A DNA stretch of 64,000 nt from Halococcus qingdaonensis (GTDB lineage Archaea; Halobacteriota; Halobacteria; Halobacteriales; Halococcaceae), in assembly GCF_024508235.1 (NCBI RefSeq), contig NZ_CP101943.1, forward strand, positions 1,895,112-1,959,111. The letters are read 5' to 3'. The translations under genes were made by a program, and so were the position numbers. A model generated the notes under the pieces. It worked only from the letters and a program-made list of their open reading frames with translations, was not told where the DNA came from and did not search any database. Positions 1 through 64,000 of the stretch are shown piece by piece. Position 1 is the stretch's first letter; every line of letters starts with the position of its first letter.

Positions 1-18
1 GCCCCAGCCCGCAGTAAC

Positions 19-849
19 GTGGCCCGTTGGGCGGTCTTCGCGGGGCTGACCGCCCTCGTTCTCGTTTTGTTACTCGCGCTCGCGCGCGTTTCCCAGGTGG
101 CGAGCCACGAGGCCGCCCCGACGAACGAAGCGCCAGCGAGTGTTTCCGAACACGCCGAGCCAGAAGATCATCCGGAGTCAGCACCCCACCAGGAAGCGGA
201 GTCCCGTCCGGACGCCGAACAGCGTCCGGAAGCGGAGCGCCCGAAACGCGAACCACAGGAACCCGCATCGCTGTCGACGGGGCTACTGCTCGCGAACGTC
301 GCGCTCTCGCAGGGACTCTTCCTCGTCGTTCTGCTCGGAAGCGCGTGGTACACGCGGATCCCGCTCGGGGCGCTCGGTGCGGCACCGGCGATCAACGGGT
401 TCCAGGAACTCGCCGTCGGCGTCGCGCTCGGCGTCGGACTGTATCTCGCCAACGAGATCGGTTCGCGTGCGGCGAAGGCCGTCGGCATCGAGGTGCCCGA
501 GCAGTTGCGTGAATCGCTCGCGCCCGATTCGACCGGTGGCTGGGTCGTGCTGCTCGGCGTCGTCCTGCCGACGATCGCCGTCTTCGAGGAGTTCCTCTTC
601 CGGGCGGCGCTCGTCGGCGCGTTCTCGACGGGCTTTTCGCTCTCACCGTGGCTGCTGGCACTGCTCTCGTCGCTCGCGTTCGCGCTCGGCCACGGCGCGC
701 AGGGTGTGCTCGGCATGGTCGTCACGGGGAGCCTCGGCTTCGTGCTCGCGGGTGCGTTCGTCGTGACCGGAAGCCTGCTCGTCGTGGTGGTCGCTCACTA
801 CCTCATCAACGCGCTGGAGTTCGCCGTCAACGAAAGTTCGCTCGGATAG
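19..849 (+). CDS. CPBP-family intramembrane metalloprotease, possibly 5'-incomplete
   Basis: A 276-residue membrane protein of the CPBP (Abi/Rce1-like) family. The C-terminal half has the family motifs: E190-E191-x3-R195 (EEFLFR), H225 in a GHGAQG segment, and H260/N264 in AHYLINA, the expected metal-binding and catalytic positions. One hydrophobic segment lies at about 5-25, then a hydrophilic Glu/Pro/Arg-rich linker at about 30-85, then about six membrane segments. Family members cleave prenylated or signal-type substrates in the membrane; no substrate can be inferred here. The GTG start at 19 is the first usable start, but the frame stays open to base 1, so the true start may lie outside the window. 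Its TAG stop directly abuts the stop of the convergent CoA-transferase gene. Confidence 0.85.
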   Translation: MARWAVFAGLTALVLVLLLALARVSQVASHEAAPTNEAPASVSEHAEPEDHPESAPHQEAESRPDAEQRPEAERPKREPQEPASLSTGLLLANVALSQGLFLVVLLGSAWYTRIPLGALGAAPAINGFQELAVGVALGVGLYLANEIGSRAAKAVGIEVPEQLRESLAPDSTGGWVVLLGVVLPTIAVFEEFLFRAALVGAFSTGFSLSPWLLALLSSLAFALGHGAQGVLGMVVTGSLGFVLAGAFVVTGSLLVVVVAHYLINALEFAVNESSLG

Positions 850-2091
850 TCAATCCTCGAACGGAGCGACGGCATCGGCGTCGACCAGTTCCTGAATTTC
901 TCCCGCGTCGTAGCCAGCTTCATCGAGGAGGTCGCGAGTGTGTTCGCCGAGGCGGGGCGGATACTGGCGGATCGTCGTCGGCGTGGTCGAGAAATGCATC
1001 GGGCTGCCCGGCATCTCGACGGTCCCGGCGGTCGGGTGATCGATCTCCCTGTGCATCCCGCGCGCCGCAACCTGCTCGTCGGCGAAGACGTCGGCCATGT
1101 CGTGGACATCGCTCGCAGGCACGTCGTGCTCGTCGAACAGGGCGAGCAGTTCGTCGGTGTCGTATTGCTCGAATTCCTCGGCGAGCAACGAATCGAGCGC
1201 CTCGCGGTTGGCCACCCGGTCCTCGTTGGTCGCGAACCGGTCGTCATCGGTGAGATCCTCGCGATCGAGCGCCGTACAGAAGTTCGGCCAGAGGTTCTCG
1301 GAGGCGACCGCCACCACGACGTAGCTGTCGGTGGTTTCGAACGCTTGGTAGGGCGCGATCGTCGGATGTTTGCTGCCCATTCTGGAAGGTGGCTTGCCGG
1401 TCGCGAAGTAGTTAGACGCCATGTACGTCATCCAGGCCACTTGGCCGTCGAACAGGCTGATATCGAGTTTCTGGCCTCCTGACCCACTCAGTTCGCGTTC
1501 GAGCAGCGCCGCCAGGATCCCCTGTGTGGCGTACATCCCCGCGCCGATATCGGCGATGGCGACGCCGACGCGCACCGGCACTCTGCCCTCCTCGCCGGTG
1601 ATGCTCATCAGCCCACCCTCGGCCTGCATGATGATGTCGTAGGCCGGGCGGTGGCTGTCTGGTCCCCACTCGCCGTAGCCCGTGATCGAACAGTAGACGA
1701 GTTCCGGGTTCGCTTCCAGGAGGTCGTCGTAACCGAGACCCCACTCCTCCATCTTCCCCACCCGGAAGTTCTCGACGAGCACGTCGGCCTCGCCGGCGAG
1801 TTCGCGGAACACCTCGCGACCCGCCTCCGAGGCGAGATTCAGCGCGATCGAGCGCTTGTTCCGATTGATGCTCATGTAGTAGGCGCTTTCGTCGGAGTCG
1901 CCGTAGGAGGGCGGCTGCCAGCCGCGAGTCTGATCGCCGGTGTCGGGGCGCTCGACCTTGATCACCTCCGCGCCGAGATCGCCCAACTGCATCGTACAGA
2001 AGGGGCCGGCGAGAACGCGCGAGGCATCGAGTACCGTCAGCCCGTCGAGCGGCCCGCGATCGCCGTCGGCCGTGCGCGCTTCGCCGGTCAT
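850..2091 (-). CDS. CaiB/BaiF family (class III) CoA-transferase
   Basis: A 413-residue class III CoA-transferase. The N-terminal motif RVLAGPFCTMQLGDLGAEV (25-43) and NRNKRSI (76-82) are the usual CoA-binding landmarks. D152 in AYDIIMQAEGG aligns with the catalytic aspartate that forms the aspartyl-CoA thioester (Asp169 of formyl-CoA transferase). A GSGGQ loop followed by DISLFDG and a HPTIAPYQAFETTD block complete the fold signature. It transfers CoA between carboxylic acids; the substrate pair is not readable from sequence. Its start overlaps the stop of the ThDP enzyme by 4 bp (ATGA), so the two are co-transcribed. One reading is a formyl-CoA:oxalate transferase/oxalyl-CoA decarboxylase pair, but other acyl groups fit equally well. 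Confidence 0.88.
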   Translation of the reverse strand: MTGEARTADGDRGPLDGLTVLDASRVLAGPFCTMQLGDLGAEVIKVERPDTGDQTRGWQPPSYGDSDESAYYMSINRNKRSIALNLASEAGREVFRELAGEADVLVENFRVGKMEEWGLGYDDLLEANPELVYCSITGYGEWGPDSHRPAYDIIMQAEGGLMSITGEEGRVPVRVGVAIADIGAGMYATQGILAALLERELSGSGGQKLDISLFDGQVAWMTYMASNYFATGKPPSRMGSKHPTIAPYQAFETTDSYVVVAVASENLWPNFCTALDREDLTDDDRFATNEDRVANREALDSLLAEEFEQYDTDELLALFDEHDVPASDVHDMADVFADEQVAARGMHREIDHPTAGTVEMPGSPMHFSTTPTTIRQYPPRLGEHTRDLLDEAGYDAGEIQELVDADAVAPFED

Positions 2092-3728
2092 GCTCCCTCC
2101 ATGAACGCGCTCGCCTGTGGCTCGTCGGGATCCGTCCGGACCTCGACCAGCACGGGTTCGTCACGCCCGACGGCCTCGGCAACCCGGTTTTCGAGGTCCG
2201 CGATGCCGTCGGCTCGGAGCGCGGTCATGCCCATCCCCTCGGCGATCGTCGGGAAGTCGAGCGCGGCCGACGGCCAGCCGTAGGCCCCCGATTCGAGCCC
2301 GTAGCTTCGCTCGGCCTCCTCGCTGATGATCGCGTAATCGTCGTTGTTGAACACGACCGTCGTGATCGGGAGGTCCTCGGCGACCGCGGTGTGGAGTTCG
2401 TGGACCGCCATCATCAGGCCGCCGTCGCCACAAAGTGCCAGCACAGGTTTCTCGGGATTGGACAGCTGCGCGCCGATGGCGGCGGGTAGTCCAGTGCCCA
2501 TCGTCGCCCACGAGCCGGGATTCACGTACCGGCGCGGACCGGCAGCGTCGAAGACGTTGAGCGCCCACACCCGGAAGCCGCCCGCGTCGGCGCTCACGAC
2601 CGTCTCGTCGGGGATCGCGCGACGAACTGCTCGAAGGCAGGCCACGGATGTCGGCGGTTCGCGCTCGGCGTCGAGGAGATCGGCGATACGTTCGTCGTAG
2701 GCATCCCTGACCGCCGCGACTTCCGCAGCGCCGTCCCAGCCGTCGCCCGCGCCGTCGCCGAACCGGTCCTCCAATTCGTCGAGCGTCGCGCGCGCGTCGG
2801 CGACGATACCGATAGTGGGACTGTAGCCGGTACCGATGTCGTTCGCATCGAGGGTGACGTGAACGAGTTCGTCGGGCAGCGGTGCCGACCAGTTGCTCGT
2901 GGCGACCGCGTCGAGATCCGAGCCGACGACGAGCGCGGCGTCCGCGGCGGCCAGCGTCTCGTCGAGCTCCGGGCTGGCACTACCTGAGAGCGTGCCGAGC
3001 CAGAGCGGGTGATCACCGCCGACGACGCCCTTTCCCTTGTACGTCGTCACGATCGGCGCACGCAGGCTCTCGGCGACTGCGCTCAGTTCGGTGGCGGCTC
3101 CCGCGGTTCTGACGCCGCCGCCGGCGACGACGATCGGCTTTCGGGCTTCGTCGAGCAGTTCAGCCGCAGCGGTGACGTCGTCGGGTTCGGCAGGAGCCGA
3201 CAGTTCGTATTCGGTCGATGATGCGACTGCTACATCCTGCTTCAGGAAGTTCTTCGGGACCCCGATCCTGACTGGTCCCTTCGGCGGCGTTTGCGCGATC
3301 ATTATCGCGCGCTCGATCTCGGCGGCGGTCGCCTCGGCAGTCTCGACGAGGAGGTTCTCCTTGACGATATCGTCGTAGATGTCGGGCGGGGTCTCGTGGA
3401 TGGCGTCGCCGCCGCGGAGTTCGGGCTCGGTCTCGATGGCGATGTGGAGAAGGGGTGTGCAGTCGTTTTTCGCGTTCTTCAGCCCGTTCATCGCGTTCAT
3501 GTCGCCCGGGCCGGGCACGACGATCGTCGCCGCCAGCCGACCGCTGGTCTCGGCGTAGCCCCATGCCGCTTGGCTGACGGCAGTCTCGTGGCGCGCGACG
3601 ACGTAGCGGATGTCGTCCGCGCGATCGATACCGTCGTTCAGCGGGAGCGACTGCTTGCCGGGGATGCCGAAGACGGTGTCGATACCGTTCGCGCGAAGTC
3701 GCTCGACGACGGCGGTGCTGACGTGCAT
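2088..3728 (-). CDS. Thiamine diphosphate-dependent enzyme (acetolactate synthase/decarboxylase superfamily)
   Basis: A 546-residue enzyme with the three-domain architecture of the acetohydroxyacid synthase/oxalyl-CoA decarboxylase/benzoylformate decarboxylase group. E48 in ARHETA is the conserved glutamate that activates ThDP. The C-terminal domain has the ThDP/Mg motif GDGGLMMAVHELHTA followed about 20 residues later by FNNDDYAI, at roughly residues 430-465. It is the first gene of a two-gene unit, with the downstream CoA-transferase overlapping by 4 bp. Length and context allow oxalyl-CoA decarboxylase, 2-hydroxyacyl-CoA lyase or a pyruvate-type decarboxylase; no separate regulatory subunit gene is nearby, which argues against a biosynthetic acetolactate synthase. 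The ATG at 3728 is the only sensible start. Confidence 0.85.
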   Translation of the reverse strand: MHVSTAVVERLRANGIDTVFGIPGKQSLPLNDGIDRADDIRYVVARHETAVSQAAWGYAETSGRLAATIVVPGPGDMNAMNGLKNAKNDCTPLLHIAIETEPELRGGDAIHETPPDIYDDIVKENLLVETAEATAAEIERAIMIAQTPPKGPVRIGVPKNFLKQDVAVASSTEYELSAPAEPDDVTAAAELLDEARKPIVVAGGGVRTAGAATELSAVAESLRAPIVTTYKGKGVVGGDHPLWLGTLSGSASPELDETLAAADAALVVGSDLDAVATSNWSAPLPDELVHVTLDANDIGTGYSPTIGIVADARATLDELEDRFGDGAGDGWDGAAEVAAVRDAYDERIADLLDAEREPPTSVACLRAVRRAIPDETVVSADAGGFRVWALNVFDAAGPRRYVNPGSWATMGTGLPAAIGAQLSNPEKPVLALCGDGGLMMAVHELHTAVAEDLPITTVVFNNDDYAIISEEAERSYGLESGAYGWPSAALDFPTIAEGMGMTALRADGIADLENRVAEAVGRDEPVLVEVRTDPDEPQASAFMEGA

Positions 3729-3776
3729 GATAAATCCACCACGTCCGGGGGTAAAAAGCGTCCCGTAGCGATCCGC

Positions 3777-4739
3777 TCAGTCCTCGTGCACCGCGCGGTG
3801 GGGCGTGATGTGCGGACCGCGCTCGCCCTGCTCGACGGTCGCCGAAACGCCGAAGACGTCACGGAGAAGTTCCTCAGAGATGACTTCCGACGGTGGTCCG
3901 CGGGCGTAGATCTCACCGTCGACGAGCGCGAGCATGTGTTCGGCGTGTCGAGCGGCCTGATCGAGATCGTGGAGGACGAGCACGACCGTGACGTCGCTCT
4001 CGGCTCGCAGCGTCTCGACGATCTCCATCACCTCCAACTGGTGATGGAGATCGAGGAAGGTGGTCGGTTCGTCGAGCAGCAGCACTTCGGTGTCCTGGGC
4101 GAGCGCCATCGCGATCCACGCGAGCTGTTTCTGGCCGCCGCTGAGGCTGCCGAGGGTCCGCTCGCGGAGGTGGTCGACGCCCGCCAGCGAGAGTGCACGC
4201 TCGACGGCCGCCTCGTCGTCCTCGGTCGGCGAGTCGAACGCGCCGCGATGCGGGTAGCGCCCGTGCATGGCGAGGCTCTCGACAGTGAGGCTCGCCGGCA
4301 GGCTGCTCTCTTGGGAGAGCAAACCGAGTTTGCGGGCGAGCTCCTTCGTTCCAAGCGACTGGATCTCTCGGCCGTCGAGCGTGACGACACCCGAATCGGG
4401 ATCGAGCTGGTTGGCGAGTCCCTGGAGGAGCGTACTCTTCCCCGATCCGTTCGGCCCGACGAGCGCCGTCACGCGGTTTTCAGGGATCGACACCGATTCG
4501 CCGTCGATGACCGGGCCACCGGTCGGATAGCCGAGCACCAGCTCCTCGCCGACGAGGGCGCTGTCCGGCTCGGTCCGGCCGTCTTCCGACGACTCCCTCC
4601 CCTCTATCGACGATCCGCCGGCGACGAGCGTACCGCCGTCCGGCGCGACCTCGCTGGAATCGTCCATCAGTCGTCGCCACCCGCCAGCCGCCCGTTCTCG
4701 GAGCCCGATCGATCGGTCCGCGCCGGCGGGACGCACCAT
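3777..4739 (-). CDS. Iron/siderophore (FecE-type) ABC transporter ATP-binding protein
   Basis: A cytoplasmic ABC ATPase (320 aa from this start) of the FecE/BtuD/FhuC class. It has Walker A GPNGSGKS (95-102), signature LSGGQ (199-203), Walker B LLLDEP (220-225) and an H-loop in VLVLHDLDQAARH. The core begins near residue 62, so the first 60 residues are an unconserved acidic leader; Met25 (4667) is an alternative start. On the coding strand a TATA-like TTTATG (4776-4783) is followed by a 16-bp iron box (4756-4771) and then this ATG. Another ATG at 4750, out of frame, sits at the predicted transcript start, so the exact start is uncertain. Two substrate-binding proteins follow upstream on the same strand, but no permease gene is present. 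Confidence 0.9.
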   Translation of the reverse strand: MVRPAGADRSIGLRERAAGGWRRLMDDSSEVAPDGGTLVAGGSSIEGRESSEDGRTEPDSALVGEELVLGYPTGGPVIDGESVSIPENRVTALVGPNGSGKSTLLQGLANQLDPDSGVVTLDGREIQSLGTKELARKLGLLSQESSLPASLTVESLAMHGRYPHRGAFDSPTEDDEAAVERALSLAGVDHLRERTLGSLSGGQKQLAWIAMALAQDTEVLLLDEPTTFLDLHHQLEVMEIVETLRAESDVTVVLVLHDLDQAARHAEHMLALVDGEIYARGPPSEVISEELLRDVFGVSATVEQGERGPHITPHRAVHED

Positions 4740-4755
4740 CGCTCGCTCATAGCTG

Positions 4756-4771
4756 TTTAGGCAACCCTAAA
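4756..4771. promoter_or_regulatory. DtxR-type iron box, perfect palindrome
   Basis: TTTAGG-CAAC-CCTAAA: a 6-bp perfect inverted repeat with a 4-bp spacer, matching the TTAGG-N4-CCTAA half-site arrangement known for DtxR/IdeR/SirR repressors. It lies between the TATA-like box (4776-4783) and the start of the ABC ATPase gene, where a bound repressor would block transcription initiation. Confidence 0.75.
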
Positions 4772-4831
4772 ACACATAAACGTTTCCGTTACCAGACGAG
4801 CGGCGGTTCGAGCCGCGGTCGGGACCGTCGG

Positions 4832-6010
4832 TTACTGCGAGAACTTTCCGGCGACGATGTCCGCGACGCGCTTGCGGTCGAACAGTTCCTTCGAGACGCC
4901 GTAGACCTGTTTCGCGGCGCGTTCGGTGAGCACGAGGTTCGTGATCGGCCCCTGGTACAGCGGCCCGCCACGATAGACATCACCGTTTTTGACTGCGGTG
5001 AGATCGCTCGCGATATCGTGGTCGCGAAGGAACTGCACGACAGTGCCCTGGAACTTCGTTGCGGTCTGATCCTCGTGGCCGCGCAGGAGGAGCATCTCGG
5101 GGTCGATCTCCAACAGCGTCTCGTAATCGATCTCCGCCCGTGACGCGTGGAAGTTCTCGACATCGGTCTCGGCGAGCGCGTCGCGCACCTCGAGATCGCG
5201 CCACTGCTTGAAACTGGTTCCCTTGCCGATGAGATACGGACTGAATTTCTCTGGCTGGTTGCCGCCGGCCCAAAGGATGGCGACCGCCGGACGCTCGCTT
5301 TTCGACGGGACGATATTCGAGAGCTGCGACTGAAACCCGTCGTGGAGCTTCGAGAACGCGTTGTATCGCTGCTCGCGCTTGAACACCTTGGCGAGCTTCC
5401 CGAACGCATCGTACAGCGAGTAGTAGCGGTAGTTCTCGTGCCACGAGTAGCCCCGCGAGAAGCCGGTGTTGCCGACGAACGGCGCGACGTTGGTCGTGAT
5501 CTCGTCGATATCGGCCCGTTTCCAGTTCTTGGCACGATTCAGCAGGAAGGTCGGATCCTGAACGTGGACGTCGCCGTCGAGCTGGTAGTACGTCTCCTTA
5601 CTCACGCTACCGCCGTCGCCGAACAGAGTTGTCATCTTCGAAGTGTCGACCGAGATGCCGGGAATCCCGTCGTAATACTGGGTGTGGTAGCGCTCGGGCA
5701 GCCAGAGCGCCTTCGGCGGTTCGACGCCGAGGGCAGCGCCCATGTCGGCCCAGCTGCCATTGTTCGCGACCCACGTCTGCGGGACGCTCTCGAACGTGAC
5801 CTCGCCCATCGGTGCCATCGAGACGCTGTAAGCACCGTTGCCGCCGGAATTGGCATCAGTCGTCGATCCACCCGTCGTCGTTCCGGTGGTAGATCCGGTC
5901 GTGCGGTCGCTCCCGTTGCCGTCGCCGCTCTCGCTGGCCCCGCCGGCACAGCCGGCCAGCAGCGCGCCAGTCGTCGCCGTCACGCCGGTCAGAAAGCGTC
6001 GTCGTTGCAT
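4832..6010 (-). CDS. TAT-exported lipoprotein, iron/siderophore ABC substrate-binding protein (paralogue 1)
   Basis: A 392-residue extracellular binding protein. The N-terminus has a twin-arginine motif RRRFLTG (3-9), a short hydrophobic stretch and a lipobox LLAGC with the lipidated cysteine at 21, followed by a Ser/Thr/Gly-rich linker typical of haloarchaeal lipoproteins. The mature part resembles iron-siderophore/cobalamin binding proteins and is clearly paralogous to the neighbouring gene: both share MAPMGxVxFE, NWKRADIDEIxTNV, YYSLxDxFGK and YQGPIxNL blocks. Two iron boxes (6015-6030 and 6050-6065) flank a TATA-like CTTTAG at 6036-6043, placing the transcript start at or next to the ATG. 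It presumably delivers iron complexes to a permease encoded elsewhere. Confidence 0.88.
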   Translation of the reverse strand: MQRRRFLTGVTATTGALLAGCAGGASESGDGNGSDRTTGSTTGTTTGGSTTDANSGGNGAYSVSMAPMGEVTFESVPQTWVANNGSWADMGAALGVEPPKALWLPERYHTQYYDGIPGISVDTSKMTTLFGDGGSVSKETYYQLDGDVHVQDPTFLLNRAKNWKRADIDEITTNVAPFVGNTGFSRGYSWHENYRYYSLYDAFGKLAKVFKREQRYNAFSKLHDGFQSQLSNIVPSKSERPAVAILWAGGNQPEKFSPYLIGKGTSFKQWRDLEVRDALAETDVENFHASRAEIDYETLLEIDPEMLLLRGHEDQTATKFQGTVVQFLRDHDIASDLTAVKNGDVYRGGPLYQGPITNLVLTERAAKQVYGVSKELFDRKRVADIVAGKFSQ

Positions 6011-6014
6011 ATGG

Positions 6015-6030
6015 ATTAGGCTCGCCGAAA
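6015..6030. promoter_or_regulatory. DtxR-type iron box (proximal) of binding-protein gene 1
   Basis: ATTAGG-CTCG-CCGAAA, one mismatch from the palindromic consensus. It occupies positions -5 to -20 relative to the ATG at 6010, between the TATA-like element and the start codon. Confidence 0.65.
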
Positions 6031-6049
6031 AGAGGCTAAAGCGTTCTGG

Positions 6050-6065
6050 TTTTGGCTCGCCTAAA
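6050..6065. promoter_or_regulatory. DtxR-type iron box (distal) of binding-protein gene 1
   Basis: TTTTGG-CTCG-CCTAAA, with the same 4-bp spacer sequence as the proximal box. It lies upstream of the TATA-like element, centre to centre 35 bp from the proximal box, so the core promoter is bracketed by two sites. Confidence 0.65.
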
Positions 6066-6096
6066 TGAGATGAGGATGGGAAAACGGTCGGGGTGA

Positions 6097-7308
6097 TTAG
6101 GCGGTTCCATCGATGATGGCGGCGAGCTTCTGCCGGTCGAACAGCTGCTCGTCAGCGGGAATCTCGGGATACGGATCGCCGCTCGTGTAGTCGGGCCAGT
6201 CGCCGAACTGTTCGGGATAGAGCTGTTTGGCGGTCATCTCCAGCTGGAAGAGGTTCATGATCGGTCCCTGGTAGCGCATTCCGGACGGATAGAGGCGATC
6301 GTTGCGGATCGCAGTCAGGTCCCGCCCTGCCGGCTTGCTCGTGATGCGCTCGCGCACTTCGTCGATATCGTGTTTCGACGACATACTCCAGAGATGGAGG
6401 ATCACGTCGGGGTCGGCTTCGAGCATGGCCTCGTAGCCGACTTCGCCCCAGAGACTCGACCATTCCTGTTGGGCGAAGGCGTCGCGTGCTCCGAGCGGGC
6501 GGGTATCGGCCAGCCAGTAGCCGGGCCGGTTGAGATGGTAGGTGTAGAAGGCGCTGTTGTCGTCGTTGAGCGTGACGCGGACGGCGGTCGGGCGCTCCTC
6601 CTTCGGCGGGAGCTTCGAGCGGATCGTCGAGAGCACGTTCGAATGCATCCGTTCGAGTGTTCGGTAGCGATCGCGTTCCCGGAGTACGCGCGCGACTTTG
6701 CCGAACAGGTCCCAGAGCGAGTAATACTGGTACTTCTCTCGATAGGATTTCGGCGGCTCGTCGTGTGTGCCGCTGTAGAAGTTCCCGAACCAGGGGCCGA
6801 CGTTTGTCGCGATCTCGTCGATATCGGCCCGTTTCCAGTTCTGTTGGGTCGAGACGTACGCCGGATCGAGGAAGTGGACATCGCTGTCGAGTTCGTAGAG
6901 CTTCTCCTTGCTCAGCCCGTCGGCGAGCGGGTCGGAAAGTCCTTTCCAGTCCGGCGAGACGCCGTCCAGGCGCGCACAGTAGGAGCCCATGACGTCACCG
7001 GAAAGCTCCGGACTGTAGATCGTGTTCACGGCGTCGCCGTGACCGAGCGCGACCGCCATGTCCGCGTACTGCGAGAACACGACGAACAGGGATTCGGGGG
7101 CTCCCTCGAACGAAACGTCGCCCATCGGTGCCATTCCAACAGTGTAGGAACCACCGTTCGATGTGGTCGAGTCAGTCGACGAACCGTTGTTCGCGCCCGA
7201 CTGCGCTCCGTTGCCAGTACAGCCCGCAAGCACGCCACCGGCGAGCATCGCGCTACCGCCCTTGATCACGCCTCTCCGCGTGGGGCTCGCGCCCGTGCGA
7301 TCGGACAT
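6097..7308 (-). CDS. TAT-exported lipoprotein, iron/siderophore ABC substrate-binding protein (paralogue 2)
   Basis: A 403-residue binding protein starting at ATG 7308. The TAT signal has RR at 11-12 (TRRGVIKGG), a hydrophobic stretch and lipobox VLAGC with Cys30. The frame is open a further 63 codons upstream, but that would bury the TAT signal and run through an iron box, so the internal ATG is preferred. It shares multiple sequence blocks with the downstream paralogue (NWKRADIDEI, YQYYSLWDLFGK, RYQGPIMNL), indicating tandem duplication. An iron box sits at 7313-7328, at -5 to -20 relative to the start, exactly as in paralogue 1, with a TATA-like GATATC just beyond it. The two copies have diverged strongly and may bind different iron chelates. 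Confidence 0.87.
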   Translation of the reverse strand: MSDRTGASPTRRGVIKGGSAMLAGGVLAGCTGNGAQSGANNGSSTDSTTSNGGSYTVGMAPMGDVSFEGAPESLFVVFSQYADMAVALGHGDAVNTIYSPELSGDVMGSYCARLDGVSPDWKGLSDPLADGLSKEKLYELDSDVHFLDPAYVSTQQNWKRADIDEIATNVGPWFGNFYSGTHDEPPKSYREKYQYYSLWDLFGKVARVLRERDRYRTLERMHSNVLSTIRSKLPPKEERPTAVRVTLNDDNSAFYTYHLNRPGYWLADTRPLGARDAFAQQEWSSLWGEVGYEAMLEADPDVILHLWSMSSKHDIDEVRERITSKPAGRDLTAIRNDRLYPSGMRYQGPIMNLFQLEMTAKQLYPEQFGDWPDYTSGDPYPEIPADEQLFDRQKLAAIIDGTA

Positions 7309-7312
7309 GTAT

Positions 7313-7328
7313 TTTAGGTCCGCCAAAA
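7313..7328. promoter_or_regulatory. DtxR-type iron box of binding-protein gene 2
   Basis: TTTAGG-TCCG-CCAAAA, one mismatch from the perfect palindrome. It lies -5 to -20 from the ATG at 7308, the same spacing as the proximal box of the paralogous gene. Confidence 0.65.
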
Positions 7329-7461
7329 CAACGGATATCGGTTTCGATCGACGCTCGACGGACCGGTTCCGAAACGGGCGACCACATCGATCCGGCCGCA
7401 CCCCGATCGACGACGAGTTCTCTGCTTTCGACAGCGTTTGTTCGCTCTGTGGAGAATTGGT

Positions 7462-7477
7462 TTTTGGGATGCCGAAA
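7462..7477. promoter_or_regulatory. Candidate iron box upstream of dps
   Basis: TTTTGG-GATG-CCGAAA has the same half-site and spacer geometry as the neighbouring boxes but is the weakest match. It lies -56 to -71 from the dps ATG, upstream of the TATA-like TTAAG at 7501-7505. At such a position a DtxR-type protein could activate rather than repress, which would suit an iron-storage gene; that is inference. Confidence 0.45.
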
Positions 7478-7532
7478 ATATGTTTTCTGAACAGCAACAG
7501 TTAAGTGGGTTGTCCACCTACAGTAGAGTGTA

Positions 7533-8090
7533 ATGAGCTTCCAACAGTCCGATTCCGAGCTCCGACAGGAGTTCGGGACCGTCGAGGAGTCACCGGCGCT
7601 CCGCATCGAAGAGGAGCGCGCAGAGCAGATCATCGATGCGCTGAACGCCGATCTCGCCGCGTCGTACGTGCTCTACCACCAGCTCAAGAAACACCACTGG
7701 AACGTCGAGGGTGCGGAGTTCCTCGAACTCCACCGGTTCCTCGAAGAAGCCTACGAGGACGTCGAGGAGCAGGCCGACGCCATCGCCGAGCGCGCGCAGG
7801 CGATCGGCGGCGTCCCGGTCGCCGGCCCGACGAATCTCGCCGATCACAGCTACGTCGACTTCGAGGGCGAAGACGTCTACGACGTCCGCACCTCGCTGCG
7901 CAACGACATGGAGATCTTCGGCGACATCGTCGAGCGGTTCCGCGACCACATCGAGCTCGCCAACAGTCTCGGCGACTACGCCACCGAGGAGGTCCTCAGG
8001 GACGCCATCGACGACTACGAGGAACACGCCCACCACCTCGAACACTACCTCGAAGACGACACGCTGGTGGTCGACGAAGCGACCCACTAA
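7533..8090 (+). CDS. dps: DpsA-type DNA-binding ferritin (mini-ferritin)
   Basis: A 185-residue Dps/ferritin-like protein that oxidises and stores iron in a 12-mer and protects DNA from Fenton chemistry. The ferroxidase ligands are visible with canonical spacing: H55, H67, D82 and E86 (intervals 12, 15 and 4), in HHWNVEGAEFLELHR and DAIAERAQAIGG. The acidic N- and C-terminal extensions are typical of halophilic DpsA. A TATA-like TTAAG (7501-7505) lies about 30 nt before the ATG, so the transcript is probably leaderless, and an inverted repeat GTGG-N5-CCAC (7505-7517) directly follows it. A T6 tract (8098-8103) after the stop is a likely terminator. Its position inside the iron-box cluster supports an iron-storage role. 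Confidence 0.95.
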   Translation: MSFQQSDSELRQEFGTVEESPALRIEEERAEQIIDALNADLAASYVLYHQLKKHHWNVEGAEFLELHRFLEEAYEDVEEQADAIAERAQAIGGVPVAGPTNLADHSYVDFEGEDVYDVRTSLRNDMEIFGDIVERFRDHIELANSLGDYATEEVLRDAIDDYEEHAHHLEHYLEDDTLVVDEATH

Positions 8091-8097
8091 AACCCGA

Positions 8098-8103
8098 TTT
8101 TTT
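8098..8103 (+). terminator. Oligo-T terminator after dps
   Basis: Six consecutive T residues 8 nt after the dps stop codon. Archaeal transcription commonly ends at such oligo-T tracts; the convergent small gene ends at 8102. Confidence 0.5.
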
Positions 8104-8260
8104 AGCGTTCGAGCGGAACGGTCGTATCGGTCGAGATCCAGCCGTCGGCGTTGTCCGCCTCGATGAAGACGCTTCGTTCGAGAGAGGTCGAATGGATCGA
8201 GACATCGCTCTCAGCGGTCGTAGTGTCGTCGGCGCTCGTCAGTTCGGAGGGAACCGCCAT
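8102..8260 (-). CDS. Small (52 aa) iron-box-controlled protein of unknown function
   Basis: A 52-residue acidic protein starting MAVPSELTSADD and ending with STDTTVPLER; it has no cysteine, no membrane segment and no motif I recognise. The reading frame continues 19 codons upstream, but ATG 8260 is preferred: a TATA-like TTATAG (8283-8288) is centred about 26 nt upstream, giving a leaderless start. Two iron boxes (8267-8282 and 8293-8308) bracket that TATA box, the same architecture as binding-protein gene 1. This strongly suggests a real, iron-regulated gene. The end of the gene overlaps the T-tract behind dps. It could be a small regulator or an iron-sparing factor; function is unknown. Confidence 0.7.
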   Translation of the reverse strand: MAVPSELTSADDTTTAESDVSIHSTSLERSVFIEADNADGWISTDTTVPLER

Positions 8261-8266
8261 ACCGGT

Positions 8267-8282
8267 GTTAGGCAGGCCTAAT
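8267..8282. promoter_or_regulatory. DtxR-type iron box (proximal) of the 52-aa gene
   Basis: GTTAGG-CAGG-CCTAAT: the inner TTAGG-N4-CCTAA is a perfect inverted repeat. It lies -7 to -22 from ATG 8260, between the TATA-like box and the start codon. Confidence 0.72.
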
Positions 8283-8292
8283 TCTATAAGCG

Positions 8293-8308
8293 TTTTGGTC
8301 GGCCTAAT
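8293..8308. promoter_or_regulatory. DtxR-type iron box (distal) of the 52-aa gene
   Basis: TTTTGG-TCGG-CCTAAT, 26 bp centre to centre from the proximal box and on the other side of the TATA-like element at 8283-8288. It falls between the MATE gene stop and the 52-aa gene. Confidence 0.65.
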
Positions 8309-8317
8309 TCCCCACAA

Positions 8318-9847
8318 TCAGTCGTCGGCGTGGGTCGCGGGCCGGTAGCCCCGACTGATCGCCTTCCACTTGCCGGTCCAGAACCGGTAGTAGTTGACCG
8401 CGGCAGGGACGGCCATCAGCGTCACGATTGCGAGCGCCAGCCCGGCGAGTCCAAGCTGTGTCGTCGCGCCCGCGTAGGCCAGCGGCAGTGCGACCACGTA
8501 GCCGAGCACCTGCCCGTAAAACGGCCAGCGCGTATCGCCGCTCGCACGTAGCGGACCGGTCGCCGTCCGCGAGAGTCCTTTGAAGACGATGCCGACGCAG
8601 GTGGCGTAGATGAGCGTCACGGCGACCGACAGCGTCCCTGTCGTCGGATCGTCGACGAACACGCGCGCGATCGGGTCGGCGAAGACGGCGACGAGTATCG
8701 CCGAAACGAGGTAGACGGCGACGCCGAACCGGATGACCTCCCGGCCGTAGGCCTCCGCGGTCGTCTCGTCGCCCGTACCGAGCTCCTGGCCGACGAGGCT
8801 GGAGGAGGCGAGGCCGAACCCCCAGCCGGGCGTGTTGAGCAGGTCGCGCACGCGCTGGGCGACGACGAACGCCGCGACGACCGCCGTCCCGAACAGATCG
8901 ACGATCGCGAGCATCGGGAACTCGCCGAGCCGCCACGCGAGGTTCTTCCCGATCATCGGCATGCCGATGCGCAGCAGCCGGCGGATGGTTGCCCCGTCGA
9001 AATACGTGCCGAACGGGGCGACGGTGACGGGGAACGACCCGATCAGCGGGACCGAACCGGTCGTGAAGCCGGTGGCGAACGTCGTCGTGACGACAATGTT
9101 GGCGAGCACGGTGCCGATCGCCGCGCCGACGACACCGTAGCCGAACCCGAAGATCAGGATCGCGTTGGCTGCGATGTTCAGCACGGCTCCACCGGCACGG
9201 ATGACCATCGGCGTCCACGCGTCGTCGGTCCCGACGAGCGTGCGGCTCCCGATGAGGTTCACTCCGGCGAAGGGAACGCCGAACGCGACGACTTCGAGGT
9301 AGTCGGCACCGAGCGCCACCACGTCCGGGTCGTCGCTGAGAACGCCGATGAGCGCGCTCGGATAGGTGTGAAAGAGGATTGCGACCGGCAGCGTCAGCAC
9401 GATCACGCAGACGACGCTCGATCGGACCGCCTGACCCGCCGGCCTGTTCGCGCCGTAGGCCTGTGAGACGAGCGCGATGGTGCCGCTGGCAAGCCCGCCG
9501 CCGAGCGCGAACGCCATCCCCCAGTAGGGTGCGGCGAAGCCGACGCCGGCGATCGCGCCCGTCCCGATCGCCGCCCCGACCATCGCCACGTCGGCGGCGC
9601 TCTTGGACATCCTGGCCAGTCCGGTGACGATGCGTGGCCACGCGAGCGTCGTCGCTCGGCGGGCACGCTCGCGTTCGATCAGGCCGGCGCGAACCAGCAC
9701 GAGACCGACCCAGTAGACCACGAGCCGGACCGGATTCGGGAGTTGCTGCACTCTTTCGAGATCGGTGTGGCGGGATGAAATGGGTTCCGTCCTCGGCAGG
9801 TGCGACTGGCTTCGGCCGTTTCGCACGCCCGGCCCGGGACCGACCAC
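8318..9847 (-). CDS. MATE family efflux transporter
   Basis: A multidrug and toxin extrusion (MATE/DinF-like) permease of about 509 residues from the GTG at 9847. Roughly 12 membrane segments form two homologous halves; landmarks include the conserved GGGLASGTIALVSQAYGA stretch near the end of helix 2 and GLASSSLVGQELG in the second half. It would export organic cations or metabolites using an ion gradient. The first 30 residues are not MATE-like and the true start may be a downstream GTG or TTG. It is collinear with the iron-box genes, and the boxes lie beyond its stop, so it is probably not itself iron-box controlled. A role in exporting a siderophore or stress compound is only a guess. Confidence 0.88.
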   Translation of the reverse strand: MVGPGPGVRNGRSQSHLPRTEPISSRHTDLERVQQLPNPVRLVVYWVGLVLVRAGLIERERARRATTLAWPRIVTGLARMSKSAADVAMVGAAIGTGAIAGVGFAAPYWGMAFALGGGLASGTIALVSQAYGANRPAGQAVRSSVVCVIVLTLPVAILFHTYPSALIGVLSDDPDVVALGADYLEVVAFGVPFAGVNLIGSRTLVGTDDAWTPMVIRAGGAVLNIAANAILIFGFGYGVVGAAIGTVLANIVVTTTFATGFTTGSVPLIGSFPVTVAPFGTYFDGATIRRLLRIGMPMIGKNLAWRLGEFPMLAIVDLFGTAVVAAFVVAQRVRDLLNTPGWGFGLASSSLVGQELGTGDETTAEAYGREVIRFGVAVYLVSAILVAVFADPIARVFVDDPTTGTLSVAVTLIYATCVGIVFKGLSRTATGPLRASGDTRWPFYGQVLGYVVALPLAYAGATTQLGLAGLALAIVTLMAVPAAVNYYRFWTGKWKAISRGYRPATHADD

Positions 9848-9970
9848 CTGATATTCTGATTACATAGTTTAGTTCGTACTTCATTCAATTGTGTCTCAGT
9901 CCATCGTATTCGATCAGTAGCACTGACCGGACATGGTACCGTTAAACGATGAACCACAGCAGTACCGGAA

Positions 9971-9980
9971 CAATTAATTG
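9971..9980. promoter_or_regulatory. AT-rich palindrome in the arsR promoter
   Basis: CAATTAATTG is a perfect 10-bp palindrome about 25 nt before the arsR ATG, overlapping the expected TATA position. It is a candidate autoregulatory ArsR operator as well as core promoter. Confidence 0.4.
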
Positions 9981-10003
9981 ATTATCTCTTCAACCGACGA
10001 TGC

Positions 10004-10402
10004 ATGGCAGAAGCGACCGAACGACTCCAGCGATATCTCGAAAACGAACTCGGCGAGTGCCGAGACGAGGACGTCGAGCAACGACTCGACGAACTCGGCA
10101 CGCTCGAAGCGGCGCTCGGCCCGGCACAGGTCGACGCCGAACTCGATGTCCTCTCCGCACTCGCCAGCGAGACGCGCTACACGCTCGCTCGTGTGCTCGT
10201 GGCCGCCGGCGAGGAACTCTGCGTCTGCGAGCTCAACGCCGTCGTCGACGTGAGCGAGAGCGGGCTGAGTCACGCGCTCTCGGCGCTCGTCGACGCGGGG
10301 CTCGCGACCGGGCGCAAGGACGGACGGTGGAAGAAGTATCGTGCGACGAATCGCGCCATTACCCTCGTGACGGTCCTCGACGGGAGCGTGAGCGATGCGT
10401 AA
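10004..10402 (+). CDS. arsR: ArsR-family metalloregulator
   Basis: A 132-residue winged-helix repressor. The HTH core spans about 45-115 (LDVLSALASETRYTLARVL, then SESGLSHALSALVDAGL as recognition helix). C73 and C75 in ELCVCEL match the alpha-3 CxC motif that binds As(III) or Sb(III) and releases DNA. An N-terminal extension of about 40 residues includes Cys19. It overlaps the downstream ACR3 gene by 8 bp, so the pair forms a metalloid-resistance operon with the regulator first. The start ATG 10004 is about 25 nt after an AT-rich palindrome and is probably leaderless. Autoregulation by arsenite is expected from the family. Confidence 0.88.
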   Translation: MAEATERLQRYLENELGECRDEDVEQRLDELGTLEAALGPAQVDAELDVLSALASETRYTLARVLVAAGEELCVCELNAVVDVSESGLSHALSALVDAGLATGRKDGRWKKYRATNRAITLVTVLDGSVSDA

Positions 10403-11549
10403 CGTCGACCACGAGCATGGCCCGGACTGCGAGTGCGAGAGCTGCGGCGACCCGCGCTCGATGGATTTCCTCGACAAGTATCTCACCGTCTGGATCTTCG
10501 GCGCGATGGCCATTGGCGTGGGGTTGGGCTATCTCGCCCCATCGGTAACCGAACCGATTCAGGATCTCCACCTCGTGAAGATCGGTCTCGTACTGATGAT
10601 GTACCCACCGCTGGCGAAGGCCGACTACTCGCAGCTCCGGACAGTGTTCGGCAACTGGCGCGTACTCGGGCTGAGTCTGATCCAGAACTGGCTCATCGGG
10701 CCGACGCTGATGTTCGGGCTCGCAGTCGTCTTCTTCAGCGGGCTCGTCCCCGGCCTGCCGGCCCGTCCCGAGTTCTTCCTCGGGCTCGTCTTCATCGGGA
10801 TGGCGCGCTGTATCGCGATGGTGCTCGTCTGGAACGAACTCGCCGAGGGTTCGCCCGAATACGTCACCGGGCTGGTGGCGTTCAACAGCCTCTTCCAGAT
10901 CGTCACTTACGGCGTCTACGTCTGGTTCTTCGGACTGTTCCTTCCGCCACTGCTGGGGATGGACTCGCTCGTCGCTGGCATCACGACCTTCGATATTAGC
11001 CCGATGCAGGTGTTCCAGGCGATCGTGGTCTTCCTCGGCATCCCCTTCGTTGGCGGCTTCCTCACGCGCTACGCCGGCACGCGCGTCAAGAGCGAGGAGT
11101 GGTACGACGAGGAGTTCGTCCCGAAGATCGACCCGCTGACGCTGGTCGCGCTGCTCTTTACCGTCATCGTGATGTTCGCCACGCAGGGCCAGAGTATCGT
11201 CGCCCAGCCGGGCGACGTCCTGCTGATCGCCGTGCCGCTGACGATCTACTTCGTGGTGATGTTCTTCGTGAGCTTCGGCATGGGAAAGGGGATCGGTGCG
11301 GACTACTCGACGACGACCGCGATCGGCTTCACCGCGGCCTCGAACAACTTCGAGCTGGCCATCGCGGTCGCAGTCGCCGTGTTCGGCGTCGGCTCCGGCG
11401 TCGCCTTCACCACCGTCGTCGGCCCGCTCATCGAGGTGCCAGTCCTGCTTGCACTGGTCAACGTCGCACTCTACTTCCAGCGAACGCTCGACTGGCGCGC
11501 CACCGGAACCGATGGCCCTACTGCTGCGGAATCGACTGCCGACGACTGA
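10395..11549 (+). CDS. acr3: ACR3-type arsenite efflux permease with Cys/His-rich N-terminus
   Basis: A 384-residue membrane transporter with about 10 helices of the ACR3/BASS superfamily. The essential cysteine is C139 in GMARCIAMVLVWNELA, the invariant helix-4 motif. It exports arsenite, and possibly antimonite, driven by the proton or ion gradient. Unusually, the cytoplasmic N-terminus reads MRNVDHEHGPDCECESCGDP, giving H6, H8, C12, C14 and C17 within 12 residues, a plausible metalloid-capture site ahead of helix 1. It starts inside the 3' end of arsR (8-bp overlap). No arsC reductase, arsA ATPase or arsM is adjacent in this window. Confidence 0.92.
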   Translation: MRNVDHEHGPDCECESCGDPRSMDFLDKYLTVWIFGAMAIGVGLGYLAPSVTEPIQDLHLVKIGLVLMMYPPLAKADYSQLRTVFGNWRVLGLSLIQNWLIGPTLMFGLAVVFFSGLVPGLPARPEFFLGLVFIGMARCIAMVLVWNELAEGSPEYVTGLVAFNSLFQIVTYGVYVWFFGLFLPPLLGMDSLVAGITTFDISPMQVFQAIVVFLGIPFVGGFLTRYAGTRVKSEEWYDEEFVPKIDPLTLVALLFTVIVMFATQGQSIVAQPGDVLLIAVPLTIYFVVMFFVSFGMGKGIGADYSTTTAIGFTAASNNFELAIAVAVAVFGVGSGVAFTTVVGPLIEVPVLLALVNVALYFQRTLDWRATGTDGPTAAESTADD

Positions 11550-11727
11550 TTCGTTTCTTCATCGTCGCATCGATGGTCGATGGAGCCGACACGTCCGCGT
11601 TCGTTCGCGTCCGAAACGTCGAGTGATCGTGCAATTGACGAAAACTGGTAATTCGGAATGTGAACGGAACAACCGCTGCACCGAAGCCGAGTGGTTCTGA
11701 GAGTTGTCAGTGGAGCCGTAAACGTGA

Positions 11728-12684
11728 TCAGACGGTGTCGACGTCCGTGCCAACCGAACAGACGTACTCGCCGGTGGCGACCTGCGGGAGCCGGCGGGTG
11801 CGCCAGAACACGCCGTCGACGTCGGCGGTCGTCTCGGCTTTCACGCGCCCGAAAGCGTCGGTCACGCGGAAGAGACGATCGCCCTGCTCCACCGAGTCGC
11901 CGAGATCGAGCTCGAAATCGACGAGTCCGCCGGCGGGCGCGCCGTACTGTTCGAAGCCGGTCGCGCGGGTCTGCTCGCCGTTCGTGATCTCGCCGTCGAG
12001 GAAGCCGTAGGCGGTGAGGACGTTCATGACGCCCTCGACGCCCGTATCGATGCTCTCGGGATCGAGCCCGACTGCGCCACCGAGTTCGGGATCGATGGTG
12101 GGGATCCCTTCGTCGGGAGCGGCACGGGCGAGCTGGCCGTCGGGTCCCTTCTGGTCGAGGACGTGCCCGCAGTCGAACGTCTTCGCGAGCGAGAGACACT
12201 CGTCGTGGAGATGGTGACGCGGGCCACAGCGGACGCGCGTCTCGTGGATCATCCGACTGGTCGAGCCCTGATGGAGATCGAGCGCGAGATCGGCGCGCTG
12301 GACGGCCTCGAAGGTGGCCGCGGCGATACGCTCGGAGGAGGTGCCGTGCTCGTCGCCGGGGTAGGCCCGGTTCATCTTCGTGTCGTCGATCGGGTTGCGG
12401 TGCTCGGCCACGCGGAAGCCGTAGACGTTGACGATGCCGACGACGAGGATCGTACCCGACAGCTCCGTGGGATCGAGCTGGGGGACGAGCTCGCGGACGA
12501 CGCCGACGCCGTTGAGTTCGTCGCCGTCGCTCGCGGCCTGGATGTAGAGCGTCTTGCCCGCCTCATCGCCGTTGATAACACAGACGGGCAGCCCCGCCCG
12601 AGCGCCGTCACGCGTCTCGCCGATCGGCAGTCGCCCGGTGTCGACCTCGCCGGGAGCGGCGCTCGCAGTTCCGAGGCTCGTCAT
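11728..12684 (-). CDS. Succinylglutamate desuccinylase/aspartoacylase (M14-like) family deacylase
   Basis: A 318-residue member of the AstE/AspA zinc-hydrolase family, start ATG 12684. The usual metal motif HGDE is replaced: the sequence reads AASDGDELNG with Asp at 53 in place of the first His ligand and Glu56 retained; the later ligand His138 (ALDLHQGS) is present, as is NRAYPGDEHG around 105-114. A C-terminal beta domain (GGLVDFELDLGDSVEQGDRLFRVTD) resembles the biotinyl/lipoyl-like barrel found in this family. The family removes acyl groups from amino acids or amines; the substrate here is unknown. The open frame extends 44 codons upstream without family similarity. Confidence 0.8.
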   Translation of the reverse strand: MTSLGTASAAPGEVDTGRLPIGETRDGARAGLPVCVINGDEAGKTLYIQAASDGDELNGVGVVRELVPQLDPTELSGTILVVGIVNVYGFRVAEHRNPIDDTKMNRAYPGDEHGTSSERIAAATFEAVQRADLALDLHQGSTSRMIHETRVRCGPRHHLHDECLSLAKTFDCGHVLDQKGPDGQLARAAPDEGIPTIDPELGGAVGLDPESIDTGVEGVMNVLTAYGFLDGEITNGEQTRATGFEQYGAPAGGLVDFELDLGDSVEQGDRLFRVTDAFGRVKAETTADVDGVFWRTRRLPQVATGEYVCSVGTDVDTV

Positions 12685-12772
12685 TGGTTGATGGGACTCG
12701 CCGATAGCCTTGAGGCGTTCGATATGCGAACCGAACCGACGCGGATTTGTCGATGCCGGCGATAGTTGAGGC

Positions 12773-13048
12773 GTGTCGAGCAACGCCCCCGAACGGCCAC
12801 CGACCGCACAGTTCATCGCGGCGCTGTCGGTGGCCCGGAACGCGAAGATCGGGCTCGCCAGCGGCGTGGTCGTCGCGGTGCTCGCCTACGCCTACCGCGT
12901 CTTCGAGATCGCCGGCCCGTCGGTCGACACGCGCGGCTCGCCGCTGCTCTTCCTCTCGCTGGCGCTGACGCTCGTGCTCGCGGTCGCCGCACTCGTCACC
13001 GTCGGGCTGACGCTCGTCTCGGCCTACCGCCTCGCCCGCGAATCGTAA
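12773..13048 (+). CDS. Small membrane protein of unknown function (91 aa, two TM helices)
   Basis: A 91-residue protein from GTG 12773 with a polar N-terminus (MSSNAPERPPTAQF) and two predicted membrane helices, about 30-45 and 60-85, joined by a short loop with GPSVDTRGSP. It resembles conserved haloarchaeal membrane hypotheticals, but I recognise no named domain. It is divergent from the deacylase gene with about 90 bp between starts. No function is proposed. Confidence 0.6.
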   Translation: MSSNAPERPPTAQFIAALSVARNAKIGLASGVVVAVLAYAYRVFEIAGPSVDTRGSPLLFLSLALTLVLAVAALVTVGLTLVSAYRLARES

Positions 13049-13148
13049 CTGTAGCCGAACACAGCCCACACGATCACGGAATCGCCAAATCGATCTGTCG
13101 GATATCACCAGCCCAATAGTTATTGGCCGTCTCGACGGAGTGCAGTCG

Positions 13149-13556
13149 ATGGATCAACACCGGTCGATGCCTCCCTGGTGGCGGTACTGGAACTTCGGCG
13201 TCGGGCTGTTGCTCCTCGTCGCCACCGGAGCGCTGTACGTTCTGTTCGACCCGCCGACGACACTCGAACAGTTCGAGCTTCTCCTGTTCGTTCTGGTTGC
13301 ACTCCTCTTTTTTCTCTCCGGACTGGAAATCCAGTTCAGCGTCGGAGCACGACGAATGCGGGAGCGACAGTTCGTCGCCGCTGCACAGCTGCTACTCGGC
13401 GTCGCGCTTCTCTGGTCGCCGGCCGTTTCCGTCCTCGAACAGGCCGTCGAACCGTACGACGTCGTCGCCTTGGCCTCCGGACTGTTTATGCTACTGATTG
13501 GTGTCGGGACGGTGTACCGTCCGGCTGTGTTCGGACCGTACGACAGCGCTGATTGA
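13149..13556 (+). CDS. Four-helix membrane protein of unknown function (135 aa)
   Basis: A 135-residue hydrophobic protein with an N-terminal MDQHRSMPPWWRYWNFG and about four membrane segments. ATG 13149 is chosen over the GTG 9 bp upstream because a TATA-like TAGTTATT (13117-13124) is centred about 28 nt before it, giving a leaderless start. No recognised domain and no catalytic motif. It converges on the PhoU/TrkA_C gene with 20 bp between stops. Confidence 0.65.
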   Translation: MDQHRSMPPWWRYWNFGVGLLLLVATGALYVLFDPPTTLEQFELLLFVLVALLFFLSGLEIQFSVGARRMRERQFVAAAQLLLGVALLWSPAVSVLEQAVEPYDVVALASGLFMLLIGVGTVYRPAVFGPYDSAD

Positions 13557-13576
13557 GCGCCGATCTGTATCCCCGT

Positions 13577-14818
13577 TCACTGCTCTCCGGCGAGCGCGCC
13601 GAGTCGCTCGGCGGCCGTCCGCGGCCCCTTCGCGAGCAACACGTTGCCCGCCCGGAGTTCGGTCTCGGGACCGGGCGAGATCTCCCACTCGTCGTGCGCG
13701 TTCGTCACCGTCTCCGTCGTGACCGACTCGTCGGTGACGTCCTCTCGACCCGCCCGCCGGACCGCGATGACGCGCATCCCCGTCTCGGTCTTGACCATCC
13801 GCCCGCCGAGGGTCGCGCCGTCGAGATCGCTGTCGCGGCCGACGGTCAACCGGACGATCACCTCGTCGGACTCGCCGACGGCCTCGGCGATGACCGGATG
13901 CGAGCCGAGCCCTCTGAGGACGCCTTCACTGATCTCGACGGCAGCGTCGGAGATGACCTCAGTGCTGCGTGCGAGATGGACGAGTCCGCGCAGCGAGACG
14001 GGATCGTCGACCCGGCTCGCCGCCCGGAGCGTCCAGGCCTCGAAGCGCGACTGGAGCGCGTCGACCTCGGCCTCCAAGTCGACCACCTCGTCGGCGAGAT
14101 TCGTACTGTCGAACAGTACCGCGCCGTAGGCCAGATCGACGGCGAGCTCGCTCATGTTCTTCATCAACACCACTGAATCGGTCGCGCGTTCGAGATCCGA
14201 GATGCCCGGTTCGGGCGGCTCCGGCGGCGTGTAGGCCGTCGCAGTGGTGCTCTGATAGACGCCTTCCAGTGCTTCCTCCGGTCCGCGAAAGAGCACGACA
14301 TCGTCGACCTCCAGGGTGGTCTCGCGGTCGGGGTTGAGCACCCACTCGCCGGCCTGTCGCAGCGCGATCGCCCGTACGCCCGTCTCGCTTTCGAGATTGA
14401 GGTCACCGAGGGTCTGCCCGGCGAAGCGCGCGTCGGTATCGACCTGTGCACGCACGATCGTCTCGACGGCGTCGGGCAGCGCCCCACGGATCGCCTCGGG
14501 CAAACCGATCTCCTCCAGGACGACCTTGGCGATGTCGCCGGTCGCATCGCTCACCTTCTCTGTCGCGCCGACGATCCCCATGACTGGCGCGAGCGCCTCG
14601 GCATCGTCAGGGCTGCGGGCGGCCATCAGCAAACTCATCCGTGTCTTGAGCTGGAGGACGTCCATCTCGGATTCGAGTTCGAGCACCTCGGCGGCGACCT
14701 CCCGGCTATCGAGCAGCACCGCCGAGTACGAGAGGTCGATCATGAGCTCGGCGATGTCCTTCATCTCCGCGAGGAGCCGCTTGACGCTCCGTGGCTCGTA
14801 GCCGACCTCCCGTGACAT
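13577..14818 (-). CDS. Tandem PhoU-TrkA_C domain protein (putative K+ channel/transport regulator)
   Basis: A 413-residue soluble protein built from two copies of the same pair of domains: PhoU-like helices at about 8-100 and 212-310 (compare LMIDLSYSAVLLDS with LAVDLAYGAVLFDS), and RCK-C/TrkA_C domains at about 118-190 and 318-405 (ALPDAVETIVRAQVD...GVRAIALRQAG and ESDEVIVRLTVG...GMRVIAVRRAG). TrkA_C domains bind nucleotide or ligand and gate K+ transport, and PhoU-like helices often act as adaptors. No channel gene is adjacent. The ATG at 14818 is used; an upstream extension of 28 codons lacks similarity. It is divergent from citrate synthase. Confidence 0.82.
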   Translation of the reverse strand: MSREVGYEPRSVKRLLAEMKDIAELMIDLSYSAVLLDSREVAAEVLELESEMDVLQLKTRMSLLMAARSPDDAEALAPVMGIVGATEKVSDATGDIAKVVLEEIGLPEAIRGALPDAVETIVRAQVDTDARFAGQTLGDLNLESETGVRAIALRQAGEWVLNPDRETTLEVDDVVLFRGPEEALEGVYQSTTATAYTPPEPPEPGISDLERATDSVVLMKNMSELAVDLAYGAVLFDSTNLADEVVDLEAEVDALQSRFEAWTLRAASRVDDPVSLRGLVHLARSTEVISDAAVEISEGVLRGLGSHPVIAEAVGESDEVIVRLTVGRDSDLDGATLGGRMVKTETGMRVIAVRRAGREDVTDESVTTETVTNAHDEWEISPGPETELRAGNVLLAKGPRTAAERLGALAGEQ

Positions 14819-14900
14819 ACGCCGGAATTCGACCGGGCCGGTCAAAAGGTTGCCGTGGCGCAACGGTAATGCTTTTCCCGGAAGGTAGGGAAGCAGAGAC

Positions 14901-16049
14901 ATGGCCGACGACCTCCAGAAGGGCCTCGACGATGTGCTCGTTGCCGAATCATCGCTCAGCTATATCGACGGTGATGCCGGGCTGCTCGCCTATCGCGGCT
15001 ACGACATCAAGGACCTGGCGCGCGAGGCGAGCTACGAGGAGGTCCTCTCCTTGCTCTGGCGCGGCGAACTCCCCGGCCGCGACGCGCTCGACGAGTTCGC
15101 CGACGAACTCGCCGCCGAACGCACGATCGACGAGTCGGTCATCACGACGCTCGACGGTCTCGCTACCGCCGACGAACGCCCGATGGCCGCGCTCCGAACC
15201 GCGGTCTCGATGCTCTCGGCGAGCGACCCCGAAGAGAGCGATCCCGACGACCTCGACGCCTCCCTCCGAAAGGGTCGCCGTATCGCCGCGAAAGTGCCCA
15301 CCGTTCTCGCGGCCTACGACCGCCTGCGCAACGGCCAGAAACCCGTCGAGCCCCGCGAAGACCTCGGCTACGCCGCGAACTTCCTCTACATGCTCGACGG
15401 CGAGGAGCCCGACGACGTGGCCGCCGAGACCTTCGACATGGCGCTCATCCTCCACGCCGACCACGGGCTCAACGCCTCGACGTTCACCGGGATGGTCATC
15501 GCCAGTACGCTCGCCGACACATACAGCGCCGTGACCGGCGGCGTCAGCGCGCTCGCGGGCTCGCTCCACGGCGGCGCGAACCAGGACGTGATGGAAACCC
15601 TGCTCGAACTCGACGAGAGCGAGAAGGACCCCACCGACTGGATCCGCGACGCCATCGACAACGACCGCCGGATCCCCGGCTGGGGCCACCGCGTCTACAA
15701 CGTCAAGGACCCGCGTGCCGAGATCCTCACCGAGAAATCGAAGGATCTCGGCGAGAGCTCCGGCGAGAAGAAGTGGTACGACTACGCCGCCACGATCGAG
15801 GAGTATCTCACCGAGGAAGAGAACTTCCCCGAGAAAGGGCTCGCACCCAACGTCGACTTCTACTCCGGCACCGTCTACTACCAGCTCGGCATCGATCTCG
15901 ACATGTACACCCCGATCTTCGCGATGAGCCGTGTCGGCGGCTGGGTCGGCCACGTTCTCGAATACCAGGAGGACAACCGCCTCATCCGCCCCCGCGCACG
16001 CTACGTCGGTCCCGAGAACCGCGAGTTCGTCCCGATCGACGAACGGTAA
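14901..16049 (+). CDS. citZ: Citrate synthase
   Basis: A 382-residue citrate synthase condensing acetyl-CoA and oxaloacetate at the entry of the TCA cycle. The catalytic triad is visible: H223 (GSLHGGANQDV), H263 (GWGHRVYNVKDPR) and D319 (APNVDFYSG). Length and N-terminus (LQKGLDDVLVAESSLSYIDG) match the archaeal and Gram-positive dimeric type. Start ATG 14901. A T6 tract and a large hairpin follow the stop as part of repeat R1. A 2-methylcitrate synthase activity cannot be excluded by sequence, but no prp genes are nearby. Confidence 0.95.
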   Translation: MADDLQKGLDDVLVAESSLSYIDGDAGLLAYRGYDIKDLAREASYEEVLSLLWRGELPGRDALDEFADELAAERTIDESVITTLDGLATADERPMAALRTAVSMLSASDPEESDPDDLDASLRKGRRIAAKVPTVLAAYDRLRNGQKPVEPREDLGYAANFLYMLDGEEPDDVAAETFDMALILHADHGLNASTFTGMVIASTLADTYSAVTGGVSALAGSLHGGANQDVMETLLELDESEKDPTDWIRDAIDNDRRIPGWGHRVYNVKDPRAEILTEKSKDLGESSGEKKWYDYAATIEEYLTEEENFPEKGLAPNVDFYSGTVYYQLGIDLDMYTPIFAMSRVGGWVGHVLEYQEDNRLIRPRARYVGPENREFVPIDER

Positions 16050-16060
16050 ACAACCCCCCA

Positions 16061-16110
16061 CTTTTTTCGACGGGGGCATCGCGCGCCGTAGGCGCGCTCA
16101 ACCCCCGTCC
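16061..16110 (+). terminator. T-tract plus GC-rich hairpin after citZ (start of repeat R1)
   Basis: CTTTTTT at 16061-16067 followed by a nested hairpin: outer arms GACGGGGG and CCCCCGTC, inner arms GCGCGCC and GGCGCGC around GTAG, then AAAAA. This is a plausible transcription end region and corresponds in position to the hairpins at one end of repeats R2 and R3. Confidence 0.5.
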
Positions 16111-16345
16111 AAAAACCTGGACTAAAAACTCCTGCTCGCTCCCTGCGGTCGCTCGCAGTGAACCGCGCTCGTTCCACTCGCACGGATGCGACGCTTTCCG
16201 CAAACCGCACAGCACCGCAGAAGCCCTCACTCGCTCCCACCGGTCGCTCGTTCGCCCTTCATCCACCAGGAGAGCAAGCTCTCCTGAGCCTGCGGTCGCA
16301 AAGCGACCGCAGACGCCAGGCACCGCCACCGCAACCGCACCGCGG
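16111..16345 (+). repeat. Intergenic repeat, copy R1
   Basis: A GC-rich non-coding stretch sharing blocks in the same order with 20741-20965 and, inverted, with 40130-40325. Shared blocks include GAACCGCGCTCGTTCCACTC, CAGCACCGC-GAAGCCCTC and CGCCCTTCATCCACCAGGAG. It also contains a local palindrome, TGCGGTCGC-AAA-GCGACCGCA (16291-16311). It separates citZ from the threonine synthase gene and fills most of the 368-bp gap; I see no credible gene in it. Confidence 0.75.
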
Positions 16346-16417
16346 CCGCGCCGCAGGCGGCGCGAAACCACCGCACTGGACCGTCAGGTACTGGTTCGCG
16401 ACGCGCGTTCGAGCGGT

Positions 16418-17524
16418 ATGCCACCCGAACTCCAGTGTGTTTCCTGTGGCAATCGCTACGCCGACCGCTGGCGGTGTACGTGCGGGCATCCCCTCGATTT
16501 CGTCGATCGACCGCTACCCGAAGAATCTTCGCCCGCACCGACCACCCTCGACACCCGCGAGGGCCTCTGGACGTTCGACGAGTTCTTCCCGATCGAGCGC
16601 CGCGTCACGCTCGGCGCGGGCTGGACACCGCTCGTCGACAGCGAGGGACGGAGTCCATCGAAGAGCCGAACGGACACCGGCGACGCGCCCGACTGGAACT
16701 GCGCGTTCAAGCTCGAATCCGTCTCGCCCACGGGCAGTTTCAAGGATCGCGGCGCGGCGCTGACGGTCTCGCGAGCGCTCGCCTGCGGGGCCGAACGGGT
16801 CGTCGAGGACTCGTCGGGCAACGCCGGGACCGCGATCGCGACCTACGCGGCCCGAGCTGGCCTCGAAAGCGAGATCTACGTCCCGGCAGACGCGACCGCC
16901 GCGAAACTCCGCGCGATCGAGCGCACGGGAGCCGACGTCGTCCGCGTCGAGGGATCGAGAGAAAACGTGACGGAGGCGGCCATCGACGCGGTCGAGACGG
17001 GCGCGGGCTGGTACGCGAGCCACGCGTGGCGACCGTCGTTTTATGCCGGCACCAGCACCATCGCCTTCGAGATCGCCGCCCAGCGCGACTGGCACGCCCC
17101 CGAGGCCGTCGTCTGCCCGCTCGGCCACGGCACGCTGTTCCTCGGCCTCTGCCGCGGCTTTCGCGCGCTCGCCGACGCCGGCTGGATCGACGACCCGCCA
17201 CGGCTGCTCGCCGCTCAGGCCGCCGGCTACGCTCCGTTCGTCGAGGGTTCAGATGACGACAACGACCGCGCCGACGGCATCCACATCCGCGAACCGGTCC
17301 GCGCCGACGAGATCGAGGCAGCCATCGCGGCAACGGACGGCGACGCGATCGCGATCGACGCCGTGGCGACCGACCGCGAACACGAACGCCTCCACGAAGG
17401 GGGCTTCCCCGTCGAGCCGACGAGCGCCGTCGCGCCCGCCGCGCTCCGGGAGTATCGTGAGCGCGGGGTGCTCGCCGATGACGCGGATGTGGTGGTGCCG
17501 CTGACCGGGCGGGCGAAGAACTGA
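16418..17524 (+). CDS. thrC: Threonine synthase-like PLP enzyme
   Basis: A 368-residue fold-type II PLP enzyme converting O-phosphohomoserine to threonine. An N-terminal zinc ribbon (C7, C10, C20, C22) is typical of archaeal threonine synthases. The PLP lysine is K109 in SPTGSFKDRGA, followed by the SSGNAG phosphate-binding loop and GTSTIAFEIA. The frame is open far upstream through repeat R1, but ATG 16418 gives the family N-terminus (MPPELQCVSCG). The cysteine-rich ribbon and the SFKDRG motif favour threonine synthase over cystathionine or cysteine synthases; a paralogue with another role remains possible because haloarchaea often carry several copies. Confidence 0.85.
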   Translation: MPPELQCVSCGNRYADRWRCTCGHPLDFVDRPLPEESSPAPTTLDTREGLWTFDEFFPIERRVTLGAGWTPLVDSEGRSPSKSRTDTGDAPDWNCAFKLESVSPTGSFKDRGAALTVSRALACGAERVVEDSSGNAGTAIATYAARAGLESEIYVPADATAAKLRAIERTGADVVRVEGSRENVTEAAIDAVETGAGWYASHAWRPSFYAGTSTIAFEIAAQRDWHAPEAVVCPLGHGTLFLGLCRGFRALADAGWIDDPPRLLAAQAAGYAPFVEGSDDDNDRADGIHIREPVRADEIEAAIAATDGDAIAIDAVATDREHERLHEGGFPVEPTSAVAPAALREYRERGVLADDADVVVPLTGRAKN

Positions 17525-17525
17525 T

Positions 17526-18296
17526 TCAGAGGAGCGTGTCGAGCCGTTCGACACTGGTCTCTATGTAGCCCCAGTCGAGCGTGAACGCCTCGATCGAGAG
17601 CGTGCCGGTCCAGTCGTCTCGAAGGGGGTCGAGGATCGTCTCGAAATCGAGCGTGCCGGCACCGAACGGAAGGTGTTCGTCGCTGGCTCGGCGGGTATCG
17701 TTCAGATGGAGATGGGTGACACGATCACGATGGCTGTCGAGAAAGTCGGCCATGTCCGTCGAGTCCATCCCGTTCATCCGCGCGTGACCGGTGTCGAGAG
17801 TCATGCTTGCGCCGGTCGCGTCGAACAGGCGCGGGAACCGTTCGGTGGGGAAGAACTCGCCGGGGATGTTCTCGACGCAGACCTCGAACCCGTGTTCGCT
17901 CGCGAAGCTCTCGAGTTCGCGTACCGAATCGAGCAGGTGTTCGCGGAGCTCGTCGTGTTCCCACGCGGGCGACCAGGCCGACGTGCTCGCGTGGACGACA
18001 CCCTTCTCAGCGCCGCAATCGACCGCCGTCTCGATCGCCGCCAGGAGTTCGCGCAGCGCGCCCTCGCGAACGTGTTCGAACGGCGAGGCGATATCGAGCG
18101 CGAACGGGAGATGCACCGCGAGATCGATCCCGTTCTCGACGGCGCTCTCCCGGACCGCCTCGGTATCGAGCCGGTTTCGCACATGTCGCCCGTCCATCAT
18201 CAGCTCGACGAAATCCAGGCCGAACGCGTCGGCACGCGCGAACGCGTCCTCGTACTCCATCCCGATCTGCGTGACGAATCCGCGTCGAATCCCCAT
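17526..18296 (-). CDS. Sugar phosphate isomerase/epimerase (AP-endonuclease 2-type TIM barrel)
   Basis: A 256-residue TIM-barrel protein of the xylose isomerase-like superfamily. Metal-site features include VHLPF near residue 65, VCVENIPGE with the conserved Glu, TLDTGHARMNG, THLHLNDT and the terminal SIEAF. It probably binds a divalent metal and rearranges a sugar or sugar phosphate; the exact reaction cannot be assigned. ATG 18296 is used rather than the longer frame, which lacks similarity. Its stop lies 1 bp from that of threonine synthase, so the pair converges. Confidence 0.85.
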   Translation of the reverse strand: MGIRRGFVTQIGMEYEDAFARADAFGLDFVELMMDGRHVRNRLDTEAVRESAVENGIDLAVHLPFALDIASPFEHVREGALRELLAAIETAVDCGAEKGVVHASTSAWSPAWEHDELREHLLDSVRELESFASEHGFEVCVENIPGEFFPTERFPRLFDATGASMTLDTGHARMNGMDSTDMADFLDSHRDRVTHLHLNDTRRASDEHLPFGAGTLDFETILDPLRDDWTGTLSIEAFTLDWGYIETSVERLDTLL

Positions 18297-18334
18297 GCAC
18301 GCGCTCGGGGACGCGAACGCTTGAATCCGCGGCG

Positions 18335-19597
18335 TCAGCGCTCGGGATGGACCGGTGCGTCGAACCCGCCACGCACCAGCGGTTTGGCGATATGGCGGCG
18401 CGCACAGGGTGGCACCTCGTACCATCCCCGTTCAAGATCGCGCTCGATCGACTGCTCGACTTTCCCCGGCGCGCTCGTCCCACACCGCCGGCAGCGATAG
18501 CCCTGTCCGCGGCCCGCGCTCTCCATCGAGCGCCCACAGTCGGGACAGGCGGGAACGACGCGTTCGGTCGTCACGAGATCGCGGACGGCGAACTTCTCGA
18601 GTTTGAGTGTTCCATCCGAGACTTCGCCACAGACGGTGAGTTCGTCACCGATCTGGAGCGCGCGCACCCGATCACGAAAACGCTTCGTCGGCTCGAAGGC
18701 CGCACAGGCCATCGTCGCACCCTCGTCGTCGAGTTCGAAGAAAACGTGGCCACCCTGGCGCGTTTCGGGCGGCGTCGCCACCCGACCGTCGAGGCGATAC
18801 GATCGCCCGTCCTCGCTGGTGGCGATCGTCCCGTCACGCAGGTGCGCGTCGGTACCCTGGTTAGTGACGAACAGAGCCGCTCGTTCTACGGGTTCACTCT
18901 CGATGCGCTCCGCGACGGCACGCACGACATCGGGATCGTCGCCGCGAACTCCGTGGAGGATCGGGCCGGGCGCGTGCGGCACACAGACCATCGCATTCTC
19001 GCCGTGATCGACCGTATCCCACGCGTCCGGATAGCCCCAGTCGGCGGCCGCGAACAGCGAGTCATGGTCGACCTCACGTGGCGTTCCACGTCTCTCGGCC
19101 TCTCGATAGCTGATGTGTTCATAGGTCGGATCGTCGAAGGCCCACCACGCACCGACCGCTGCGAGCGCGCCGATGAGACCACGCGCGTTGCCCCGCCCCG
19201 CGTGGCGATAGCCAGCGGCGTCGATCCGCGCCTCGGCCTCGGCACGCACGAGATGCTCGCGAACCGCCCGGCGTGAGAACGCCACGACGGGCTCCGGGGC
19301 CGTCTCGCCCGGAGCGACTACGATCCCGGGGTTCGTCCGCGGATCGTCGGTCTCGGCGAACGCATCGACCGCCTCGCGAGTGATCGAGAGGGCTTCGTCG
19401 GTGGCGAGATCGGTGTGCACACAGAGCGCAGCGTTGCCCCGCGTCTTGTGCTCGACGGCGGGGTTCAGTCTGGCGAGCACCAGTCGCTCGACCGTTCCAC
19501 CGGCCGCACGCACCGCCGCGGCGACCCGCACGGCGAGATACGTCGTACACATCCCTCGCTCGCGCGAATCGCTGTCGTCGAGCCCGATGAGCGTCAC
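18335..19597 (-). CDS. tiaS: tRNA(Ile2) 2-agmatinylcytidine synthetase
   Basis: A TiaS protein of 420 residues: it ligates agmatine to C34 of tRNA-Ile(CAU) so that the codon AUA is read, an archaea-specific essential modification. Visible are the N-terminal [19 protein letters not shown] (canonical DDTDS/GMCTTY), the central [10 protein letters not shown] region, an OB-type domain near [14 protein letters not shown], and a zinc ribbon CPDCG-x14-CRRCG. I place the start at GTG 19597 because family members begin just before this DDSD motif, and because a TATATA box (19646-19651) lies too close to the alternative GTG at 19639 to serve it. Confidence 0.88.
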
Positions 19598-19711
19598 ACC
19601 GGTTCTGGGAAGCCGTCGCTCAACCGCGTTCCGGCTCACATTTCATATATAACTCTTTTGCCGTGGAACAACGAACCGCCCGACGAGACGGTCTTCCGCC
19701 GGCACAACCAC

Positions 19712-19717
19712 TATATA
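19712..19717 (+). promoter_or_regulatory. TATA box fixing the start of the XRE-type regulator gene
   Basis: TATATA inside CACTATATACG, centred 26-27 nt upstream of ATG 19741. This supports the short leaderless start and argues against a start at 19663. Confidence 0.6.
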
Positions 19718-19740
19718 CGATGCGCTACTTACGTGTGGGT

Positions 19741-20685
19741 ATGTCCCGGTCCGCGCTCGTCGGCAACGTGACGGCCATGCTCGAAGACGCGGGCTTTCTC
19801 GTCAGCGAGCGCTGTGCGGTCCGCCCGAAGAGCTTCGACGTGGCTGCACGTCGCGACGACACGGTACTGCTGCTCAAGATCCTCGGCAACATCGACGCCT
19901 TCGATGCCCGCACCGGCATCGAGATGCGGCGACTCGGCACGCATCTCGACGCCACGCCGATGGTCATCGGCCTGCGAACCCGCGACGAGGAGCTGAAACC
20001 CGGCGTGATGTATCTCCGACACGGCGTGCCGGTCCTGAGCCCCGACACCGCCCTCGACCTGTTCATTGAGGACGTCCCGCCGATGATCTACGCTGCCCCC
20101 GGCGGGCTCTACGTCAACATCGACGGCAAGGTGCTCGCCGACGAACGCGAAGAACGCGAATGGAGTCTCGGCCGCCTCGCATCGGAGCTCGGCGTCTCAC
20201 GACGCACCGTCTCGAAATACGAGGACGGCATGAACGCCTCCGTCGAGGTCGCCGCCAAGATGGAGGACCTGCTCGACGCACCACTCGTCGATCCCGTCGA
20301 CGTGCTCGACGGTGCCGAAGACCCCGACGACGAGGACGCGACCGACGACGAGACCGACGACGCGCTCGTCGCCGTGCTCACACGGGTCGGCTTCGACGTC
20401 CATCCGACGACGCGCGCACCGTTCAAAACCGTCAGCGAGGACGATGGCGACGAGGAGAACGTCCTCACCGGGCACTCGGCGTTCACACAGACCGCCGAGA
20501 AGCGCGCCCGCATCATGTCCTCGCTCGGCACCGTCACCCGCACGCGCTCGGTCTACGTCGTCGACGACGCCAGCCGCGACGCCGTCGAGGAAACCGCACT
20601 CATCGAACGCGAGGAGATCGACGCCATCGACGATCCCGACGCGCTGCGCGAGCTGATCCGCGAACGCGCCGAGAGCTCCGCCTGA
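19741..20685 (+). CDS. Archaeal HTH (XRE-type) transcriptional regulator
   Basis: A 314-residue regulator of the conserved archaeal family with an N-terminal nuclease/Mrr-like alpha/beta domain (about 1-125: [18 protein letters not shown]) followed by a Cro/CI HTH at about 141-165 ([23 protein letters not shown]). An acidic linker ([15 protein letters not shown]) leads to a C-terminal domain. Such proteins occur as single-copy putative regulators in most Euryarchaeota; the regulon is unknown. The start is set by the TATA box at 19712-19717. It is divergent from tiaS, and repeat R2 follows immediately. Confidence 0.85.
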
Positions 20686-20693
20686 AGCCCGAA

Positions 20694-20740
20694 CCTTTTT
20701 ACTGCGGAGGGTCGCCTTCGGCGACCCCCGCTTGCAAAAA
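20694..20740 (+). terminator. T5 tract and hairpin after the regulator gene (start of repeat R2)
   Basis: CTTTTTACTGCGG followed by GGTCGC-CTTCG-GCGACC and CCCGCTTGCAAAAA. The same boundary sequence, inverted, occurs next to the carS stop at 40331-40395, so it is part of the repeat as well as a probable terminator. Confidence 0.55.
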
Positions 20741-20990
20741 TGTTCATCAAAAACTTCCGCTCACTCGCGCCTGCGGCGCTCGTTCACGGCGAACCGCGCT
20801 CGTTCCACTCGCGCGGATGCTGACGCTTTCCGCAAACGCACAGCACCGCCGAAGCCCTCGGCGCGCTCCCTTCGGTCGCGGCACTCGCTTCGCTCGTGCC
20901 ACACGCCTCGCCCTTCATCCACCAGGAGAGCACCGAACCACAGCCGCCGGCTGCCGCACCGCAACCGTCCGGCGGCCGCCGACCGCTCGC
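20741..20990 (+). repeat. Intergenic repeat, copy R2
   Basis: Non-coding GC-rich sequence collinear with R1 (16111-16345) and, inverted, with R3 (40087-40330). It includes GAACCGCGCTCGTTCCACTC, GACGCTTTCCGCAAA, CAGCACCGCCGAAGCCCTC and CGCCCTTCATCCACCAGGAG. It occupies most of the 360 bp between the XRE-type regulator and hemL. No start-stop frame here looks like a gene. Confidence 0.75.
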
Positions 20991-21045
20991 GCCGCCACCG
21001 CGGCCGCTCAGTAACGACTTTCAGCCCACCGGTCGAAGACAAAGC

Positions 21046-22386
21046 ATGAACCACGAAGCCTCGCGCGATCTCTACGACCGCGCGCTCTCGGTGCTCCCCG
21101 GTGGCGTAAACTCGTCGGTGCGAGCGACCCAGCCCTACCCGGCCTTCATCGAGCGCGGCGACGGCGGCCACGTCGTCGACGCCGACGGGAATCGCTACAT
21201 CGACTACGTGATGGGCTACGGGCCGCTGCTACTGGGCCACGATCTGCCCGAGTCGGTTCAAGCGGCGATCCAATCGTCGATGAGCGAGGGGCCGATGTAC
21301 GGCGCGCCGACAGAGATCGAGGTCGAACTCGCCGAGTTCGTCGCCCGTCACGTCCCCTCGGTCGAGATGCTACGGTTCGTCAACTCCGGTACCGAAGCGA
21401 CCGTCTCGGCCGTCCGCCTCGCGCGCGGCTACACCGGCCGCGAGAAGATCGTCGTCATGCAGGGCGGCTACCACGGCGCACAGGAGTCGACACTCGTCGC
21501 GGGCGACGCCGAGAACGCGCGCTCCTCCTCGCCCGGCGTGCCACAGACGTTCGCCGAACACACCATCCCGGTGCCGTTCAACGACAGCGAGGCTATCGAA
21601 GACGTGTTCGAAACCCACGGCGAGGAGATCGCGGCGGTGCTGACCGAACCGCTGCTCGGTAACACGGCGGGCGTACCCCCTGTCGAGGGCTATCACGAGC
21701 TCCTGCGCGAACTCTGCGACGACTCCGGCGCACTCCTGATCTTCGACGAGGTGATGACCGGCTTTCGAGTCGGCGGACTCCAGTGTGCACAGGGGAAACT
21801 CGGTGTGACGCCCGATCTCACGACCTTCGCCAAGATCATCGGCGGCGGCTTCCCGGCCGGTGCGGTCGGCGGCCCAGCGGAGATCGTCGAATCGTTCACG
21901 CCCGCCGGCGACGTCTTCCAGTCGGGCACCTTCTCCGGCCATCCGGTTGCGATGGCTGCCGGCCTCGAAACACTGCGCTACGCCGCCGAAAACGACGTTT
22001 ACGATCACGTGAACCGTCTGGGCGAGCAGCTCAGAACGGGCATCGCCGACATCGTCGCCGACCGCGCACCGGGCTACACGATACTGGGCACCGACAGCAT
22101 GTTCAAGCTCGTGTTCACGCGCGCCGGTGCGACCGACGTCGACGAGGCCTGCGTCCCGGGCTATCGCCAGTCACCCGACAGCGAGTGCTTCGACCACTGT
22201 CCGAAAACCGGGGCCGACGTCGAGAGCGCCGAGACCGATCGCTGGGACAGGCTGTTCCGTCCCGCGATGAAAGAGGAAGGGATCTTCCTCACCGCCAACC
22301 AGCTCGAATCACAGTTCGTCAGCGACGCCCACACCGACGAGGACGTCGAGCAAACCCTCGAAGCTTACAAGGAGTTCTTCGAATAG
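21046..22386 (+). CDS. hemL: Glutamate-1-semialdehyde 2,1-aminomutase
   Basis: A 446-residue class III PLP aminotransferase-fold enzyme converting glutamate-1-semialdehyde to 5-aminolevulinate, the C5 route to haem and cobalamin. Landmarks: VNSSVRA (21-27), [26 protein letters not shown] (234-243) and the PLP lysine K263 in [12 protein letters not shown]. The reading frame stays open upstream through repeat R2, but ATG 21046 ([13 protein letters not shown]) matches the family. A segment with extra cysteines ([22 protein letters not shown]) near residue 370 is an insertion relative to bacterial HemL. The later tetrapyrrole genes hemC, sumT and hemD are 16 kb away. Confidence 0.94.
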
Positions 22387-22387
22387 C

Positions 22388-24151
22388 TCAGTCGTCGGCC
22401 GGGGCCGATTCGGCGAGTGATTCGGGCGCGACGGGAGCGTAGCGGACGATCTCGTCGAAATGCTCGATGGCGAACCGGTCCCCGTCCGCGATGCCACGCG
22501 CGTCGGACTCTCGGAGTCGCGTCTCGACGAACCGCTCAGCGACCAGCGCTTTCCGGGCGTCGCCGCGGTCGAGTTCCGCTTGGGCCTCCGCGAGCAACAG
22601 CGCCGCGGTATAGACATCGAAGACGTACTCGGCCAGCTCCTTCGCCTGCAGCTGTGCCTCCTCCACGTCCGCCCCCGCGAGGTGGACGAGCGCCTCCTGG
22701 AGACGCGTGAACTCGTCGTCCACCGTCTCGACGCACTCGGCCAGCGCGGGATGCTCGACCGCGTCGATGTGTTCCCGAATCGCCGGCAGCAGCGCCTCGT
22801 GGGCGTCCTCGCGATCGAGCGCGCGGAGCAAGTCCAGGCTGAGCACGTTCGATGTGCCCTCCCAGATCGGAAGGACCTGCGCGTCGCGGAGCAGCCGTGG
22901 TGTGACGTGCTCCCTGACGTAACCGTTGCCGCCGAGGACCTCACAGGCGTAGGAAGCGGTCTCGACGGCCATCCGCGCGGTCACCTGCTTCGCGATCGGA
23001 ACGAGCGCGCGCATGAGCGTGAACGCTTCTCGATCCTCTTCCCGCCGGTGGCTGTCAAGCAGGCCAGCACACTCGAACGTAAAGGCCGCGGCGGCCTCGT
23101 AGTCGACGCTCATATCCACCAGATCGCGGCGCATGAGCGGCTTCTCCTGGATCGGTTCGCCGAACGCCTCGCGGGTCGCCGCTTGGATCTTCGATTCCAG
23201 GAGGGCGCGACCCATGATCCCCACGGCCGCGCCGGCGTTCGAGAGCCGCTCGAAGTTGAGCATCGCGGTCATCTGCCGGAAGCCGTTCTCGGGCTCGCCG
23301 ACGAGGGAGGCCTCCGTACCGCGGAACTCGATCTCACCCGTCGGCACCGAGAGCGTCCCCAACTTGTCCTTCAGCCGGCGGAAGAGCGCGTCGTTGACCT
23401 CGCCGTTCGATTTCGTGCGCGGCACCAAAAACAGCGAGAGCCCCGCGGTGCCGTCGGGCGCGTCGGGTCGCCGGGCCAGCGCGAGCGCGCCCTCGGCGTC
23501 GATGTTGGAGCAGAACCACTTCTCGCCGGTCAGTCGGTAGCTGCCGTCGTCCGCCCGCTCGGCGACGGTCTCGTTCGTCCCGACGTCGCTGCCGCCCTGC
23601 TTTTCGGTGAGGAACATCGCTCCCTCGATGTGCTCGTCGGCGTCCCGACTGGTGAGTCGTGAGAAATAATCGTCGAGCGAGCCATCGTCGAACTCGTCGA
23701 GCACGAGCGCAACGCCGTTCGTCATCGAGACCGGACAGACGAACCCCGCATCGGCGTACGAGAGCAGCGTCTGCTGGGTCAGCGTGTGCGTCAACCCCAT
23801 CGGCTCCTCGCGACCCGGCGGCGCGTGGAAGGCGTCGTGCGTCAGGCCGAACTCCTCGTAGGCGATGCGCTCGTTTTCGCCCTGTTTGGGGTGATATTCG
23901 ACTTCGTTTCGGACCTCACCGTCCTCGTCGTACGTGTGGAGTTCGGGCTCGTGTCTGTCGATGCGGTCGGCGTTGTCGGCGACCGTCGAGCCGACGACGT
24001 CCCCGAATGCCGACAGTCGGGGCTCGGCCCACGCGAACTCCTCGTCGGGATAGGTTCGCCGTACCTCGAACTGGAGCGTCCGATCGAGCTTCCAGTAGTT
24101 CACGTCGCGACCCGTCTCGAACCGGCCGTAGTCGATCGCTTCGCGTGTCAT
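22388..24151 (-). CDS. AidB-like acyl-CoA dehydrogenase
   Basis: A 587-residue flavoprotein of the acyl-CoA dehydrogenase superfamily, with the longer AidB/IbR10-type architecture. It has MFLTEKQGGSDVGTNET (FAD/substrate loop), LTGEKWFCSN, EVLGGNGYVREHVTPRLLRDAQVLPIWEGTSN (the catalytic-Glu region) and a C-terminal helical extension of about 130 residues. ATG 24151 is preferred to the GTG six bases upstream. It might oxidise acyl-CoAs or, like AidB, act in alkylation-damage protection; the WEGTSN motif with Glu is intact, so catalysis is plausible. Its stop is 1 bp from the hemL stop. Confidence 0.87.
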   Translation of the reverse strand: MTREAIDYGRFETGRDVNYWKLDRTLQFEVRRTYPDEEFAWAEPRLSAFGDVVGSTVADNADRIDRHEPELHTYDEDGEVRNEVEYHPKQGENERIAYEEFGLTHDAFHAPPGREEPMGLTHTLTQQTLLSYADAGFVCPVSMTNGVALVLDEFDDGSLDDYFSRLTSRDADEHIEGAMFLTEKQGGSDVGTNETVAERADDGSYRLTGEKWFCSNIDAEGALALARRPDAPDGTAGLSLFLVPRTKSNGEVNDALFRRLKDKLGTLSVPTGEIEFRGTEASLVGEPENGFRQMTAMLNFERLSNAGAAVGIMGRALLESKIQAATREAFGEPIQEKPLMRRDLVDMSVDYEAAAAFTFECAGLLDSHRREEDREAFTLMRALVPIAKQVTARMAVETASYACEVLGGNGYVREHVTPRLLRDAQVLPIWEGTSNVLSLDLLRALDREDAHEALLPAIREHIDAVEHPALAECVETVDDEFTRLQEALVHLAGADVEEAQLQAKELAEYVFDVYTAALLLAEAQAELDRGDARKALVAERFVETRLRESDARGIADGDRFAIEHFDEIVRYAPVAPESLAESAPADD

Positions 24152-24225
24152 ACTCACCCATTGCCTGCCGGCACAATAACCGCTGGGGCGAGTCGCTTTT
24201 TCCCCGTGAGCGACTCCTGCCGGTA

Positions 24226-24879
24226 ATGACCGCGTTCACCCGCGAGAAGGCCGTCGAGCGCGTCGAGCGCCTCGTCGAGACCGTCGAGGAGGAGCCGATG
24301 CCCGTCCCGGTGCGCGAGCTGTGGGTCTACGGCGATCTCGCGCTCGGGCTCGATCCCGTCGAACGCCTCGACGTCTATCTCACGAAGGACCTGCTCTTCG
24401 GCGGCGACGACGATCGCGAGGCCGAGTTCCGCGAGACACACGGCGTCGAGGGGGTCGGCAAGACCGTGAGCGCCGACTGGGCCGACCAGTATCCCGACCG
24501 GATCCGCGCCAGCGCCAACGGCTACGCCGCCCCCGAGAAATGTCTCGCGGCCCAGCTCGTCGGCGACGACGAACCAATCCACCTGGAGGTCTGTAACGCG
24601 AGCTTCGAGGACAACGTGACCCAGCGCCTCAAGGGGGCGATGGCCCGCGAGAACTACACGGAGATCCTCGACCCGCGCGGGGTCTGTCTCTGGCTCGACG
24701 GTCAGCGATCCGAGGACGCGTTCGAAAAACTCGAAGCGGGCGAGTTCGTCTTTCCGACCCTCGCCGACGCGCTCGGAATGGTCGGGATGGACGAGGATGA
24801 ATCCGAGCGCGCTGCCGACGCGGTGCGAGAGTACCGCGAGCGCCAGGAGGGCGCGAGCGTTCGCGGCGACGTGGTCTGA
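24226..24879 (+). CDS. Conserved haloarchaeal protein of unknown function (217 aa)
   Basis: A 217-residue soluble acidic protein. N-terminal helix AVERVERLVETVEEE, then PVPVRELWVYGDLALGLDPVERLDVYLTKDLL, a layout that recalls a nucleotidyltransferase-like alpha/beta fold (compare GDLALG...DVYL) but without a convincing catalytic triad. I recognise it only as a conserved haloarchaeal family. The start ATG 24226 is 74 bp from the divergent acyl-CoA dehydrogenase start. No function is proposed. Confidence 0.65.
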   Translation: MTAFTREKAVERVERLVETVEEEPMPVPVRELWVYGDLALGLDPVERLDVYLTKDLLFGGDDDREAEFRETHGVEGVGKTVSADWADQYPDRIRASANGYAAPEKCLAAQLVGDDEPIHLEVCNASFEDNVTQRLKGAMARENYTEILDPRGVCLWLDGQRSEDAFEKLEAGEFVFPTLADALGMVGMDEDESERAADAVREYRERQEGASVRGDVV

Positions 24880-24943
24880 GCCGCTGCAGCGCCGCGGCGG
24901 AACACGAGAAGGGTTAACTCCCCACCGGTCGTCAGCCGGTTGC

Positions 24944-25252
24944 ATGACCGAAGGGAACGAGGAGAGACGGCTGACTCGCCGCCGAACGCTCTCGTTGTCG
25001 GCCGGTGCGCTCGCAGTCGGACTCGCCGGCTGTTCCGATATCGGCCTTGGTGGCGAGGGCGAAGAGGGAGAAGGCGGCGGTGAGGGAGAGGAAGGTGGCG
25101 AAAATGGAGGCGGTGGGGGCGGCGAAGGAGGAGAGCAAGAAGGCGGTGGAGGCGACGAAGGAGGAGAAGGCGGTGGTGGCGGGGAGCAAGAGGGTGGCGA
25201 AGGCGGTGAAGGAGGCGAAGATGGCGGTGGCGAAGGTGGCGAGGAGGGCTAG
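24944..25252 (+). CDS. TAT lipoprotein with Gly/Glu low-complexity body
   Basis: A 102-residue protein: twin-arginine signal TRRRTLSLSAGALAVGLAGC with the lipobox cysteine at about 30, then about 70 residues consisting almost only of Gly and Glu with a few Asp, Gln and Asn. There is no globular domain; it would be a membrane-anchored, highly acidic surface chain. The DNA is purine-rich on the coding strand (GGAGGC/GAAGGA-type triplets), a sequence prone to slippage, so length may vary between strains. ATG 24944 gives the TAT signal. It is convergent with endonuclease IV. Confidence 0.65.
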   Translation: MTEGNEERRLTRRRTLSLSAGALAVGLAGCSDIGLGGEGEEGEGGGEGEEGGENGGGGGGEGGEQEGGGGDEGGEGGGGGEQEGGEGGEGGEDGGGEGGEEG

Positions 25253-25314
25253 TCGAGAAATCGGTCCGAGGATCGATCGACCGATCGTGTCCGAGATGCG
25301 GTGAAACGGCGACC

Positions 25315-26133
25315 TCAGTCGGCGCGCAGCTCGCGAACGCGGTCGATGTTCCAGGCGAACCCACGGCCGTCCTCGGTCGGCGTTTCGAGGACGAACGGGA
25401 GCTCGCGCAGATCGTCGTGAGTCACGATCGCGCGCATGCCCGCGTCGCCGATCTCGCCCTCGCCGATGTGGGCGTGTTCGTCCTTGTTCGTCCCGCAGGC
25501 GTGCTTCGAGTCGTTGAGGTGGAAACAGTGGAGATCGCCGAGGCCCACCGTATCGTCGAAGGCGGCGACGGTTTCTTCGACTGCCTCGGGCGACGAGAGA
25601 TCGTAGCCCGCGGCGAAGGTGTGGGCGGTGTCGAGGCAGAAGCCGATGTCCGTCTGGCTGCGGTCGCGAACGGCCGCGAGGTGGGCGAACTCGTCGCCCA
25701 GTTTGGTGCCGCTGCCGGCGTCGCTTTCGACGAGCAGGGTGACGTCCGCGGGGATGTCGATCTCGTCGATGGCGCTCGCGGCGTTGTCGAGCCCGTTCTC
25801 GACGCCAGCACCGGTGTGTGCACCGAGGTGGACATTGACGTACTCGATTCCCAACTGTGAGGCCGCGTCGCACTCGTCCTGGAGGCTCGCGATGGATTTC
25901 TCGCGCAGGTCGTCCTTCGGCGTGGCGAGGTTCACGAGGTAGGAGGCGTGGATGACCCACGGGCCGAGTCCGCCCTCGCGAAAGCGGGCGGCCTCCTCGT
26001 CGTCGATGTCGGGGCCGGCCCAGACCTGTGGCGAGGCCGTGAATATCTGTCCGCAGTTCCCGCCGACGTCCTCCTCGCGCCCGACGGCGTTGTCGACGCC
26101 GCCGGCGATCGAGACGTGTGCTCCGACGTGCAT
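25315..26133 (-). CDS. nfo: Deoxyribonuclease IV (AP endonuclease)
   Basis: A 272-residue EndoIV/Nfo-family TIM-barrel nuclease that cleaves 5' of abasic sites in base-excision repair, using three zinc ions. Motifs: [14 protein letters not shown] (4-17), [76 protein letters not shown] and [11 protein letters not shown] 26133 begins directly at the conserved MHVGAHVS; a longer frame upstream has no similarity. The intact His, Asp and Glu ligand set suggests full activity. Confidence 0.93.
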
Positions 26134-26180
26134 GTACGGACATCGCCGGGAGTACTCATAGGGCCATCGAAGGGCCGCGA

Positions 26181-27029
26181 CTACTCGATCGATTCCTCGC
26201 GATCGGCTACGGCTCGCGCTGCGGTTGGATCCTCTCGGTCGCGGTTCCAGGCGTCGCTCGCGAACTTCTCGCGGGCGCGCTCGTGCGCTCGATCGAGTTC
26301 GTCGTCGGTCCACGTGCCGACCTCGGCGTCGGCCCAGTCGGCGAGCGCGTTTTCGAACGATTTCACGGCGTGCTCGCGATCCACGCTCGCCTGCTCCCGG
26401 ACGTTCGTCACCCGTTCGTCGAAGCGCTCCGCGGATGGCGCGTCGACGAAACACGAGAGATGACGCTCGGTCGCGTCGTCGAACAGGATCGAGCCGTGCT
26501 GGATGACGCTGTCGCGGCGACGGTACTGAGCGTTGCCGCTGATCTTCCGGCCGTCGGCGGCCACGACGTCGTGAGCCGGATGGAGCGCGCGCAGATAGCA
26601 GGCGGGCTCGTAGACCGCCGGACGATCCTCGCTCGCGAACGAGACGGGAACGTCGAGACGGTCGAACCCGTCGAAGAGTGGCTCACAGAGCAGTTCGTAG
26701 GTGTCCATCAGATCGCCGGGCAGCTCGGCGGCGGGCGCGACAATGGAGTAAGAGACGTCGCCGTGACTGTCGTGATAGATACCGCCACCGCCGGTCGGCC
26801 GGCGCGTCACCGAGATCCCCTCGCGATCGCAGAATCCCCAGTCGACGGTCGCCGGCTCCTGCTGGTAGCCGAGCGAGAGCGTCGCGGGCTCCCAGCGATA
26901 GACGCGCACCGTCCGCGGGCCGCCCGCAGCAGCCGTCTCGGCGGCGATCTCGTCGAGCGCCATGTTCAGCGGCCCGGGTCTGACGTCCTCGCGGATGAGC
27001 CGCCACTCCCGATCCTCGATGTCGGCCAT
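26181..27029 (-). CDS. Lipoate-protein ligase family protein
   Basis: A 282-residue member of the biotin/lipoate A/B ligase family. It shows [12 protein letters not shown] (the lipoyl-AMP loop, usually RRxxGGGxVxHD), [32 protein letters not shown] (invariant Lys of the SGNAQ block) and a C-terminal acidic helical extension. It would attach lipoate, or octanoate for processing, to E2 or GcvH proteins. ATG 27029 is used; the frame remains open 28 codons upstream without similarity. Substrate preference (lipoate versus octanoyl transfer) cannot be read from sequence. Confidence 0.85.
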
Positions 27030-27104
27030 GCGGAGTGAAACGATCGTCGACGCAAAGCCGTTGTGGACCCGGCGGTCGGGCCAGGAGTTGGTTCCACGTT
27101 CCAT

Positions 27105-27130
27105 TGTCTGCACTAAAACAGACAGTACAG
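27105..27130. promoter_or_regulatory. Inverted repeat between lipoate ligase and glycosyltransferase genes
   Basis: TGTCTG (27105-27110), 8-nt spacer, CAGACA (27119-27124), followed by GTACAG. The inverse-strand reading contains TACTGTCTG, resembling half of the palindromes at 43188-43285. It is a possible operator; evidence is weak. Confidence 0.3.
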
Positions 27131-27212
27131 GCCGTGAGCGCTGCGATCAGCTCTCATGCCCTCATATATCACAGAACGTTCATTTATTCACGGCTCGAAT
27201 ATCCACGTACCA

Positions 27213-28319
27213 ATGATCCATCCCCCCGGAGCGGTAGCATCAGCGTTTATTTGGTTAGTGACGGTGCTGTTCGCCGTCGCGGGCCTCTTCTGGCTGTTCG
27301 AGACCCTCGTCCTCGCGCGGTATCGTGACGACCAGGAGACGGCGTACGGCTCGGACGACGTGCAGGTGCGCATCCTCACGATCGGTGCCGAGGACGTCGT
27401 CCAGCAGACGGTCGATTCGTTGCCGGCGTCGATCACCGATCGGCACGTGATCGCCGAGAAACCGATCGCGATCGACGGCGCGGAGGTCCACGTCGTCCCC
27501 GAATCGTTCTCCTGCGAGGCGGTCCGGAAGGGCCGCGCGATCGAGTGGGCGCGGCAAACCCTGTCGTGTGATCGAGAATACGTCCTCTATCTCGACGAGG
27601 ACAGCATCGTCGAGGAGTTCGACGGACTGCCCGACGCCGACGTGGTGCAGTTCAGCGAACGGCCCCGCTACACGGGGTCGTGGCTGGCGTACTTCGCCGA
27701 CGTGTTCCGCATGGGCGCGCAGATCGAGCAGCACGCCTTCCATCGCTTTCGCATCCCGCTGTTCGCCTGGGGCGGCGGCATCGCCGTCCGGAAATCGCTC
27801 GAAGATCGGGTGACGTGGGACTGGCCGACGCTCGTCGAGGACACCGCCTTCCTCTGGCGAGCCGCCGAATCGGAGTCGGTCTCGTACGCGCTCGATTCGG
27901 CCAGTTTCTCGAACCAGGCACCGCCGAGCCTCGGCGAGATCTTCCAGCAGCGCCGGCGCTGGGCCGCCGGCAACCATCAGGAGGCCTCGAACCTCCCGCT
28001 GCTGTACAAACTGCTCGCGAAGGGGCGATCGTACGTCTGGGCGATCGCCCCAGTCATGCCGCTCGTCACGGTCGGCGTGACGCTCAGCGGCCTACACCTG
28101 TTCTGTACCGGGCTCCTGCAGCTGCTCTCGGTGACGCTCGCGCTGTTGATGGTGGTCTGGTTCGCGCTCGGTCTCTTTCAGTACGACCAGCTGTCGCTGC
28201 GATCGCTGCCGATGTTCGCGCTCGTTCCGCTGGCCGTGCTCGTCCACTCCGTGGGGGCGACGGCCGGGCTGATCGCACCACCCGACGACTTCCACGTCAC
28301 CGAGAAGACGACCGACTAA
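27213..28319 (+). CDS. Membrane glycosyltransferase, GT2-like
   Basis: A 368-residue membrane glycosyltransferase. An N-terminal helix (about 10-35) is followed by a cytosolic GT-A domain with acidic motif YLDEDS (D128-E-D130), a later LVEDTAFLWR acidic site, and QQRRRWAAGN (the QxxRW motif of processive GT2 enzymes), then three to four C-terminal helices. It would build or export a polysaccharide or glycolipid; the sugar is unknown. A TATA-like TTTATT (27182-27187) about 29 nt upstream fixes ATG 27213. It stands alone rather than in a polysaccharide cluster. Confidence 0.83.
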   Translation: MIHPPGAVASAFIWLVTVLFAVAGLFWLFETLVLARYRDDQETAYGSDDVQVRILTIGAEDVVQQTVDSLPASITDRHVIAEKPIAIDGAEVHVVPESFSCEAVRKGRAIEWARQTLSCDREYVLYLDEDSIVEEFDGLPDADVVQFSERPRYTGSWLAYFADVFRMGAQIEQHAFHRFRIPLFAWGGGIAVRKSLEDRVTWDWPTLVEDTAFLWRAAESESVSYALDSASFSNQAPPSLGEIFQQRRRWAAGNHQEASNLPLLYKLLAKGRSYVWAIAPVMPLVTVGVTLSGLHLFCTGLLQLLSVTLALLMVVWFALGLFQYDQLSLRSLPMFALVPLAVLVHSVGATAGLIAPPDDFHVTEKTTD

Positions 28320-28402
28320 GACGAACCATCGTCAGGAACGAATCGCCGATCGGTCGGTGGCATCTGATGGAAACAGCACGTGAGCCACGGTGCGTGACCG
28401 GG

Positions 28403-29149
28403 CTACCCGAACATGATGTCCGGGCGATCCTGGCTCTCGGCCGCGTCGAGATGCTGGCTCAGCCCCTCGTAGTAGTTCCGTACCTCGTCGGCGAACGCCT
28501 CGAGCGGTTCGGTGTCGATGTCGAGCCCGTAGATCGAACGGACGCCCTCGATGAGCCGGAGCGCCGCCTCGACGTCCGGCCCCTGGCTGTGGACCGGCGT
28601 CGTGAGGATCCCCGTCGCGAGGTCGGTCTCCAGCCCGCGCTGCATCAGGCTCGCGTTCACGCCGTCGAGGAACCCCTCGGTCATCGGCGGGAGCTCCGTG
28701 CTCGACAGCCGGCGCTCCTGGTAGTCCTCGGAGGCGACGTAGAACACCCGATGGCCGTCCGGTCCGTGTGGGATCGGCACGCCCGAGAGTACCGTGACCT
28801 CCGCGACGTCGTTGGCGGCCGTCCAGTCGAGCAGCGCCGTGCTGAACGCCTCGGCGGCGACGGGCGGGATGAACAGATCGCCGACCAGAACGGTGACGTC
28901 GAGCCCGTCGCGCGAGAACAGCCGCGTGTGGTGGCGCGGTGTGCCGTTCTCGAAGGGCGTGATCGTCGGCAGCTGATCGACGGCGACGTGTCCGCACTCT
29001 TCGAGACCGAGGTGATCGACGACGTAGTCGACGGCCGTGAGACCCGCGAGCCCGAATGTCGAGAAACCGGCGATGAGCGTCTCCGACGTCGGCTCGGTCG
29101 CCTGTTCGACGTGAAACGACGGTGTCTGCGGTGCTGGCTGTTGCGACAT
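28403..29149 (-). CDS. PAC2 family protein (proteasome-assembly chaperone-like)
   Basis: A 248-residue PAC2-family protein. Typical features are LIAGFSTFGLAGLTAVDYVVDHLGLE, VLVGDLFIPP, VTVLSGVPIPHGPDG and LTTPVHSQGPDVEAALRLIEGV. Archaeal members are homologous to eukaryotic PAC2 and may assist 20S proteasome assembly, but direct evidence in haloarchaea is thin. It lies head-to-tail with the universal stress gene. Start ATG 29149. Confidence 0.85.
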   Translation of the reverse strand: MSQQPAPQTPSFHVEQATEPTSETLIAGFSTFGLAGLTAVDYVVDHLGLEECGHVAVDQLPTITPFENGTPRHHTRLFSRDGLDVTVLVGDLFIPPVAAEAFSTALLDWTAANDVAEVTVLSGVPIPHGPDGHRVFYVASEDYQERRLSSTELPPMTEGFLDGVNASLMQRGLETDLATGILTTPVHSQGPDVEAALRLIEGVRSIYGLDIDTEPLEAFADEVRNYYEGLSQHLDAAESQDRPDIMFG

Positions 29150-29217
29150 GAACCGCCTTTGCCCGGCCGCGAGTTAACCGTTGGCGTCAGAGAAGCACGA
29201 CGCCGATCGGTGGCCGC

Positions 29218-29661
29218 TCACTCGGCGTGGCGGGCGATGTAGACGTCGTAGTCGGGATCCTCGGCGACGGGCGTGCCGACGCTGGTCGGCGGCGCGGTGA
29301 CGCGACCGGCGTTCTCGCTCCCGACGAAGACGACCGTCGCATTGCGCTCGTGGGCGACCTCACGGATCGTCCGGCTGATGTCGGTCTCGGTCGAGGCGAG
29401 CGAACTCGTCGCTTCGGTCGTCTCGACGTGAACCTCGCTTTCGGGCGCGATCTCCCCCGCGGTCATCGCCAGCTCGTCGCCGGCACGCTGGGGATCGAAC
29501 GGCTCGTCCGCCGTGATCCAGCCACGCTCGCGGGCGAACGAGGCGTCGTATGGGACGACGACGAGCACGAGCACGTCCTCGCCGAGCGCCGATCCGAACT
29601 CGCGGGCGCGGGAGAGCGCCGTTTTCGCGAGGGCCGACCCGTCGAAGGGAACCAGCAGCAT
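29218..29661 (-). CDS. Universal stress protein (UspA family)
   Basis: A 147-residue single-domain UspA protein (MLLVPFDGSALAKTALSRAREF...). The ATP-binding GxxGx9G(S/T) loop near the C-terminus appears degraded (GSENAGRVTAPPTSVGTPV). A start seven codons earlier (29682) is possible, but a TATA-like CTTATG (29685-29690 on the opposite strand) is centred 26-27 nt from ATG 29661, and MLLVPFDGS matches the family N-terminus. The gene is divergent from the NmrA-like reductase. Confidence 0.82.
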   Translation of the reverse strand: MLLVPFDGSALAKTALSRAREFGSALGEDVLVLVVVPYDASFARERGWITADEPFDPQRAGDELAMTAGEIAPESEVHVETTEATSSLASTETDISRTIREVAHERNATVVFVGSENAGRVTAPPTSVGTPVAEDPDYDVYIARHAE

Positions 29662-29759
29662 ACGTCGTTCACGGACGGTCATGACATAAGCGTTGGCGCT
29701 GAACCATCCTGCTCCCGTCTTCTCTCTCCGTCTTACCCATCCGAACCATCCGCCGGACT

Positions 29760-29773
29760 CCCCCCCCCCCCCC
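29760..29773. repeat. C14 homopolymer in the NmrA-like gene promoter
   Basis: Fourteen consecutive C residues lie 44-57 bp upstream of ATG 29817, just before the TATA-like GGTATAGG (29785-29792). Such tracts slip during replication and could alter promoter spacing. It is the only homopolymer of this length I saw in the window. Confidence 0.7.
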
Positions 29774-29816
29774 TCCGGTAGACAGGTATAGGAACCGTGG
29801 CAGCGTTCGTCCGAGA

Positions 29817-30698
29817 ATGAGGATACTGGTCACGGGAGCCACGGGAACCGTCGGTCGACACGTCGTGACGAGCCTCGTCGACGGTGACATCACGGACGGA
29901 GACACCACGGTGCGAGCGGGCGTCCGGGACGTCGCACGCGCCCGCGAGCGCTTCGGTGACGGGATCGAATACGCGGAGTTCGACTTCCAACGACCCGAGA
30001 CGTGGGGCGCGGCGTTCGATGGGGTCGACGCGCTCTTTCTCATCCGGCCGCCGACGATCGGGTGCGTCAAGCGCCACATCACGCCCGCGATCGATGCCGC
30101 CGCGCGGATGGGCGTCAAGCACGTCGCCTTCCTCTCGGTGCTCGGCGCGGAGAAGAACCCGATCCTGCCCCATCGCCGCATCGAGAGTCATCTCCGAGAC
30201 GCCGACGTGAGCCACACCTTCCTCCGGGCGTCGTTTTTCATGCAGAACCTCGCCGAGGTCCACCGGGAGGCCATCGCCGAGCGCGACGAGATCTTCGTTC
30301 CGGCCGGGAGCGGAAAGACGAGCTTCGTCGACGCGCGCGACATCGGGGCTGCCGCTGCGATCACACTCACCGAGCCCGGCCATCGAAACCGTGCATACGA
30401 CATCACTGGTCCGGCAGCGTTCGACTACGCAACGGTCGCCGAGATGTTCTCGGACGTGCTCGATCGGCCGATCGACTACGCGAACCCCTCGATCCCGGCG
30501 TTCGTCCGGCGGCTCCGTGCCGAGGGACAGCCGCTCGCGTTCGTGCTCGTCATGATCGGCATCTACACCACCGCGCGGCTCGGGTTCGCCGGGCGCGTGA
30601 GCCGGGACGTCGAGGCGCTGCTCGGTCGCGAACCGATCCCGCTCGAACGGTTCGTCGCCGACTACGCCGACGGCTTCGAGAGCGCGCAGGCCGAATGA
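29817..30698 (+). CDS. NmrA/SDR-type NAD(P)-binding protein
   Basis: A 293-residue atypical short-chain dehydrogenase. The Rossmann nucleotide motif is GATGTVG (7-13); AFLSVLGAEKNPILPHRRIE and TFLRASFFMQNL are typical of the NmrA/azoreductase-like group, which lack the classic Tyr-x3-Lys. Members act as NAD(P)H-dependent reductases or redox sensors. The start at 29817 is supported by a TATA-like element about 28 nt upstream, next to the C14 tract. Confidence 0.82.
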   Translation: MRILVTGATGTVGRHVVTSLVDGDITDGDTTVRAGVRDVARARERFGDGIEYAEFDFQRPETWGAAFDGVDALFLIRPPTIGCVKRHITPAIDAAARMGVKHVAFLSVLGAEKNPILPHRRIESHLRDADVSHTFLRASFFMQNLAEVHREAIAERDEIFVPAGSGKTSFVDARDIGAAAAITLTEPGHRNRAYDITGPAAFDYATVAEMFSDVLDRPIDYANPSIPAFVRRLRAEGQPLAFVLVMIGIYTTARLGFAGRVSRDVEALLGREPIPLERFVADYADGFESAQAE

Positions 30699-30743
30699 GT
30701 CCATATACGGAACGATTTTTCACCCGCGGCGGGTAGCTCGGCC

Positions 30744-31253
30744 ATGATCTGTGTTCTCTCCGATACGCACGGTACCGACGGCCATCGCCTCGACGACCAG
30801 CTCCTGGATACCGTCCGCGAGGCCGACCTGGTGGTCCACGCCGGCGACTTCACGACCGAGCGCGTGCTCGACGCCTTCGAGACCGAGTCACGGGCGTTTC
30901 GTGCCGTCTACGGTAACAACGCCACGCCGGCCGTCCGCGAGCGCCTGCCGGGCGAGCGCGTCGTCGATCACGAGGGCGTCACCATCGCGCTCACTCATGG
31001 CGACGGCCGCGACGAGACGGGACTGGCACTCTTCGGCCGACAGGCCGACGCCGATCTCGTGATCTCGGGGCATTCACACCAGCCGGGCGTCACCGACACG
31101 GGCGAGATCGTACTCCTCAATCCCGGCAGTCACGCCGACCCGAGGTGGTATCGGCCGGGCTACGCGGAACTCGACGTGAAAGAAGGGCGTGTCGAGGGGC
31201 GACTCTTGGAACCCGACGGAGAGGTCTTCGAGGAGTTCGTGGTGGAACTGTGA
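30744..31253 (+). CDS. YfcE/MJ0936-type metallophosphoesterase
   Basis: A 169-residue calcineurin-like phosphoesterase. All metal motifs are intact: SDTHG (D7, H9), HAGDF, YGNNA (GNHD-equivalent Asn), THGD and SGHSHQPG. Archaeal homologues hydrolyse phosphodiesters in a Mn/Ni-dependent manner; the physiological substrate is unknown. ATG 30744 begins exactly at the family start. It is 45 bp downstream of the NmrA-like gene on the same strand. Confidence 0.88.
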   Translation: MICVLSDTHGTDGHRLDDQLLDTVREADLVVHAGDFTTERVLDAFETESRAFRAVYGNNATPAVRERLPGERVVDHEGVTIALTHGDGRDETGLALFGRQADADLVISGHSHQPGVTDTGEIVLLNPGSHADPRWYRPGYAELDVKEGRVEGRLLEPDGEVFEEFVVEL

Positions 31254-31342
31254 ACTGAAGCCGTTTCGATACCCACGGCACCGACAGAAATTTGTAGATC
31301 GGATTACAATACTGATGCGACGCAGCAGCTGTCACTCAGAGA

Positions 31343-31717
31343 ATGGCACCATCACCGAGCGATCCGGCCACGGCGGTCGTCGTCCCGGTTAGCATCATCG
31401 CGTTCCTGTTCGGGATCGTCCAGCTCGGAACCGGGACGCTCTTCGGCGTGCTCCCGATCCTCATCGGCGTCGTCGGCCTGCTCTATCTCGCTGGCGGCGG
31501 CGAGCGCATCGGTGAGTGGCTCGACACACGCACCACGGCCGACACGACGGCGGACGATGCTAGCGAGGACGCGTTGACGACCCTCCGGCAGCGATACGCG
31601 CGCGGCGAGATCGACCACGCGGAGTTCGAGCGTCGCCTGAACGAGCTCCTGGAAACGGAGACGGTCAGCGACGTGGCCAGCCGAAACGACGAGCGACTCG
31701 TCGAGCGGTCGCAATGA
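31343..31717 (+). CDS. SHOCT-domain membrane protein
   Basis: A 124-residue protein with two hydrophobic segments at about 10-50, an acidic linker (TTADTTADDASED), and a C-terminal SHOCT motif (LTTLRQRYARGEIDHAEFERRLNELLE). SHOCT motifs are short helical oligomerisation tails common in haloarchaeal membrane proteins. No specific function can be assigned. Start ATG 31343. Confidence 0.75.
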   Translation: MAPSPSDPATAVVVPVSIIAFLFGIVQLGTGTLFGVLPILIGVVGLLYLAGGGERIGEWLDTRTTADTTADDASEDALTTLRQRYARGEIDHAEFERRLNELLETETVSDVASRNDERLVERSQ

Positions 31718-31802
31718 CGCTCGCCAGCCACGGTCCGACCGCGCCACAGCAACGGCTGTGACGCCCGAAACGGATTTACGCGGCGGTCGGCTACGCGCTT
31801 CC

Positions 31803-31934
31803 ATGGCTCTCGGTCTCGACCCGGTGTTGCTCGTTCTCCTTGCAGTCATTCTCCTGGTGTTCTTCGGATTCTACCTCCTCATCCGGCGCACCGCCACCGC
31901 CTTCCGTGAGGGCACCGAGCGCGGTCGGCGCTAG
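31803..31934 (+). CDS. Tiny single-pass membrane protein (43 aa)
   Basis: ATG 31803 to TAG 31932-31934 encodes 43 residues: MALGLDP, a strongly hydrophobic helix (VLLVLLAVILLVFFGFYLLI), then a basic tail RRTATAFREGTERGRR. A TATA-like GATTTAC (31773-31779) is centred about 27 nt upstream, giving a leaderless start. Such tiny membrane proteins are conserved across haloarchaea in my recollection, but this is not checked. Its stop overlaps that of the convergent threonine aldolase gene. Confidence 0.6.
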   Translation: MALGLDPVLLVLLAVILLVFFGFYLLIRRTATAFREGTERGRR

Positions 31935-32941
31935 TCCAGCGCGCGCTCGACGCGCTCGATCGTTTGCTCGATGTCGCTCTCGTCGACGTCCCAGTGGGTA
32001 CACAGCCGAACGGTGTGCTCGCCGAACGCCGACGCACGGACCCCTTCCGCGGCGATGGCTTCGATAAACGCCTCGGCCGGGCCGTCGGTCTCGACGAGAA
32101 CGATGTTCGTCTCGGGTGGTGCGGCGGCGAGGCCGTCGATAGCGTCGAACCCCGCCGCGAGCGTCCGGGCGTTGGCGTGATCCTCGGCGAGTCGGTCGAC
32201 GTTGTCGAGCGCTTCCAGTCCCGGGGCGGCGATGATCCCCGCCTGGCGCATCCCGCCACCGAGCAGTTTCCGGTTGCGGTGTGCACGCTCGATGAACGCC
32301 TCGCTCCCGGCGAGCATCGAGCCGACGGGCGCGCCGAGCCCCTTCGAGAGACAGAACATCACCGAATCGGCGTTGTCGAGCAGCCGCGGGGCGGGTGTGT
32401 CGAGCGCGACGCTCGCGTTGAACAGGCGTGCGCCGTCGACGTGGGTCGGAACGCCGTGCTCGTGGGCGGCCGCCGCGGCCGCGTCGATCTCGTCGGCGGT
32501 GATGGCGACGCCACCCTTCTGGTTGTGGGTGTTTTCGAGCGCCAGCAGACCGGTGCCGGGCCGGTGATCGGTGCGTTCGACGTACGCGTCGTGGACGGCA
32601 TCGGGAGTGATGACACCGCGTGTACCGCCGTCGATGGGGCGCGCCTGGAGCCCAGAGTGCTGGGCGAGACCGCCGACTTCCCAGTTGTAGATGTGGCTGT
32701 CGCGCTCGCAGAGCAGTTCGTCGCCGCGGTCGGTGTGAGTGCGTGCGGCGATCTGGTTGCCCATCGTCCCCGTCGGAACGTAGAGGGCGGCCTCCATGCC
32801 GACGGCCTCGGCGGCACGGGCTTCGAGCTCGTTGACCGTGGGGTCCTCGTCGTAGACGTCATCGCCGACGGCGGCCGTACTGGCCGCCTCGCGCATCGCT
32901 TCGTCGGGTCGCGTCACCGTGTCGCTACGGAGATCTATCAC
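31931..32941 (-). CDS. ltaE: Low-specificity threonine aldolase
   Basis: A 336-residue PLP enzyme cleaving L-threonine or L-allo-threonine to glycine and acetaldehyde. The PLP lysine is K200 in FCLSKGLGAPVGSML; other landmarks are RSDTVTRP (5-12), VGDDVYDEDPTVNELE, VPTGTMGNQIA and THVDGARLFNA. The motif order and length match the family exactly. Start ATG 32941, stop TAG overlapping the 43-aa gene. Confidence 0.92.
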   Translation of the reverse strand: MIDLRSDTVTRPDEAMREAASTAAVGDDVYDEDPTVNELEARAAEAVGMEAALYVPTGTMGNQIAARTHTDRGDELLCERDSHIYNWEVGGLAQHSGLQARPIDGGTRGVITPDAVHDAYVERTDHRPGTGLLALENTHNQKGGVAITADEIDAAAAAAHEHGVPTHVDGARLFNASVALDTPAPRLLDNADSVMFCLSKGLGAPVGSMLAGSEAFIERAHRNRKLLGGGMRQAGIIAAPGLEALDNVDRLAEDHANARTLAAGFDAIDGLAAAPPETNIVLVETDGPAEAFIEAIAAEGVRASAFGEHTVRLCTHWDVDESDIEQTIERVERALD

Positions 32942-33065
32942 GGTTTTCGTACCGGATGCGGGCTGAAATACTCAACGTCATCGGGGTTCGCCACACGCGC
33001 CATGGCTTCGCTGCCAGCCACGGCAGGGACAAACGACATACCCCATCGCAACGTAGCCGCTCTCG

Positions 33066-33344
33066 ATGGTAAATCTGGCTCCCGAACTGCCAGACGGATC
33101 CCTTTCGACGAGCGAGCTCGAACGCCTCCGCGAGCGCCCAGCGGTGCGGAGCGTCATCGAACTGCCGACCGGCTACGAACACAGCCACGACGTGACGAGC
33201 ACTGCGACTGCTCTCGTCGACGGAACCGTTCTATATCTCACCCTCGATCCCGACCGCGGGCACTGGCAACAGTGCGTGCTGGCACACGATGCGGACGAAC
33301 GGGAACTGCTGGAGGCGACGCTCGATCAGTTCGAAGCTGGCTAG
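33066..33344 (+). CDS. Conserved hypothetical protein (92 aa)
   Basis: A 92-residue soluble acidic protein (MVNLAPELPDGSLSTSELERL). No cysteines beyond one, no membrane helix, no motif I recognise. Its TAG overlaps the stop codon of the convergent disulfide reductase by 4 bp. The start ATG is clear and the codon usage is normal, so it is likely real. Confidence 0.55.
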   Translation: MVNLAPELPDGSLSTSELERLRERPAVRSVIELPTGYEHSHDVTSTATALVDGTVLYLTLDPDRGHWQQCVLAHDADERELLEATLDQFEAG

Positions 33345-34717
33345 TTTCCGGCGACGTCCGCACACGCCTGCATCACGACCTTGCTCAGCGCGGGATGGGC
33401 GTGGATCAGCGTGTTCGCAAGCTCGTCGGCCCTGAGCCCGTACCGAACGGCGGGCGTCACCTCGTGGAGCAACGTCGAAGCCTCGTGACCGATAATATGA
33501 CAGCCGAAGATCTCGTGGCTGTCGGGGTCGGCGAGCACCTTCACGAACCCCCGATCGAGTTTCAGCGCCCGGCTCATCGCCGTGTCGGTGAACTCGGCTC
33601 GTCCGACGACGTACTCCTGTCCCTCGTCGTCGAGCGCTGCCTCGGTCTGCCCGACTGCACCGATCTGTGGCTCGGTGAACACCGCGTGCGGGAGGGCGTC
33701 GAAGTCAGCGGCTCGTTCCACCCCGTGGACAGCGTTGTCGATCACGATCTCGCCCTCGTAATCGCCGGAATGTTTGAACATCGCGTTGTCGGCGATATCG
33801 CCCATCGCCCAGACGTCCTCGACGTTCGTCGTCAACTGCTCGTCGGTCGCGACGAACCCCGCGTCGGTCGTTTCGATATCGGTCTCGTCCAGCCCGATCG
33901 AGTCGGTGTTCGGACGGCGGCCGAGCGCCACGAGTAGTTCGTCGCCGGTCACGTCGATCTCGTCGCCGTCCTCCGATTCGGCGCTCACGACGATCCCGTC
34001 GTCCGACTCGGCGACGCCCGTGACGTGATGGCCGGTGTAGACGTCGTGGCGCTCGCGAGCGATCTCGGTGAACGCGTCCGCCACCTCGCTGTCCTCGCGG
34101 GGCACGAGGAAGTCTTCCATCTCGACGAGCGCGACGTCGGTCCCGAACGAGCCGAAGAAGTAGCCGAGTTCGGCTGCGATGTAGCCGCCGCCGAGCACCA
34201 CCAACCTGTCCGGCGGCGTTTCGAGCCGGATCGCGTCGTCGCTGGTGAGGAAGTCGACCTCGCTCAGCCCGTCGATCGCGTCGGGCACCATCGGGCGTGA
34301 TCCGGCCGCGACGACGATCTTCTCGCCGGTGTGCGTTTCGCCGCTCTCGGTCTCGATGGTGTGCTCGTCGACGAACCGCGCCTCCCCCTGGACGAGAGTC
34401 AGGTTCTCCTCGTCGCGCTTGTTCGATTCCTTTCCGCTCGCCGCGTCAGCCAGTTCGTCGTTCACCGCGCGGACGAACTCGCCGAAGTGGACCTCCTCGA
34501 CGGTGGCCTCGATGCCGAACTGCTCGGCCGCGCGGACGTCGTTGAGCGTGTTCGCGTGCTGTATGAGCATCTTCGAGGGGTTGCAGCCACGGTTGAGACA
34601 GGTCCCGCCGATCGGTCCTCGCTCGACGAGCGCCGTGTCGAGTCCCGCCGCGGCCGCCGCCGATGCGACCGTGTTGCCGGTGCCACCGCCGAAGACGAGG
34701 AGGTCGAAGTTCGCCAT
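33341..34717 (-). CDS. Class I flavoprotein disulfide reductase (dihydrolipoyl dehydrogenase/mercuric reductase-like)
   Basis: A 458-residue FAD/NAD(P)H pyridine nucleotide-disulfide oxidoreductase. FAD motif LLVFGGGTGNTVAS (6-19), redox disulfide C40/C45 in GGTCLNRGCNPSK, NAD-binding VVLGGGYIAAELGY, and VWAMGDIAD. The C-terminal catalytic dyad normally reads HPxLSE; here it is HAHPALSKV, with H441 present but Lys446 in place of the Glu that activates the His. The enzyme may still transfer electrons, but its disulfide substrate or pH behaviour could differ. The frame extends 35 codons upstream without similarity; ATG 34717 matches the family. The exact substrate is open. Confidence 0.85.
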   Translation of the reverse strand: MANFDLLVFGGGTGNTVASAAAAAGLDTALVERGPIGGTCLNRGCNPSKMLIQHANTLNDVRAAEQFGIEATVEEVHFGEFVRAVNDELADAASGKESNKRDEENLTLVQGEARFVDEHTIETESGETHTGEKIVVAAGSRPMVPDAIDGLSEVDFLTSDDAIRLETPPDRLVVLGGGYIAAELGYFFGSFGTDVALVEMEDFLVPREDSEVADAFTEIARERHDVYTGHHVTGVAESDDGIVVSAESEDGDEIDVTGDELLVALGRRPNTDSIGLDETDIETTDAGFVATDEQLTTNVEDVWAMGDIADNAMFKHSGDYEGEIVIDNAVHGVERAADFDALPHAVFTEPQIGAVGQTEAALDDEGQEYVVGRAEFTDTAMSRALKLDRGFVKVLADPDSHEIFGCHIIGHEASTLLHEVTPAVRYGLRADELANTLIHAHPALSKVVMQACADVAGN

Positions 34718-34815
34718 ACGATCGGGAGACGCCCGACGCATAAATCGGTTTAGCGCGGAGGGCGAGTAGCGACGCTCGAAAGGGTTTTTCACGAAGCGCA
34801 CAATACTTTCTTCGG

Positions 34816-35256
34816 ATGGCACTTCCTATCGATCCGACCCAGCTGGACGACGAGGACGTCGGCGTGAAGCGGACGACGCTCGACATGGACCACGAGGCGG
34901 CCGTCGAACACGTCCGCGAGACGTTTCTGGACGCGGGTTTCGGGATCCCCGTCGAGTTCTCGCCGTCGGAGCTGCTCAACGAGAAGGTCGACGCCGATCG
35001 CGATCCCTACTACGTGCTCGGCGCGTGCAATCCCGCGGTCGCCGATCGCGCGCTCGATGCCACCGACGACCGCATGGGCGGACTGTTCCCCTGCAACGTC
35101 GTCGTCTGGGAAGAAGAGCCGGGAACGCAGACCGTCTATCACGTCTCGATCATGCGCATCGCGCGCCTCGTCGGGCTAGCCCCCGACGACGAGACGATGG
35201 CCGACATCGTCGCGGACACCGGCGCGCTCGCCGAGGAAGCGTTCGAGGCGCTCTGA
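34816..35256 (+). CDS. DUF302 domain protein
   Basis: A 146-residue DUF302 protein (VKRTTLDMDHEAAVEHVRETFLDAGFGIPVEFSPSELLNEKV, then YYVLGACNPAVADRAL and VYHVSIMRIARLVG). Structures of this family show a small alpha/beta fold of unclear function. Its TGA overlaps the ATG of the downstream methyltransferase by one base (TGATG), so they are co-translated. Confidence 0.85.
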   Translation: MALPIDPTQLDDEDVGVKRTTLDMDHEAAVEHVRETFLDAGFGIPVEFSPSELLNEKVDADRDPYYVLGACNPAVADRALDATDDRMGGLFPCNVVVWEEEPGTQTVYHVSIMRIARLVGLAPDDETMADIVADTGALAEEAFEAL

Positions 35257-35816
35257 TGGGCCACCACACCTTCGACGCCGACCGCGCGGACAAGCTGGAG
35301 GACGCCGGGCGTCGCTACCGGTACGTCTCCGGCGAGGAACTGCTCTGGGCGCTCGCACCCGACCCCGACGACACCGTCGCCGATCTCGGCAGCGGCACGG
35401 GCTTTTTCACCGACGTCGTCGCTCCACACGCCGACACGATCTACGCGGTCGACATTCAGGCAGCGATGCACGACCACTACGCCGAAAAGGGGCTGCCCGA
35501 CAACGTCGAACCGGTGACGACCGGCATCGAGGAGCTGCCCTTCGAGGACGGCTCGATCGACGGCGCGTTCTCGACGATGACCTATCACGAGTTCGCGAGC
35601 GACGACGCGCTTGGCGAGATCCAGCGAGTGCTCACCGATTCCGGTCGCCTCGCGATCGTCGACTGGAGCGGCGAGGGTCTCGGCGAGCACGGCCCGCCGC
35701 TCGACGAGCGCTACACCGTCGAGACTGTTTCCGAAAAACTCCGCGAACGTGGCTTCACGATCGAGCACGCGTTCACGCGCCCCGAGACCTTTCTCCTCGT
35801 CGCCACTATCGAATAA
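35256..35816 (+). CDS. Class I SAM-dependent methyltransferase
   Basis: A 186-residue UbiE/Methyltransf_11-type enzyme with SAM motif VADLGSGTGFF (G45-x-G47-x-G49), acidic loop AVDIQAAMH and motif II FSTMTYHEF. The substrate is unknown. It starts within the DUF302 stop (TGATG), suggesting a joint function such as small-molecule methylation. The stop directly abuts the convergent recJ-like gene. Confidence 0.85.
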   Translation: MGHHTFDADRADKLEDAGRRYRYVSGEELLWALAPDPDDTVADLGSGTGFFTDVVAPHADTIYAVDIQAAMHDHYAEKGLPDNVEPVTTGIEELPFEDGSIDGAFSTMTYHEFASDDALGEIQRVLTDSGRLAIVDWSGEGLGEHGPPLDERYTVETVSEKLRERGFTIEHAFTRPETFLLVATIE

Positions 35817-37223
35817 TCAGCCGAGCTGGTCGGCGACGACGGCATCGGCGCGTTCGACGAACGCCTCCTCGTCGCCCTTCGGGATCGTGGCCCCCGCGGC
35901 CACGTCGTGTCCGCCGCCGTCGCCGCCGAGCGCCCGCGCGACCTCGCCCATCACCGCTGAGAGATCGAGCCCCGATCGAACTAATCTGTGTGTCCCGCGT
36001 GCGGAGACCTTGCTCTCGGTGTCGTTTTTCGCTGCGAAGGCGATGACCGGTCGATCGCCGCGCAGTGCGTCGGTCCCGAGCGCCATCCCCGCGATGATGC
36101 CGACGATCGTCTCGCGGATCGCCTCGCCGGCGTCGAACCACTGGACGTGCTCGCCCTGCGTGACGCCCTCTTGCTTCACCCAGTCGAGCCCCGTCGCGAG
36201 GTTTTTGCGGTGGTTGGTGAGTAGCGTCCTGGCCTCGTCGAGTGCGTCGTCGCGATCGCCGCGACAGACCGCCAGCCCGACGTCGGCGCGGTCGTAGCGC
36301 GCGGTCGCGTTGAGCAGCGTCGAGAACTCGCTGGCGTCCCGCAGTTCGGTGCCTTCGGCTTCGTTCGTGAGCGTGTAGGTCGTCCCGACGAGATCGTCGA
36401 TGCGGCTCGCGGGCACGCCACGGGCGACCGCGCGCTGCAACAGCGCGCTCGCGACCGTCTGTCGCTCGTCGCCCGTCAAATCGACCCAGCGCCGCCACTC
36501 CCCATCCCGTTCGAGCTCGATGTCGAGATCGGAGAGGAAGCCGATCGCACCGCGCTCGCTGCCAGAGATGCCTGGAATCCGCACGTCGTTGGCGTATTCG
36601 AGGAGTTTCGGCAGCGGGCGGCTCTGCTTGCCATACAGCGCGAGATCGGTCGTCTCGGCGAGTACACCGGCCTCGACGCCCTCGGCGACGATCTCTCTAT
36701 TCGCGCCGACAAGTTCGCCCGACGAGTCCTGCATGTCGCCGACCGCGCCGACGACCGCCAGCGCCGCCAAGTCGCGGTTCGCTTCGTCGCCCAGCGCCCG
36801 CGCGAGAACGTAGGTCGTGCCGGCTCCCGAGAGTTCGGTCGCGCCGTTGAGCCCCTCCAAGAGTGGGTTCAGATGGAACTCGGTCCCGGCGTCGGCCGGC
36901 TGGTGGTGGTCGGCGATGACCGGCGTGAACGCGCCCGCGGCCTCGTGGTCGGCGATGTCGTCGAGCTGGCCGCTGCCGAAATCCGTGAAGAGCACGGTGG
37001 AGAAATCGCGCTCGGCGATCCCTGCGATCGCGTCGGGATCGAGCTGTTTTGCGAAGACGGTCTCGAAGGGGATGTCGGCGCGATCGAGCGCCTCGGCGGC
37101 GATGGCCGCGCTCGTGAGTCCGTCGGCGTCGATGTGCGAGGCGAGCAGCACCCGCTCGGCGCGAGCGAGGCGCTCGGCGCACGATCTCGCGCGTGCGTCG
37201 AGTGCCGGAATCGGTCCACCCAT
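35817..37223 (-). CDS. DHH-family single-strand nuclease (RecJ-like)
   Basis: A 468-residue RecJ/GAN-like phosphoesterase. Motif I HIDADG (H30, D32, D34), motif II TDFGSG (D81), the signature DHH at 105-107 (IADHHQP), and a DHHA1 C-terminal GGDGGGHDVAAG. A central insert of about 120 residues (ERDGEWRRWVDLTGDERQ...) is usual for haloarchaeal members. It acts as a 5'-3' or 3'-5' single-strand exonuclease in replication or repair; other paralogues are common. A TTTAAA at about 37250 serves ATG 37223 as a leaderless promoter. Confidence 0.87.
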   Translation of the reverse strand: MGGPIPALDARARSCAERLARAERVLLASHIDADGLTSAAIAAEALDRADIPFETVFAKQLDPDAIAGIAERDFSTVLFTDFGSGQLDDIADHEAAGAFTPVIADHHQPADAGTEFHLNPLLEGLNGATELSGAGTTYVLARALGDEANRDLAALAVVGAVGDMQDSSGELVGANREIVAEGVEAGVLAETTDLALYGKQSRPLPKLLEYANDVRIPGISGSERGAIGFLSDLDIELERDGEWRRWVDLTGDERQTVASALLQRAVARGVPASRIDDLVGTTYTLTNEAEGTELRDASEFSTLLNATARYDRADVGLAVCRGDRDDALDEARTLLTNHRKNLATGLDWVKQEGVTQGEHVQWFDAGEAIRETIVGIIAGMALGTDALRGDRPVIAFAAKNDTESKVSARGTHRLVRSGLDLSAVMGEVARALGGDGGGHDVAAGATIPKGDEEAFVERADAVVADQLG

Positions 37224-37272
37224 CGGCGGCGGCTACGGCGCAATCGGGTTTAAACCTCCGGACCGTGTGCTG

Positions 37273-37430
37273 TGAACGCGAAAAATCGGCCGATGGCTGT
37301 GGCGCGCGGGAGCGCCAGAGGCGCGACTCGTGCGAGGGATGAGCGAACGAGCGAAGCGAGTGAGTGAATCGGTTGGGGAGGGTGTGGCCGTCGCGGTGCG
37401 TAGCGGTCGTCTGCGGTTTCACTGCGGATA
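37273..37430 (-). repeat. GC-rich intergenic region with repeat-like sequence 3' of hemD
   Basis: In the 260-bp gap between recJ-like and hemD, this stretch is dense in GCGAGCGAA/GAGTGAGTG-type short runs and contains CGGTTGGGGAGGGTGTGGC, sequence of a kind that recurs in haloarchaeal intergenic spacers. It is related in composition and position (just 3' of a gene) to R1-R3 but shares no long block with them. No gene is apparent. Confidence 0.4.
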
Positions 37431-37483
37431 AAACGATAACAAGACCAATCCGCCGAGTCGTCCGATACAGTCGGTCCCGTCGC

Positions 37484-38203
37484 TTACTCTGACAGCCGCC
37501 CGACGGTCTCTCGCGCGAGCGCCTCGAACGACGCCGATTCGGGAACGACATCGACGCTGATGCCCTCGCGCTCGGCGGTCTTTCGTGTCGGCTCACCGAT
37601 GGCTCCCACGACCGCATCGTTCAGTCCGGCGACGGCGGCCTCGCGCACGCCCTGCTCGGCGGCGGCCGCGAGGAAGTTCTCGACCGTGAGCGAGGAGGTG
37701 AACAGCGCGCCAGCGAGATCGCCGCTCGCCGCCAGCGCCGCCGATTCGCCCGATTCGGGCGGGCGGCGCAGCTCGTAGAGGATCGTCTCGTGGACGTACG
37801 CGCCGGCGCGTTCGAGCCCGTCGGTGAGTTTCGGCGAGCCATGCGTGCTCCGGGCGACTTCACAGCGCGCGCCCGCGATCTCGTCCTCCAGATCGGCGAC
37901 CATTCCCACGGAGGAGAACTCCGCCGGCACGCGATCGACGTCGTAGCCCGCCGCGCGCAGCGCCGCCGCCGTGGCGTCGCCGATGGCACAGAGCACGCCG
38001 TCGGACTGCCAGCCCGCCTCGGTGGCGATTTCGACGCCCGTCTTGCTCGTGAGCACGGTGTAGTCGGCGTCGGTCCGGGGTGTCTCCCCGGTGGCTTCGA
38101 CCGCGAGCATCGGGTCGAGAACCGGGTCGACGCCGAGCGACGAGAGCAGTTCGCCCGCGCGTTCGAGGCGCTCGTCGTCCGGCCGGAAGGCGGCGACGTT
38201 CAT
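37484..38203 (-). CDS. hemD: Uroporphyrinogen-III synthase
   Basis: A 239-residue HemD protein closing hydroxymethylbilane to uroporphyrinogen III with ring-D inversion. This family is poorly conserved; identification rests on length, the bilobal pattern (VAAFRPDDERLERAGELL..., TSKTGVEIA, AIGDATAAALRAAGYDVD, then VGAIGEPTRKTAEREGISVDV) and position as third gene of hemC-sumT-hemD. The ATG overlaps sumT by 4 bp. Confidence 0.9.
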   Translation of the reverse strand: MNVAAFRPDDERLERAGELLSSLGVDPVLDPMLAVEATGETPRTDADYTVLTSKTGVEIATEAGWQSDGVLCAIGDATAAALRAAGYDVDRVPAEFSSVGMVADLEDEIAGARCEVARSTHGSPKLTDGLERAGAYVHETILYELRRPPESGESAALAASGDLAGALFTSSLTVENFLAAAAEQGVREAAVAGLNDAVVGAIGEPTRKTAEREGISVDVVPESASFEALARETVGRLSE

Positions 38204-38943
38204 CGCTCGGCCTCCCGGGGCTGCTCGCGCTCGCCGACGACCTGCCCGATAACCGTGACTGCTGGCGGTTCGACGCCCTCGCGTTCGGCGACGTCGACGA
38301 TGGTGTCGAGTGTTCCCGTCGCCACCTGCTGGTCGGGACGACTCGCGCGTTCGACGAGCGCGACCGGAACGTCACTCCCCATTCCGGCTTCCCGGAGCGC
38401 GGCGGTGTAGTCGGGGAGCTTGCCGACGCCCATCAGGACGACGATCGTCCCACCGGTGGCGGCGAGCGCCTCCCAGTTCACGGCCGATTCCTCTTTCGTC
38501 GGGTCTTCGTGGCCGGTGACGAACGACACGCTCGAAGCGTGCTCGCGGTGAGTGGTGGGCACCCCCGCGAGTTCGGGTGCGGCGAGCGCCGAGGAGATCC
38601 CCGGCACGACCTCGAAATCGACCCCGTTGGCGGCGAGATGGCTCGTCTCCTCGCCGCCGCGGCCGAAAACGAACGGGTCGCCACCTTTGAGCCGGACGAC
38701 GTCCTTGCCTTCGCGAGCGAGTTCGACCAGCCGCTCGTTGGTGTACTCCTGGCTCGTGCGCTCGCCACCGGCGCGTTTGCCGACGTCCTCGCGCTTCGCC
38801 TCGGGGATCGTGTCGATGATATCGGGCCCCGGAAGCTTGTCGTGGAGTACGACGTCGGCCGCGTCGATGCGCCGGCGTGCCTTCACGGTCAGGAGCTCCG
38901 GATCGCCCGGACCGCTGCCGACGAGGGACACAGTACCGTTCAT
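38200..38943 (-). CDS. sumT: Uroporphyrinogen-III C-methyltransferase
   Basis: A 247-residue SAM-dependent SUMT (CobA/SirA domain) methylating uroporphyrinogen III at C2 and C7 to precorrin-2, towards sirohaem, cobalamin and the archaeal alternative haem route. Motifs: VGSGPGDPELLTVKA (8-22), VVRLKGGDPFVFGRGGEE (83-100), VPGISSALAAPELAGVP and a terminal VTVIGQVV. Both ends overlap neighbours (4 bp with hemC and 4 bp with hemD), so the operon is translationally coupled. Confidence 0.94.
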   Translation of the reverse strand: MNGTVSLVGSGPGDPELLTVKARRRIDAADVVLHDKLPGPDIIDTIPEAKREDVGKRAGGERTSQEYTNERLVELAREGKDVVRLKGGDPFVFGRGGEETSHLAANGVDFEVVPGISSALAAPELAGVPTTHREHASSVSFVTGHEDPTKEESAVNWEALAATGGTIVVLMGVGKLPDYTAALREAGMGSDVPVALVERASRPDQQVATGTLDTIVDVAEREGVEPPAVTVIGQVVGEREQPREAER

Positions 38944-40028
38944 TCGGCGCGCTTGGCCTCCCCGTCGGTCCCGCGGGCCTGTTCGATGAGTTCGGCCGCA
39001 CCCTGCTCGGCGAGATCGGCGGCGAGGTCGCTGGCCGCCTCGGGGTGGCTCTCGATGGGCAGATCCCGCGTCGTGCTCACCTCTTCGGTGCCGTCCTCGC
39101 TCAGTACGCGCACCACGGTGTGGACGTACTCGCCCTGCACGACCGCGTACGCGCCCATCGGGGCGACACAGCCGCCGCCGAGCTCCTCCAGAACGACTCG
39201 CTCGACGGTCGTCTCGACGCGCGTGCGCGGGTGATCGATCGCCTCGTTGACCGTCTCGGCGAACCTGCCGTCGGGGGCAGTCACCGCGAGCGCACCCTGC
39301 CCGGGAGCCGGGACGAACGTCTCGGGCGGGAGCTCCTGAATGTCGAGCCCACGGCCGATCCCCGTCCGTTCGAGCCCCGCCGCCGCGAGCACGATGGCGT
39401 CGTACTCCGTATCGACCTCGCGTTCGAGTGATCGCCGCTCGATCTCGCGCAGATCGTCGAACCACTCCTGGGGCGTGCGCTCGAACTCGTCGTCATCCTC
39501 CTCGTCGGCCTCCATCCGTTCTTCGTGCTCGCGCTGGCGATGCGGCGCGAGCAGCTTCTCGATGCGGGTGTCGACGTTGCCCCGGAGCGGTTCGACGTCC
39601 AAATCGGGGCGGGTGGCGAGTATCTCGGCCTTCCGGCGGAGGCTCGACGTGCCGACGGTCGCACCATCAGGCAGTTCGTCGAAGTCCGTCCCGTCGGGCG
39701 TGACGAGCACGTCGCCCGGGGTCGCCCGCTCGGGGACACCTGCGACGACCAGATCGTCCATCCCCTCGGTCGGGACGTCCTTCATCGAGTGGACGGCGAG
39801 ATCACAGTCGCCGTCGAGGACCTCCTCGTCGAGCGCGCGGACGAACGCGCCCGTCTTCCCGAGGCGGTGGATGAGTTCGTCACGGATCTTGTCACCCCGC
39901 GTCTCGACCTCGACGAGTTCGACCGACCGACGACGTGATTCGAGGTGTTCCTGGACGCCGGCAGCCTGACGGCGCGCGAGGTCCGACCCCCGCGTCGCCA
40001 GCCTGATGGCTCCCTCGTGTGTGCTCAT
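38940..40028 (-). CDS. hemC: Hydroxymethylbilane synthase (porphobilinogen deaminase)
   Basis: A 362-residue HemC polymerising four porphobilinogens. The dipyrromethane cofactor cysteine is C287 (LGGGCVAPMG); others are IRLATRGSDLARRQA (8-22), VHSMKDVPT, GTSSLRRKA and PAPGQGALAV. An acidic insertion of about 50 residues around 180-225 (HRQREHEERMEADEEDDDEFERTPQEW) follows RGNVDTRIEKL and lengthens the protein relative to bacterial enzymes; it looks like a halophile-specific loop. The ATG at 40028 has a TATA-like GTATCAA about 27 nt upstream. Repeat R3 lies beyond the promoter. Confidence 0.94.
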   Translation of the reverse strand: MSTHEGAIRLATRGSDLARRQAAGVQEHLESRRRSVELVEVETRGDKIRDELIHRLGKTGAFVRALDEEVLDGDCDLAVHSMKDVPTEGMDDLVVAGVPERATPGDVLVTPDGTDFDELPDGATVGTSSLRRKAEILATRPDLDVEPLRGNVDTRIEKLLAPHRQREHEERMEADEEDDDEFERTPQEWFDDLREIERRSLEREVDTEYDAIVLAAAGLERTGIGRGLDIQELPPETFVPAPGQGALAVTAPDGRFAETVNEAIDHPRTRVETTVERVVLEELGGGCVAPMGAYAVVQGEYVHTVVRVLSEDGTEEVSTTRDLPIESHPEAASDLAADLAEQGAAELIEQARGTDGEAKRAE

Positions 40029-40086
40029 GCCCGCACTCGGACGGCTGGGTTGATACCCCCTTCGAGAGCGCCTCATCGCTGGATGA

Positions 40087-40330
40087 TCGTCGAGGGTCGA
40101 GTGCCGGCGCTGCCGCCGCCGGCCGGCGGCGGTTGCGGTGCGGGAGCCGTGCAGTCCTGGCGGATGAAGGGCGAGGCGCGAGCGAGGCCGCAGGCCGAGC
40201 GAGTAGCGACCGCAGGGAGCGCGCCGAGGGCTTCGGCGGTGCTGTGCGGGAGTTGTCGCATCCGCGCGAGTGGAACGAGCGCGGTTCGCCGTGAGCGACC
40301 GCAGGGAGCGAGCGGGAGTTTTTAGCGTAG
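40087..40330 (-). repeat. Intergenic repeat, copy R3 (inverted relative to R1 and R2)
   Basis: Read on the minus strand it is collinear with R1 and R2: GAACCGCGCTCGTTCCACTC, then GCACAGCACCGCCGAAGCCC, then CGCCCTTCATCCGCCAGGA, then a run rich in CCGCAACCGCC. It fills the 369-bp gap between carS and hemC and sits 3' of carS in carS orientation. No gene is seen inside it. Confidence 0.75.
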
Positions 40331-40396
40331 CTTTTTGCAAGCGGGGGTCGGGCGAGCGAACACGGTGAGCAAGCGCGACCCCCGCAGTAAAAAGGT
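40331..40396 (-). terminator. Hairpin and T5 tract after carS (end of repeat R3)
   Basis: On the minus strand: CTTTTTACTGCGG, then GGGTCGCGC ... GCCCGACCC arms, then CCGCTTGCAAAAAGC. The flanks match those of R2 at 20694-20740 almost exactly, although the hairpin loop differs. It begins 1-2 bp after the carS stop. Confidence 0.55.
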
Positions 40397-40397
40397 A

Positions 40398-40943
40398 CTA
40401 CCACGGCTCGCTCTTCAGGCCGGCACGATAGGCGATCACGTTGGTGGTGACGTGCAGGAGCGGCGTCAGCACGAGCGCCGCCGCGAGCACGGGGAGTGTG
40501 AAGGTCGCCGTGAACCACGTGGTAGCGGCCAGTGCGGCGAGGACGAGCGCGCCGACGAGGAAGTCGAGTTGGTCGAGTCCGGGAAACGCCGCGCCGCGCG
40601 AGCGGCCGGTGCGCCGTTTGAGGAAGGAGGCGACGATGTCGCCGAGGATCGCTCCGAGCGGGAGCGCGAGGGCGGCAGCAGGGGGAAACATCGGTAGTGC
40701 CAATCCAGTCGCGGTCCCGACGGTGGGGGCGATAGCGTTGAGCAGGGCCGCGACAGCCACACCGGCGAGCGTGCCGGCGAGTGCGCCGCGCCAGGTCTTG
40801 CCGTCGCCGAGAAGGCGTGCGCCGTCGAGCGTCCGACCGCCGTCGATGGGGCGACCGCCGCCGAGGAGCACGGCGGCGTTGTTCGGGACGTACGCCGGCA
40901 ACAGCGCCCAGATCGCGACGGCGACCGTCTCGACGAGAGTCAC
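40398..40943 (-). CDS. carS: CDP-2,3-di-O-geranylgeranyl-sn-glycerol synthase (CDP-archaeol synthase)
   Basis: A 181-residue membrane enzyme transferring CMP from CTP to unsaturated archaetidic acid, the central step of archaeal phospholipid synthesis. It has about five helices and the conserved cytoplasmic block [23 protein letters not shown] (31-53) and [31 protein letters not shown]. Length and motif order are diagnostic for CarS (DUF46). Start ATG 40943; repeat R3 directly follows the stop. Confidence 0.93.
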
Positions 40944-41030
40944 GGAGGCACTCGACCCGGGGCGCTCTTAACCGCCCGGATTCGCCGCGCGAGCGACAGT
41001 TCTTTGCCGCCGACGGCAAAACTTGCGACC

Positions 41031-41864
41031 ATGATACCGCCGATCGCGGATCGGTTCGTCGCCGGCGAGACCGAACGCGATGTCATCACTCACGCCCGCG
41101 TGCTCGACACCGAGGGTATCAACAGCATCTGTAATCTCCTCGGCGAACACTACGACAGCCCGGAGCCGGCCGCCGCCGACCGCGAGTCCTACTGCGCGCT
41201 CATCGAGGCGATCGGCGAGGAAGATATCGACGCCACGGTCTCGATCAAGCCCTCACAACTCGGTCTCGGCATCGCCGAGGGATGCTTTCGCTCCAATCTC
41301 GAACTCGTCGTCGAGCGGGCGGCCGAGCAGGGGGTGTTCCTCTGGATCGACATGGAGGACCACGAGACGACCGACGCGACGCTCGACGCCTACACCCACC
41401 ACGTCGAGGAGTACGACGGGATCGGCGTCTGCGTGCAGGCGAACCTCAAACGGACGCCCGACGATCTCCACCGACTGGCCGATTATCCCGGAAAGGTCAG
41501 GCTGGTCAAGGGTGCCTACGACGAACCCGGTGACGTCGCCTACCGGGAGAAGTCGCGGGTCAACGAGGCCTATCGCGAGTGTCTGGAGATCATGTTCGCC
41601 GAGTTCGACGGCGGCATCGCGGTCGGCAGCCACGATCCCGCGATGATCGACTACGCCGAGGGGCTCCACGACGAGCACGGAACGGCGTTCGAGATACAGA
41701 TGCTGATGGGTGTTCGCGAGGACGCACAGCACGACCTCGCCGCCGAGCACGAAGTCTATCAGTACATTCCCTACGGCGACAGCTGGCTGTCGTACTTCTA
41801 TCGTCGGATGATGGAGCGCCGGGAGAACCTGCTGTTCGGGCTGCGCGCGCTGCTCGGGCGGTAG
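41031..41864 (+). CDS. Proline dehydrogenase
   Basis: A 277-residue FAD-dependent proline dehydrogenase oxidising proline to 1-pyrroline-5-carboxylate. Landmarks: VSIKPSQLGLGI (67-78), WIDMEDHE, QANLKRTPDD, VRLVKGAYDEP and the C-terminal substrate motif YFYRRMMERREN that positions the proline carboxylate with paired arginines. It is a stand-alone monofunctional protein like that of Gram-positive bacteria; the P5C dehydrogenase is not in the window. ATG 41031 matches the family; a longer frame lacks similarity. Confidence 0.88.
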   Translation: MIPPIADRFVAGETERDVITHARVLDTEGINSICNLLGEHYDSPEPAAADRESYCALIEAIGEEDIDATVSIKPSQLGLGIAEGCFRSNLELVVERAAEQGVFLWIDMEDHETTDATLDAYTHHVEEYDGIGVCVQANLKRTPDDLHRLADYPGKVRLVKGAYDEPGDVAYREKSRVNEAYRECLEIMFAEFDGGIAVGSHDPAMIDYAEGLHDEHGTAFEIQMLMGVREDAQHDLAAEHEVYQYIPYGDSWLSYFYRRMMERRENLLFGLRALLGR

Positions 41865-41950
41865 CGACCACCCCAGCCAACGCCGACGGACCGTTGCTCG
41901 ACCCGGATTTCGCCGGCAGTATCATAACCTTCGGGGGATCATACGGGCCA

Positions 41951-42553
41951 ATGGTCTCGTGGAAGCGCGATGGCACCCGTGGACTGGTCGTGCTCGTGCC
42001 CATCATCGTCACCCTCTACGTGCTCGCATTCGTCTACAACACGATCGCCAGCCTGCCCTTCATCGAGGCGATCCAGCCGGCGATCGTCCGGGTGCCACTC
42101 ACGCTCGCGGTGTTCGCACTGCTGGTCTTCGGCGCTGGCTACCTGATGCGCACCGCGAGCGGCCCGCTGGTGGAGGGGGCGATCGACGACGTGATGAACA
42201 GCCTGCCGGGACTCCGGGTGGTCTACAACGCCTCGAAGATGGCCGTCGAGACGGCCGTCACGGGCACCGGTGATCTCCAGGCACCGGTGAAACTCGAGAC
42301 GTGGGACGGCCTACGGATGACAGCGTTCAAGACCGGCAAGCGAACCGAGGACGGCCGGGACGTGCTCTTCCTCCCGACCGCGCCGAACATCACCACCGGG
42401 TTCGTCATCGAGGTCGCGCCCGATCAGTACGAGGAGACCGACGAACGCGTCGAGGACGCACTCACACGGGTACTCAGCGCCGGTTTCGGCGAGACCAACG
42501 ACTCCGAAGTCCCCATCGACGTCCGTGATGAACCGCTCTATCGCGAGTCGTAG
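41951..42553 (+). CDS. DUF502 membrane protein
   Basis: A 200-residue DUF502 protein: two N-terminal membrane helices (about 10-30 and 48-68), then a conserved soluble domain (SLPGLRVVYNASKMAVETA, FLPTAPNITTGFVIEV). The function of the family is unknown. A TATA-like TATCATAA (41920-41927) about 27 nt before ATG 41951 supports a leaderless start and excludes the longer upstream frame, which overlaps proline dehydrogenase. Confidence 0.85.
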   Translation: MVSWKRDGTRGLVVLVPIIVTLYVLAFVYNTIASLPFIEAIQPAIVRVPLTLAVFALLVFGAGYLMRTASGPLVEGAIDDVMNSLPGLRVVYNASKMAVETAVTGTGDLQAPVKLETWDGLRMTAFKTGKRTEDGRDVLFLPTAPNITTGFVIEVAPDQYEETDERVEDALTRVLSAGFGETNDSEVPIDVRDEPLYRES

Positions 42554-42643
42554 ACACCACCGACAGATATTCTCACGTCGACTGCACCGACCGCCGTCGG
42601 GCGCTGTCGCGCCGTTTATACCCAGCGCGGTCGATCCGACGGC

Positions 42644-43165
42644 ATGACCGACACGGAGCTCATCGACGCGCTGCGACGGGTCGACGCGGTCGAATTCGGC
42701 GAGTTCGAACTCTCCCACGGCGGCACGAGCGACTACTACGTCGACAAATACCGTTTCGAGACCGATCCGGACTGTCTCTCGCTGATCGCCGACGCGTTCG
42801 CGACACGGCTCGACGACGAGACACTCGCCGGTGTCGCCCTCGGCGGAGTGCCACTAGTGGCCGTGACGAGCGTCGAGACCGATTCGCCGTACGTCATCGC
42901 CAGGAAACAGAAAAAGGAGTACGGAACGAGCAATCGGATCGAAGGCGAGCTGGCCGAGGGCGAGTCGGTCGTCGTCATCGAGGACATCGCCACGACGGGC
43001 CAGAGCGCGCTCGATGCGGTCACGGCGCTGCGGGAGGCCGGCGCGCGCGTCGAGCGCGTGCTCGTCGTCGTCGACCGCGAGGAAGGTGCCCGCGAAACCC
43101 TCGCCGAGGCCGACGTCGAACTCGACGCGCTGGTCACTGCCTCGGAGCTGCTCGCCGACGAGTAA
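42644..43165 (+). CDS. pyrE: Orotate phosphoribosyltransferase
   Basis: A 173-residue type I phosphoribosyltransferase forming OMP from orotate and PRPP in pyrimidine synthesis. The PRPP motif is [13 protein letters not shown] (109-121); upstream are [28 protein letters not shown] and [16 protein letters not shown] (catalytic lysine loop). A TTTATA (42615-42620) lies about 27 nt before the ATG. Haloarchaeal PyrE is commonly a selectable marker; there is nothing unusual in this copy. Confidence 0.95.
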
Positions 43166-43187
43166 ACCGGCCGACCGCGCGACGGTA

Positions 43188-43202
43188 TACTGTCGGACAG
43201 AA
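43188..43202. promoter_or_regulatory. Palindromic site A upstream of the arylsulfotransferase-like gene
   Basis: TACTGTCGGACAGAA, differing at one base from the perfect 15-bp palindrome at 43271-43285. It lies 23 bp after the pyrE stop. Confidence 0.5.
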
Positions 43203-43270
43203 TGGGCCGAGGGATCGTGATACGAACGGCTATTCGTCGTACCGGAGTCTTCGATCCGCTACTCGCGGAC

Positions 43271-43285
43271 TACTGTCCGACAGTA
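43271..43285. promoter_or_regulatory. Palindromic site B upstream of the arylsulfotransferase-like gene
   Basis: TACTGTCCGACAGTA, a perfect palindrome with 7-bp arms around one C. It lies 42-56 bp upstream of ATG 43327, just upstream of the expected core promoter, and 83 bp from site A; a dimeric regulator could bridge the two. Confidence 0.55.
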
Positions 43286-43326
43286 CAATCGCAAGCGATT
43301 CAACCGCCGGGCTGCGCTGAACGCGT

Positions 43327-44724
43327 ATGGCTTCGCTTCCGCCGCGGCGCTGGCTGCTCAGGGGCGCGCTCGCGCTCGTCGTGGGCGCACTGCTCCTCGC
43401 GGCGGCCGTCTCGGCGGCCACCTACGAGCCGACGAATCTCGGCCCCGGCACGATCGACGAGCCCGCCAACGGCTCGACGGTCGTGAGCGTGCAGGGGTTC
43501 CACTTCCAGGGTATCGGCAACGGAAAGAAGCCGGCCCGTCTCGTCTCCGCCGGCCCGCGTGGGGCGACCGAATGGGTCCACAACGGCTCCCAGGAGGGTG
43601 CACGCTGGTTCTACGACGTCGATCCGCTCGCGAACGGCAACCTGCTCGTGACCTCTACGGTGCCGGGCGACACTGTGGTGTACGAACTCGATCCCGAGAC
43701 CGACAGCCGCGTCTGGGAGGAGACGTTCGACGCCGAGGACACCCACGACGTGGATCTCATCAACGGCGATCAGCTGCTCGTGGCGAACATGCGGAAGACG
43801 AACGAATCCGGCGTCGCGAACGACCGACTGTTCATCTACGACCGCAGCGAAGGTGAGATCGTCTGGGAGTGGACGTTCAACGAACACTTCCCGGAATCGA
43901 CCGACGGCGGCTACTCGGAGGATTGGTCACACGTCAACGACGTCGACAAGATCGGCGACGGGAAGTATCTCGCCTCGCCGCGCAACTTCGATCAGGTGAT
44001 CGTCGTCGATCGGGAAACGGACGACATCACCACGCGCCTCGGCAGCGACGGCAACCACTCGCGACTGTTCGAACAGCACAACCCCGACTATCTCGAAGGG
44101 CCGAACGGCACGCCGACGATACTGGTGGCTGACTCGGAGAACGATCGCGTGATCGAGTACGCCCGCGAGGGCCCCGGCGAGTGGAATCGGACGTGGGAGC
44201 TCTCGGGCGGGTTCAACTGGCCGCGCGACGCCGATCGCCTGCCCAACGGCAACACGCTCATCACGGACACGCTGAACCATCGCGTCGTCGAGGTCACGCC
44301 CGACGGCGAGATCGTCTGGGAGTATTACGCACCGTGGGCACCCTACGACGCCGAACGACTGAGCGCCGCCGGATCGAGCGAGCGAAACGCCTCGGTCGGC
44401 GGGTCACACGGTCCGACCGCGACCGAAATGAACGCATCGGGCAACTATAGCCTCTCGGGCAGCGCCAAGAGCGGTCCCGGTGACCAGGCGAGATTTTCGT
44501 CGTGGGTCGCGGCCGCAGCGGCCGGCACGCCGGTACAGGAGGTCGTCCAGTCGGCCGCCGAGCGCTATGCGCACGTGACGCCGTTCTTCCGCCCGGTCTG
44601 GCTGTCGAGCTGGGCCTTCGCCGCGCTCGTCGGGGCGCTGCTCGTCGTGCTCGTCTGGGTCGTCGGTGAGGTCGTCTATCAACGCCGGCGCATCCGGCGG
44701 CGGGTCGCGGGCGTGTTCTCCTGA
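43327..44724 (+). CDS. Arylsulfotransferase (ASST)-like membrane-anchored beta-propeller protein
   Basis: A 465-residue protein: N-terminal membrane helix (about 8-31), an extracellular propeller-like domain of repeated strands (TRNP-like blocks such as VDPLANGNLLVTS, HDVDLINGDQLLVANM, VNDVDKIGDGKYLASPRN, PRDADRLPNGNTLITDTLNHRVVEV), and a C-terminal membrane helix (about 424-446) with a basic tail. It resembles haloarchaeal ASST-family proteins, in which sulfotransfer activity is not demonstrated. Two palindromes precede it. Potential N-glycosylation sequons (NGS, NES, NHS, NAS) are frequent, consistent with surface exposure. Confidence 0.78.
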   Translation: MASLPPRRWLLRGALALVVGALLLAAAVSAATYEPTNLGPGTIDEPANGSTVVSVQGFHFQGIGNGKKPARLVSAGPRGATEWVHNGSQEGARWFYDVDPLANGNLLVTSTVPGDTVVYELDPETDSRVWEETFDAEDTHDVDLINGDQLLVANMRKTNESGVANDRLFIYDRSEGEIVWEWTFNEHFPESTDGGYSEDWSHVNDVDKIGDGKYLASPRNFDQVIVVDRETDDITTRLGSDGNHSRLFEQHNPDYLEGPNGTPTILVADSENDRVIEYAREGPGEWNRTWELSGGFNWPRDADRLPNGNTLITDTLNHRVVEVTPDGEIVWEYYAPWAPYDAERLSAAGSSERNASVGGSHGPTATEMNASGNYSLSGSAKSGPGDQARFSSWVAAAAAGTPVQEVVQSAAERYAHVTPFFRPVWLSSWAFAALVGALLVVLVWVVGEVVYQRRRIRRRVAGVFS

Positions 44725-44787
44725 CCGGTGTTGTGCCCTGATCGCAACATCGTGGCGTTCTTGTGGCTTGCTCCCGTACTACTGGTG

Positions 44788-45045
44788 ATGTCGAACCTCG
44801 AACTCTACGAACTGGAGGGCTGTCCGTACTGCGCGAAAGTGAAGGACAAACTCGCCGATCTCGATCTCGACTACGAATCGCATATGGTGCCGAGCTCACA
44901 CGACGAGCGCACCGAGGTCGAGGAGGTCAGCGGCCAGACCGGCGTCCCAGTGCTCGTCGATCCCGAACACGACGTCGACGGCATGAGCGAGTCCGACGAC
45001 ATCGTCGCCTACCTCGACGAGACCTACGGCGACGCAGCGGCCTGA
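44788..45045 (+). CDS. Glutaredoxin-like protein
   Basis: An 85-residue thioredoxin-fold protein with active site C12-P-Y-C15 (ELEGCPYCAKVKDKL), the cis-proline segment GVPVLVD and a glutaredoxin-type C-terminal helix (ESDDIVAYLDETYG). It probably reduces disulfides with a low-molecular-weight thiol such as gamma-glutamylcysteine in haloarchaea (known for the group; not shown here). ATG 44788 gives the normal length. A T5 tract follows the stop. Confidence 0.9.
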   Translation: MSNLELYELEGCPYCAKVKDKLADLDLDYESHMVPSSHDERTEVEEVSGQTGVPVLVDPEHDVDGMSESDDIVAYLDETYGDAAA

Positions 45046-45089
45046 GAACACACTTTTTCGTGTCGATTACCGGCCGATAGCGACGCGTC

Positions 45090-45347
45090 TCAGTCGAAGT
45101 AGCCCTCGTCCTCGAGACCAGCCATGACGTCGTCGACGAGCGGATCGACGTCCTCGTAGGGGAACTCCTGCCGGCCGCCGGCCTGGGTGTTGAGCTCCAT
45201 CGCGGTGAAGCTCACGTCGCCGGACTCGAAGGTGGTCGACGGCCCGTTCGGCAGCGCCGGCACGAGATCCATCGGACTCGATACGGGGTAGTCGGCGTCC
45301 GCGAACCCGTCGTGAAGCTGCTGTCTGATGTCGTCTTTGTCTGACAT
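45090..45347 (-). CDS. MTH865-like family protein
   Basis: An 85-residue protein of the MTH865-like family (DDIRQQLHDGFADADYPVSSPMDLVPALPNGPSTTFESGDVSFTAMEL). The fold is an EF-hand-like helical bundle and the function is unknown. ATG 45347 is chosen; an upstream extension of 16 codons is basic and unlike the family. It converges with the glutaredoxin gene. Confidence 0.8.
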   Translation of the reverse strand: MSDKDDIRQQLHDGFADADYPVSSPMDLVPALPNGPSTTFESGDVSFTAMELNTQAGGRQEFPYEDVDPLVDDVMAGLEDEGYFD

Positions 45348-45441
45348 CGCAGGTGGGGGATGGTGCCGTCGCGGCGTAGCTCTGTGGCCGCTCATACGGT
45401 GGAATTTAAGTGACCAGTACCGATATATCGGCGATCGACCA

Positions 45442-46110
45442 TCAAGAGAGCAGCTGTTCCATCAGTTTGGCTTCGGCCTTGCGGAGATGTTCGTCGATGG
45501 TCGATCCCGAGAGGTCGAGCACGGTGGCGATATCGGCATGCGTCGTTCGTCGCGGGATCTCGTAGTAGCCGAGATCGAAGGCCGTCTCGATCACCTCGCG
45601 CTGGCGGTCGGTGAGTGCGGCCACCAGCAGGCCATCGCTCTCGGCACCGCCCAGTCGATCGACCGAGCAGGCGACCCCCGAGGGCAGGCGCTCCATCGCG
45701 CGTTTGATCATCGCGGGCGTCCCGATGACCTGCAGCCGGAGCCCACGATCGGTGATCGCGATCGGCGGATCGACGAGTACCCCCTGTTCGAAGAAACAGC
45801 GCTCGAACACGGCGAGCTCGCCCTCGACACGGAGATACAATCCGAACGCGCCACCGTCGTCGTGGATGACGTCGTGGGCGAGCACGTCCGATCGCTCTTC
45901 GAGCACGTCGGCGAGGGCGATCTCGTCGCCTTCGAATCGATAACACAGTGCGCTCGTTTCCGTGTTGCTCTGGACGTGGCTCAGCGACTCCCGGCCGACG
46001 GCCGGCACGGCAGCGAGCGCGTCGTCGACGGGATGGACGAGCCCCTCGCCCGGCCGGAGCGAGAGGGTGAACTGCCGGACGTGCGCGCGCTCGTCGGTCG
46101 ATCGCTCCAC
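45442..46110 (-). CDS. Bacterio-opsin activator (Bat)-type HTH transcriptional regulator
   Basis: A roughly 222-residue regulator with an N-terminal GAF-like/bat sensor region (VRQFTLSLRPGEG...CYRFEGDEIALADVLEERSDV) and the C-terminal HTH_10 domain (LTDRQREVIETAFDLGYYEIPRRTTHADIATVLDLSGSTIDEHLRKAEAKLM). The start is uncertain: GTG 46110 lies 2 nt after the acyl-CoA dehydrogenase stop; a TTG at 46116 is also possible. Position at the end of the SCP2-acyl-CoA dehydrogenase operon suggests it regulates lipid or acyl-CoA use. Confidence 0.82.
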   Translation of the reverse strand: MERSTDERAHVRQFTLSLRPGEGLVHPVDDALAAVPAVGRESLSHVQSNTETSALCYRFEGDEIALADVLEERSDVLAHDVIHDDGGAFGLYLRVEGELAVFERCFFEQGVLVDPPIAITDRGLRLQVIGTPAMIKRAMERLPSGVACSVDRLGGAESDGLLVAALTDRQREVIETAFDLGYYEIPRRTTHADIATVLDLSGSTIDEHLRKAEAKLMEQLLS

Positions 46111-46112
46111 CG

Positions 46113-47321
46113 TCAACTGTACGCGCTGGCGTCGGTGAGTTCCTTCCCGACGATCAGCTTCTGGACCTCGGTCGTTCCGTCGGGAATAGTCATGACGCGG
46201 GCGTCGCGGTAGTAGCGTTCGAGCCGGTTTTCGGTCTTCAGCCCCTCGCCGCCGAACACCTGGATCGCGTCGTCGGTCACGTCCTTGCAAGTCTCGCTCG
46301 TGTAGCCCTTCGCCAGCGAAGACATCAGACGGGCGTCCTCGCTGCCGTCTTCGAGCAGTTCGGCCGCGCGCCGCGAGAGCTGGCGCGAGGTCTCCAAGCC
46401 GGCCTTCATGTCGTACAACTTCTCGGTGACGAGTTGGTGCTCGGCGATCGGCTTGCCGAAGGTCTCGCGGTCGGTCGCTCGATCGAGCGCGGCGTCGAAC
46501 GCCGCCTGCATGATGCCGACGGACATGAACGACATCCCCGTGCGCATGAACGAGAACGTCGCGTTGAGCGGCTTCTGATCGAAGAACAGCTGCGTGACGC
46601 TCTCGGGGAACGGGACGATGTCGTTCATCTCGTTGCCCGCCATGATCGCGTTGGAGAACATGTTCGAGAGGCGGTTGCCCTCGGGCACGCGCACGTCGTC
46701 GAAGGAGATCCGGGCGTTCGAGACGCCCTTCCAGCCCATCTTGTCGATTTCCCGGGTCTCGAAGCTGTTGTTCGCGCGATCGACCATGAACATGTCCGAC
46801 GCGCCCGTCGAGTCGTCGTGGGCGACCACGAGCACGCAGTCGGCGTAGTGGGCGTTGCCGACCCACGTCTTCTCGCCATTCAGGACGAACTCGTCGCCGT
46901 CCTTTCTCGCGACGGTGTTCGGCCGCGCGGTGTCGCTGCCGCCCTCGGGTTCGGTGACGGCCAGTGCCGCGAGACAGTCGCCGTCTTCGAGTTTCGGGAG
47001 CATCGCCTGCCGGGTCTGCTCGGCCGCGAACTGGACGAACAGGGCGGGAAAGGACATCATCACGCCCACGAGCAGGCTCGGCCACGTGTAGCTGATCTCC
47101 TCGGCCGCGATCGTGAAGTTCCAGACATCGCCGAAGAAGTTCGGTGCCGTCTCGGGATCGAAGCCGACGCCGAGGTCGTTCAGGTCGCTGACGTAGCCGA
47201 GCAGTTCCTCCCGGTCCATCGGACCGTTTCTGTCGGCCTCGTCGACGATCGGGTCGATCGTCTCGTCGAGATACTCCCGGAGATCGTCGCGAAACGCGCG
47301 TTGTTCGTCGGTCAGATCCAT
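46113..47321 (-). CDS. Acyl-CoA dehydrogenase
   Basis: A 402-residue flavoprotein of the acyl-CoA dehydrogenase family: LAALAVTEPEGGSDTARPNTVAR, LNGEKTWVGNAHYA, FGKPIAEHQLVTEKLYDMKAGLETSRQLSRRAA and QVFGGEGLKTENRLERYYRDARVMTIPDGTTEVQKLIVGKEL. At the position of the catalytic base of medium-chain enzymes (YEGT) it has D381 (PDGT). It lies 1 bp downstream of the SCP2 gene stop-start junction, so the three genes form an operon. The acyl chain preference is unknown. Confidence 0.9.
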   Translation of the reverse strand: MDLTDEQRAFRDDLREYLDETIDPIVDEADRNGPMDREELLGYVSDLNDLGVGFDPETAPNFFGDVWNFTIAAEEISYTWPSLLVGVMMSFPALFVQFAAEQTRQAMLPKLEDGDCLAALAVTEPEGGSDTARPNTVARKDGDEFVLNGEKTWVGNAHYADCVLVVAHDDSTGASDMFMVDRANNSFETREIDKMGWKGVSNARISFDDVRVPEGNRLSNMFSNAIMAGNEMNDIVPFPESVTQLFFDQKPLNATFSFMRTGMSFMSVGIMQAAFDAALDRATDRETFGKPIAEHQLVTEKLYDMKAGLETSRQLSRRAAELLEDGSEDARLMSSLAKGYTSETCKDVTDDAIQVFGGEGLKTENRLERYYRDARVMTIPDGTTEVQKLIVGKELTDASAYS

Positions 47322-47322
47322 C

Positions 47323-47889
47323 TCACTCGGGCACCTGCTCGGAGAGGCTGTTCATGATCGGTGCGAGTTTCGTCCCCTTCTGCACCGGACCGTCCATCTC
47401 GTACTGTTGTTGCATGAACCCTTGAATCGGGTCGACGTTACCGGTGATGAGCCCCACCAGCACGTCGGCCGGTCCCGTGATGGTGATGTCGGCGTCGTCG
47501 AGCTGGCCCGCCCCGCCCGTGATGAGCTCTTCCTTCTCGCGGACCTTCAGGTGGCCCTCCATCGGACAGTCGTCCGCCTCGAAATTCGTGGTGATGTCCT
47601 CGTTGATCTGCTCTTTGACCTCTGGGTTCCGCTCGACCATCACGCGCATGCCCGACCAGAGCAGTTCCTGGAACTGATCGGCCGTCTCGGGGTTTTCGGA
47701 GACGAACGAGGCGATATCCATCGCCTCCATGCGCCCGAGAATGCTGGCCATCACTTCCGGATGCTCGCGCACGAGCTCGTCCGTTTGGCCCTCCATGTCG
47801 GCGAGAATGGCGAGGAGGTCCGCTTCGAGCTGGTCCTGCTCCTCTTCGAGCGCGGTCTCGATTCGCTGGATGAGTTGCTCGTCGGTCAT
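47323..47889 (-). CDS. SCP2 sterol-binding domain protein
   Basis: A 188-residue protein with an N-terminal helical part (MTDEQLIQRIETALEEEQDQLEADLLAIL) and a C-terminal SCP2-like lipid-binding domain (DADITITGPADVLVGLITGNVDPIQGFMQQQYEMDGPVQKGTKLAPIMNSL). SCP2 domains bind acyl-CoAs or isoprenoids and could present substrate to the adjacent acyl-CoA dehydrogenase. ATG 47889 is used; a 54-bp extension upstream is basic and unrelated. Confidence 0.83.
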   Translation of the reverse strand: MTDEQLIQRIETALEEEQDQLEADLLAILADMEGQTDELVREHPEVMASILGRMEAMDIASFVSENPETADQFQELLWSGMRVMVERNPEVKEQINEDITTNFEADDCPMEGHLKVREKEELITGGAGQLDDADITITGPADVLVGLITGNVDPIQGFMQQQYEMDGPVQKGTKLAPIMNSLSEQVPE

Positions 47890-48076
47890 AGTGGCTCTGT
47901 CGGCTCGCGGCCGACCGTATGACCGAAACGGCCGGGAGCCCAATGGGCTTGCTTCGATGGATAACAGGTTCTTTATATACCATCCGACGAGCGGAGCTCG
48001 GTGTCAGGTGACGGAGGGATAAATCACCATGTATGACTGTACGAATCGTCAGGTGGACAGCGCACGTCGTCCGTGC

Positions 48077-48769
48077 ATGGAGTGGTTTCCATCGCGCGAG
48101 TGGCTCGCTGCGTATCGAGCGGCGCTGAACGACAACGACAGATATCGAGCGGCAAGCGAGGATTGGGGCGTCGATTTCGCCGGCGATTTCGTCTTCGAGA
48201 TCACGGATGTTCCGACCGAAACCACCGTCGAAAGACTTCCCGAGGAGCTTTCGGGAGAGCTTCGTGAGAACCTCCAGTCGCTTTCCGAAGAACGGGTCGA
48301 AACACTACTCGCCGATGCACCGCCAGATCTCGAAGATCGAATGGCAGACCACGATGGCAGCGATCACGAACGGCTCATATCGGCCGTGATAGAGACGCCT
48401 GTCGCCGACGCTCCCGCTATCACGTTTCCTGCCCTTCGCGAAGAGTTCCCCGCTGACCTCGACGATTTGTTCGACCAACTGGAGCAGTATCTCTACGAGA
48501 AAACTATTCATGCGTATCTCGACCTCTCCGATGGAGAATGCCGCGAAGCCGAAGTCCTCTCCGACCCTGCGGCGCACGATCCAGGTTTCCGGATCGTCGG
48601 CCCATATGAGAACTGGAAAGACCTCATTGAGGGCGCGGACGTGATGGAATCCATCTTCTCGGAAGCCCTCGAACTCGACGGCTCGACGACCACGATTCTG
48701 CCCTACAGCGAGGCTGCACAGGAGTTGGGCGACACCGCCGCCCGGGTCGACACGCAACACCTATTTTAA
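48077..48769 (+). CDS. Conserved haloarchaeal protein of unknown function (230 aa)
   Basis: A 230-residue acidic protein beginning MEWFPSREWLAAYRAALND, with DWGVDFAGDFVFEITDVPTE, and later LYEKTIHAYLDLSDGECREAEVL and FRIVGPYENWKDLIEGADVMESIFSEALELDGSTTTILPYSEAAQEL. The C-terminal pattern weakly recalls SCP2-like lipid-binding proteins (compare the neighbouring SCP2 gene), but I cannot claim it. A start at 48029 is possible; 48077 is preferred because the alignment-like core begins there. A TTTATATA at 47972-47979 is shared promoter space. Confidence 0.6.
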   Translation: MEWFPSREWLAAYRAALNDNDRYRAASEDWGVDFAGDFVFEITDVPTETTVERLPEELSGELRENLQSLSEERVETLLADAPPDLEDRMADHDGSDHERLISAVIETPVADAPAITFPALREEFPADLDDLFDQLEQYLYEKTIHAYLDLSDGECREAEVLSDPAAHDPGFRIVGPYENWKDLIEGADVMESIFSEALELDGSTTTILPYSEAAQELGDTAARVDTQHLF

Positions 48770-48823
48770 CCACCGCGTATAGCAGGACCAATCGTCATAC
48801 TCGCTCTTCCGTTGTATGTTCTC

Positions 48824-49873
48824 ATGGCACAGTCAGCTGCCCCGCCGTACGCTGGCCAGCGAATCGAGACCGGAGACAAGTGGTATCAGCTGTTCCAGAA
48901 AGGCGTCGAACTGGGCACGTGGAACGTCGAGAAACTGTTCGACGAGATCGGCTTCGAGCAAGACAGGGAAACGTGGCAGTCGCTCGGCGAGGACGAGCGC
49001 AACCAGATTCGCTACCTGCTGTCGGGCTTTCTCGACGGCGAGACCGAGGTCGCCGGCGACGCCGCGACCAATCTCTCGCGAGCGATGGGTGCCGACTGTC
49101 TGGCAGGAAATCGACAGAAAGAGATGTTCATGACGATGCTCACGCTGACCGAGCACAAACACACCCAGTTCCTCGACATCTACATGAACGAGGTGATGGA
49201 CGACCGCGACAACTACACCGAACTCGATCCGCGGCGCGGCACCCGCGTCCCCATCGTCCAGACCACGGGACTGGGTGAGGTGTTCGAACATCAGGGGCTG
49301 CTGACTGCGAAGGCCGCACAGACCGACGATCCGGTTGACATCGCCCGGGCCGCGACGAACTACCATCTCAACGTCGAGGGTATCCTCGCGCGGGTCGGTT
49401 CGACGGCGATCAGTCGGTTACCCGAGCGGGCGAACCTCCCACTGCTGAACTACGCCTTCAAGTTCATCAGCACCGACGAGGGCCGCCACATCACCCACGG
49501 CGTCGAACTGCTGAAGGAGCTTCTCGAAAAGGAGCGCGCCGGCGAACCGTCCTATCAGGGCGTCGAAGCGGGTATCGTCGAGACGCTCTACAAGGACGTC
49601 CCATACATGGCCGATTTCGCGTACATGTACACCGAAGCGGTCGGCGACCCGCTCGATCTCGACATCGATGCGACGCTGCTGCGCGGCGGCAACCTCATCG
49701 ATGGGATGTACAACGAGACTCTCGGCTGTGACATCGACTATCTGGAGGTCATGGATACCGTGAGCGATCGCTACGACGAGATTACCGAGTGGGATCTCGA
49801 AAGCCGCCTCGAAGAGCAGGAGCGTCACTACCAGCAAAAGCGTGGCATCACGGCGGACGGGGGTGATGAGTGA
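48824..49873 (+). CDS. R2-like diiron (ferritin-fold) oxidase, not a canonical NrdB
   Basis: A 349-residue all-helical protein of the ribonucleotide-reductase-R2/R2lox-like superfamily. Two ExxH pairs are evident: E110-x2-H113 (LTEHKHTQ) and E219-x2-H222 (TDEGRHIT), with further carboxylates E75 and E185 at the expected intervals (35, 75, 34), giving a six-residue dimetal site. The residue four after H113, where class Ia NrdB has its radical tyrosine, is Leu117 (Phe at 116), so a radical-generating NrdB is unlikely. It heads a coupled operon with a small protein and a 2Fe-2S ferredoxin, which suggests an oxygenase with its own electron donor. Substrate unknown. Confidence 0.78.
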   Translation: MAQSAAPPYAGQRIETGDKWYQLFQKGVELGTWNVEKLFDEIGFEQDRETWQSLGEDERNQIRYLLSGFLDGETEVAGDAATNLSRAMGADCLAGNRQKEMFMTMLTLTEHKHTQFLDIYMNEVMDDRDNYTELDPRRGTRVPIVQTTGLGEVFEHQGLLTAKAAQTDDPVDIARAATNYHLNVEGILARVGSTAISRLPERANLPLLNYAFKFISTDEGRHITHGVELLKELLEKERAGEPSYQGVEAGIVETLYKDVPYMADFAYMYTEAVGDPLDLDIDATLLRGGNLIDGMYNETLGCDIDYLEVMDTVSDRYDEITEWDLESRLEEQERHYQQKRGITADGGDE

Positions 49874-50160
49874 TGGCGACCGACAACGAACTCCACGAAC
49901 TCGCCCGCGGGGCATCGTTCACTGCGAGCGACGAGGAAGTCGACGAAGCCATCGCAGAGGCCGCTGCGGAACTCGACGAGAGCGAGGCAGAGATCAGGGA
50001 CAACGTCGCCTACATCATGGATTCGAGCTTCGAAGAAAAAGGTGTCAGCACCTCCTTCAACGAGATGGTGAGCGGCGCGAGCCTCGACGAGGACGACCGA
50101 AGCACGGGCGACCCCCGCCTCGAAGCGCTCGAAATGTACAAGCTCCGCCAGCGCGTGTGA
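49873..50160 (+). CDS. Small acidic protein of the diiron-oxidase operon (95 aa)
   Basis: A 95-residue soluble acidic protein (MATDNELHELARGASFTASDEEVDEAIAEAA...). It has no cysteine or histidine cluster and no domain I recognise; predicted mostly helical. It begins inside the stop of the diiron gene (TGATG) and its own TGA overlaps the GTG of the ferredoxin gene, so it is translated between the two and may be a structural or effector subunit. Confidence 0.7.
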   Translation: MATDNELHELARGASFTASDEEVDEAIAEAAAELDESEAEIRDNVAYIMDSSFEEKGVSTSFNEMVSGASLDEDDRSTGDPRLEALEMYKLRQRV

Positions 50161-50468
50161 GCCATCGAGTCACCATCGAGTTCGGCGACGAAACCCACGA
50201 ACTCGACGTGAACGAGAACGAATACGTCCTCGATGCCGGCCTCGACGACGGTCTCGACCTCCCCTGCTCCTGTCGAGAGGGGAATTGCACTACCTGCACC
50301 GGAGAACTCTTGACGGGCGAGATCGACCAGAGCGACGGGATGGCCCTCGACAAAGAGGACAGAGAGGCGGGCTACGTGTTGCTCTGCAGTGCGAAGCCAC
50401 GAAGCGATTGCCGTGTTCGAGCTGGGAACGAGGTTCAGGAGGAGCTGCTCGGACTCGATCTCTTTTGA
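50157..50468 (+). CDS. 2Fe-2S ferredoxin (plant/halobacterial type)
   Basis: A 103-residue [2Fe-2S] ferredoxin. Cluster ligands are in PCSCREGNCTTC (CX4CX2C) plus a distal Cys in LLCSAKP. The start is GTG 50157, overlapping the preceding TGA (GTGA). It lacks the long acidic insertion of the main haloarchaeal ferredoxin. Co-transcription with an R2-like oxidase makes it the probable electron donor of that enzyme. Confidence 0.9.
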   Translation: MSHRVTIEFGDETHELDVNENEYVLDAGLDDGLDLPCSCREGNCTTCTGELLTGEIDQSDGMALDKEDREAGYVLLCSAKPRSDCRVRAGNEVQEELLGLDLF

Positions 50469-50487
50469 GAAATTGTCAACATATGTA

Positions 50488-50591
50488 TAGTCCCGGGCGG
50501 ATTCGAACCGCCGTCAATGGCTTTCTCCCACGAAAGGTCGGGACCATTCGTGTCCAAAGGCCATTATGATTGGCCGCTACACCACGGGACT
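50488..50591 (-). tRNA. tRNA-Gln (anticodon TTG) with a 31-nt intron
   Basis: On the minus strand a 104-nt gene folds into a 73-nt mature tRNA: acceptor AGTCCCG/CGGGACT with A73, D-arm GTGT...TCAT, anticodon stem ATGGC/GCCAT with loop CTTTGGA, and T-arm GGCGG-TTCGAAT-CCGCC. The anticodon TTG (50555-50557) reads CAA and identifies glutamine. The intron lies at the canonical 37/38 position. No CCA is encoded. Confidence 0.93.
50523..50553 (-). other. tRNA-Gln intron (position 37/38)
   Basis: A 31-nt intron with an internal stem (CACGAA pairing with TTCGTG) that together with the anticodon stem allows a bulge-helix-bulge structure, the substrate of the archaeal tRNA splicing endonuclease. Confidence 0.8.
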
Positions 50592-50625
50592 ACGTGGCTC
50601 AGTATCTTCTCGCTGCATAATAGCG

Positions 50626-51030
50626 TTATCCTTCGTTTGGCGGTAGCGGTGCTTCCGCATCACCGGATTCCACACGACGGTAACAACTCCGGCAGAGCGC
50701 GATGACCTCGTCCAACGTATGTGCATCCTGTGGACGGTCGAAGTCTCGAACCCGTTTGCGATGATGTACGTCCGGTCTTCGGCCGAGCCGTCCTTCCGTT
50801 TTCCAGCAAGTTTGATATCTGTACTCGTCACGTTTCAATGCCTGTTTTCTCGTTCGCCACCACCCTCGTCAGTACTGAAGTGATCTTTACCGACGACGGT
50901 TTCCGAGAGCCAGTTACCGTGGCACTGCTGATCGCAGAAGACACCTCTGTCCGTCGTTTCGAGCCTCGATCGAACAACGGACATCTCTGCTCCACAGTAC
51001 GAACAGTTCGTCGTGATACAAACGGATTCC
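50626..51030 (-). pseudogene. HNH endonuclease gene, frameshifted and N-terminally incomplete
   Basis: The minus strand encodes two halves of an HNH protein in different frames. The 5' half has a treble-clef CSYCGAEM...GVFCDQQCHGNWLSE (about 50845-51020) and stops at 50835-50837. The 3' half, in another frame and preceded by its own TGA, reads WWRTRKQALKRDEYRYQTCW...PDVHHRKRVRDFD...CRSCYRRVE and ends at 50626. Together they match the usual haloarchaeal HNH layout, but a few residues are missing at the junction, and no good start codon precedes the first half. It lies between tRNA-Gln and the DtxR gene; probably a decayed mobile nuclease. Confidence 0.7.
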
Positions 51031-51462
51031 TCAGTCGGCAGCCCCGCCTTCGGCATCGAGCAGCGCACAGACGTCCTCGTCGGGGGCGAAACAGTCCGGA
51101 CACTGTGGCTCGCGGTCGATGATCGTGTCGAGTCGCTCGGCGACCGTCTCGTCGATGACGCTTTCGAGCTGGCTGGCTTCGGTACGAAAGTCCTCGACGT
51201 CGAGCACTTCGACGAGGAAGCGCTCGATGATGCAGTAGGTCTGGAGCGAGTCACGAGCCCGCTCGATCCCCTCGTCGGTGAGCGTCACGCCTTTGTACTT
51301 CTCGTGGTCGGCGAGCCCGCGGTCTTCGAGTTTTCCGATCATCTCGTTGGCACTCGCCGGACTCACGTCGAGCGAATCGGCCAACCGCCCCGTGGCCGCC
51401 GGCCCGTTCTCGACCTGCTGGACGAGATAGATCGCCTTCAGATACTGCTCGGCCGTGTTCAT
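51031..51462 (-). CDS. DtxR-family metal-dependent regulator (SirR/Idr-type)
   Basis: A 143-residue iron- or manganese-dependent repressor. N-terminal winged helix MNTAEQYLKAIYLVQQ...ATGRLADSLDVSPASANEMIGKLEDRGL, then the dimerisation domain LQTYCIIERFLVEVLDVEDF...EASQLESVIDETVAERLD with the metal-binding Cys/Glu/His-type positions (C and E of the YCIIERF/EASQLE region). It ends with a cysteine-containing tail CPDCFAPDEDVCALL and lacks an SH3-like FeoA domain. ATG 51462 is preferred to an upstream GTG. It is the best in-window candidate to bind the iron boxes at 4.7-8.3 kb. The adjacent ferritin-like gene supports an iron role. Confidence 0.87.
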   Translation of the reverse strand: MNTAEQYLKAIYLVQQVENGPAATGRLADSLDVSPASANEMIGKLEDRGLADHEKYKGVTLTDEGIERARDSLQTYCIIERFLVEVLDVEDFRTEASQLESVIDETVAERLDTIIDREPQCPDCFAPDEDVCALLDAEGGAAD

Positions 51463-51487
51463 ATGTGCCACCCCGAGTGGCCGTGGC

Positions 51488-59320: not shown

Positions 59321-60987
59321 CGACGACGGTCGACACGCTGATCCGCGGCACGCTGGTGAACGTCCATACCGGTGAGCTCGACGAGGGCGCGGTCGCGATC
59401 GACGACGGCGAGATCGTCGCGCTCGCCGAGCACCCGGCCGACCGCGAGATCGAGGTCGGCTACGTCGCGCCGGGGTTGATCGACGCCCACATGCACGTCG
59501 AATCGTCGATGGTGACACTCCCCCACTACGGCGCGGCGGTCGTCCCGCGCGGCGTGACGGGCGTCGTCTGGGATCCCCACGAGATCGCGAACGTCTGCGG
59601 CGCGGCGGGCGTCCGGGCCGCTATCGACGACGCCGAGCACACGCCGCTCAAGGCGCGCATCACCGTCCCGTCGAGCGTTCCCGCATCGGACCTCCAGGAC
59701 ACCGGCGCGAGCCTCGACGCCGACGCGGTCGCCGACCTGCTCGACGCGCCTCGTGTCGTCGCGCTCGGCGAGGTGATGAACGTCCCCGGCGTCGTCGCTG
59801 GCGACAAAGCCGTCCACGCGAAGATCGACGCCGCCCGCGAGCGTGGACTCCCTGTCGACGGCCACCTGCCGCGGGTTCGCGGCGACGACCTCCAGGAGGC
59901 GGCGCGCCATCTCGACAGCGATCACGAGAGCATCACGCTCGCGGAGGCGCGCGCGAAGGCCGACGTCGGTCTGCGGGTCTATCTCCGTGAGGGGTCGGCG
60001 AGCAAGAACCTCGTCGACCTGCTCGATCTCGTCGAGGCGGTCGACGATCGGTGGCTCGGCCTCTGTACCGACGATCGTCACGTGACCGATCTCGTCGAGC
60101 ACGGCGGGATCGACTTCGCCGTCGCCACGGCGATCGACGAGGGTGTCGATCCCGTCACCGCGATCCGGATGGCGACGATCAACGTCGCCGAGAGCTACGA
60201 CCTGCCGTTCGGCCGGCTCAAACCCGGTTCGCCGGCCGATCTCGTCCTGCTCGACGAGCTCGATCCGTGGACCCCCACGGACGTGATGATCGACGGTGTG
60301 CTCGATCCGACCGCCGACGTCCAGGAACCGCCGTCGTCGTCGATCCCCACCGACACCGTCTCGTTCGAGCCGGTCGAGGCTGCGGAGCTCGCGATCGAAG
60401 CCCCGGACGGCGACGGGACGGTCCCGATACGGGCGATCGACGCCGTCGGCGGACTCCAGACCGCACGGCTGGAGACCAGCGTATCTCGGTCGGATGGTGT
60501 GCTCCAGCCCGATACGGACGAGGACGTTCTCTCGCTCGCCGTCGTCGAGCGCCACGACGGCGACGGCAGTATCGGTCGCGGCTTCGTCCACAGGCTCGGG
60601 CTCGATCGCGGCGCAGTCGCGAGCACCGTCGCCCACGACGCGCACAACGTCGTCGTCGCGGGTGCGTCCCACAGGGCGATGGCGACGGTCGCGAACCGGC
60701 TCCGCGAAATCGAGGGCGGTGTCGCCGTCCACGATCCGGCCTCCGGGGAGACGACCGCGCTTTCGCTGCCGGTGGCGGGACTGATGTCCGACGATCCGCT
60801 CGACGTCGTCGCCGAGGAGTTCGGCGCGGTCGAGGCGGCAGCCCGGACGATCGGGCTCGATCACGACGGCGGTCTGATGGAGCTGTCCTTCCTCTCGCTC
60901 GAAGTGATCCCCGAGCTCCGACTCACCAACAACGGGCTCGTCGACGTCGCGACGATGGAGTACGTCGACACCGTCCGCGATCGGTAG
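59317..60987 (+). CDS. ade: Adenine deaminase
   Basis: A 556-residue Ade-type adenine deaminase converting adenine to hypoxanthine and ammonia. It has the N-terminal HMHVESSM metal motif (near 55-62), TGVVWDPHEIANVCG, LGEVMNVPGVVAGD, GHLPRVRGDDL, CTDDRH and a C-terminal ade-specific domain (GFVHRLGLDRGAVASTVAHDAHNVVVAG...MSDDPLDVVAEEF). The start GTG 59317 overlaps the preceding TGA (GTGA), so it is translationally coupled to the amidohydrolase. Confidence 0.92.
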   Translation: MTTTVDTLIRGTLVNVHTGELDEGAVAIDDGEIVALAEHPADREIEVGYVAPGLIDAHMHVESSMVTLPHYGAAVVPRGVTGVVWDPHEIANVCGAAGVRAAIDDAEHTPLKARITVPSSVPASDLQDTGASLDADAVADLLDAPRVVALGEVMNVPGVVAGDKAVHAKIDAARERGLPVDGHLPRVRGDDLQEAARHLDSDHESITLAEARAKADVGLRVYLREGSASKNLVDLLDLVEAVDDRWLGLCTDDRHVTDLVEHGGIDFAVATAIDEGVDPVTAIRMATINVAESYDLPFGRLKPGSPADLVLLDELDPWTPTDVMIDGVLDPTADVQEPPSSSIPTDTVSFEPVEAAELAIEAPDGDGTVPIRAIDAVGGLQTARLETSVSRSDGVLQPDTDEDVLSLAVVERHDGDGSIGRGFVHRLGLDRGAVASTVAHDAHNVVVAGASHRAMATVANRLREIEGGVAVHDPASGETTALSLPVAGLMSDDPLDVVAEEFGAVEAAARTIGLDHDGGLMELSFLSLEVIPELRLTNNGLVDVATMEYVDTVRDR

Positions 60988-61091
60988 CACTGTTCGGACG
61001 TTCGAAAAGTGGAGAGGTTCTGAATGGCGAGGCGTTCGTCGTCGCTTTCGTCGCCCGAGTCGTGGCTGCTCGGTCGAACAGGGCGAGAGGG

Positions 61092-62546
61092 TTACATCGC
61101 GCCCTGGAGCATCCCGCTGGTGCGGACGAAGAAGTAGACGACGAACGCGGCGGCGATCAGCCACTGGCCGATGCTGATGTCCTCGAACTCGCCGACGGCG
61201 GTCTTCGTGATCGGGTAGGAGATCAGGCCGGCGGCGATCCCGTAGGCGATCGAGTAGGTGAGCGGCATGACGAGGATCGTCAGCCCGGCCGGGATCGCGT
61301 GGGCGATATTGTCCCATTCGATGTCGACGACGTTTCTGAGCATCAGTAGCGCAACGACGACCAGCGCGATGTGCGAGGCGTACTGCGGGATCACGGCCGC
61401 GAACGGGACGATCACGAGCGCGACGAGGAACAGCGCGGCGATCACCAGCGCCGTCATCCCCGTCCGTCCGCCCTCCTCGACACCGGTGGCGGATTCGACG
61501 AACGTCGTCACCGTCGAGGAGCCGATCATCCCGCCGGCCGTGGTGCCGACCGCGTCGGCCATCAGCGGCTTGTCGATGTCCGGGAAGTTGCCGTCCTCGT
61601 CGAGGAAGCCGCCGGCCTGGCCGACGCCGACGAGCGTCCCCGCGGTGTCGAAGAAGTCGACGAAGAAGAACGTGAACACGATGAGCGAGAACACGAACGC
61701 GTCGACGTTGGCGAACCCGCTGAGGAAGGCACCGATCAGCGGCGTGATGTCGTACTGGGCGCTCGGCAGCGTCGCGGGGAACAGGACGCCGGGATCGACG
61801 AACCCGGCGACGGTCGCAAGGTAGCCGAGCACCGTCGTGAGGACGATGCCGACGACGATCGAGCCGCGAATTCCGCGCGCGTACAGCGCGAGCGTGACGA
61901 ACAGCCCGAACACCGCGAGCAGTGCGACGGGGTTCGACGCGACCGAGCCGAGCGTCACGAGCGTCGCCGGGTCGGCGACGACGACCTCCATCGCCTGGAG
62001 CCCGATGATCGCGAGATAGAAGCCGATCCCGGTGCCGATGGCGTACTTCACCGGGGCGGGGAACAGTCTGATCACGTACGAGCGCGCGCCGATGGCCGTC
62101 AGCAGGATGAAGATCACACCCTCGGTGAACACCGCCGCCAGCGCGGTCTGCCACGGAACCCCGATCGTGCCGATGACCGTCAGCGCGAAGAAGGCGTTCA
62201 GCCCGAGCCCGGGCGCAAGCCCGAACGGACGGTTGGCGTAGAGCGCCATCACCAGCAGCGCGATCACCGACGCGACGATCGTCACGACCGTCAGCATCTG
62301 TTGGACCTCAACCGGGGTGTAGCCCTGCATCACGATTCCGGGCTTGCCCTCACTGGGTATGCCGGCCAGTATCGCCGGGTTGACGACGATGATGTACGAC
62401 ATCGCGAGGAAGGTCGTGACCCCCGCAACGATCTCCGTTCGGAGATCGGTGCCGTGCTCGTCGAAGCCGAAGTAGCTCGCGAGCGCGGTCGTTACCAACC
62501 CACCCTCGCTCTCTCCACTCGCAGACTGCTTGTTACCACCTGCCAT
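61092..62546 (-). CDS. NCS2 family purine permease (adenine/guanine type)
   Basis: A 484-residue permease of the AzgA-like NCS2 subfamily (TDLRTEIVAGVTTFLAMSYIIVVNPAIL, GLAPGLGLNAFFALTVIG, TFVESATGVEEGGRTGMTALV, SIAYGIAAGLISYPI). The 12-14 helices form 7+7 inverted repeats. It imports hypoxanthine, adenine or guanine for the adjacent enzymes. ATG 62546; convergent with ade. Confidence 0.9.
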   Translation of the reverse strand: MAGGNKQSASGESEGGLVTTALASYFGFDEHGTDLRTEIVAGVTTFLAMSYIIVVNPAILAGIPSEGKPGIVMQGYTPVEVQQMLTVVTIVASVIALLVMALYANRPFGLAPGLGLNAFFALTVIGTIGVPWQTALAAVFTEGVIFILLTAIGARSYVIRLFPAPVKYAIGTGIGFYLAIIGLQAMEVVVADPATLVTLGSVASNPVALLAVFGLFVTLALYARGIRGSIVVGIVLTTVLGYLATVAGFVDPGVLFPATLPSAQYDITPLIGAFLSGFANVDAFVFSLIVFTFFFVDFFDTAGTLVGVGQAGGFLDEDGNFPDIDKPLMADAVGTTAGGMIGSSTVTTFVESATGVEEGGRTGMTALVIAALFLVALVIVPFAAVIPQYASHIALVVVALLMLRNVVDIEWDNIAHAIPAGLTILVMPLTYSIAYGIAAGLISYPITKTAVGEFEDISIGQWLIAAAFVVYFFVRTSGMLQGAM

Positions 62547-62569
62547 AATATGTTCCCATACTACCTACC

Positions 62570-62750
62570 GGCTTAATTGTTGGGGTCGTTCGTGAGTAAT
62601 GATGTAATATAATTGAATATTGCCGCATATCGCCGCAGTCGGCCAGATATACGGCCTCAATACTGTGTATTTAATTATTAAGAATACAAACGATATCGTC
62701 ACGAACCTTTTGGATAATAAACGTCTAGGCACAACAGTTATGTGTATCGA
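62570..62750. other. AT-rich intergenic region without a recognisable gene
   Basis: About 180 bp markedly poorer in GC than the surroundings (runs such as TATAATTGAATATT and TTTAATTATTAAG) between the NCS2 permease and the xanthine dehydrogenase operon. Short open frames lack coding character. It probably contains both divergent promoters. Confidence 0.5.
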
Positions 62751-62820
62751 AACCACACCACAGCCAGACGTCTCACGGCGGGAGCGCCCCGCTGAACGGC
62801 GATAAACAACCTAAACGACC

Positions 62821-63369
62821 ATGACAGTAGAAATCGACCTCACGCTCAACGGTGAGGAACGGACCTTCGAGGCCGAGCGGTCGGATTCGCTGCTCGACGT
62901 CCTCAGGAAGAACGGGTACACCGGCGCGAAACGCGGCTGTGACACGGGTAACTGCGGCTTCTGCACCGTCACCGTCGACGGTGAATCGACGATGTCCTGT
63001 ATCGAACCGGTCGCGACGATCGACGGGGCGACCGTCGAGACGATCGAGAGTCTCGGCAGCCAGGACGATCTCCACCCGGTGCAGTCGGCGTTCGTCGACA
63101 ACGCCGCACTCCAGTGTGGGTTCTGCATCCCTGGGATGATCATGCGCTCGCAGAACTTCTTGGAGGAGAACCCCGATCCCGACAGGGAGGAGATCCGCGC
63201 GGCGCTCTCTGACAACCTCTGTCGCTGCACCGGCTACGAGAAGATCCTCGACGCCGTCGAGGACGCGGCCGAGCGGATGGACGGCGACACCGCGGTCGCC
63301 GCCGACGGTGGCCAGCCCGTCGACGATGTATCCTGTTCGGGCTGTGGCTGTGGGGTGAACGATGAGTAA
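62821..63369 (+). CDS. 2Fe-2S subunit of a xanthine dehydrogenase/CO dehydrogenase-type molybdenum hydroxylase
   Basis: A 182-residue CoxS/XdhC-type small subunit with two clusters: plant-type ferredoxin ligands C40, C45, C48, C60 and the helical second cluster C99, C102, C134, C136 (QCGFCIPGMIM, CRCTGYEKIL). It transfers electrons from the molybdopterin subunit. Beyond the normal end is a tail with extra cysteines (C172, C175, C177 in SCSGCGCG) not expected in the family. It overlaps the next gene by 8 bp. Purine context favours xanthine as substrate. Confidence 0.92.
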   Translation: MTVEIDLTLNGEERTFEAERSDSLLDVLRKNGYTGAKRGCDTGNCGFCTVTVDGESTMSCIEPVATIDGATVETIESLGSQDDLHPVQSAFVDNAALQCGFCIPGMIMRSQNFLEENPDPDREEIRAALSDNLCRCTGYEKILDAVEDAAERMDGDTAVAADGGQPVDDVSCSGCGCGVNDE

Positions 63370-64000
63370 ACCCGACGACGCCGGCAGCAGCGAACGCCAG
63401 CACACCGCCGCGGCCGAGAGCGAGCACCCGATGGAGGTCGAGGAAGCGCCGAACAACCGCAAGCCAGCGAGCGATCGCCAGACGATTGCCGAGCGCGAGG
63501 AGAAAGACGACGCGCGCAAGATCGTCACCGGCGAGTCGAAATACACCGCCGACTACGCCCAGCATTTCCCCGATCTCGCCGCGGGCTCGGTGCTGCGCTC
63601 GGACATCGCACACGGGCGCGTGACCGATATCGACACGAGCGCCGCCGAGGAGATGGAGGGCGTCTACGCCGTCGTCACGCCCGACTCGGAAGAGGTACCC
63701 GACAAACCGTACACCTCCTCCGGCCAGCCCTACCCCGAGCCGAGCCCGTGGGACCTGCACGTGCTCCGGCGGGAGGTCAACTACGTCGGCGATCCGATCG
63801 CGGCGGTCGCTGCCGTCGACGGCGACACCGCCGACCGGGCGACGCGCGCGATCGAGGTCAGCTACGAGGAAGAGGAAGGTGTCTTCGACACCGCTGCGGC
63901 GACCAACCCCGACGCGCCGCAGATTCACGATCCTGACAACATCGAGAACAAGCAGCCCGGCGCGGACTACGAGCGCAACATCGAATCGCACATCGAGGGC
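63362..64000 (+). CDS. Xanthine dehydrogenase/aldehyde oxidase molybdopterin-binding subunit, N-terminal part (runs off the window)
   Basis: The first 213 residues of a large molybdenum-hydroxylase subunit, cut by the window end. After a polar leader (residues 1-50) the Ald_Xan_dh_C a/b-hammerhead domain is visible: ARKIVTGESKYTADYAQHFPDLAAGSVLRSDIAHGRVTDIDTS and LHVLRREVNYVGDPIAAVAAVDGDTADRATRAIEVSYEEE. The catalytic Glu and Moco-binding region are beyond base 64000. It starts inside the end of the CoxS-type gene (8 bp overlap). Confidence 0.88.
   Translation, partial: MSKPDDAGSSERQHTAAAESEHPMEVEEAPNNRKPASDRQTIAEREEKDDARKIVTGESKYTADYAQHFPDLAAGSVLRSDIAHGRVTDIDTSAAEEMEGVYAVVTPDSEEVPDKPYTSSGQPYPEPSPWDLHVLRREVNYVGDPIAAVAAVDGDTADRATRAIEVSYEEEEGVFDTAAATNPDAPQIHDPDNIENKQPGADYERNIESHIEG

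Follow-up and report, generated by a model that had tools for sequence, protein, structure and literature searches.

A group of iron genes in Halococcus qingdaonensis is preceded by short inverted repeats, and the questions that these raise are whether they are operators, which protein reads them and with what effect. The window, meaning the whole stretch of DNA that was analysed (64,000 nucleotides), belongs to a haloarchaeal genome of 2.70 Mb contained in one contig. A preliminary description had placed an ABC ATPase, two binding proteins, dps and a small gene behind the repeats, and matches to protein families and profiles bear these assignments out:

3777–4739, minus strand: FecE-type ABC ATPase of the siderophore/Fe(III) family
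4832–6010, minus strand: substrate-binding protein 1, a Tat lipoprotein (PF01497)
6097–7308, minus strand: substrate-binding protein 2, Tat-exported (PF01497)
7533–8090, plus strand: DpsA mini-ferritin (NF041388, above the cut-off)
8102–8260, minus strand: conserved small protein of 52 amino acids, distantly DUF7331-like

The likeness of the 52-residue protein to DUF7331 lies below the threshold for membership, its match to PF24018 (E = 0.005) scoring 17.8 bits against the curated Pfam cut-off of 27. The seven 16-bp sites had been said to fit the pattern WTTWGG-N4-CCWAAW with zero to two deviations. All seven are found where they had been placed, and the fit is slightly better than claimed, being perfect in four of the seven boxes, with a single deviation in the other three. 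The boxes, to which no strand is assigned, are as follows:

4756–4771: iron box 1, TTTAGGCAACCCTAAA, no deviation, at -32 to -17 from the start of the ABC ATPase gene
6015–6030: iron box 2, ATTAGGCTCGCCGAAA, one deviation, at -20 to -5 from binding protein 1
6050–6065: iron box 3, TTTTGGCTCGCCTAAA, no deviation, at -55 to -40 from binding protein 1
7313–7328: iron box 4, TTTAGGTCCGCCAAAA, no deviation, at -20 to -5 from binding protein 2
7462–7477: iron box 5, TTTTGGGATGCCGAAA, one deviation, at -71 to -56 from dps
8267–8282: iron box 6, GTTAGGCAGGCCTAAT, one deviation, at -22 to -7 from the 52-residue gene
8293–8308: iron box 7, TTTTGGTCGGCCTAAT, no deviation, at -48 to -33 from the 52-residue gene

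Boxes 3 and 2 are 35 bp apart, a layout matched by a pair 36 bp apart at genome positions 1354436 and 1354472, and the distance from box 7 to box 6 is 26 bp. Two TATA-like elements can be read from the sequence at these promoters:

7501–7505, plus strand: TTAAG in the promoter of dps, with box 5 about 24 bp upstream; most orthologues have (T)TTAAG
8282–8290, minus strand: CTTATAGAA, between boxes 6 and 7; CTTATAGAA or CCTTTTAGAA in orthologues

An origin of the boxes by chance, or as an artefact of AT-rich promoters, is ruled out by shuffles of the window, by reversed-pattern controls and by the genome-wide expectation. Markov-1 shuffles of the 64-kb window yield no sites with zero or one deviation, and 1.85 sites with two would be expected; the only further two-deviation matches in the window are at 7463 (a 1-bp shift) and 48465, which is the level of chance, so that the assertion that there are none elsewhere in the 64 kb can be retained. 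In the genome as a whole, the exact core TTWGG-N4-CCWAA occurs 11 times, compared with 0.41 expected and none for the reversed control pattern, and five of the 11 fall inside the iron block of the window; this is far from the chance frequency that had been named as fatal to a regulon. It should be noted that matches with at most one mismatch are not enriched (33 genome-wide versus 91 for the reversed control). Because of this, they were rejected as a class, and a single-mismatch site counts only where there is added evidence such as conservation. The weak site found ahead of a photolyase gene (genome 843747), a 16-mer with two deviations, was not accepted into the regulon.

The genes behind the remaining sites agree with the reading of the motif as the mark of an iron regulon. 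The paired sites at 1354436 and 1354472 precede a third PF01497 (Peripla_BP_2) paralogue; a site at 1577024 precedes a short leader ORF and then a FecCD permease, which could be the partner, under the same box, of the ATPase and binding proteins in the window. Sites at 1.227–1.229 Mb precede an RGP-type glycosyltransferase, a cupredoxin lipoprotein and an Fbp-type Fe(III) ABC operon, and a one-deviation site at 1236131 precedes a GT2 glycosyltransferase. Sites are thus found upstream of genes for siderophore and Fe(III) uptake and for iron storage, as in a haloarchaeal DtxR-type iron regulon, and their positions are conserved in orthologues. One exact site, at 582330, lies near a DUF7552 ORF; we have no explanation for it.

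It might be supposed that the boxes mark a manganese regulon instead, given that two of the DtxR paralogues in this genome, described below, are MntR-like. However, the targets are importers of siderophores and Fe(III) together with Dps, and NRAMP, ZIP and GDT1 are not among them; moreover, every Haloferax fhu operon carries a ‘ferR regulon signal’, and Haloferax fhu proteins with such a signal increase under iron starvation (PMC11349517). A manganese regulon is hardly credible on these grounds.

The box pattern is a haloarchaeal property and not a peculiarity of the H. qingdaonensis genome. Across 146 haloarchaeal genomes, sampled class-wide, the exact motif occurs 15.6 times on average, as against 4.0 for the reversed control, and it exceeds the control in 137 of them. 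The 52-residue gene is present in 17 of the 18 genomes of the family, and in all 17 homologues a box precedes the probable start codon by approximately 6–9 bp; most of them have a second one exactly 26 bp further upstream, the two enclosing a TATA-like CTTATAGAA or CCTTTTAGAA, and the positions of the pair (-22 and -48) are conserved among orthologues. The twin box with its 26-bp spacing recurs in other families, and in several cases a small gene that runs convergently to dps can be read there. Most dps orthologues, from several families, have their box at -69 to -72 relative to the start codon; its right half is often degenerate, and it lies about 25 bp upstream of a conserved TTTAAG. A recognizable dps box is absent at three loci (L042, L054 and L063). 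At the binding-protein genes the boxes come in pairs 35–36 bp apart. Orthologous promoters of other species therefore carry conserved sites, as those of a regulon should.

Three proteins with the PF02742 domain are encoded in the genome, and each is a candidate reader of the boxes. Two of them, at 1151 and 1450 kb, have a FeoA domain and are 73% identical to each other; the third is a short protein within the window, 43 kb from the box block, which the preliminary description had nominated as the regulator while allowing for another paralogue. This gene and its neighbour are:

51031–51462, minus strand: short DtxR-family regulator, orthologue of TroR (HVO_0863) and best candidate reader of the boxes, with C-terminal CPDCFAPDEDVC
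51488–51970, minus strand: ferritin/rubrerythrin-like gene between sufD and troR, a conserved neighbour

In two Haloferax genomes, a primer flanking HVO_0863 (PMC6801745) matches immediately ahead of the ferritin-like gene that follows sufD; the gene after this one encodes a short DtxR. The 51-kb protein is 73% identical to Haloferax TroR, and the suf neighbourhood is common to both. From the primer position, the neighbours and this identity, it follows that the 51-kb protein is the orthologue of TroR. PMC11349517 cites, for Haloferax, a paper titled ‘TroR is the primary regulator...’. The 51-kb TroR is the best candidate for reading the boxes.

TroR and FeoA-type DtxR are both nearly universal among 394 genomes, and their presence or absence provides no complete test, some of the exceptions being in conflict. 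A FeoA-type DtxR is absent from three genomes belonging to two genera (G093, G236 and G175), in which 16, 12 and 13 boxes are found, compared with 5, 4 and 3 matches to the control pattern. The same three genomes have no GDT1 cation antiporter, which is present in sister genomes; in G236 the syntenic locus is intact, with FeoA-DtxR and GDT1 missing between conserved neighbours. GDT1 directly adjoins FeoA-DtxR, as an operon neighbour, in several genera. The FeoA-type proteins also possess D10 and D/E102, which are MntR-like according to the rule that Asp10 and Asp/Glu102 are manganese-type ligands (PMC10317159). The two paralogues in H. qingdaonensis resemble MntR-type regulators in these ligands and, in several genera, in the proximity of GDT1, and differ from them in retaining a FeoA domain; they are not the best candidates for iron boxes. 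Since the genomes lacking them keep the boxes, GDT1 is lost with them and their ligands are of the manganese type, we conclude that FeoA-type DtxRs are not needed for the boxes. They look mainly like regulators of manganese or other cations, although they may share some of the boxes.

These observations bear on two alternatives. One is that the boxes are read solely by a FeoA-domain DtxR (Idr/SirR type), the 51-kb TroR having other targets such as the suf genes. In its favour are the full DtxR/MntR ligand sets of the FeoA-type proteins, which also score better against DtxR/MntR models. In addition, G108, where the best FeoA-type match is divergent, has just 2 boxes (against 6 control matches) in spite of retaining TroR, for which we have no explanation. 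The survival of 12–16 boxes in the three genomes without a FeoA-type DtxR, at an otherwise intact locus in G236, and the role published for TroR in Haloferax make this reading very unlikely. The mention of another paralogue in the preliminary description is to be qualified in the same sense, and its choice of the 51-kb protein is supported by TroR orthology and by these three genomes.

The other alternative is that TroR and one or both of the FeoA-domain DtxRs (1151 and 1450 kb) bind the same sites as a network, either being able to maintain them alone. Boxes do persist where no close TroR is found: 11 are kept in G018 and G024, and 41 and 12 are present in the draft genomes G391 and G253, just as they persist where the FeoA type is missing. 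A near-perfect box upstream of the FeoA-type gene of G041 (L187, 8135) is a sign of cross-regulation, and the 1151-kb FeoA gene is followed by one for an ABC binding protein (SBP_bac_8). Against this must be set the manganese-type ligands of the FeoA-type proteins and their co-inheritance with GDT1. Furthermore, G018 and G024 carry another short DtxR, related to TroR, in which the canonical ligands are complete and a CPDC...C motif is present; it is a plausible stand-in for TroR and may substitute for it. We regard the shared network as unlikely, but it is still a serious rival. The loss of TroR from G147 is only apparent, reflecting a frameshift in a draft of 200 contigs, and this genome was left out of the evidence. 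Also counting against TroR is the report of Idr1 and Idr2 as iron regulators in Halobacterium, cited in PMC11349517.

On balance, we consider it probable that the boxes are the operators of an iron regulon read by TroR, which would repress the uptake genes and activate dps. Relative to the start codon, the boxes of the uptake genes occupy -5 to -33, and where there is a pair its second box occupies -40 to -56. Haloarchaeal transcripts often begin at or near the start codon; the uptake boxes would therefore lie across the region of initiation, adjacent to the TATA box, and repression is the natural reading of this arrangement. When iron is sufficient, the TroR orthologue at 51 kb (genome 1946145–1946573) would bind the seven boxes, one dimer to each. 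At the uptake genes and the 52-residue gene, a box would fill the stretch from the TATA element to the start, often with a second box beyond the TATA element (26 or 35–36 bp apart), and the dimers bound there would obstruct TBP/TFB or RNA polymerase. The dps gene has one box (-71 to -56), which is often degenerate; situated some 25 bp upstream of the TATA element, it is suited by its position to the activation of iron storage.

Such a scheme has a counterpart in the FerR/TroR regulon of Haloferax volcanii, where an inverted-repeat signal likewise precedes fhu-type siderophore ABC genes and the regulator is orthologous to the 51-kb protein and has the same suf neighbourhood. The FerR/TroR signals are said to have been defined by Leyn and Rodionov in 2015 and by Martinez Pastor et al. 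in 2024, and we infer that the motif described here is the published one. The 2024 work reportedly found TroR to be a repressor of uptake and an inducer of storage when iron is sufficient, and reportedly places the TroR motif approximately 100 nt upstream of start codons; in contrast, the uptake boxes described here are much closer to the start (-5 to -56). The two systems also differ in genus and in targets, those particular to the present one being the twin-box small gene by dps and the RGP-type and GT2 glycosyltransferases.

The other obvious comparison is with actinobacterial IdeR and DtxR. The TTAGG/CCTAA repeats and their 4-bp spacing are common to both, as had been claimed for the half-site, and TTAGG-N4-CCTAA is a half site that binds one IdeR dimer (PMC10317159). 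Whereas the 19-bp IdeR/DtxR box contains four CCTAA repeats, the boxes here show two repeats and a 4-bp spacer, and the 14-bp element corresponds to the single-dimer ‘half site’, not the full two-dimer box. The placement is also alike: in genes that IdeR represses, its boxes overlie the promoter, and in the ferritin gene bfrB, which it activates, they are upstream of the promoter (PMC10317159), which matches the promoter-covering boxes of the uptake genes and the upstream boxes of the storage genes. Apart from the length of the site, the difference is that the likely regulator has neither the SH3-like domain nor most of the metal ligands.

It is this last point that deserves most attention. 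The 51-kb protein has the N-terminal architecture of DtxR, with a winged helix-turn-helix (PF01325, 65 bits) and a dimerization domain (PF02742, 40 bits), and within its 143 residues there is no match to PF04023 that would indicate a C-terminal SH3-like/FeoA domain. Of the primary-site ligands (M/D10, C/D/E102, E105 and H106), only E105 is kept in 32 of 32 orthologues, the other positions being occupied by Q10, by R/K/G/Q/S102 (mostly R or K) and by S/P/A/T106. Of the ancillary-site ligands (H79, E83 and H98), E83 is kept, with Y79 and R/P/Q/N98 at the others. Five of the seven canonical ligands examined are thus missing from these 32 orthologues, drawn from many genera, and only E83 and E105 remain. 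The iron dependence of TroR would not be explained by known chemistry, which counts against TroR as the regulator, and simply testing the 51-kb protein for activation by Fe(II) or Mn(II) may fail, because most of the canonical ligands are absent.

All 32 orthologues have, on the other hand, an invariant CP[DA]CF-x(5-6)-D-x-C at the C-terminus, and all are encoded behind the suf operon. An AlphaFold model of TroR based on two sequences was too poor to show whether the cysteines cluster (pLDDT 41). The invariant cysteine motif, together with the suf neighbourhood, suggests sensing of iron or Fe–S at a non-canonical site. A more specific proposal can be put forward tentatively, as possible if somewhat doubtful: TroR may be an iron regulator with the DtxR fold that operates off the DtxR metal sites, sensing through CPxCF-x(5-6)-D-x-C as an Fe–S cluster or a cysteine-bound metal, in the manner of IscR, RirA or SufR, and setting uptake and storage genes through single-dimer boxes.

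The regulon appears to be of a known kind, namely the DtxR-type iron regulon of haloarchaea that Haloferax has been reported to possess. What is new is its occurrence in this genus, a positional code that is conserved, the small gene with twin boxes next to dps, the test afforded by co-loss of FeoA-DtxR and GDT1, and the loss of ligands in TroR. The boxes provide a clean iron regulon, open to testing, in another haloarchaeal genus, and from their fixed positions (near -70 at dps, covering the promoter at uptake genes) one would expect a single regulator both to repress and to activate. The co-loss suggests how control of iron and of manganese, or another cation, has been split among DtxR paralogues. 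The loss of ligands matters more than the boxes: a protein orthologous to the reported primary iron regulator of Haloferax is without most of the residues with which DtxR binds iron, and with an invariant cysteine motif and adjoining suf genes, how TroR senses iron becomes a direct question.

The most regular twin-box promoter is that of a 52-aa DUF7331-like gene, which is kept in 17 of the 18 genomes of the family and is also convergent with dps in other families. Directly upstream of dps in some relatives lies a second DUF7331 protein, of 57 aa, so that proteins of this type can flank dps on both sides; the L044 copy is a clear DUF7331 (PF24018, E=9e-13). In some relatives (L055, L152), the small-gene/dps locus has an extra short DtxR-like wHTH gene immediately upstream.

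Window 8102-8260: 52-aa DUF7331-like gene
L044 2584-2757; L045 219-392; L046 2836-3009: second DUF7331 protein, 57 aa
L055 987-1364; L152 1438-1896: further short DtxR-like wHTH gene

Iron boxes also occur at or near other genes. Beside an Fe(III) ABC operon in L020, an RGP-type glycosyltransferase gene (PF03214) and a GT2 glycosyltransferase gene each have one upstream, a possible iron-glycan link, and a DUF7552 ORF (L019 4765-5325, minus strand) is close to a perfect box.

L020 5402-5417; 14131-14146: iron boxes before glycosyltransferase genes
L019 5330-5345: perfect box TTTAGGTCGGCCTAAA

The TroR orthologue of the window lies downstream of sufD and a ferritin-like gene.

Window 51031-51462: short DtxR, TroR orthologue

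It lacks most of the canonical DtxR metal ligands; a C-terminal CPxCF...C motif is invariant in the orthologues compared (32/32). One short DtxR type, found in L149, L150 and L156, combines the full canonical ligand set with a C-terminal CPDCY...C motif, which seems to place it between canonical DtxR and the TroR of haloarchaea. The complete 2.2-Mb genome G108 encodes TroR, yet has only two exact boxes against six matches to the reversed control pattern; its sister G329 has 13.

In L025, a palindrome sits between the genes for a FeoA-domain DtxR and an ArsP_2-type 10-TM exporter; the FeoA-type regulator may use it as its operator.

L025 4340-4355: palindrome ATTAGTATATCCTAAT

A gene for a GDT1 cation antiporter (PF01169) adjoins that for the FeoA-domain DtxR in several genera (L087, L089, L080, L086, L187), and both have been lost together from three genomes (G093, G236, G175). 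The pair is likely to constitute a manganese regulator-exporter module.
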